DNA of 28,319 nt from a virus: the IMG/VR virus record IMGVR_UViG_3300046703_000336, positions 1-28,319 of that record. One strand, written 5' to 3'. The translations under genes were made by a program, and so were the position numbers. The notes below the pieces were generated by a model that worked only from the letters and a program-made list of their open reading frames with translations, had not been told where the DNA came from and made no database searches. Each line of letters begins with the position of its first letter. The stretch's first letter is position 1. Shown here piece by piece: positions 1-28,319 of this stretch.

Positions 1-1
1 T

Positions 2-154
2 CAACTTTGGTGGGACAGCTACGGCCACTCCACCTGCTGGCTCCCGGACCATTTCCACTGCACGATGAAACACTTTTTTGCCGAGTTGCCCCAAGGAATC
101 ACCGCCATCGGTCAAAGCCGGCTGCGCCAGCCGGCCTGGGAGGCCCGCCCGTGA
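2..154 (+). CDS. C-terminal end of an unknown protein (partial)
   Basis: An open frame enters from the left edge and stops at TGA 152-154, giving 50 residues rich in Trp, His and Cys (it begins QLWWDSYGHSTCWLPDHF). The stop overlaps the GTG start of the next gene (GTGA), as in the rest of this operon. The last dozen residues are encoded by a perfect palindrome at 118-136, so the extreme C terminus may be repeat-derived. Lying just before two small membrane proteins, it could belong to a lysis or late cassette, but nothing in the visible part identifies a family. Confidence 0.55.
   Translation, partial: QLWWDSYGHSTCWLPDHFHCTMKHFFAELPQGITAIGQSRLRQPAWEARP
118..136. repeat. Perfect GC-rich palindrome inside a gene end
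   Basis: GCCGGCTG, a 3-base loop CGC, then CAGCCGGC: an 8-bp perfect stem within the last codons of the partial upstream gene. There is no T-run after it, so it looks like a REP-type palindrome and not a terminator. Confidence 0.6.
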
Positions 155-351
155 TCGACCCCGCCAACATTCCGGCACCGGCGCAGGTACAGTCCACGTT
201 AAACGCCTGGCATCTCGTCGCGCTCGGCGTCGGCGCGTTCATCACGCACGTCTATCACACCGTCGTCAACGCCGGCGGCGTCAAACAAATCTGGCGCAAC
301 TTCTGGAGCGGCCCGGCAAAAGACACTCAACCCTCAACTCTCAACCATTAA
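151..351 (+). CDS. Small single-membrane-segment protein (holin-like size)
   Basis: 66 residues from GTG 151, which overlaps the upstream stop. The central segment, about residues 19 to 38 (WHLVALGVGAFITHVYHTVV), is hydrophobic enough for one membrane pass; the C-terminal part is basic and aromatic (KQIWRNFW). The last residues (TQPSTLNH) are encoded by the CTCAACC-type heptad repeat at 326-346, so the original C terminus may have been shorter or different. The stop TAA overlaps the next ATG. Size and a membrane segment next to another small membrane gene would suit a holin or spanin-like lysis role, but no family was recognised. Confidence 0.55.
   Translation: MIDPANIPAPAQVQSTLNAWHLVALGVGAFITHVYHTVVNAGGVKQIWRNFWSGPAKDTQPSTLNH
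326..346. repeat. Heptad repeat, CTCAACC family (3 units)
   Basis: Three consecutive 7-bp units, CTCAACC, CTCAACT, CTCAACC, followed by ATTA and the next ATG at 351. It codes for the C terminus of the upstream gene and fills the translation-initiation region of the downstream gene, where no Shine-Dalgarno sequence remains. Confidence 0.8.
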
Positions 352-692
352 TGGACCCGAATATCCCGGCCGAAATCTTGAAGTGGACACTCATCACCCT
401 GGGCGGCCTGTTGGGTCTGGCGGCCATCATCATTGGGATCGTCATGGCGTTCCGTAAGCCGAACAAGGTGAAGCTCGACGACAACCCGGCCATCAAATAC
501 GAAAAAGCCCCCAAGCGCTTCAATTTTGAACTCTGCAAAACCCAACACGTCCACCTTGAGCACCGACTAGAAGTGCTTGAGCACTGGCGCGCCGAGGAGC
601 TGGTCATCAACGCCAAGCGCAACCAAAAGCTCATGTTCGCGCTCGGAAAGATTGCCCAGAAACTGGGCGTGGACATTGAACCCGCCGATTAA
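351..692 (+). CDS. Small membrane-anchored protein with helical tail
   Basis: 113 residues. ATG 351 overlaps the upstream stop (TAATG). Residues about 11 to 34 (LKWTLITLGGLLGLAAIIIG) form one strong membrane segment followed by positive charges (FRKPNKVK). From about residue 65 the sequence is charged and helical, with regular Leu spacing (HLEHRLEVLEHWRAEELV), suggesting a coiled coil. The layout of a short N terminus, one membrane span and a helical soluble tail is seen in small phage lysis or accessory proteins. Its place just before the terminase genes, paired with another one-span protein, suits a holin/spanin-like or membrane scaffold role. No named family recognised. Confidence 0.7.
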   Translation: MDPNIPAEILKWTLITLGGLLGLAAIIIGIVMAFRKPNKVKLDDNPAIKYEKAPKRFNFELCKTQHVHLEHRLEVLEHWRAEELVINAKRNQKLMFALGKIAQKLGVDIEPAD

Positions 693-696
693 CCCT

Positions 697-948
697 ATGA
701 CCACACGCGAAGCAAAACTTTGCAAAGCCATCCTGGACGAACTGCACGACCTGGACGGTGGCCAATATACCGAGCTGCAAATCCACGGCGCTGTATTCAC
801 GCAAGGCTTGAAGTTCTCCCTGGGCGAGTTGGAAGGAGCCATAGCCATTTGCAACGTTCGGCGCTGGATCGTCGGCGCTCCCGGCGTGGCCGGAAAAATG
901 AAATGGAACATCAGCGACCGCGGCGCGACCGCGCGACTGGAACTGTGA
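697..948 (+). CDS. Hypothetical protein, possible winged helix
   Basis: 83 residues from ATG 697, four bases after the previous stop, ending at TGA directly before the next ATG. The N-terminal half (KAILDELHDLDGGQYTELQI) and the middle (FSLGELEGAIAICNVRRWI) alternate helices and short strands in a way compatible with a small winged helix, and the C terminus is beta-like. Its position before the putative small terminase would suit a DNA-binding or packaging accessory role. This is a guess from composition and place; no signature residues support a family. Confidence 0.65.
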   Translation: MTTREAKLCKAILDELHDLDGGQYTELQIHGAVFTQGLKFSLGELEGAIAICNVRRWIVGAPGVAGKMKWNISDRGATARLEL

Positions 949-1515
949 ATGAAAAAACCAGACAAACTCCGCGCAACGTCGCCGGGCAAACCCGACAGCG
1001 AGCTGACCAAGCTCAAGGCGCGCTGGCGCGATACCATGTCCGAGCCGGCGCGGGAATTCTGGCGGGTGCTCTTTATTTCGCCAACCTCACAGGCGGAAAT
1101 TCGCAAACAGATTTCAGCCAAACTGCATGTCCGGCTGGAGGACGATTCGCAACTGAACCGGTTTCGGGACTGGGAACTGGAGCAACGGCAGATGGACCTG
1201 GAAGCCGAGCGGGCGGCCGAGGAGGAGCGCCGGCTGATCGAGGAACATCCGGACTGGACAAAAGACCAGGTGCGAGAGGATTTGTTGCGGCGTTTCTACA
1301 ACCGCGCCCGGGCGACCGGCGATGCGAAGCTCGGCCTCAAGACCATCGCGGCGGACGCCAAACTGGAATCGCTCGGCTTGGATCGGGAGAAATTAGCGAT
1401 CCTCAAACGCAAGGCGGAACAAGCCGATACGGCCACCGGCATTTTGAAAAACAAGAAACTGACCGAAGACGAGAAACGGCAGCGGATGCTCGAACTGTTT
1501 GGAGTGGGCGCGTAA
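949..1515 (+). CDS. Putative terminase small subunit (Mu gp27-like position)
   Basis: 188 residues, starting directly after the upstream TGA and ending TAATG into the large terminase. It is highly charged and almost wholly helical: a basic N terminus, a segment resembling helix-turn-helix DNA-binding subunits (about residues 42 to 63, with SPTSQAEIRKQISAKL), then a long Glu/Arg-rich coiled coil (about 70 to 105) and a charged C-terminal region. In Mu-like phages the gene immediately before the gp28-type large terminase (gp27, DUF3486) has this kind of helical architecture and recognises phage DNA for packaging. The assignment rests mainly on position and helical composition. Confidence 0.6.
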   Translation: MKKPDKLRATSPGKPDSELTKLKARWRDTMSEPAREFWRVLFISPTSQAEIRKQISAKLHVRLEDDSQLNRFRDWELEQRQMDLEAERAAEEERRLIEEHPDWTKDQVREDLLRRFYNRARATGDAKLGLKTIAADAKLESLGLDREKLAILKRKAEQADTATGILKNKKLTEDEKRQRMLELFGVGA

Positions 1516-3038
1516 TGGCCAACCTAAAATCCACATCCAAAAAGGAAGCCTTCGAGCTTCTGCGCGCGAAGCGCGAGGCCGCGCTCAAGACTGCCGGCAC
1601 GCTTAACGACGTGCCGCTGGATGAACTGGCCGAGCGCGTTAAAAATCATCCCCTGGGCACAAACGTCAACGGTTGGGTGAATCCCTACGCGGCTGATGAT
1701 CCACGCAACCTGCTGCTCGAATATCAGTTTGCGAACCGTGAGGACAAAAGCCGCTTTAAAATTTCCCTCATGGGCCGGCAGACCGGAAAGGATTTCACCA
1801 GCGAAAGCGAAATCGCCGAGGATTGCCTCGTGCGGCCCAAGACCGACTGGATGATTGCCGCGCCATCCGAACGCCAGGCGCTCGACACGCTCGACCAGGG
1901 CAAGACCTGGGCGGAAGGGTTCGATCTCAAGATTGACGATTACCAGGAAACGCGCGAGGGCAACAGCGAGACGCTGTTGCGCAGCGCGCAGATCACCTTC
2001 AGCAACGGCAGCCGCATGCGCGCCGTGCCGGGCAAGCCGGACACCGTTCGCGGACGCAGCTCGAATGTTTATCTGACCGAGGCGGACTTTTTTGAGAACC
2101 CCCAGGCGACACTCCGCGCTATTTTTCCGAGCATCACCAATCCGCTGCGCGGCGGTGAAAAGCGGATGCGCATCGTCACCACACCCAACGGTGCCGGTTC
2201 CGCCTGCCAGAGAATCTGGACCTCCCCCGACGGCGCCCGGATGAAGTGGTCGCGCCATTTCACGACCATTTACCACGCGGTATTGATGGGCCTGCCGGTG
2301 GACGTGGAACAATTGCGCGAGGCGTTCGACGACCCGGACGGGTTCAACCAGGAATATCTCTGCCAGTTCCTCGACACGAACAACGTCCTGCTGCCTTACG
2401 ATCTCATCTTCCTGGCCGAGAGCGCGGATGCCACCGAGATGTGGAACCTCGCCGAGTCTGGAAAATCCAATCCCACTTTTTGCGGCATAGATTTTGGCCG
2501 GACCAACGACCCCACCGTCTGCTGGACCTTGCAACAGGTCGGCGATGTTTTGTGGACCCGTGAAGTTTTGGTTTTGAAAAGCGTCTCCTCACCCGACCAG
2601 GAGCAGATTTTAAAATCACGCATCGCCGCCGCGCAGCGCGTCTGCTTTGACTACACCGGGCCGGGCATCGGCCTGGGAGATTATTTGGTGGACCAGAAGC
2701 GCGGCGGGTTTGGCCAGTGGAAGCCGGAGGAGCACAAGTTCGGCAAGGTGGAACTGTTCACCTTCACACCCAAATCCAAACGGCTTTTATTTCCCACACT
2801 GCGGTCCCGGTTCAAAGATGCCCAGGGCGTTTGTAAAATCCGCGTGCCGGTTTCCACCGTCATCCGGGAAGACCTGCACGAGATGCAGCAAGTCATCACG
2901 AACGGGGAATATAATTATTGGTCGCGCCGCACCCGCGAAGGCCACAGCGACCGCTGCACCGCCCTCGCGCTCGCTGTGCGCGCCGCGGGAGATTTGCGCG
3001 CCACCTGGGGCGGCGGAAGGGGGGCCAGCCTGATATGA
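1515..3038 (+). CDS. Phage terminase large subunit, Mu gp28-like
   Basis: 507 residues; packages DNA into proheads with an ATPase and a nuclease. Visible motifs: Walker A-like MGRQTGKD (residues 86-93), Walker B region VYLTEADF (185-192), coupling motif IVTTPNG (220-226), and an RNase H-like nuclease with acidic residues at D326 (GIDFGRTNDPT), D379 (FDYTGPGIGLGD) and D479 (HSDRC). The GIDFGR/DPT and DxTGxGxxLxD patterns are typical of the Mu gp28 type. ATG 1515 overlaps the stop of the small subunit. The same frame is open far upstream, but that part only shadows the preceding genes. The gene ends ATGA-overlapping a 40-residue mini-gene. Confidence 0.92.
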   Translation: MANLKSTSKKEAFELLRAKREAALKTAGTLNDVPLDELAERVKNHPLGTNVNGWVNPYAADDPRNLLLEYQFANREDKSRFKISLMGRQTGKDFTSESEIAEDCLVRPKTDWMIAAPSERQALDTLDQGKTWAEGFDLKIDDYQETREGNSETLLRSAQITFSNGSRMRAVPGKPDTVRGRSSNVYLTEADFFENPQATLRAIFPSITNPLRGGEKRMRIVTTPNGAGSACQRIWTSPDGARMKWSRHFTTIYHAVLMGLPVDVEQLREAFDDPDGFNQEYLCQFLDTNNVLLPYDLIFLAESADATEMWNLAESGKSNPTFCGIDFGRTNDPTVCWTLQQVGDVLWTREVLVLKSVSSPDQEQILKSRIAAAQRVCFDYTGPGIGLGDYLVDQKRGGFGQWKPEEHKFGKVELFTFTPKSKRLLFPTLRSRFKDAQGVCKIRVPVSTVIREDLHEMQQVITNGEYNYWSRRTREGHSDRCTALALAVRAAGDLRATWGGGRGASLI

Positions 3039-3157
3039 CCAAATTTTCCTCAAAAGCGGCATTCTGGCATCTTTCCCGCCATTCGCCTGCCGGACGCCTG
3101 CTAGACCCCTGCTGTTCGCGGCAGCAGGCAGAATTTTTGGGGGTCACACCCGCATGA
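3035..3157 (+). CDS. 40-residue mini-gene between terminase and portal
   Basis: Short frame with ATGA overlaps at both ends: its ATG (3035) overlaps the terminase stop, and its TGA (3155-3157) overlaps the portal ATG at 3154. The peptide begins MTKFSSKAAFWHLSRHSP and has a Cys pair (DPCCS). This perfect double overlap suggests at least translational coupling, whether or not the peptide has a function. No homology is claimed. The alternative is a chance frame in a short spacer. Confidence 0.45.
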   Translation: MTKFSSKAAFWHLSRHSPAGRLLDPCCSRQQAEFLGVTPA

Positions 3158-5436
3158 ATCCGGATTTTGCCATCAAGGCGGAAAATTTCCTACGCACCCA
3201 GACCGCCATGCGCGACTGGCACAAGGTCGCCTTCCTGACAAAAGATGTCTCAGACGCCACGCTCGGCCAGGGAAATTTCACCCAGGGCATCCCCGCTTTT
3301 TGGTTCGCCCGCGGCATTGACGGCGGCTCAGGCGATCACCTCTCGCAACCCTACGCCGCCAGCGCCTGGGTCCGGCGCGCCATCAAATTTGTTTCCGGTC
3401 CCATCAGCTCCGTTGACCTGGTGTTTTCCCGGCCGTCATCGAGCACGGCCATGCGCCGACACAAAGGCAAGGGACCGCGCCTCTTCACCGCGCGCGGCAT
3501 TGTGCGCCGCGACGCCACCGCCGAGGTCGAACTGCCTCAGATCCGAGAGTTCCTCAAACAGCCCATGCTCGGCCTCACCTACGAAGATTTTGTCGAGGCC
3601 AGCATCGGCTGGATGAAGTTGCAGGAATGTTTCTGGATCATCGCGGATGAAGGTGCGCGCGTGCCGTTTCCGGAAGTGAAGACGAATCCGTTCGCGCCCA
3701 TCATCGTCGCCCGTCCGGACCGGATGCGCGCCACCGTCGAGGCCGGCAAGATCATCGCCTGGAATTTCACCGACGCGAGCGGCAAGGTCTGGGAACTCGA
3801 ACCCGAACAAGTCGTGCGCCTCTTCGGCTGGAATCCTTACGACCCGCATCGCGGCCTGGGCGATTATCCCAGCGCGGCCCTGGCCGCCGAGAGCCATCAC
3901 CTCGGCTCCAAGTTCAAACGCAACCTCACGGCGGACAATGATACCGCGCCCATTATCTCCGCAAAAAACGGAACGCCCACCGACACACAGATCGAGCAGA
4001 TCAAACTTTCCATTGCCGAGCGGCGCTCGGCCCGCATGCGCGGCAACTCCAAGGCGCTCTTCCTGCCCGGCGAGGTGGACGTGCATGATCCCAAGATTCT
4101 ATCCGTGGACGCCGCCTTCATCGCCGGCATGATGGAAGACCGTCACGAAATCTTCATGGCCTTTGGCGTTCCGCCGAGTCTCGCCGACGTGCGCGCGAGT
4201 TATTCCATCGGGCAGGCCAGCGACTGGTTCGCGCTCGTGTTCAATACCTGCATTCCCGAAGGCAACAAGTTTTGCGCCGCGCTCGAATCCCTCATCAAGC
4301 TCCTCACCGGCGAGAGCGTCGAGGTATCGCTCGACTGGGACGATCACTACGTCATGCAGCAGGTCCGCAGCGAACGGATGAAGGATGCGGACAGCCTCTT
4401 CATCAAAGGAATGCCGATGAAGCAGGTGAGTGAGTATCTGAATCTCGGCCTGCCGGAATACGACGAATGGGACCAGGGCTATATGCCCATCAACCTCACG
4501 CCCGTCAGCGCCGCGCAGAATGAAGCCGCGCAGACCGTCGAGCCGGTCACCACCGATGATTTCGCTGAAGGCGAGCCAACAAAGCCTGGTGAAGCGAAAC
4601 CGCCGGTCACGGCCATGCTGCGCGTTTTGAAAATTGGAAAGCAGAAAGCAGAAAGCAGAAATAAGAAAATATGGGAAGCGCACATGCGGCTGCGCGCGAA
4701 GTCGGTCAAGTTGTTCCAGTCCAAATGCTCGAAGGTCTTTAACGACTACCGCGTGACCGCGCTGCGCCGGTTCGAAGCCGCGCAAAAGTCCGTGGTGGCG
4801 GCGGACCTCACCAGCAAAGGTCTCGTGGACGTGATCTTCAACCCCAAGTTGTTCGGCCTCGACCTGTTCAAGGCGCTCGATCCCGTCATGCGCGCCACGC
4901 TGCAGACGGCCGGCGATGAACTCCACGACGAGATCGGCCAGGACGATCCCTGGAAAATGGCGCCGCGCCAGGCGATCAACTTCATCAGTCTGCGCGAAGG
5001 AAAAATAAAAGACGTGGGCGAGACCGCCCAGGCGCAGCTTAACAACGCGCTGGCCACCGGCATTGACGCCGGCGAGACCACCGAGCAACTCGCCGGCCGT
5101 GTGCGCGGCGTGTTCAACGATCTGCAAAAGTTCGAGGCCCGCCGGATCGCGATGACCGAGACCAGCGCGGCCTACGGTTTCGCCCGGCACGAGGCCATGA
5201 CCGATGCCGGCATCGAATACAAAGGCTGGCTCACCAGCCACGGTCCCACCGTGCGCGAAGCCCACGCCCAGGCCGAGGCCGATTACGCCGACAACCCGAT
5301 CCCGCTGGACGAGCCGTTCATCGTGGACGGCGAGGAGTTGATGTATCCCGGCGATGAGAGCGGCTCGCCCGAGAACGTGATCAACTGCCATTGCATCCAG
5401 CTCGCCATGAAAAAACCGGAAGGAGAAACCGCATGA
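3154..5436 (+). CDS. Portal protein fused to Mu F-like head-morphogenesis domain
   Basis: 760 residues. Residues about 60 to 455 are an HK97-type portal: SAWVRRAIKFVSGPISS near the start, the central PYDPHRGLGDYPSAALAAE segment, MMEDRHEIFMAFGVPPSL, and the late DADSLFIKGMPMKQVSEYLNL region. It forms the dodecameric DNA gate of the head. Residues about 600 to 755 match the Mu F/SPP1 gp7 family (PF04233): ARRIAMTETSAAYGFARHEA, a GWLTSH..TVREAHAQ stretch and the terminal NCHC (residues 744-747). The join, about residues 455 to 510, is low-complexity and includes KQKAESRNKK, encoded by a GCAGAAA heptad repeat (4636-4662). GGGAAG (4673-4678) and an in-frame ATG at 4684 lie just after it and could be the old start of a separate Mu F gene. 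Portal and Mu F genes are usually separate neighbours. Confidence 0.9.
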   Translation: MNPDFAIKAENFLRTQTAMRDWHKVAFLTKDVSDATLGQGNFTQGIPAFWFARGIDGGSGDHLSQPYAASAWVRRAIKFVSGPISSVDLVFSRPSSSTAMRRHKGKGPRLFTARGIVRRDATAEVELPQIREFLKQPMLGLTYEDFVEASIGWMKLQECFWIIADEGARVPFPEVKTNPFAPIIVARPDRMRATVEAGKIIAWNFTDASGKVWELEPEQVVRLFGWNPYDPHRGLGDYPSAALAAESHHLGSKFKRNLTADNDTAPIISAKNGTPTDTQIEQIKLSIAERRSARMRGNSKALFLPGEVDVHDPKILSVDAAFIAGMMEDRHEIFMAFGVPPSLADVRASYSIGQASDWFALVFNTCIPEGNKFCAALESLIKLLTGESVEVSLDWDDHYVMQQVRSERMKDADSLFIKGMPMKQVSEYLNLGLPEYDEWDQGYMPINLTPVSAAQNEAAQTVEPVTTDDFAEGEPTKPGEAKPPVTAMLRVLKIGKQKAESRNKKIWEAHMRLRAKSVKLFQSKCSKVFNDYRVTALRRFEAAQKSVVAADLTSKGLVDVIFNPKLFGLDLFKALDPVMRATLQTAGDELHDEIGQDDPWKMAPRQAINFISLREGKIKDVGETAQAQLNNALATGIDAGETTEQLAGRVRGVFNDLQKFEARRIAMTETSAAYGFARHEAMTDAGIEYKGWLTSHGPTVREAHAQAEADYADNPIPLDEPFIVDGEELMYPGDESGSPENVINCHCIQLAMKKPEGETA
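4636..4662. repeat. Heptad repeat, GCAGAAA family (3 units), inside the portal-Mu F gene
   Basis: Three exact GCAGAAA units at 4641-4661 with a partial unit before them. The 26 bases at 4637-4662 are identical to 14637-14662, which is an intergenic copy before the tape measure gene. Here the repeat is translated in frame in the linker between the two domains. Confidence 0.85.
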
Positions 5437-5627
5437 GCAAAACTTTCACCAGGGCTTTGCGCCCGGACATCAAGGTCCGCCGGACCGGCTGGCTCGGCCT
5501 GGGCCGCAAAATCGAAGTCAGCGGCGGCGGCCTGACCTATCGCGTGGACCGCAAGGGCGCGAATGCGGACACCGCCGCCGCCATCAACAGTCGCATCCCG
5601 TTCACGACCATCCGCAAACCGCTATGA
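5433..5627 (+). CDS. Small hypothetical protein
   Basis: 64 residues. ATG 5433 overlaps the portal stop (ATGA), with AGGAG about seven bases upstream. The sequence is basic (RPDIKVRRTGWLGLGRKIEV) with a Gly-rich turn and beta-like composition. It lies between the portal fusion and the prohead protease and overlaps the next gene by ATGA, so it is part of the head operon. No family recognised; a minor head or assembly protein is possible from position only. Confidence 0.65.
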   Translation: MSKTFTRALRPDIKVRRTGWLGLGRKIEVSGGGLTYRVDRKGANADTAAAINSRIPFTTIRKPL

Positions 5628-5926
5628 TCCGCCACCCGTCACCCGTCACCCGCCACCCGTCACCCTGGAGCGATGCCGGGTCGCTGAAAGCCGTCCGCCG
5701 CGAGATGGTCAAGGCGCGCCTGGCGGACACCGTGGCCGTCTCGATGAGTTTGAGAAATTTCTGGCGGCCGCTGGTCCTCTGGCGCGCCGTCAAGTTCATT
5801 TTCCGAAACCAGCGCCGGCAGAAGATCCTCGCGCGCCTGTCGCGCGCCCGCATGGGCTTCGCCTGGCGCGATTCGCGTCCGCTCAAACTCCAACGCCAGC
5901 TCGGCCTCAAACCAAAATTATCATGA
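5624..5926 (+). CDS. Basic hypothetical protein with repeat-encoded N terminus
   Basis: 100 residues with ATGA overlaps at both ends (5624-5627 and 5923-5926). The first 14 or so residues (MIRHPSPVTRHPSP) are wholly encoded by CACCCGT heptad repeats, so the start region looks rebuilt by repeat insertion. The rest is strongly basic and helical (WRAVKFIFRNQRRQKILARL). It could bind nucleic acid or the head interior, but no motif supports a function. The composition of the remaining part matches its neighbours, so the gene body appears genuine. Confidence 0.55.
   Translation: MIRHPSPVTRHPSPWSDAGSLKAVRREMVKARLADTVAVSMSLRNFWRPLVLWRAVKFIFRNQRRQKILARLSRARMGFAWRDSRPLKLQRQLGLKPKLS
5633..5667. repeat. 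Heptad repeat, CACCCGT family (4 to 5 units)
   Basis: Units CACCCGT, CACCCGT, CACCCGC, CACCCGT and a diverged CACCCTG follow one another directly after the ATG at 5624. The whole array is translated as the N terminus of the 100-residue protein. Confidence 0.85.
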
Positions 5927-6609
5927 ACACGATTCGCAGAGTCATCCACCCGGCCCTCAAAATTATTGACGAGAAGAATTTCATCGCCGAGTTCACCGCC
6001 AGCGACGAAACCATTGACCTCACCAACGAGGTCATCCGCGCCGGCGGCTGGCGCTTCAAGTTGGCCAAGAAGAATTTCCCGATGGTCAACTCGCACGACT
6101 ATTCCGACATCCGCAATGTCCTCGGCAAGGTCATCGAGTTCGGCGTCGTCGCCGGCAAGCTCATGAACACGGTGCAGTATGCCTGCGACGTGGCGGAGAA
6201 TCAGCTCGCCCAGTTCGCCTGGAAGATGACCTTGGCCAAATATCTTCCGGCTGTCAGCGTGGGCCTGGTGCCGCTCCTGGTGGCCACGCGCTGGGACGCG
6301 GACAAAAAAAATTACGAATCACAGCGCGCCGACCTGAAGCTCGCGCGCGAGCAGATGCCCGATGTGATCTACATCGAGCAGGAACAAATCGAACTTTCGC
6401 AATGTGTCATCGGCGCGAACCCCAACGCCGTGGCCAAAGCCTACAAGGCCGGCGTGCTCTCCGATGCCGACCTTGATTTCCTTTCCACCGAAGTTGCCAG
6501 AAACAAAATCGCCGACTCGACCGATGGTCCCGCTGCCGTCGAGAAGGCCCGCCAGCGGGTGCGGATGGCCACCTTGATGGAGTTCACCACGAAAATTAAA
6601 AAATTGTAA
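5923..6609 (+). CDS. HK97-family prohead protease (peptidase family S78/U35)
   Basis: 228 residues. It should cleave the scaffolding part of the capsid protein and itself during head maturation. The N-terminal half has the expected pattern: FIAEFTASDETIDLTNEVI, then a catalytic His candidate at H58 (MVNSHDYSDI) and a catalytic Ser candidate at S112 (LPAVSVGLVPL), with hydrophobic strands between. The C-terminal third is helical and charged. ATG 5923 overlaps the upstream stop, and the gene ends one base before the capsid gene. Its place directly before the major capsid protein is the standard one, which supports the call. Confidence 0.85.
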   Translation: MNTIRRVIHPALKIIDEKNFIAEFTASDETIDLTNEVIRAGGWRFKLAKKNFPMVNSHDYSDIRNVLGKVIEFGVVAGKLMNTVQYACDVAENQLAQFAWKMTLAKYLPAVSVGLVPLLVATRWDADKKNYESQRADLKLAREQMPDVIYIEQEQIELSQCVIGANPNAVAKAYKAGVLSDADLDFLSTEVARNKIADSTDGPAAVEKARQRVRMATLMEFTTKIKKL

Positions 6610-6610
6610 T

Positions 6611-8116
6611 ATGCACAAACATAAATATCTCAAACCGTTCGCGCTGCCCGTGCTCGCACTCGTCGCGCTGCCACTCCTCCTCTGCATCGCGCTCTTCGCC
6701 TTCGTCATGCTGCCCGCCGCGGCCCAGGCCGGCGTGAGCTGCGCCATCGCACCGCTCGTCATCCCCAAGGGCAAGGCGCTCACGGATGAGGAATTCCAGG
6801 CCACACTCTTCGGCGGCGTCAACTCGCTCATCGAAGAGCAGGGCACCTTCAAATCCGCGCAACAGAAAATCCTCGATGACCTCGGCCGGTCCGACAAGGA
6901 AGTCAAGGCCTCGCTCGAAGACCTGACCAAGGTCAAGAACACCACCAACGCCACGTTCGAGGACATCATGAAGCGCATGGAAAAGGTGCAGCGCCAGGTG
7001 ATGCTGAACAGCCGCTCCAGTTTCCGCTCGCCCATCGAGCGCGCGTTGGCTAGCGAGGAATTCCGGTTCAACCTCAACGCCATCGCCCGCTATTTGCTCG
7101 CGCAAAAAGACGGCAGCCTGGATCGCCTCGATCCCGCGTTTAAAAAGGCCGTGGACGATTACCGGCCCAAAGCCAAGGCACTCACCGGCGTTGACACCGG
7201 TCTCGGCCAGGCCACCGTGCCCACCGATACCTTCAACGAGATTTACGATCTCCTGTTGGAGTACGGCGATTACGCCACGCTCGGCGTGCAGCGCGTCGGC
7301 GCCCGCGTGAACGTCCTGCCCATTGCCACCAGCCGTCCGCAGTTTTACTGGATCGGCTCGCAAAGCACATTAGCGGAAGGTTCCACCATCACCAGCGGCG
7401 CCTTCACCGGCGGCCAGGTGATCAACATCATCAACACCTGCGCCGTGCTCATGTACGTCGCCCGCGAACTGCTCGCGGATTCCACCGTGGATCTCGCGCC
7501 TTACGTGATCCGGCAGATGGTCGAGTCCGCCAACTGGGGTCTGGACACCGCCGCCTTCATCGGCACCGGCAACATGGACACCACCAACGCCGGCTACGTC
7601 GGAATTTTCAACGCCGCGCTGGCCAACACGAACCTGGCTTGCGCCGCCGGCGCTGGCCGCACGACAGCCGGCATCCTGAAGATTGACGACTTTGTCAACA
7701 CGGTCCTCACCGTGTCGGCCCAGGTGCTCAATCGCAAACCCATGTGGTGGATGCACCCGCAGATGCTCGCCCGCATCGCGCTTATCCGCGATAACAACGG
7801 CCGCCCGATCTTCCAGACCTGGCAGGAAGTGCCCAACCCCGGCAGCATCGGCAGCATTCTCGGCTACCGCATCCATCCCACGGCCATCGCGCCCACTACG
7901 GACGGAGCCAGCCAGCCCGTCGCCGTCTTCGGCGATCCGCAAGGCCAGAGCGTCTGCATCCGCGAAGATTTGGAACTGGCCACCAGCGACGACATCGGCT
8001 TCCCGCAAAACCTGCGCGCCTTCCGCGCGCTGGTCCGCGCCGGTGTAAAAATCAAAACCCTCCCCGCGAGCACCACGCTCAAACCCTTCGCCGTCCTTTC
8101 GACCGCCGCGGCATAA
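6611..8116 (+). CDS. HK97-fold major capsid protein with an N-terminal signal peptide
   Basis: 501 residues. Residues about 55 to 135 are a helical, charged delta-type scaffold (SAQQKILDDLG, FEDIMKRMEKVQRQ). From about 140 the sequence follows HK97 capsids: ATVPTDTFNEIYDLLLEYG, VQRVGARVNVLPIA, EGSTITSGAFT, AAFIGTGNMD, MHPQMLARIA, a GYRIHPT segment, FGDPQG and a terminal VRAGVKIKTL strand. It should form the head shell after cleavage by the upstream protease. Oddly, residues 1 to 40 form a textbook signal peptide: MHKHKYLK, a hydrophobic core of over 20 residues (ALPVLALVALPLLLCIALFA) and an AQA|G cleavage site. An in-frame ATG at 6707 would omit the core, but nothing upstream of it looks non-coding. 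Confidence 0.88.
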   Translation: MHKHKYLKPFALPVLALVALPLLLCIALFAFVMLPAAAQAGVSCAIAPLVIPKGKALTDEEFQATLFGGVNSLIEEQGTFKSAQQKILDDLGRSDKEVKASLEDLTKVKNTTNATFEDIMKRMEKVQRQVMLNSRSSFRSPIERALASEEFRFNLNAIARYLLAQKDGSLDRLDPAFKKAVDDYRPKAKALTGVDTGLGQATVPTDTFNEIYDLLLEYGDYATLGVQRVGARVNVLPIATSRPQFYWIGSQSTLAEGSTITSGAFTGGQVINIINTCAVLMYVARELLADSTVDLAPYVIRQMVESANWGLDTAAFIGTGNMDTTNAGYVGIFNAALANTNLACAAGAGRTTAGILKIDDFVNTVLTVSAQVLNRKPMWWMHPQMLARIALIRDNNGRPIFQTWQEVPNPGSIGSILGYRIHPTAIAPTTDGASQPVAVFGDPQGQSVCIREDLELATSDDIGFPQNLRAFRALVRAGVKIKTLPASTTLKPFAVLSTAAA

Positions 8117-8132
8117 ACCTGATCCCTCTTTT

Positions 8133-8157
8133 CCTCTCCCCGTCAAACGGGGAGAGG
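8133..8157. repeat. Palindrome after the capsid gene
   Basis: CCTCTCCCCG, loop TCAAA, CGGGGAGAGG: a perfect 10-bp stem. A second half-copy (GGAGAGGGG) follows at 8163-8171. No T-run follows, so it could be a REP-like repeat or a processing/attenuation hairpin that sets the level of capsid relative to later genes, not a clear terminator. A similar palindrome lies at 24920-24940. Confidence 0.7.
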
Positions 8158-8207
8158 ATCAAGGAGAGGGGAAATTTAAAAACTGGAAAATTCAACGACT
8201 GTAAAAT

Positions 8208-9239
8208 ATGAAAACTGAACACGAAATCAAAGCTCTTCCACTGGAAGAGAAACAGAAGCTCGTCATCGAGCTGCGCGCCATCAAACCCGGCGACAAGGCT
8301 TACGCCAACGCCAAAGCCATCATCGAACTCATCACCGGCCATTCCAAGTGGAAGGAGCCGAAGACCTTCGAGGTATTAAACATAACCAGCCACGACGTCA
8401 GTGTGGATGGCAACATCATTGCCCCCAATGCCACCGGCAAGATATACTTCTGGCAATATCTGGCGCTCGCACGCTTTTTGGAAGCTGCCCCTGAGTTGGA
8501 GGAAGAATTGGCCGTCAGAAAAGATGCATTCTGGGCACTCGAAGCAAGAAGCGCCGCATTGGCACCCAAGCCCGAAGCGCAAAATATCGCCGATACTGTC
8601 AAGACGGCCATTGCCGACGGCTTTGCCAGTCTTAAAGAGAACGCCGGCAAGGTTGCCGCGCTTATCGCATTGCTCGGCTGCCTGTTGTTTGCCTCCGGCG
8701 CGCAGGCGCAGGTGCAAACCACGGCCGTCGGCTCCGCCGGCAACTACCACACCTACTACGTCGCCGGCCTCAACGGTGGCACCAACAACATCGCCGCCGC
8801 CACCACGGCCGGGTTTACCGTGCCGGTCACCACCACGACGGGCATCATCACCAATGCCAGTTGGAACTTTTCCAACGGCATCTGGACCAACACGCTCACC
8901 TTCACTACTAACACGAGCGTCAACGTTCCCGGCCTCCTCGCAATCCCCAACGTTGACCAGTTTGCGCTCACGTTCGGAGGCGCTTCCGTAACCGCGTCCA
9001 ATGTCCTCGAAACCGCGAGCGTTGACTATTCGCCCGACTCCATCAACTGGCAGACCAACAAATGGTCGCTGATCATTACCACCATCGGCGTCGGCCAGGT
9101 CACCACCAACGTAGATGTGAACGGCTGTAACGGCGGGTACCTCCGGCTAAACAGCATCATCAACAGTTCCATGTACTACGCGCTGACCAATATCTTTTTC
9201 GAGGTCAGCGCCAAGGCCAGCCGCACCGGCCCGTTCTGA
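8208..9239 (+). CDS. Unknown two-part protein with an internal signal-like segment
   Basis: 343 residues. Residues 1 to about 140 are charged and look cytoplasmic (SKWKEPKTFEVLNITSHDVS, then helices with LEEELAVRKDAFWALEAR). Residues 144 to 167 look like a complete signal peptide: KENAGK, a hydrophobic core VAALIALLGCLLF, then ASGAQA|QVQ. The remaining 176 residues are Thr/Asn/Ser-rich beta structure (ITNASWNFSNGIWTNTLTF), like an exported or surface domain. The place after the capsid gene is where decoration or head accessory genes lie. It could be a fusion of a head protein with a secreted protein, or a membrane protein with an external C-terminal domain. The start at 8208 has only a weak ribosome site. 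Confidence 0.75.
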   Translation: MKTEHEIKALPLEEKQKLVIELRAIKPGDKAYANAKAIIELITGHSKWKEPKTFEVLNITSHDVSVDGNIIAPNATGKIYFWQYLALARFLEAAPELEEELAVRKDAFWALEARSAALAPKPEAQNIADTVKTAIADGFASLKENAGKVAALIALLGCLLFASGAQAQVQTTAVGSAGNYHTYYVAGLNGGTNNIAAATTAGFTVPVTTTTGIITNASWNFSNGIWTNTLTFTTNTSVNVPGLLAIPNVDQFALTFGGASVTASNVLETASVDYSPDSINWQTNKWSLIITTIGVGQVTTNVDVNGCNGGYLRLNSIINSSMYYALTNIFFEVSAKASRTGPF

Positions 9240-9249
9240 GGCCCGTTAA

Positions 9250-9429
9250 AGCCATGTTAATTCAGCCGCCAAAGGACAAGATGATGCGACGGAGCGGGGT
9301 TATTACCCGCCCGGCGCCGACTCCTCTTTTGGCGGTTTCTGCACCACGACGTTCGACAACGTCGGACATTTTGCCAAAATCAAACTCAAAAATTCCCGGT
9401 TCGCGTCCGCGGCTCGTCACGAGCGTTGA
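9250..9429 (+). pseudogene. Possible gene remnant without a start codon
   Basis: In the spacer between 9240 and 9493 one frame is open from 9250 to TGA 9427-9429 and reads like protein (ERGYYPPGADSSFGGFCTTT, then FDNVGHFAKIKLKN), but has no ATG, GTG or TTG. The other open frame here (9254-9448) has an Arg/Pro/Ser-rich shadow composition. The stretch could be the leftover 3' part of a small head gene or a frameshifted end of the preceding gene. Confidence 0.3.
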
Positions 9430-9438
9430 ACCCAACCC

Positions 9439-9443
9439 AGGAG
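9439..9443 (+). promoter_or_regulatory. Shine-Dalgarno site for the leader peptide at 9453
   Basis: AGGAG lies nine bases before ATG 9453 but 50 bases before the connector gene start at 9494. It therefore drives the repeat-encoded leader peptide, and the connector gene would be reached by coupling through the ATGA overlap. Confidence 0.55.
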
Positions 9444-9452
9444 ACTAACGAC

Positions 9453-9497
9453 ATGAAGTTTCAGCCTTTAGCCTTTAGCCTTCAGCCTTCGCCATGA
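9453..9497 (+). CDS. 14-residue leader peptide encoded by heptad repeats
   Basis: ATG 9453 has a well-placed AGGAG and opens the peptide MKFQPLAFSLQPSP, whose stop overlaps the connector gene start (ATGA). Nearly all of it is encoded by four TTYAGCC heptads. It could be a coupling leader created when a repeat inserted between the ribosome site and the original start. An almost identical peptide ending lies at 19409-19459. Confidence 0.4.
   Translation: MKFQPLAFSLQPSP
9460..9487. repeat. Heptad repeat, TTYAGCC family (4 units)
   Basis: Four 7-bp units in the order A-B-B-A, where A is TTCAGCC and B is TTTAGCC. The same order with one variable base recurs at 18914-18941 and 19428-19455, so it is a defined 28-bp element and not a free-running microsatellite. 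Confidence 0.9.
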
Positions 9498-10165
9498 ACG
9501 CCGGCTTTTCCAATCTCACCACGCTCAAAGCCTACCTGCTCGCCGCATCACTGCGCAGTCGCACAGACTTTGACGGCGCCATCACGGCCATCGGCCATGG
9601 CGTGGCCGGCCTGTTTGGAACTTTCTGCAACCGCGATTTTGCTTATCTTGCCGGCGCGCAGGACGTCACCCAGGGCGATCGCGAATTCTGGTACTGCCGG
9701 CGCGCGCCTGTCACCCGGTTCACCAACGTCGAACTCCGCTTTTTCCGCGCCGATAACTGGATCAGCATCTTCGGACAGCCCCTCGCCGCCGATGAAGCCA
9801 AGGGGCTGATTCATTTCGGCTACACGCTCGGACGGAGTCCCATACAAGTGCGAATCACCTACAACGGAGGGTTCTGGTGGGAACAACTTGAACCAGCGGA
9901 CATCGGCTATCCCACCGCCGTCCCCGTCGACATCACCAACAACGCCGCCGGCATTTCGCCCGCGCTGTTCAATTTGCCACCCGACCTGTTGAGCGCCTGG
10001 CTCGTGCAGTGTGAAATCTTTTGGAAGATGCGCGACAAGCTCGGCGTGGGAATTATTGGCACCGAAACGAAAGGCCGCGGCCCGCTTTACGCCATCAACG
10101 ATCTAGATCTGGCGCCGGTCGTTAAAACCATGTTAACGCCCTATAAACGCTACCAACTCACCTGA
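9494..10165 (+). CDS. Head-tail connector protein
   Basis: 223 residues. The N-terminal part is helical (LTTLKAYLLAASLRSRTDFD, then AITAIGHGVAGLF) and leads to NRDFAYL, followed by beta segments ending in the YNGGFWW stretch near residue 125. This arrangement, helices, an FxR/NRDF element, strands, then YTGGYW-like, is typical of the small adaptors that join portal to tail (HK97 gp6/SPP1 gp15 type). The C-terminal part is helical (LLSAWLVQCEIFWKMRDKLG). Location between the capsid and tail completion genes agrees. The start overlaps the repeat-encoded leader, and the stop TGA overlaps the next ATG by one base. Confidence 0.75.
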   Translation: MNAGFSNLTTLKAYLLAASLRSRTDFDGAITAIGHGVAGLFGTFCNRDFAYLAGAQDVTQGDREFWYCRRAPVTRFTNVELRFFRADNWISIFGQPLAADEAKGLIHFGYTLGRSPIQVRITYNGGFWWEQLEPADIGYPTAVPVDITNNAAGISPALFNLPPDLLSAWLVQCEIFWKMRDKLGVGIIGTETKGRGPLYAINDLDLAPVVKTMLTPYKRYQLT

Positions 10166-10767
10166 TGGCCGCCTCTTTCCAAATTAAAATCGCCCGCGAC
10201 CTGTCGCAGTCCAAGCTCAACGACCCAGCCGGCCTCGCCCGCGCGCTGCTCCATGCGATGGATTATCAAAACCAATTGACCGTCTCCCACATCCAGGAGG
10301 CTTACGCCAGTTTTCCAGCCGACCAACCGACGACGATGGAAGGGCTGCGCGTCATCTCCAACCGGCTGCGCTCCAGTTACCGCGCCAGCGACGCCACAAT
10401 CACCGCCGCCGGCGTCATGTCGGACATCGGTTCAAACGTCGTCTATGCGGGCATTCAGGAGTTTGGCGGACAGACCCGCGCGCACGACATTGTCGCCCGC
10501 AACGGCAAGGCGCTGGCCATCGGGTTCGGGGGAAAGTTTTTCAGCGGCGCGGATTTTAGCCAGGCCCTGAAGGGGCTGCGCGGCGACCGCCGTGCGCAGG
10601 GGTCGGAACTTTTTGCCGACATGAACGGAATAGTGTTCCGAAAAGTCGTCCATCATCCCGGCTCGGACATCCCGGCACGCCAGCCCATCCAGCGCGGCAT
10701 CGAGGACCGTCTGCCGGAATACAACGCGGCTTTTTCGGAAGTCATTGACCTCTTTTTCAAAAACTAA
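10165..10767 (+). CDS. Phage virion morphogenesis / tail completion protein (Mu gpG or HK97 gp10-like)
   Basis: 200 residues. A helical N terminus is followed by RVISNRLRSSYRASDATITA, SNVVYAGIQEFGG and, near the end, HPGSDIPARQPIQRGIED. The YAxIQEFGG and IPARPF-like motifs mark the PF05069/HK97 gp10-like family, proteins that complete the tail end or its joint with the head. The motifs are nearly intact (ARQPI in place of ARPFL). It overlaps both neighbours by one base, in the expected order connector, completion, terminator, tube. Confidence 0.8.
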   Translation: MAASFQIKIARDLSQSKLNDPAGLARALLHAMDYQNQLTVSHIQEAYASFPADQPTTMEGLRVISNRLRSSYRASDATITAAGVMSDIGSNVVYAGIQEFGGQTRAHDIVARNGKALAIGFGGKFFSGADFSQALKGLRGDRRAQGSELFADMNGIVFRKVVHHPGSDIPARQPIQRGIEDRLPEYNAAFSEVIDLFFKN

Positions 10768-11240
10768 TGATGACGCTCAAAACATTGACCGACCTGGAGA
10801 GCGCGACCCTGGCGCCGCTGCTTGCCGCCGGCAAATCGCTGGCCGGCGCGTCCGTTGTTGTCGAAGACGTGCAGGATTTGAACACCGAGATCGTTCAAGC
10901 CATGTCCGACATCGGCCTGATGATCCTGCTCGGCACGCCGTCTTTTACCAATCGTTCCGGCACTTCCCCCGGCTCCATCGTCGCGGCCATCGATCAGGAA
11001 ATCCTCATCGGCGAAGTCCCCGCCGTCTGGCGCAACGCGGGCGACACCAATGTCCATTGCCAGGTCGCCGCTCAGATTGTGTCCGTGGCGCTGCAAGGGC
11101 TGCTCCTGGGCACCAACCAGCGCCTGAGCGTCATCTCCGGCGAACCGCTCGGCACGTTCAAGGGAGAAGTAAAATCAAATCCGTCCGTGTTCCAATACTA
11201 CCGGCTGCACGTCGAAGTGACGATGAGCCTTCAACCATAA
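10767..11240 (+). CDS. Putative tail terminator protein
   Basis: 157 residues, start ATG 10767 within TAATGATG; the second ATG at 10770 is also possible. Helix-strand alternation, with a VVVEDVQDLNTEIVQAMSDI segment, a long middle helix and a C-terminal FQYYRLHVEVTMSL strand, fits the small alpha/beta ring proteins that cap the tail tube and join it to the head. The chief support is position, between the completion protein and the tail tube. No diagnostic motif is claimed. Confidence 0.6.
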   Translation: MMTLKTLTDLESATLAPLLAAGKSLAGASVVVEDVQDLNTEIVQAMSDIGLMILLGTPSFTNRSGTSPGSIVAAIDQEILIGEVPAVWRNAGDTNVHCQVAAQIVSVALQGLLLGTNQRLSVISGEPLGTFKGEVKSNPSVFQYYRLHVEVTMSLQP

Positions 11241-11266
11241 CACTCAACCAACAACACTCAACCAAC
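11239..11266. repeat. Double-heptad repeat (two 14-bp units) before the tail tube gene
   Basis: Two exact 14-bp units, each made of the heptads CACTCAA and CCAACAA. The array starts over the stop of the upstream gene and is followed by CCATT and the ATG at 11274. It resembles the CTCAACC family at 326-346 and keeps the 7-bp period. Confidence 0.8.
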
Positions 11267-11273
11267 AACCATT

Positions 11274-11828
11274 ATGCAAGCCCAACCATCCGTCATCGCC
11301 ACTGGCGATTTCCTGTACTTCGCGCCTTCCGGCAAGGCGTTCACCATTCCCGGAGCCGGCACTGTGTCGGCCACGGCCAAACCCGACCCCACTGACACCG
11401 TCTGGACGACTTACGCCCTCGGCACGGTCAAGAAGCCGACCAGCGACAAGGTCACGTCCAAGGAGGCCAAGATCACCGCGCCCATGCCCGGCACCGGAAT
11501 CATCACCACGCGCCAGATCCTCCGCACGGAGCATGACCTGGTCATGACCGTGGAGATGAACGAAGTCAGCCGCCTTGCGCTGGCCGGCTTTTACAAAGCC
11601 GCGCTCATTGAAGTGGCGGACACCTCGTTCCATCCTCTCGGCGGTCCCGGCAGCATCATGGGCTGGCTCAAGCGCCAGCGCTACGACGCCACCAACGGTC
11701 TCTACATCGTGGACGACTGGTGGGTGGACATGAACGTCACCGACATCTCCGTCGGCGAAAACAACATAATCAACCCGAAGTTCGAGTTCACCTGGCTGTA
11801 CAGCGCCCTCGCTGGCAGCGCGATCTGA
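11274..11828 (+). CDS. Major tail protein (tail tube)
   Basis: 184 residues of mostly beta structure: GDFLYFAPSGKAFTIP at the start, a Thr/Lys-rich loop (GTVKKPTSDKVTSKEAKITA), a central region with RTEHDLVMTVEMNEVS, and ATNGLYIVDDWWVDMNVTDI near the end. Size, beta content and place between the tail terminator and the tape-measure genes fit a siphovirus tail tube subunit that stacks in rings. No Shine-Dalgarno is seen before the ATG, because the upstream space is filled by heptad repeats on both sides of the gene. Confidence 0.75.
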   Translation: MQAQPSVIATGDFLYFAPSGKAFTIPGAGTVSATAKPDPTDTVWTTYALGTVKKPTSDKVTSKEAKITAPMPGTGIITTRQILRTEHDLVMTVEMNEVSRLALAGFYKAALIEVADTSFHPLGGPGSIMGWLKRQRYDATNGLYIVDDWWVDMNVTDISVGENNIINPKFEFTWLYSALAGSAI

Positions 11829-11831
11829 AGC

Positions 11832-11859
11832 GAAGGCTGAATGCTAAAGGCTAAAGGCT
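11832..11859. repeat. Heptad repeat, GGCTRAA orientation (4 units)
   Basis: Units GAAGGCT, GAATGCT, AAAGGCT, AAAGGCT follow the tail tube stop. The first 24 bases are identical to 16592-16615, including the order of unit variants, so both are copies of one element. Confidence 0.9.
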
Positions 11860-11883
11860 AAAAAAAGAACCGAGGAAAGAACT

Positions 11884-12057
11884 ATGACAAAAAACTTTAC
11901 TGGCGAGAGGCCGGGAACCATTGACCATCGCAATCCGCCCAAGCCGCAGGCGGCAACCAAGTCCGATCCGAAGCCGGATCATTTCACGCGGGAGAAAACC
12001 GCGCCGATCAGCGCCCCGGCCAAAAAGCCGGACGCCGCGAAACCGAAATCCGCGTAA
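11884..12057 (+). CDS. 57-residue Pro/Lys-rich protein
   Basis: ATG 11884 has GAGGA eight bases upstream, one of the few clear ribosome sites in the window. The peptide begins MTKNFTGERPGTIDHRNPP and is rich in Lys, Pro and Ala (SAPAKKPDAAKPKSA at the end), with no hydrophobic core, so it should be disordered and basic. It follows the tail tube gene and precedes two exported proteins. It might be a small assembly factor or linker protein. The good ribosome site and uniform codon use favour a real gene. Confidence 0.6.
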   Translation: MTKNFTGERPGTIDHRNPPKPQAATKSDPKPDHFTREKTAPISAPAKKPDAAKPKSA

Positions 12058-12068
12058 AAGGACTTCGT

Positions 12069-12092
12069 CCTCACGCGGCGGGCCGCGTGAGG
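12069..12092. repeat. Palindrome before the first exported tail-module gene
   Basis: CCTCACGCGG, loop CGGG, CCGCGTGAGG: a perfect 10-bp stem 19 bases before ATG 12112. There is no T-run after it, so it is either a REP-like repeat or a hairpin limiting readthrough from the tail operon into the exported genes. Confidence 0.6.
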
Positions 12093-12111
12093 GCGCATCC
12101 ACTTTTAATAT

Positions 12112-13194
12112 ATGAACTCTTTTTTACTGGGTTGTTTGGTTGCCTTGTTGTTCAACTTTCCGGCCCGCGCCGTCTACTTCGGCACCAACATTCCCGGCAA
12201 CATCCCGCAGGCCAGCGTGTTCGCCACCAACATTCCCGGCAACATCCCGCTGTTCAGCGGCTACCAGTACTCAAACGTTGTTGCCGGCTTTTCCATCTTG
12301 CGAACGGCAACGAATTATTGGCTGAACACGGGGGCGCTGGTATCGGTGGAGTTGACCAATGGCGGGGCCTGGCGCATTGGTGGCAGCTGGATCGTGTCGA
12401 ACGTCGCGGTGAGCGGCGGCGTGTCGCTGGTTATTACCTGCAGCCAGTATCTCGGTTTCACCACCGCGAATCACGACCTGCACGGCAATAAACTTTTAGG
12501 CCAGCATAACCTGACGAACAGAAACTTCGTAACCGTGTCTTGCGCCGGTGGACAATTCGACGCGACCCTTCCCGGCACTTACAATCCAGAATGTGAGACG
12601 TTGACCGGCGATGTGTTCACCTGTTCTTGCTCGGGCGGCTTTACCAACTTTGATCTAAATTTTGATGGAGACAATGAGCCTTATTACAACGGTTGGAGAG
12701 TGATCGAACGGGCCGCGTTTTTGTCGTTCTATGGTGGCATTGGGTTCCATCCGACCACGGGAAGTTATTTCTCGGCACCCTCAGCCGAAATCACGCCCGG
12801 AGCCAATTACGCCGAATTCGATTTAAGTTCGGGCGGGTACGTTCTCGTCTGCGACATTGGGCAGTTCGATTGCCACAACAAAAATTTTAACATGCTGGAC
12901 CCCGGCGATGGTGGAGGGATCATTTTCACGCGGCCGACTTATTTCACAAACTGGGCTGTTAACGGCATGCAACTGATCAGTTGCCCGGCATTGGCCGGGA
13001 TGGCTTATACGAACGGCGTGGCGATAGCCAACCCACAGTTGAACTTCGTGGCATTGAGAACGAATGCCTGGACTGCCTCCGAACTTTCGCCGGGGAACGG
13101 GTTTGGCTTGTGGCATTCCAACCGGACGGACTTGTACTTCAATCGGAACTCAGCGGGCACGATCCAAACGTATAAAATCGGCTCAATTCCGTAA
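12112..13194 (+). CDS. Exported Asn/Thr/Gly-rich protein, unknown role in tail module
   Basis: 360 residues. The N terminus is a signal peptide (MNSFLLGCLVALLFNFPARA, cleavage after ARA). Directly after it come two 14-residue repeats, FGTNIPGNIPQASV and FATNIPGNIPLFSG. The rest is beta-rich with many Gly, Asn and aromatic residues and several Cys pairs (FTCSCSGGF, VLVCDIGQFDCHN), which would suit disulfides outside the cytoplasm. It shares the TN-PGN repeat type with the next gene. Lying between tail tube and tail chaperone genes it may be a tail fibre, a virion decoration or a host-surface moron. No enzyme motif was seen. Confidence 0.75.
   Translation: MNSFLLGCLVALLFNFPARAVYFGTNIPGNIPQASVFATNIPGNIPLFSGYQYSNVVAGFSILRTATNYWLNTGALVSVELTNGGAWRIGGSWIVSNVAVSGGVSLVITCSQYLGFTTANHDLHGNKLLGQHNLTNRNFVTVSCAGGQFDATLPGTYNPECETLTGDVFTCSCSGGFTNFDLNFDGDNEPYYNGWRVIERAAFLSFYGGIGFHPTTGSYFSAPSAEITPGANYAEFDLSSGGYVLVCDIGQFDCHNKNFNMLDPGDGGGIIFTRPTYFTNWAVNGMQLISCPALAGMAYTNGVAIANPQLNFVALRTNAWTASELSPGNGFGLWHSNRTDLYFNRNSAGTIQTYKIGSIP
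12183..12250. repeat. In-gene direct repeat with a 42-bp period
   Basis: Twenty-six bases at 12183-12208 recur exactly at 12225-12250, a 42-bp offset that encodes the 14-residue TNIPGNIP unit twice. Confidence 0.85.
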
Positions 13195-13207
13195 ACCCCG
13201 CACCACC

Positions 13208-14014
13208 ATGAACAACACAAAAAAGAATCTGCTTTCTGCTTTCCGCCGGCCCGTGAAGTCTTTGCTCCTTGCTTCACTGGGCTGCTTTCTGCTTTGGCTT
13301 TTCCCGGCCAGCGCCCAATTTTCAACCAATCCCATCGGCACCATCCCAGCCACCAACAGTTTCGGGACCAATGCTTATCTTTGGGGGACGAACAGCCAGG
13401 CATTTACCACCAACAAGCCAGGCAATATCTCGCCGACCAACGCCTTCGGGACCAACGCGATCCACTTTGGCACCAACAGCACCGCGTTTGCCACGAACGC
13501 GCCGGGGACCGCATCGCTGCCGCTGCAGACGAATATTTATCTGGTCGGGACCAATCTGGTCACCAACATCTTTTCCGGCCGGTTCTCCACCAACGCGCCC
13601 GGCAATCGCACAAACTCCGGCACGTTCACCGGAACGGCGGGACGGATCGCAATCATTACGGGTGTCAGCAATTTGGTGACGACGATCATGACGAATTATT
13701 CATTAATCGTGAGCAATGCCGGCTGCTCCTCCATGAACGGGTTCTATGACTGGACGGGAAACAATTACTACGTGATGCCCGGCGGCACGAACATAATTGA
13801 CTGGCGCTCCTACCCCCCCAGCACGCTTAAAAGCAATTCCACCGTCGAATATCTCTCCGGCGGAACTCTTACAGGTACCTATGGCACGAACAGTTACGGA
13901 AGCACTTATCCCGTTGGGATTGGTCCTCTGCCGACAGTTTTGGATTCTGCAACGCGGTTTGTCCTGTCAACCAATCTGGCCAGTACCATCAGTTACACCA
14001 CCAATTATCCCTAA
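13208..14014 (+). CDS. Exported Thr/Asn-rich repeat protein, fibre-like
   Basis: 268 residues. The signal peptide (residues 1 to about 37, ending FPASA|QFS) is partly encoded by TTTCTGC-type heptads. After it a 28-residue period repeats: FGTNAYLWGTNSQAF at 52 and FGTNAIHFGTNSTAF at 80, each followed by a TNxPG unit, related to the 14-residue repeats of the preceding gene. Residues 168 to 180 (VSNAGCSSMNGFY) match VSNAGSAGFNGTY in the large exported protein at 22237, so the two probably share a surface-binding module. Fibre or adhesin role is inferred from repeats, export and context. Confidence 0.75.
   Translation: MNNTKKNLLSAFRRPVKSLLLASLGCFLLWLFPASAQFSTNPIGTIPATNSFGTNAYLWGTNSQAFTTNKPGNISPTNAFGTNAIHFGTNSTAFATNAPGTASLPLQTNIYLVGTNLVTNIFSGRFSTNAPGNRTNSGTFTGTAGRIAIITGVSNLVTTIMTNYSLIVSNAGCSSMNGFYDWTGNNYYVMPGGTNIIDWRSYPPSTLKSNSTVEYLSGGTLTGTYGTNSYGSTYPVGIGPLPTVLDSATRFVLSTNLASTISYTTNYP
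13229..13295. repeat. Two pairs of CTGCTTT heptads encoding a signal peptide
   Basis: CTGCTTT twice at 13229-13242 and twice at 13282-13295, the complement strand of the GCAGAAA family. In this frame they encode LLSAF and GCFLLW, that is, much of the n/h-region of the signal peptide of the gene starting at 13208. Confidence 0.75.
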
Positions 14015-14018
14015 TATT

Positions 14019-14468
14019 ATGGACAAAAACACCACGCTCTTCGGCGGCAAAACCATCACCGTCCACTTTGAATCAATCTTCGCCGACGGCTCGACCACGC
14101 CGGACGCGCAAGTCAAGGTCCGGCAGATCCCGGTGCGCGAGTACGAGACGGGATTTCCGTTCGTGGATGACGAGCCGGCCCTGGCTGGATTTCTCTGCGG
14201 CAAAGACAAACCCTGGGCGATCAACTTGACCCCCGAATCTTTTGAGGAAGTCCTGACCATCGGTCGGGAGGTCAATGCGAAGGGTTTTTTTTCCTTCTGC
14301 CAGCGCCGTACGGAACGCGCGGCGCGCGAGCAGGCGGCTATGATTGGCATCATGGCCACGCTGCCGCCGGAGACGCTGAAGGCGGCGATGGAGCGGGGTC
14401 TGGCGATACAGGCACAATCTCGCTCGCCGATCTTGTCGCCCGGATTTGTGTCGCCACCGGCCAGATAG
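14019..14468 (+). CDS. Tail assembly chaperone (gpG-like)
   Basis: 149 residues. A beta-rich N-terminal half (TLFGGKTITVHFESIF, VKVRQIPVREYETGF) is followed by helices (TERAAREQAAMIGIMATL). The place, between tail tube and tape measure, and the overlapping second frame match the G/GT chaperone pair of lambda-type tails, which coats the tape measure during tail assembly. The gene carries a canonical slippery run at 14282-14292, from which the -1 frame stays open to 14638. No Shine-Dalgarno is seen; ATG 14019 follows the upstream stop by four bases. Confidence 0.7.
   Translation: MDKNTTLFGGKTITVHFESIFADGSTTPDAQVKVRQIPVREYETGFPFVDDEPALAGFLCGKDKPWAINLTPESFEEVLTIGREVNAKGFFSFCQRRTERAAREQAAMIGIMATLPPETLKAAMERGLAIQAQSRSPILSPGFVSPPAR
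14282..14325 (+). promoter_or_regulatory. Candidate programmed -1 frameshift site
   Basis: In the chaperone frame the codons read AAG GGT TTT TTT TCC. This contains two overlapping slippery heptamers, G GGT TTT (14282-14288) and T TTT TTT (14285-14291). Eleven bases downstream GCGCCG (14303-14308) can pair with CGGCGC (14320-14325) to make a stimulatory stem. The -1 frame is open from here to 14638. Confidence 0.6.
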
Positions 14469-14638
14469 ACCGCGAACTGGCCACGGCGCAGACGCTGGAA
14501 TGGCTGCAGTTGCTGGCGGACGCCGCAGCGCGGCAGCGCACGATGGAATTGCTGGATGCCGCCGTGGCCGCCCGCGCCGGCCAGGCCACCGTGGACGGGT
14601 TTAAAGATTTTACGAGAGAGCTGAAAACCAAATTATGA
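14291..14638 (+). CDS. -1 frame extension of the tail chaperone (gpGT-like T part)
   Basis: The -1 frame runs without a stop from the slippery site to TGA 14636-14638, giving a 206-residue fusion with the first 91 chaperone residues. Its second half is clearly protein-like and helical (SLADLVARICVATG, then ELATAQTLEWLQLLADAAAR, ending FKDFTRELKTKL). No ATG, GTG or TTG in that frame covers this part, which argues for frameshifting over a separate start. One caution: the first 40 or so residues after the slip are Gly/Ala-rich and look less natural, so the slip could happen nearer the end of the main frame at a less canonical site. Confidence 0.6.
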   Translation, partial: FLLPAPYGTRGARAGGYDWHHGHAAAGDAEGGDGAGSGDTGTISLADLVARICVATGQIDRELATAQTLEWLQLLADAAARQRTMELLDAAVAARAGQATVDGFKDFTRELKTKL

Positions 14639-14720
14639 AAGCAGAAAGCAGAAAGCAGAAATGGGGCACCGGCTGCCCGGCCGATTTCAGCTTTCCCAAT
14701 TTCTACTTTCTGCTTTTGCT
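14636..14720. repeat. Inverted pair of GCAGAAA-type heptads before the tape measure gene
   Basis: Three GCAGAAA units at 14641-14661 face TTTCTAC/TTTCTGC units at 14700-14713, with GGGCA-ccggc-TGCCC between them. The whole 85 bases can fold back on itself and ends four bases before the GTG start of the tape measure gene. Confidence 0.7.
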
Positions 14721-14723
14721 TTT

Positions 14724-16586
14724 GTGAGCGAACCAATACGCATCATCGTCACGGCGGAAACGGCGCAAGCCGCCGCCGCGCTGCAGGCGTTTGTCTCGCA
14801 GACCAGCTCCGGGCTGAAGACGCTCGTGCCGGCGGCCGGTGGCGCGGGCAACTCGCTCACGCAACTGCGCCAGGCCACGCTGCTCACCCGCGAAGGTTTC
14901 CACAGTCTTTCCGCCGCGGCTTTGTTGCTGGGCGGCTCGCGCTTCCCCATGCTCGCCCAGGCCATCATAGGCGTGCGCAGCGCCATGATGGGCGTGCGCA
15001 CGACGGCCATGTTGACCGGCGCGACACTCACGGCCACCGCCAGCGTGCTTGCCATTTTTGCGGCCGCCGCACTGCCCGAAGTTGTCTATTGGTGGAAGGC
15101 GCACAAAGCCGCCGAAGAGGAGGCAATGTCAATTACGCTGCTTCACAACCAGCAACTGGAAATTCAGGCGTCGCTGCTCAAACAAATTACCGCCATCCGG
15201 TCCGCCGGATTGATTGACCAGCGGGAAGCGGACCTGTTTGCAAAAATGGCGCAGAGCGGCGATGCCGGACGGACGGCCGTAAGCAAGGAAATGATCGCTC
15301 GCGGTTTGAACGTCCCAGCCATCGAGTTCACCAAGCTGGCGAAGAAAATCTACGACGATGGCCTGGCCGCTTACGACAAGGAACGACAGAAGGCATTGGA
15401 CGAATTTTACGCCCGCAAGATCGAGCTGGAAGGGTTCGCCAAAATCGGCGGGCCACTCGCCGACCCCATCAAACAAGCGGAAGCGGCGTACCAGAACAGG
15501 AAGAATTACGAGGACGAGATCGCCAAAATAAACCAGAAAGAGCTGGATGCCAACGAGGAGAAAAACAACAAACTCGAACAGAGCAACCGGGAATTCTGGG
15601 AGGCGGACGCGGCTATCCAGAGGCAAATAGACGAGGAAATAAAAAAGGACAAACTCGAAGCCCTCAAGGAGGTCGTCGAGGCGCAACAGCAGCAGCGCGA
15701 CGCGCTCATGGAACGGAAGTTCGACATCGCCAACGACCCGGAACTGACCGAAACCCAAAGGGCCGCTGCGCTGCAAAAAGTTTTACAGTTGCAAATCCAG
15801 AATGCCCGCAGCGTCCAGGAGGAACTGCGCTACAAAAAAGAACTAAAGCAACTTCAGGACTCTCAAACATTTGGCGGCCAATTCCGGCAGGCATACGTCC
15901 AGCTCCAAAACCTGAACAACTTGGCCATGGAATCGGGCGCTTTGTTCCAAAATGTTTTTAACACGGCCGTCTCCAGCATCAGCCAAAATATCACCGGCCT
16001 TATCATGGGCACGGAAACCTGGCGGCAGGCGCTGATGAACATCGCCAACACCGTCATCGAATCCATAATTCAGGGCATCATCCAAATGGGCGTCCGCTGG
16101 GTGCTGACCCAAACAATGATGGCCATCCTCGGCGAAACGCTTTCAGCCTCGGCCGTCGGCGTGGCCGCCGGCGAAGCCGCGGCACTCGATGCCATCTGGT
16201 GGACGCCGGCCGTGCTCTCCACCGTCGCCACCGCCGGCGTGACCGCCATTGATGCGCCGGGATTGGTGGCTGCCGCGATGCTCGGCTTCGCTGAAGGCGG
16301 CTACACCGGCACCGGCGGCACGCACGACGTGGCTGGCGTGGTCCATCGCGGTGAATATGTCTTCCCTCAATCCGCTGTGAATCGCATCGGCGTCGGCAAT
16401 CTCGCGGCGCTGCATCAAGGCGGCAACGGCGCCCCCGCCGCTGGTCCGGCTTCGGGTTCTAAAACCAACACCTCCATTTACGCCTTTACCGATCCGCGCC
16501 AGATGGCCGATCACCTGGAGAAAAACGATGACCACGAAAAATGGGTCGTGGACGTGATGAGCCGAAACATTCACCGCTTTCGATAA
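14724..16586 (+). CDS. Phage tail tape measure protein
   Basis: 620 residues from GTG 14724. The protein sets tail length and passes into the host envelope. An N-terminal helix (TAQAAAALQAFVSQTSSG) leads to hydrophobic helices (about residues 70 to 125, with MLTGATLTATASVLAIFAAA), a long coiled coil (about 225 to 400, QEELRYKKELKQLQD), and a second hydrophobic region near 440 to 520. The end has the conserved tape-measure box GGYTGTGGTHDVAGVVHRGE near 524, then YVFPQSAVNRIGVGNL. An in-frame ATG at 14661 would add 21 residues encoded by repeat DNA (with QFLLSAFAFV), so the GTG is preferred. A short tape measure suggests a tail of roughly 90 nm by the usual 1.5 angstrom per residue rule. Confidence 0.85.
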   Translation: MSEPIRIIVTAETAQAAAALQAFVSQTSSGLKTLVPAAGGAGNSLTQLRQATLLTREGFHSLSAAALLLGGSRFPMLAQAIIGVRSAMMGVRTTAMLTGATLTATASVLAIFAAAALPEVVYWWKAHKAAEEEAMSITLLHNQQLEIQASLLKQITAIRSAGLIDQREADLFAKMAQSGDAGRTAVSKEMIARGLNVPAIEFTKLAKKIYDDGLAAYDKERQKALDEFYARKIELEGFAKIGGPLADPIKQAEAAYQNRKNYEDEIAKINQKELDANEEKNNKLEQSNREFWEADAAIQRQIDEEIKKDKLEALKEVVEAQQQQRDALMERKFDIANDPELTETQRAAALQKVLQLQIQNARSVQEELRYKKELKQLQDSQTFGGQFRQAYVQLQNLNNLAMESGALFQNVFNTAVSSISQNITGLIMGTETWRQALMNIANTVIESIIQGIIQMGVRWVLTQTMMAILGETLSASAVGVAAGEAAALDAIWWTPAVLSTVATAGVTAIDAPGLVAAAMLGFAEGGYTGTGGTHDVAGVVHRGEYVFPQSAVNRIGVGNLAALHQGGNGAPAAGPASGSKTNTSIYAFTDPRQMADHLEKNDDHEKWVVDVMSRNIHRFR

Positions 16587-16615
16587 AGGCTGAAGGCTGA
16601 ATGCTAAAGGCTAAA
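16585..16615. repeat. Heptad repeat, GGCTRAA orientation (4 units)
   Basis: Units AAAGGCT, GAAGGCT, GAATGCT, AAAGGCT run from the last base pair of the tape measure stop to five bases before ATG 16621. Identical over 24 bases to 11832-11855. Confidence 0.9.
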
Positions 16616-16620
16616 GTAAA

Positions 16621-18639
16621 ATGATCTCAGTAACGTTCAACGCCGCCGCCGCCTACCTGCTCGACGATGCGCCGAACTGGGCCGCTGGCGCGTTCGTGGT
16701 TGAGGCCACGATCCCGGCGAGTTATGAGCGCGGCCTGACCGGCCGCGAGACGCGCAGGCCCACTGCTGACACGCTGCGGCTCAACTGCAAGTTCACCGCC
16801 ACGCTCACGTCATCCGCCGCCATCACCGCGCTGCGCAACTCGTTGCAGGCGCTGAACACGCAGCCCGTGCTTTGTCCTTTCTGGCCGGCCGGCTTTGCAC
16901 CCGGCATCACGCCGCCGGTTGCGGCTGCTTATTACGCGCTGTTCAATACGGACGGCAGTTATGACTCAATTCAGGCTGCTGCCAGCCTGCCATTTGCCAA
17001 GCAGGCTTACCCGCTCATGGTTGGAATTTTGGCGCAAAGTCCCGAGCCGACGCTGATGGCCGGCGGCGCGGCTGAGGTTGGTTTTGAATTTGCCGACAAC
17101 GGCAATTACCCGCTCACACCGGCGACGTTCGCCGCGCCAAATGGTTTGACGGCCGCCGGCGGCGTGCGCCCGCTCTTTCCTTTCCTGCCGGACTGGACGA
17201 CACTGCCCAAATCCGGCGGCAGCGAGCAGGATATTGACCGTCGGCAGATCGGCCAGTTGCGCACGCTGGCCACCGCGTACTACACGCAACGCGGGCGGCG
17301 CAAGACGCAGCAGTTCTTCACCCTGCAAACTCACGACGCTTTTAATCTGTTCCGGTTCTTTGCCGACATGGGCGGCGAACAAAACAATTTCTGGCTTGGC
17401 GCGGCGCTCAACGAGGCGAACCTCACCGCGAACCTTGGAGCCGCCGCCACCAGCCTGACGGTGGACAATGGTCCGGCGCTCGGCACGAACGCTTTTATCC
17501 TGCTCGGCGACGGCGTCAACCGTGTGCCGCTCGTCGTGAGCAGCGTCGCCGGCAACACATGGAACCTGGCCGCCGCGCCGGGGACCGCTTTTAAAGTGGG
17601 ATTAACGACCATTGAAAGCCTCGTTTTGGCGCGCTTTGATGCGCTGAAACTACAGGTAAATTTCTCGTCGCCGATACTTGCCACCGCGCAGATCAGTTTC
17701 AAGGAATTGCCTTGGGAGACCAATGCTGTGGCCGGCGAGACTTACGGCACGACCATGGGCGCGCTGCCGCCAACGGCCAGCTTTTTCAAGTTCACCCAGG
17801 TCATGCCCAGCGGGACCACGACGTGGTATTACACCGGATTTGAACGCGATCTATCCGACGGCACAAACACCTGGCTGTCCGCGCCGATGGAATACGACAG
17901 CATTACCGAGACGGCGGACCTCAAGCGAAACCAGACCACCATCACCGCGCGCAATTTCTCCGGCAATCCGCTGGCGCTGCTTTTTCCGATGGCGTTGGAG
18001 TGGCCGTTGATGCTGGAAATCTTTGAGGGCGACGTGACACCGTCCACCAGCGCGGTTTCAAATCTGCGCTGCTATTTTTACGGCGAGGTTGGCGGCGCGG
18101 ACCTGGAGCCGCCCTTCATCACCGCGCAATGCGCAACGCTCTCGCACATTTTTGACCGGCAGATTCCGCGCCGGCTTTATCAGCGCACCGATAATTGGGT
18201 GCTCTTCGAGACCGCCAACGGACTGCTGCCGGCGAACTGGCAGTGGAATGCCGTCGTCGTGAGCTACGACGCAACGGCCGCCACGCTGGTCATCGGCACC
18301 ATCACCAGCTCCAACGGTGCCACGCTCACTGCGCATTATTTCAGCGCCGGGTATTTCATCGTCACGGCCGCCAGCGACGGCAAACAGCAGGTGCGCATGA
18401 TCGGCGACAACACCGCGCCCGCCGGCGGCCACATGTCGCTTTACCTTTCAACTCCGTTGACGACCGCGCCAACGGCCGGCGACGTGGTGAACTTGTATCC
18501 CGGCTACGACGGCCTGGCCACAACCGCGCAAAGCAAGTTCAGCAACTATCAGCAGAAGTTCGGAGGGTTCCCGTTCATGCCCGTGGGCAATCCGAGCGTG
18601 TTGCGCATCACCCAGCCGGCTGGAGGCGGAAAGAAGTAA
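16621..18639 (+). CDS. Baseplate/distal tail protein (DUF2460-like plus DUF2163/BR0599-like)
   Basis: 672 residues. The first 380 or so are beta-rich with HDAFNLFRFFADMGGEQNNF and a cluster of short Val/Thr strands, in the place of GTA DUF2460-type distal tail proteins. From about 395 to the end the pattern matches DUF2163/BR0599: YTGFERDLSDGTNTWLSAPM, SITETADLKRNQTTITARNF, LEIFEGDVTP, then FYGEVGG and IPRRLYQRT. The usual Cys after the last motif is absent here (RTDNWVLFE). In gene transfer agents these are two genes directly before an NlpC/P60 peptidase; here they would be joined, and the peptidase follows. Confidence 0.7.
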   Translation: MISVTFNAAAAYLLDDAPNWAAGAFVVEATIPASYERGLTGRETRRPTADTLRLNCKFTATLTSSAAITALRNSLQALNTQPVLCPFWPAGFAPGITPPVAAAYYALFNTDGSYDSIQAAASLPFAKQAYPLMVGILAQSPEPTLMAGGAAEVGFEFADNGNYPLTPATFAAPNGLTAAGGVRPLFPFLPDWTTLPKSGGSEQDIDRRQIGQLRTLATAYYTQRGRRKTQQFFTLQTHDAFNLFRFFADMGGEQNNFWLGAALNEANLTANLGAAATSLTVDNGPALGTNAFILLGDGVNRVPLVVSSVAGNTWNLAAAPGTAFKVGLTTIESLVLARFDALKLQVNFSSPILATAQISFKELPWETNAVAGETYGTTMGALPPTASFFKFTQVMPSGTTTWYYTGFERDLSDGTNTWLSAPMEYDSITETADLKRNQTTITARNFSGNPLALLFPMALEWPLMLEIFEGDVTPSTSAVSNLRCYFYGEVGGADLEPPFITAQCATLSHIFDRQIPRRLYQRTDNWVLFETANGLLPANWQWNAVVVSYDATAATLVIGTITSSNGATLTAHYFSAGYFIVTAASDGKQQVRMIGDNTAPAGGHMSLYLSTPLTTAPTAGDVVNLYPGYDGLATTAQSKFSNYQQKFGGFPFMPVGNPSVLRITQPAGGGKK

Positions 18640-18658
18640 ATGCTAAAGGCTGAAGGCT
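18638..18658. repeat. Heptad repeat, GGCTRAA orientation (3 units)
   Basis: Units AAATGCT, AAAGGCT, GAAGGCT fill the 21 bases between the baseplate gene stop and ATG 18661. No ribosome site is left. Confidence 0.9.
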
Positions 18659-18660
18659 AA

Positions 18661-19221
18661 ATGAAACCATTCTTTTCCACCGTCGAAAAAATCCTGCGCC
18701 TCGAAACCGCTGCCGCTGCCTGGCTCGGCACGCCCTTCATGCCGCACGCGGCCGTCAAGGGCGCCGGCGTCTGCTGCCAGAAACTCGTCGGCTCTCTTTA
18801 CATCGAGAGTGGATTCATCCCCGCCGGTTTTGAGTTACCCGACGGCCCGATGGACTGGAGCCACGCGCACAAAGACAGCCTCATCGCCGCCTTCATGGAC
18901 CGCCAGCCGAATTTTCAGCCTTTAGCATTTAGCCTTCAGCCTTTTTTTCCCGGCGACATGCTCGGCATCAAAATCGGCGGCTGCGTCCATCATTGCGGCA
19001 TCGTGATCACCGCCGACGGAAAATTCATTCACTGCCTGCGCGGCAGCGGCGTCATTTTCAGCAACATCCGCGACGCGAGTTATCTCCAGCGCATTCAAAA
19101 AATCTGGCGCCCGATTTCTCAACCTTCACCCCGTGGAATTGAAGCTAATATTCCACGGGGCGAGACCCTCAACCCTCAACCCCTGCCGCGTGGCGAAGCT
19201 TTACGCGGCTCAACCATTTAA
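18661..19221 (+). CDS. NlpC/P60-type cell-wall peptidase of the tail
   Basis: 186 residues. The fold is recognisable by WLGTPFMPHAAVKGAGVCCQKLV with catalytic Cys C39 (C38 takes the usual Asp place of the GxDC motif), PGDMLGIKIGGCVHHCGIVI with catalytic His H111, and FIHC with polar third residue H124. Such tail-tip peptidases cut host peptidoglycan during entry; RcGTA g14 is the model. Two parts look repeat-made: residues 85 to 94 (FQPLAFSLQP), encoded by TTYAGCC heptads inside the domain between the Cys and His motifs, and the last 40 residues, encoded by a palindrome and CCCTCAA heptads. TAATG overlaps the next gene. Confidence 0.85.
   Translation: MKPFFSTVEKILRLETAAAAWLGTPFMPHAAVKGAGVCCQKLVGSLYIESGFIPAGFELPDGPMDWSHAHKDSLIAAFMDRQPNFQPLAFSLQPFFPGDMLGIKIGGCVHHCGIVITADGKFIHCLRGSGVIFSNIRDASYLQRIQKIWRPISQPSPRGIEANIPRGETLNPQPLPRGEALRGSTI
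18914..18941. repeat. Heptad repeat, TTYAGCC family (4 units), inside the peptidase gene
   Basis: A-B-B-A order again (A TTCAGCC, B TTTAGCN). It is read in the only one of three frames that lacks a stop, giving QPLAFSLQP. Confidence 0.9.
19129..19160. repeat. Palindrome encoding part of the peptidase C terminus
   Basis: CCCCGTGGAAT, a 10-base loop, then ATTCCACGGGG: a perfect 11-bp stem translated as SPRGIEANIPRG. REP-like; no T-run follows. Confidence 0.75.
19166..19209. repeat. CCCTCAA heptads followed by a GCCGCGT hairpin
   Basis: Two CCCTCAA units (19166-19179) are followed by GCCGCGT (19185-19191) and its complement ACGCGGC (19203-19209). All of it is translated at the end of the peptidase gene, 12 bases before the next ATG. 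Confidence 0.65.
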
Positions 19222-19412
19222 TGTTTGGAGGAAATACATCACAACCGCCGACGGCCAAACCCTTCGGAGTGCAGGACCAGATGACCAGCAACCAGCAGCA
19301 GGCGGTTCCCGTCGCGTACATCGCGGGCACCCGCAAGCTCGCCGTGAAATGGCTCACGCCGATCTACAACCTGCGCAGCGCACCCGCGCCCGCGCGTACC
19401 GGAAAAAAATGA
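19221..19412 (+). CDS. 63-residue tail-tip accessory protein
   Basis: ATG 19221 overlaps the peptidase stop. The peptide has a Gln/Pro/Thr-rich start (GGNTSQPPTAKPFGVQDQM) and a beta-like core (QAVPVAYIAGTRKLAVKWLT). A PVxYG-type segment followed by a basic strand is usual at the N terminus of tail-tip hub proteins, so this may be a split-off N-terminal module working with the hub gene that follows. The frame ends ATGA into a short repeat-encoded peptide. Confidence 0.6.
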   Translation: MFGGNTSQPPTAKPFGVQDQMTSNQQQAVPVAYIAGTRKLAVKWLTPIYNLRSAPAPARTGKK

Positions 19413-19459
19413 TGATAAACACCAAACTTCAGCCTTTAGCTTTTAGCCTTCAGCCTTAA
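19409..19459 (+). CDS. 16-residue repeat-encoded leader peptide
   Basis: MMINTKLQPLAFSLQP, starting in an ATGA overlap with the previous gene and stopping six bases before the hub gene ATG at 19465. It carries the same QPLAFSLQP as the peptide at 9453 and the insertion in the peptidase. Real expression is uncertain. Confidence 0.3.
   Translation: MMINTKLQPLAFSLQP
19428..19455. repeat. Heptad repeat, TTYAGCC family (4 units)
   Basis: A-B-B-A order (TTCAGCC, TTTAGCT, TTTAGCC, TTCAGCC) directly before the hub gene start. Confidence 0.9.
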
Positions 19460-19464
19460 TTTTT

Positions 19465-22233
19465 ATGGGCGGCGGCAAATCAGGCTCGGCGCAAAAGACC
19501 TACAACTACTTTGGCACGTTGGCCGGCGGGGTGTGCATTGGCCCAAACGAAGACCTGGTGGCCATCATCCTCAATTCGCAGGAGGTCTGGCCCAAGGGCA
19601 CGCCCTGGGCTGTCGGCCTCTCGTGTGTGCCGGGGACACTCTACGTGTTCGACGCGCAGACGTGGACGTGCACGACCGGCCACACCGCCAGCAACGCCAA
19701 CGCGCCCGGCTCCGGACTCGAAGGTTGGACGGAATATGTCTTCACGCGCGGCGGGAATGTTTACGACGATTTCTCCCTCACCGCCAGCGACGGCACCATC
19801 TACGGCGTCATGCGCTTTTATTGGGGCACGACGGCGCAGACCGTGGACGACTTATTGGGGTCCACTGGCAATGACGGCGGTGTGAAGGGCAACCTCGGCT
19901 TCGGCGATCAGCATCCAGATTACGAAGGAGTCGCCTACGTCGTTGTCCGCGATTTTTTGCTCGGGCAGGAGGTCCAGTCCGGCCCGAACATCGAGATCGT
20001 CGTGCGCCGCAAACCGAACCAATCCGTCGTCACCGGCGCGGCTGCCGGCATTACCGAAGGCCAGGCGAACCTCGCGGCCGTCGCGGCGGAACTTTTAAAG
20101 GATGCAAACTGTCTCGGCCTGCCCTCAGGCATGGTTGATAGCACGAGCTTCCAGGCCGTCGCCGACTGGTTGCAAACCTACCAGGCCAAATATGGAGCCA
20201 GCGTCCTCATTGATGCGTCGGAGTCAATCACCAGCCTGTTCGACAAAATCTGCCAGATGATTGACGGTTACATCCGCTTCAATCCCGCCACGCAAAAGGT
20301 CGAACTCGGCGTCTATCAGCACGGCATCGTGCCGGCTTCTTACACAACGCTGACCGCCGATTCTTTCACAAAATTCCCCAAGCTCACCGTCAAGTCCTGG
20401 CAGGACACCATCAGCCGCGCCACCGTCCGCTACAATTCGCGCCAGCTCAATTATCAACAGACGAGCGTGCAGGTGGACGATCCCCGCGCCTTCGCCGTGC
20501 TCGGTACCGTGCGCGAGCAAAGCCTGGATCGCCCATGGATCGCCCGCGACGCCCAGGCACAGACGCATGGCCGCGAGACCTTGCGCGTGGTCGGCCACGC
20601 TCAGATGACCGGCGAACTGGAGGTCCGCCGCGAAATCGGCCGCGCCATCCGCGCCGGCGATTACGTGCTCGTGGACGTGGACCTGGAGCCGAATACGAAT
20701 TCCATCTACCAGTATTTCCGCATCACCTCGCGCAAAATCCCGCCGACCGGCCCGATCACCTTGAGCGTCTTTGCCGATAACACCCTTGCGCTCGTGCCGT
20801 GGACCGGTCCCGGATCGCCGGTCATGACCGCTGCCGCGCCGATGCCCCCCATCACCAGCTTTCGTTTCCTCGAAGCGCCGCCGGTATTGAGCGGGCTGCT
20901 TGGCTCGGTCCTTTGCCTTGCCCAACGCCCAAACGATCTGCTCGTCGGTGCGACGTTGTATTTCGACACCAATCCCGCCGGCACATTTTCTTCGCTCGGC
21001 AGTTTTTCTGGTTTCGCCGCCAAAGCCACACTGCACACGGCCTTGACCACCGGCGCCGCGACTCTTGACGTGGACGTGGACACCACGCAGGTGGACGCGG
21101 ATTATTTTACGCTTCAATATTCCGCCAATGACGCCGCGAACGACACCTTTCTCGCTTTCGTCGTCTCGAAGGTAGCCAGCGGCGGCGATGCCGGCCAGGT
21201 CGCCGAATCCAGCGGCTACCAAATCATGGAGATTTGCAGCGTGAGCGCGCAATCGCTCACCAGCGCCGGCCGTTACAGTCTCAGCGTATTGCGTGGCCGC
21301 ATGGGCACGTCGAAAACCGCGTTCAGCACGGCTAACACCGAGGTCTGGGTGATCCCCGCCGCGTTGTTGGACTTTTTTTATCATCAACTTTTTGCCACGA
21401 TCATTGCAAATAGGGCGCAGGGACTCACGCCGGCCTATGCGCAATTCCGCCTTTGCCCATTCACGTTCGTCAACAGCCTGGCTTTGTCGGATGCCGCCAC
21501 TTTTCAATTCCGCTTCCCGCTGGTTTCATCAGGGCTGCCCACCTTGTCGCTCACGTCTCCGGCGTCATACACGCTCGCGTATTCCAGCCCGAGTTATCCG
21601 TTGAAAATAACCGTCGCTGGCACCTGGACGGATCAGGCCGGCAACCTCGTCGAGATACAGGTGCTCTTGCGCCTTTCCACAGAAAGCTCGGACCGGCCAG
21701 TTTACAACGATTCGTTCCCGCCCATCGGCAGCAAGGCTTTTTCGACGAGCGTTCAAATTGAAAAGGCCGGAAGCTGGCTGATCAAGATCATCGCCCGCGA
21801 CGCCTCGAACATCTCCACCGAGCGCGACATCACCGTCACCGTCACCGGCGCTGGCGGGAAATGCGCGCCCGCGCAAATATACGATGTGAACGGTGACGAG
21901 GTCGTGCCGGGTGTCGTTCGCGTCATTCCGTATGGCCCCTTGACCCTCAAATGCCAGACGCCCGGAGCCGTCATCCAATTCAACACGGGCGGTCCGGTTT
22001 TGAAGGGCGGCGTCATTACTGCCAACTTCGGAAATCTCATTTACTCCGAAGGTGTTACGATGCCGATTTACATGCCAGCCACAGAGGGAACATTTGCCTA
22101 CGGGACAGCGCCCCTGGTTTACGCCGGAGCCTTTATGTCCAGTTTTGCCCTCATCCTCTATGTGAGCGCCCCGGGATTGACATCCGCCACTGCGGTTTCG
22201 TTGACCATGCAATTGGCTTTAAAGTTGAGTTAA
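19465..22233 (+). CDS. Tail-tip hub / host specificity protein (PF13550-like)
   Basis: 922 residues. The Gly/Ser-rich start (MGGGKSGSAQKTYNYFGTLA) and the following beta-rich third (WPKGTPWAVG) are typical of tail-tip hubs. A helical and beta segment around residues 240 to 450 (SITSLFDKICQMIDGYIRFN, TVKSWQDTISRATVRYNSRQ, the REIGRAIRAGDYVLVDVDLE stretch) fits the phage-tail_3 family that also covers the GTA hub. The last 300 residues form fibronectin-like strands (SYTLAYSSPSYPLKITVAGT), likely outer receptor-facing domains. It should close the tube and start contact with the host. Position after NlpC/P60 supports this. Confidence 0.82.
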   Translation: MGGGKSGSAQKTYNYFGTLAGGVCIGPNEDLVAIILNSQEVWPKGTPWAVGLSCVPGTLYVFDAQTWTCTTGHTASNANAPGSGLEGWTEYVFTRGGNVYDDFSLTASDGTIYGVMRFYWGTTAQTVDDLLGSTGNDGGVKGNLGFGDQHPDYEGVAYVVVRDFLLGQEVQSGPNIEIVVRRKPNQSVVTGAAAGITEGQANLAAVAAELLKDANCLGLPSGMVDSTSFQAVADWLQTYQAKYGASVLIDASESITSLFDKICQMIDGYIRFNPATQKVELGVYQHGIVPASYTTLTADSFTKFPKLTVKSWQDTISRATVRYNSRQLNYQQTSVQVDDPRAFAVLGTVREQSLDRPWIARDAQAQTHGRETLRVVGHAQMTGELEVRREIGRAIRAGDYVLVDVDLEPNTNSIYQYFRITSRKIPPTGPITLSVFADNTLALVPWTGPGSPVMTAAAPMPPITSFRFLEAPPVLSGLLGSVLCLAQRPNDLLVGATLYFDTNPAGTFSSLGSFSGFAAKATLHTALTTGAATLDVDVDTTQVDADYFTLQYSANDAANDTFLAFVVSKVASGGDAGQVAESSGYQIMEICSVSAQSLTSAGRYSLSVLRGRMGTSKTAFSTANTEVWVIPAALLDFFYHQLFATIIANRAQGLTPAYAQFRLCPFTFVNSLALSDAATFQFRFPLVSSGLPTLSLTSPASYTLAYSSPSYPLKITVAGTWTDQAGNLVEIQVLLRLSTESSDRPVYNDSFPPIGSKAFSTSVQIEKAGSWLIKIIARDASNISTERDITVTVTGAGGKCAPAQIYDVNGDEVVPGVVRVIPYGPLTLKCQTPGAVIQFNTGGPVLKGGVITANFGNLIYSEGVTMPIYMPATEGTFAYGTAPLVYAGAFMSSFALILYVSAPGLTSATAVSLTMQLALKLS

Positions 22234-22236
22234 TTT

Positions 22237-24675
22237 ATGAAAAAAATCACAACCGCTTGCCTGCTGTTTTTTCTTGCCGCCACCGGCCTTGCCGGCAACC
22301 TCTTCACTGGCACCCTGACCAACTTTTGGTCTATGGGCGGAAGCTGGGTCAGTTTTCAGGCCGCCGGCTACAACACGGCTACCAACATCCAGGTTGTGGT
22401 GTTGATCGACACCAATACTATCTTCGCATCAGGTGCGCATTCGGGACAAGGTCTCCGCTGGAGTTTGATGGGAGGCATGGAGTTCGACGGCACGAATCTC
22501 ATCATGCAGACGACGTTTGAGAGCGCCCCGAACTCTGACCTTGATGTCGGCTATATTACCATCACCAACTTCGCGCCGGGGACGAACCTTTTTTCATTGT
22601 CAGTCACCACTGCTGTGACTTCGTCAAGTTACTTTGTCGTCTCAAACGCCGGCAGCGCCGGGTTCAATGGCACGTATCCCGGTCTGGCTGGACTCACGGC
22701 GGAGAACAGCGGGACGAATTGGTGGATCAATGGCACGAATTATCTCGTTTACCAATGGTATCAACCGAGCACCAACACGGGTTCGCTTCATGCCGACACT
22801 ACAAACGGTGTCGGCTGGCCCACCTCTTACATTTTTTTTGGGCCAACCAATCCGGCAAACGGCCAGGCATTTACGGCATCCATTTATTACGGCGACGGGG
22901 TGCCAGGCGATAGTCCTGCGCCTAGTGTCTGGTATTTTCAAACCGACACCACCAACAGTGATGCCGGCTTCGTCCTGACCGGCGGCGGCATTGCCTCATC
23001 GGTGGCTATCCCGCCCGCAGCCACGCCGGCGTCCCTCTCATTCGTCACGTCCACCGCCGTCGCACCGCCCGCGCTCATCATCCTGAGCAACGGCGTCGTC
23101 GGCTGGGTCAACTCACGGGCCTACGTCTCGTCGCTCCAAACCAACGTCGTGCTGTCCTCCTCGCGCATCACCATTTACACGACCAACACCTTCGTCTTTT
23201 CCGGCTCGAATTACGTTGGCCGCTTCGCCCAGCTTTACGATTGGACCGTGACCACGCCGTCCCATGTCCCCGTTGGCTTCGACGGCCCCTGCCCGGCCAC
23301 CAACCAATACGAGGGAGTCTGGTGTAGCTATACCGGCACGAACGGCTGGTTCCTGGCCACGAACGGCTTTGTGACGTCCACCAACGTCTCGGTCTCCATC
23401 GTCGGTGCGGCTGGAGGTTACGGCAGCGTAACGCTGTTCGGCCTCGATCACCCGGAACTGTACGGCCGTACAAATTCTTTTGACGGGCAGAACTGGCTCG
23501 TCAACGGCTCACCCATCGCCAGCCAGGCGGACATCGCCGCCACCGTCCACGTCCTGTCCCCGCCCGTGCAACTCGCCGGCAACTGGCTCTTTGATTCTTC
23601 GGCCCCCACAACCACAAATGAGACCGTCTCGTTCACCGCGTACAACACGCCGATCTTCCAACTGCTGGCCATCTCCTCAGGCGTTCACCTCGACAACTTT
23701 TACCTCACGACTACGAATACCTTCTTCGCAGGAATTGATGTTGCGCAGACCAACCTGCTAAGCGGCTGGATCTTGGAGCAATGCACCAATCTCGCCCCGC
23801 CGGTTGTTTGGAACACGTTCACGAATTTCACCACGACCACGAACGCCGGCGAGTTGACCCTAATCGTGCCTCACGACGCGAATATCCCCGCCGCATTCTT
23901 CCGCATCCGCGGCGCAGCGGACATCAGCGCGACGTTCAACGCGCCGTTGGTGGTAAACGGTTCGCTCACGGCCAGTAACTATGTCGGGGGTGCGGCTGGT
24001 CTGACCAACGCGAATCCATTGACACTCTTTTCGGCTGGGGCGGCAACCGTGCTCGGGTCAAACGTGATGGTCAACCTCAGCAACGCCTCGCCCGCCACAC
24101 TGGCCCTGTTTTGCATCACCAACGCGAATGGATCTTTGACGTACGCGATCTCCAACTCCGCGCCTGTCGGCGGCGGCGGCACATTTGGCGGTGGAGCCGT
24201 TTCGAACCTGACGATCGGTCAATGGGCGTTCGTCACCAACACAACCGACAACAGCCTCGTGCAAACCAACCTGACCTATGGCGTCGTCGGAACCATCAGC
24301 CTGACGAACGGCATCGTCATCATGGGAGGCCGCGCTTTTGTTCCCGGTGTTCCAACGCTTGGCCCGACCAACGGAACACTGATCGCTTGGGCAAATTTAG
24401 ACGCTAACGCCCAAAACAATTCGATGTCGTTGACTTGGTCAAATACGTCGGGGACGCAGGTGACTTTCAGTAATTATTTTGTCATCAATTTTTCGCAGTC
24501 ATTCCCAGCGGGATTTCTGCCGCATTTCTCTGTAAGTTGGGGGGCGGCGTCAACCATTATAAGCCCGTTTCCTCCGCTCTCAGTGTCAAATACGCTGAGT
24601 ACTATTTACCTCAAATCCGTTGGCGGTGCGATGACAGCCAGCAAGGTTTTTCAGTTAAATCTTATCGGTTTTTGA
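22237..24675 (+). CDS. Large exported fibre- or adhesin-like protein
   Basis: 812 residues. Signal peptide MKKITTACLLFFLAATGLAG, then a long Thr/Asn/Ser-rich beta protein. Residues 135 to 147 (VSNAGSAGFNGTY) match the exported protein at 13208. About residues 510 to 558 (WILEQCTNLAPPVVW to AAFFRIRG) look like the C-terminal-type domain with a FFRLR ending that is common on secreted proteins of Verrucomicrobiota. Then ASNYVGGAAGLTNANPL resembles the GDGSGLTNL motif of tail fibres. The last 120 residues form a compact beta domain. Three bases separate it from the hub gene, so it is cotranscribed with it. A receptor-binding fibre built from host surface modules is the likeliest reading. Confidence 0.75.
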   Translation: MKKITTACLLFFLAATGLAGNLFTGTLTNFWSMGGSWVSFQAAGYNTATNIQVVVLIDTNTIFASGAHSGQGLRWSLMGGMEFDGTNLIMQTTFESAPNSDLDVGYITITNFAPGTNLFSLSVTTAVTSSSYFVVSNAGSAGFNGTYPGLAGLTAENSGTNWWINGTNYLVYQWYQPSTNTGSLHADTTNGVGWPTSYIFFGPTNPANGQAFTASIYYGDGVPGDSPAPSVWYFQTDTTNSDAGFVLTGGGIASSVAIPPAATPASLSFVTSTAVAPPALIILSNGVVGWVNSRAYVSSLQTNVVLSSSRITIYTTNTFVFSGSNYVGRFAQLYDWTVTTPSHVPVGFDGPCPATNQYEGVWCSYTGTNGWFLATNGFVTSTNVSVSIVGAAGGYGSVTLFGLDHPELYGRTNSFDGQNWLVNGSPIASQADIAATVHVLSPPVQLAGNWLFDSSAPTTTNETVSFTAYNTPIFQLLAISSGVHLDNFYLTTTNTFFAGIDVAQTNLLSGWILEQCTNLAPPVVWNTFTNFTTTTNAGELTLIVPHDANIPAAFFRIRGAADISATFNAPLVVNGSLTASNYVGGAAGLTNANPLTLFSAGAATVLGSNVMVNLSNASPATLALFCITNANGSLTYAISNSAPVGGGGTFGGGAVSNLTIGQWAFVTNTTDNSLVQTNLTYGVVGTISLTNGIVIMGGRAFVPGVPTLGPTNGTLIAWANLDANAQNNSMSLTWSNTSGTQVTFSNYFVINFSQSFPAGFLPHFSVSWGAASTIISPFPPLSVSNTLSTIYLKSVGGAMTASKVFQLNLIGF

Positions 24676-24994
24676 CCACGTTTGACGGAGGAAGCGGGCG
24701 GCTTTGGGCACGTGGTGAGCAGCGTGGCTGCTGGAGGACGGCAGCAATGCCGCTGCAACCCTTTTGCCGTCTCGCCGCCGTTACGCCATGCAACCCTTTT
24801 CAGTCAACAATCCAACCCTTTTCACCAGTTGGCCGGTCTTACCGCCGTCCCCTTAAAAATCCGCACGACTGGATTTGCCGGACGACCTTCCGTAAAACCA
24901 AAAGCGCGCAATCGCTGTTCCTTCTCCCCGGGGGAGAAGGTCAGGATGAGGGCGGGCAAAACATCATTTCAATTTTGCTTTTCACGCACCCGCA
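24676..24994. other. Gene-free junction between phage module and chromosomal genes
   Basis: No convincing gene. It holds three copies of CAACCCTTTT (24756-24765, 24791-24800, 24813-24822) and a palindrome at 24920-24940. A plus-strand frame at 24682-25002 exists but has shadow-like composition and runs through the repeats. No clear terminator or attachment core was seen. Confidence 0.6.
24920..24940. repeat. Palindrome of the CTTCTCCCC type
   Basis: CCTTCTCCCC, one base, GGGGAGAAGG: 10-bp arms, followed by TCAGGATGAGGGCGGG. Similar in design to the palindrome at 8133-8157 (CCTCTCCCCG) and probably the same dispersed family. Confidence 0.75.
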
Positions 24995-25017
24995 CAAGCT
25001 AAAGCTTGAACTCCAAC
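24995..25017. repeat. Left inverted repeat flanking the toxin-antitoxin pair
   Basis: These 23 bases are the exact reverse complement of 25745-25767. They contain the stop codon and last codons of the toxin gene. GAACTCCAAC recurs once more 13 bases on (25021-25030). Confidence 0.85.
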
Positions 25018-25373
25018 TTTGAACTCCAACCTGGCTGCCGGCGGTGAAGGGGCAGCCGCAACACTTCCACCATTTTCCGGGCTATCAGGTGCCGGCGTTC
25101 CTCGGTGACCTGGCCCTTCTGGTCGTCGAAGCGCGCTTTGGGCAGCAAATGAATTTTGTCGCAGCGGACCATGGTTTTCCAATCCAGCCCGTCGGCTTCG
25201 TCCAATACTTCTTCGGTGGATTTCGCGCTTCGGTTCACTTTGGCCGAGGTGCAAAGCAGGGCATTGATTTCTTCAATATCCGGATTCTGGCAGGTTTCAT
25301 CATTGGAAATGATGACGGCGGGATGCCGCTTTTCCTTGCTGAACGGAAACATGAAGATGTCCCATTGTCTCAC
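24999..25373 (-). CDS. PemK/MazF-type toxin (mRNA endoribonuclease)
   Basis: 124 residues from GTG 25373, with AAAGGGA about five bases upstream. The family pattern is visible: RQWDIFMFPFSKEKRHPAVI at the start, IISNDETCQNPDIEEINALL, a CTSAKVN segment, and KTMVRCDKIHLLPKA with conserved strands. Such toxins cut RNA and are held inactive by the antitoxin. The antitoxin gene lies 12 bases upstream on the same strand. The last ten residues (WSSKLEFKL) and the stop come from the flanking inverted repeat, so the native C terminus was probably replaced. The key residues of the fold appear intact. Confidence 0.85.
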   Translation of the reverse strand: MRQWDIFMFPFSKEKRHPAVIISNDETCQNPDIEEINALLCTSAKVNRSAKSTEEVLDEADGLDWKTMVRCDKIHLLPKARFDDQKGQVTEERRHLIARKMVEVLRLPLHRRQPGWSSKLEFKL

Positions 25374-25385
25374 GGCGTTCCCTTT

Positions 25386-25685
25386 TTATTCAAGGTCTTT
25401 GGGGGCGCGAATCACCGAGGCTTTGGCCAGACGATTGTCCTCTTGAATTTCAGCCTGGCTGCAGGCGTTGGCGAAATAGTTCGGCGGACGGATAGGGACA
25501 GGCTCGATTTCAGGAACTTCCTGCAAAATGAACCGCTGCCGTCCCTTGACGATATAAACCGTTTCACCCCGGCCGGCTTTTTCCATCAAGCGCCCCAAAT
25601 ACGTTTTGGCATTGCTCAACGTGAACATTTGCGATTGCAAATTGATCTTCAGTTTTCGGAAACGGGGACGGCTGGCAATTTTCAT
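25386..25685 (-). CDS. Phd/YefM-type antitoxin
   Basis: 99 residues if it starts at 25685. The core is FTLSNAKTYLGRLMEKAGRG followed by ETVYIVKGRQRFILQEVPEI, a Phd/YefM-like DNA-binding domain; the C-terminal part (YFANACSQAEIQEDNRLAKA) should wrap the toxin. It neutralises the toxin and, with it, represses the operon. The start at 25685 is favoured because a strong promoter with a palindromic operator ends right before it; 25628 (MFTLSN) is an alternative that would leave a 57-base leader. A Phd-type antitoxin with a MazF-type toxin is a mixed pairing, known but less common. Confidence 0.78.
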   Translation of the reverse strand: MKIASRPRFRKLKINLQSQMFTLSNAKTYLGRLMEKAGRGETVYIVKGRQRFILQEVPEIEPVPIRPPNYFANACSQAEIQEDNRLAKASVIRAPKDLE

Positions 25686-25691
25686 AGGCTG

Positions 25692-25720
25692 AATATAGCC
25701 TGTATTCAGGCTGGTGTCGA
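25692..25720 (-). promoter_or_regulatory. Promoter of the toxin-antitoxin operon
   Basis: On the minus strand TCGACA (25720-25715), a 17-base spacer and TATATT (25697-25692) match sigma-70-type boxes in five of six positions each. Transcription would start near 25685, at the ATG itself, which would make a leaderless message. Confidence 0.6.
25697..25712. promoter_or_regulatory. Operator-like palindrome in the toxin-antitoxin promoter
   Basis: AGCCTG, four bases, CAGGCT, lying inside the promoter spacer. A third half-site, AGGCT (25686-25690), forms a further inverted pair with AGCCT (25697-25701). This fits autorepression by the antitoxin-toxin complex. Confidence 0.6.
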
Positions 25721-25744
25721 GCATTATCCAAATTGACCCGGCGC

Positions 25745-25799
25745 GTTGGAGTTCAAGCTTTAGCTTGTTCCGCTGGCACGCTAAAGCGTGAACTCCAAC
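25745..25799. repeat. Palindromic REP-like element right of the toxin-antitoxin pair
   Basis: Two 23-base arms (25745-25767 and 25777-25799) pair at 21 positions around a 9-base loop. The left arm is an exact inverted copy of 24995-25017. The right arm and what follows, down to CTGGCTG at 25812-25818, also resemble 24995-25037 in direct orientation. Confidence 0.85.
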
Positions 25800-25806
25800 T
25801 TGAATT

Positions 25807-26910
25807 TCACACTGGCTGTTGCTGCGTCAGGCAGTGCAACGAACCGAAGCCGAGCACGAGGTCCACGGCATGAATGCCCACCACGGGCCGGTCTTTGAAC
25901 AACTCGCCGAGTGTCCCGAGCGCCACGCGGTCGTTCGGGTCGTTGAACGTCGGGACGATGACGCAGGCGTTGCAGATATAGAAATTCGCGTAACTTGCGG
26001 GCAGGCGACAGCCGTCATAGAAAATCGGCGCCGGCATCGGCAACGGCACCACTTCGGGTTTTGAACCGTCTTCGAGCCGGAAATCCTGCACGCGCTCCCA
26101 GTTCTCGGCAAGCGGCTTGTAATTGATGTCGCGCTGGTTCGTTTCCCGAATGAGCACCAATGTCTTCGGATTCACAAAGCGGCAGATGTCGTCAATGTGC
26201 CCGTGCGTGTCATCGCCGACCGGACCGTTGAGCAGCCACAGGACGTTTTTGACGCCGAGATATTTCCTGAACGTCTCGTCGTATTGCGCCTTCGTCATGC
26301 CGGGATTCCGCACCTGGACTTTCGGATGGAGGTAGCATTCCTCGGTGGTCAGCAGCGTGCCGCGACCGTTCACCTCAATGCCACCGCCTTCGATGATGAA
26401 ATTCCTTCCGTTGAATTGCGCGTTGAAAAGCGATTTCTTCAAAAGTTTCGCGGCGGTTTCCGGGACCTTGGTGTCCTTTTGCCAGTCGTCGTATTTTGCC
26501 CACGCATTGAAATGGAAATGGACGATGGCGGTCTCAAAGTTCGGAGTTCGGAGTTCGGAGTTCGGAGTTTTACGGCGCACATGGATCGGTCCGCTGTCGC
26601 GCGTCCAGCCGCGATTGGTCGGATGCACGACAAACTCGACCCGCTTCAAATCGCAGCCCGCGCGTTTCAAATAGCTGGTGGCAAGTTTCTGTTCGGCCTG
26701 GTGCCGGACGAGAATCCGCACGAGTTCGCCCGCCGAAATTTTCCGCACTATTTCGCCATAAACCCAGCGGATGGTGTCCAATTTGTCCGGCCAGTCGGTT
26801 TCGTTGTGCGGCCAGCCCAGCCAGGTGGCTTCGTGCGTTTCCCACTCCGCCGGCATGGCATAGCCGAGTTCGGCGGGCATGGAGTTATTTGCGGTTTTTG
26901 GTTGCGGCAT
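25807..26910 (-). CDS. aguA: Agmatine deiminase (peptidyl-arginine deiminase family)
   Basis: 367 residues. Converts agmatine to N-carbamoylputrescine and ammonia on the route from arginine to putrescine, in the cytoplasm. Motifs: MPAEWETHEATWLGWPHN, NRGWTRDSGPIHV (RDSGP 104-108), NFIIEGGGIEVNGRGTLLTT, GDDTHGHIDDICRFV, and the catalytic Cys C360 in FGSLHCLTQQQP at the end. All catalytic motifs look intact. Residues about 115 to 125 (TPNSELRTPNF) are encoded by four AGTTCGG heptads and lie in a loop after RDSGP, so the insertion may be tolerated. The start at 26910 gives the usual family length; the frame extends to 27012 with a hydrophobic stretch that is judged non-native. Confidence 0.92.
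   Translation of the reverse strand: MPQPKTANNSMPAELGYAMPAEWETHEATWLGWPHNETDWPDKLDTIRWVYGEIVRKISAGELVRILVRHQAEQKLATSYLKRAGCDLKRVEFVVHPTNRGWTRDSGPIHVRRKTPNSELRTPNFETAIVHFHFNAWAKYDDWQKDTKVPETAAKLLKKSLFNAQFNGRNFIIEGGGIEVNGRGTLLTTEECYLHPKVQVRNPGMTKAQYDETFRKYLGVKNVLWLLNGPVGDDTHGHIDDICRFVNPKTLVLIRETNQRDINYKPLAENWERVQDFRLEDGSKPEVVPLPMPAPIFYDGCRLPASYANFYICNACVIVPTFNDPNDRVALGTLGELFKDRPVVGIHAVDLVLGFGSLHCLTQQQPV
26538..26565. repeat. Heptad repeat, AGTTCGG family (4 units), inside agmatine deiminase
   Basis: Four exact AGTTCGG units, translated on the minus strand as NSELRTPN. This shows that the heptads are not confined to the phage module. Confidence 0.9.
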
Positions 26911-27146
26911 AAAAGTCGCGCGGAGCATAACGGCTTCACAACCTCTGGGGAATCTCGAAACGAAATTCAACAACGGGAAAAACAACGCAACCAAGACCAC
27001 CAAACCCCTCAACTCTTACCCTCGGCTGCTTTGTTCATTCGTTCAACTAAAATATTTGCTAAATTTCAGAATTAATTGTTGAAAATTCATCTGCCTTGAG
27101 CAAGCTTAAAATAGGAACAGCGATTGCTTACAATTGTACCGCGCTT
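26911..27146. other. Divergent intergenic region
   Basis: 236 bases between the deiminase and the beta-helix gene, AT-rich around 27040-27090. It must hold the promoters of both genes, but no convincing pair of boxes was found by eye. Confidence 0.5.
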
Positions 27147-28199
27147 ATGAAAATGAGCTTGCATCAAATCAGAGGTTTGGCGGTCGTAAAGCATGCCTTA
27201 TGCGTGGGGTTGTTGATCTTTCCGGTGAGCCACGGGATTGCTCCCCAAATACCTGGCGTGGCACCGGAGGCTGCAATGTTGCCCGCCGGCATAACCAGCG
27301 CCGAAATCCAACAAGCGCTGGACCTCCTGCCTGAAAGTGGCGGGGAAGTGGTGCTGCCACCCGGAACTTTTGAAGTCCGCCAGCCCATCGTGTTGCAGCG
27401 CGATCATCAGACCTTGCGCGGTTCCGGGGATGCGACAGTCCTGCGCCTGGCGGATGGCGCCAATTGCCCGGTGATCATCCTGGGTGAACCAGTCAACAAT
27501 CCACATTCAACTGTCAAAGACCTGCGCGTCAGTGACCTTTTTATTGACGGAAACCGTTACCACCAGCAACGCGAACTCTGGCAGCTTCAGGGCGAAAGCT
27601 CGGAAGTCCGCAACAACGGAATCACCATTCAAAATGTGAGCGATTCGATAGTGGAACATGTGACCTGTGCCCGCTGCCGTTCCGGCGGCCTGGTCACCAC
27701 GCGGGACGTGCGGCGGCTGACGGTGCGGGATTACACTGCGTTTGACAACGAGTTCGACGGCCTGGCCTGTTATCAAACGGCGGATTGCCTGTTCACGGGA
27801 CTTTATCTCAACGACAATCCGGGTGCGGGCATTTCACTCGATCTGGCCTTCAATCACAACGTCATCAGCAACGCTGTCCTGACCGCCAATGACTTGGGCA
27901 TCTTCATGCGCGAGAGCCGTGACAACCGGTTTTATAACATTTCCATCCGCGACAGCCGCCATTACGGTGTTTTCATGGCGCACGCCGAGAAACAGACACC
28001 TCACGGCTGGCAGCCGGTGTCCCGGACCGAGTGCGCGGATAACTCCTTCACCAATTTAGTCGCCATCAATTGCGGTAGTGCGGCTTTCCGCGTCAATAAC
28101 AACACCTGCACCAACAATGTCATCGTCCAGCCCCAATTTCAGGATAATGTCCAAGGCGGACTTTCGCTGGCCCAGCCGGATTTGGTGAGCGTGCAGTAG
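27147..28199 (+). CDS. Exported right-handed beta-helix protein
   Basis: 350 residues from ATG 27147. A signal peptide-like N terminus (MKMSLHQIRGLAVVKHALCV, then GLLIFPVSHG) is followed by IQQALDLLPESGGEVVLPPG, the usual opening of pectate-lyase-like parallel beta helices, and RQPIVLQRDHQTLRGSG. Coils of about 22 residues then repeat (NNGITIQNVSDSIVEHVTC, GLVTTRDVRRLTVRD, NRFYNISIRDSRHYGVFM, with Asn-ladder positions). Such proteins bind or cleave polysaccharides; no catalytic residues can be named by eye. An in-frame ATG at 27096 would put 17 extra polar residues before the signal sequence, so 27147 is preferred. No link to the deiminase is evident. Confidence 0.78.
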   Translation: MKMSLHQIRGLAVVKHALCVGLLIFPVSHGIAPQIPGVAPEAAMLPAGITSAEIQQALDLLPESGGEVVLPPGTFEVRQPIVLQRDHQTLRGSGDATVLRLADGANCPVIILGEPVNNPHSTVKDLRVSDLFIDGNRYHQQRELWQLQGESSEVRNNGITIQNVSDSIVEHVTCARCRSGGLVTTRDVRRLTVRDYTAFDNEFDGLACYQTADCLFTGLYLNDNPGAGISLDLAFNHNVISNAVLTANDLGIFMRESRDNRFYNISIRDSRHYGVFMAHAEKQTPHGWQPVSRTECADNSFTNLVAINCGSAAFRVNNNTCTNNVIVQPQFQDNVQGGLSLAQPDLVSVQ

Positions 28200-28200
28200 C

Positions 28201-28259
28201 CCCGGCTTGGCGGACCGCCGGGATCGCTGCGGATTTTTGCGCCGCTGCATTTTTTGCAG
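28201..28259 (+). terminator. Weak terminator candidates after the beta-helix gene
   Basis: CCCGGC (28201-28206) pairs with GCCGGG (28217-28222), with a T5 run 12 bases later. A second small hairpin, CTGCA-TTTTT-TGCAG, lies at 28245-28259. Neither is a classic strong terminator. Confidence 0.35.
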
Positions 28260-28319
28260 TTTCACACAATTAAAGTTTGTCAATCGCGCCCAGGTTCGTA
28301 TCGTTGATGGGACATAAAT

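Follow-up and report, generated by a model that had tools for sequence, protein, structure and literature searches.

The window analysed here is the whole of a 28,319-nucleotide stretch of viral DNA (IMG/VR record IMGVR_UViG_3300046703_000336), and the gene under study encodes its major capsid protein (MCP; Table 1). Pfam Phage_capsid (PF05065) covers residues 199-482 of this protein with an E-value of 6.8e-30 and 104.8 bits, against a curated cut-off of 24.2, and phrog_10, the PHROG major head protein, matches residues 57-486, which bears out the normal HK97 capsid domain described in an earlier note on this DNA. Since terminase, portal, a prohead protease homolog and tail genes surround the MCP in one cluster, the locus represents a tailed-phage head module; encapsulin identity was considered for the MCP and ruled out, as terminase, portal and tail proteins share its gene cluster. 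Past residue 59 the AF2 model predicts helix, as expected of a delta-type scaffold, so that the scaffold proposed in the same note is supported at the low confidence of that model. Built with 26 homologs, the model reached a pLDDT of 51 and was for this reason left out of fold comparison. The parts of a fused-scaffold HK97-type MCP are therefore found together, namely a predicted helical N-terminal scaffold (low confidence), the capsid domain and an adjacent protease homolog.

Table 1. Features of the head module discussed in the text (positions in the window).
Feature	Position	Strand	Remarks
Terminase	about 1503-3038		
Portal, Mu-F-like C-terminus	3154-5436		
Prohead maturation protease homolog	5923-6609	+	stop codon 1 nt before MCP start
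MCP ORF	6611-8116	+	501 aa; HK97-type, PF05065
MCP basic n-region (MHKHKYLK)	6611-6634	+	residues 1-8, 3 Lys
MCP hydrophobic helix FALPVLALVALPLLLCIALFAFVML	6638-6712	+	residues 10-34; predicted insertion energy -4.69 kcal/mol
Turn with AQA|G motif	6713-6733	+	residues 35-41, motif at 38-41; position and motif not conserved
Second, weaker hydrophobic segment and basic end, VSCAIAPLVIPKGK region	6734-6775	+	residues 42-55; pN/pS 0.32
Delta-type scaffold, predicted helical	6779-7180	+	residues about 57-190; AF2, low confidence; module-free homologs begin here
HK97-fold capsid domain	7205-8056	+	residues 199-482; PF05065 E 6.8e-30
MCP+1 protein	8208-9239	+	N-domain of cytoplasmic type; signal sequence inside the protein; C-domain a beta-sandwich
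Signal sequence in MCP+1 protein, KVAALIALLGCLLFASGAQA|Q	8649-8708	+	export-type hydrophobic segment

The protease homolog gives weak PHROG matches (phrog_4523/3270), and is 45% identical over 191 aa (E 1e-55) to the protease half of a fusion protein in locus L078. In that locus the prohead protease and the MCP are naturally fused in one 649-aa frame, and the membrane module between them is absent. Elsewhere in the window, the gene at 351-692 encodes a small, holin-like protein with one strong transmembrane helix; relatives have genes of this kind about 6 kb 5' of their MCP. The right flank carries a PemK/MazF-like toxin gene (25002-25724, minus strand) and, upstream of it, a small ORF that possibly encodes the antitoxin, followed by a member of the agmatine/peptidyl-arginine deiminase family (PF04371; 25810-27012, minus strand) and a beta-helix protein (27096-28199, plus strand); the latter two are likely host genes flanking a prophage.

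The MCP opens with an unusual leader. Insertion energies, given here in kcal/mol, come from a Hessa-type algorithm that we re-implemented, and both the energy and the signal rules are home-made. By this measure residues 10-34 (-4.7) are among the most hydrophobic segments measured, and the best MCP segment beyond residue 110 scores +2.4. Residues 9-38 are all uncharged, and AF2 predicts a helix at residues 5-39 with a pLDDT of about 50-70. The basic n-region, hydrophobic core and AQA|G motif that the earlier note read in the letters are all present. That note ended the leader at 6730; the conserved unit reaches about residue 55 (nt 6775). A motif resembling residues 42-55, AxAPLxL, adjoins the scaffold in L125, L128 and L131, where two short segments flank a short polar turn and the second of them resembles the window's AIAPLVIPKGKALTDEEFQ (L125: ALAPLVLTEEQVKEFQ).

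Comparison with 36 homologous MCPs from viral contigs and genomes demonstrates that the leader is a binary, swappable module on an otherwise complete scaffold. Sixteen homologs carry it and 20 lack its codons. The maximum 19-residue hydropathy is accordingly bimodal (2.2-3.0 in 16 proteins, below 0.8 in 20), and insertion energies run from -1.8 to -4.7 in module-bearing homologs and from +1.5 to +7.7 in module-free ones. Wherever an alignment resolves the border, the module is fused before an otherwise complete scaffold start, as in L026 (MLRRILFDSAGADGNGFETKVLKGVETL) versus L017 (...GGVRILCDKDGADGNGFETKVLKGVETL) and again in L104 versus L108. Two subtypes are referred to below, type A being that of the window and type B that of L017, L027, L031, L036 and L077. 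Between L077 and L036 the type-B module is 51% conserved, while the capsid cores are only 40% identical. Homology between type-A and type-B modules is not detectable (z 1.6), and we therefore do not claim a common origin for them. A tblastn search of the loci gave no convincing module copies outside MCPs, and a search of the module-free relatives for a compensating membrane gene found none. Since half of the close relatives do without it, the module must be dispensable or replaceable.

The leader is translated under selection. Across the window and six close type-A relatives, whose proteins are 76-80% identical and whose start region is common to all, pN/pS is 0.71 for residues 1-41, 0.32 for residues 42-55, 0.36 for the scaffold and 0.28 for the capsid core; the type-B module gives 0.47. 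In the alignment the other relatives have no counterpart of the internal ATG at 6707 (M33). Because nonsynonymous change is rarer than synonymous change and M33 is not conserved, the upstream start at ATG 6611 is accepted. An annotation artefact, in which translation truly begins no earlier than ATG 6707 and the codons before it are read by chance, could appeal to the fact that no Shine-Dalgarno-like motif is visible just 5' of either ATG 6611 or ATG 6707. However, the codon-level constraint, the basic start and ATG kept in 16 homologs and the lack of conservation of M33 largely refute this reading, which we consider barely credible. The earlier note would have taken the leader as refuted if homologs all began no earlier than the position of ATG 6707. 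The outcome is mixed: 20/36 do begin later, and the cause is a module missing from their genes rather than an error in the start site.

The distribution of the module follows the MCP lineage. A PF05065 survey gave 45 genomes with a match among 313 genomes of the host order, and 25 among 388 genomes across the whole phylum. N-termini were then read in two sets of further MCPs, 43 in one and 26 in the other. The hosts are Verrucomicrobiia, subdivision 3. The phylum survey served as the breadth control in place of an HK97-based one, which returned only close HK97 relatives. On a quick, midpoint-rooted tree of 103 capsid cores of HK97-fold MCPs, L226 and L228 were treated as weak cases and given no assignment. 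Within the sample read, the module is restricted to two related MCP lineages, occurring in 31/64 of their assigned members versus 0/37 others (Fisher p 2e-8, a value that ignores the relatedness of the sequences). It has been gained or lost at least 15 times on this tree, with at least 10 changes forced by supported branches; counted within the window's own lineage, the changes number 10, at least five of them forced. Assignment of the module to the host order was also considered and is confounded by MCP lineage; as other MCP lineages of the same order are also without the module, we assign it to the two lineages and not to the host. In a translated search with the MCP, only five of 50,697 phage records matched, all at 28% identity or less, and the protein thus marks an almost undescribed phage group.

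The general plan of the module in relatives is a basic end, a transmembrane helix, a turn and a weaker second hydrophobic segment, with basic residues again in many. Almost all of the 31 module-bearing MCPs have lysine or arginine ahead of their first helix (median 3), and the net charge of the first 12 residues is +2 to +6 among the module-bearing homologs of the window's own family. Many members (e.g., L107, L110, L121 and L122) have a further hydrophobic stretch, and basic residues come after it. The complete arrangement of two hydrophobic segments, a turn and basic residues at both ends is clear by eye in these four and in L103 and L106, and the second segment scores weakly overall; hairpin-like leaders also occur in the second MCP lineage, e.g., in L110 (MNKFLKQHKHTLALAAVCLLAVAITALGAPLGLGVLLVAGYQLSQIAMAKR). 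Read from sequence, this two-segment pattern fits an N-in/C-in membrane hairpin that would keep scaffold and shell domain in the cytoplasm. For type A we infer such a topology only, because the second segment is short and marginal, with a predicted energy of about +3 to +4.5 (+3.3 in the window).

The cleavage motif is less regular. The window has AQA|G, and L016 and L005 carry AKA|G or TKA|G; only some relatives have such a motif, and its position is not fixed. Neither position nor residues of AQA|G are conserved in seven type-A relatives, and types B and C show no consistent site. Of the features of a Sec substrate cut by SPase I, the leader has the basic n-region and the hydrophobic core, and lacks a short h-region with a conserved small-x-small site. 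The name "complete signal peptide" used in the earlier note is right as to the basic start and hydrophobic core; it is not confirmed for a core of 25 residues and a site without fixed position, and is not the best name for this leader. A lipoprotein reading of the conserved Cys44 (GVSC) was rejected by eye, the residues before the cysteine being a misfit to the lipobox across relatives.

The protein encoded just downstream, MCP+1, unlike the MCP, looks by its sequence like a genuine Sec substrate, and is possibly the more certain one of the head module. An export-type hydrophobic segment is present in 22/22 homologs, mostly ending in AxA|Q. An N-domain of about 60-150 residues usually precedes this signal, which is then internal; L039 and L050 lack that domain and have the signal at the N-terminus. 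By a crude rule, an N-terminal signal occurs in 9/24 MCP+1 genes of the sister MCP lineage versus 2/32 elsewhere. The AF2 model (pLDDT 80) has a C-terminal beta-sandwich; its matches, CBM16 (Z 9.7) and XepA, an exported protein of PBSX (Z 8.9), indicate a shared fold and no more. MCP+1 is present and membrane-targeted by sequence with or without the MCP module. Signal-peptide-like starts (e.g., MKKITTACLLFFLAATGLA|G) are also seen in three further genes of the tail region (12112-13194, 13208-14014 and 22237-24675), of which the first two have GTN/PGN-rich repeats in common; under the same crude rule, such starts are few in the late regions of lambda and HK97.

We propose that residues 1-55 of the MCP may be a removable membrane-anchoring module on the N-terminus of the delta scaffold, a reading to which we give an even chance. 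The basic start and first helix would target the nascent MCP to the inner membrane, and the weaker second segment would return the chain, leaving scaffold and HK97 domain in the cytoplasm. With the chain so anchored, MCP subunits or capsomers would collect at the membrane and proheads would therefore nucleate there. After closure, the upstream-encoded maturation protease would cut off the scaffold together with the anchor, freeing the head for DNA packaging. Bimodal hydrophobicity, codon selection, fusion before an intact scaffold, the distribution of 31/64 versus 0/37 and the neighbouring protease homolog all speak for an anchor. Of the readings considered, the best supported is the one suggested in the earlier note, that the leader tethers prohead assembly to the membrane until the upstream protease removes it, given a module that is conserved, repeatedly gained and lost, and in many relatives hairpin-like with basic ends; membrane insertion, hairpin topology, membrane-bound assembly and proteolytic removal are the steps that we infer. 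The absence of the module from half of the close relatives weighs against an anchor, as does the short second segment of the window's own subtype. The main difficulty is one of geometry. The HK97 delta domain points inward, and an anchor at its tip would thus end inside the closed shell, unless the geometry differs here.

The same inward-facing geometry makes a soluble hydrophobic core the leading rival, in which the modules would pack without any membrane as an oily core of the prohead, aid delta association and leave with the scaffold. This would account for the position of the module at the scaffold tip and for its gain and loss. Yet the combination of a basic end and a -4.7 kcal/mol helix makes a strong substrate for SRP/Sec or YidC, and hairpins that are basic on both sides obey a positive-inside rule for which a soluble core has no need, so that we consider this reading unlikely. 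There is a slim chance that the leader instead serves to place or time MCP translation, through membrane-coupled translation or a delay of assembly, and has no structural role; binary gain and loss would suit such a function, but the conserved second segment (residues 42-55, pN/pS 0.32) is not predicted by it.

Export fares similarly. A single-pass signal anchor or a cleaved Sec signal could direct part of the MCP pool out of the cytoplasm, for export or periplasmic display in some second role, and a single-pass orientation of this kind is compatible with the short second segment of the window's subtype. The cleavage motifs in the window, L016 and L005 and the AxA|Q signal of MCP+1 lean the same way, as does the anammox encapsulin, a shell protein of HK97 fold that bears a Sec-like segment at its N-terminus and for which export into the anammoxosome has been proposed (PMC8346489). 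Against this stand the lack of a conserved site in other relatives, the 25-residue core, the second hydrophobic segment that in many relatives would return the chain, and the need of packaging for cytoplasmic heads. We regard this reading as quite improbable and export of the capsid protein as unlikely, and the exported particle offered as an alternative in the earlier note is not supported. A bolder form of the membrane anchor, to which we attach little probability, would make every MCP subunit an integral membrane protein during assembly, with the HK97 lattice growing at the inner membrane, perhaps curving as a coat round a membrane bud and enclosing lipid in the early prohead, until proteolysis makes a soluble head.

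Known systems offer partial parallels to the proposed anchor. HK97 gp5/gp4 share the PF05065 fold, an N-terminal helical scaffold fused to the MCP and a protease gene directly upstream; however, gp5 starts MSELALIQKAIEESQ, and its N-terminal 110 residues, at about +8 kcal/mol, are without a membrane segment. The major coat protein of filamentous phages, pVIII, enters the membrane via an N-terminal signal, like the proposed MCP leader, but its fold is unrelated, assembly is by extrusion and the signal is cleaved. The logic of a membrane anchor derives from T4, whose proheads form initially at the inner membrane and come free once N-terminal propeptides have been cleaved in maturation (PMC9958956), although there the membrane contact is the portal (gp20 with gp40 and YidC) and not each MCP copy. 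The anammox encapsulin, for which our literature search gave no second example of an HK97-fold shell bearing a Sec-like segment, differs in being a cellular nanocompartment with a cytochrome fusion and not a phage head. For tailed phages, the search found no MCP with an N-terminal membrane segment or signal peptide, an absence that is not proof.

HK97-fold capsids are generally treated as soluble and assembled in the cytoplasm. A recurrent, lineage-specific membrane module on an MCP would make membrane-bound HK97-type assembly testable. It would also show how scaffold domains gain new functions, and would provide a natural membrane-targeting tag for capsid engineering.
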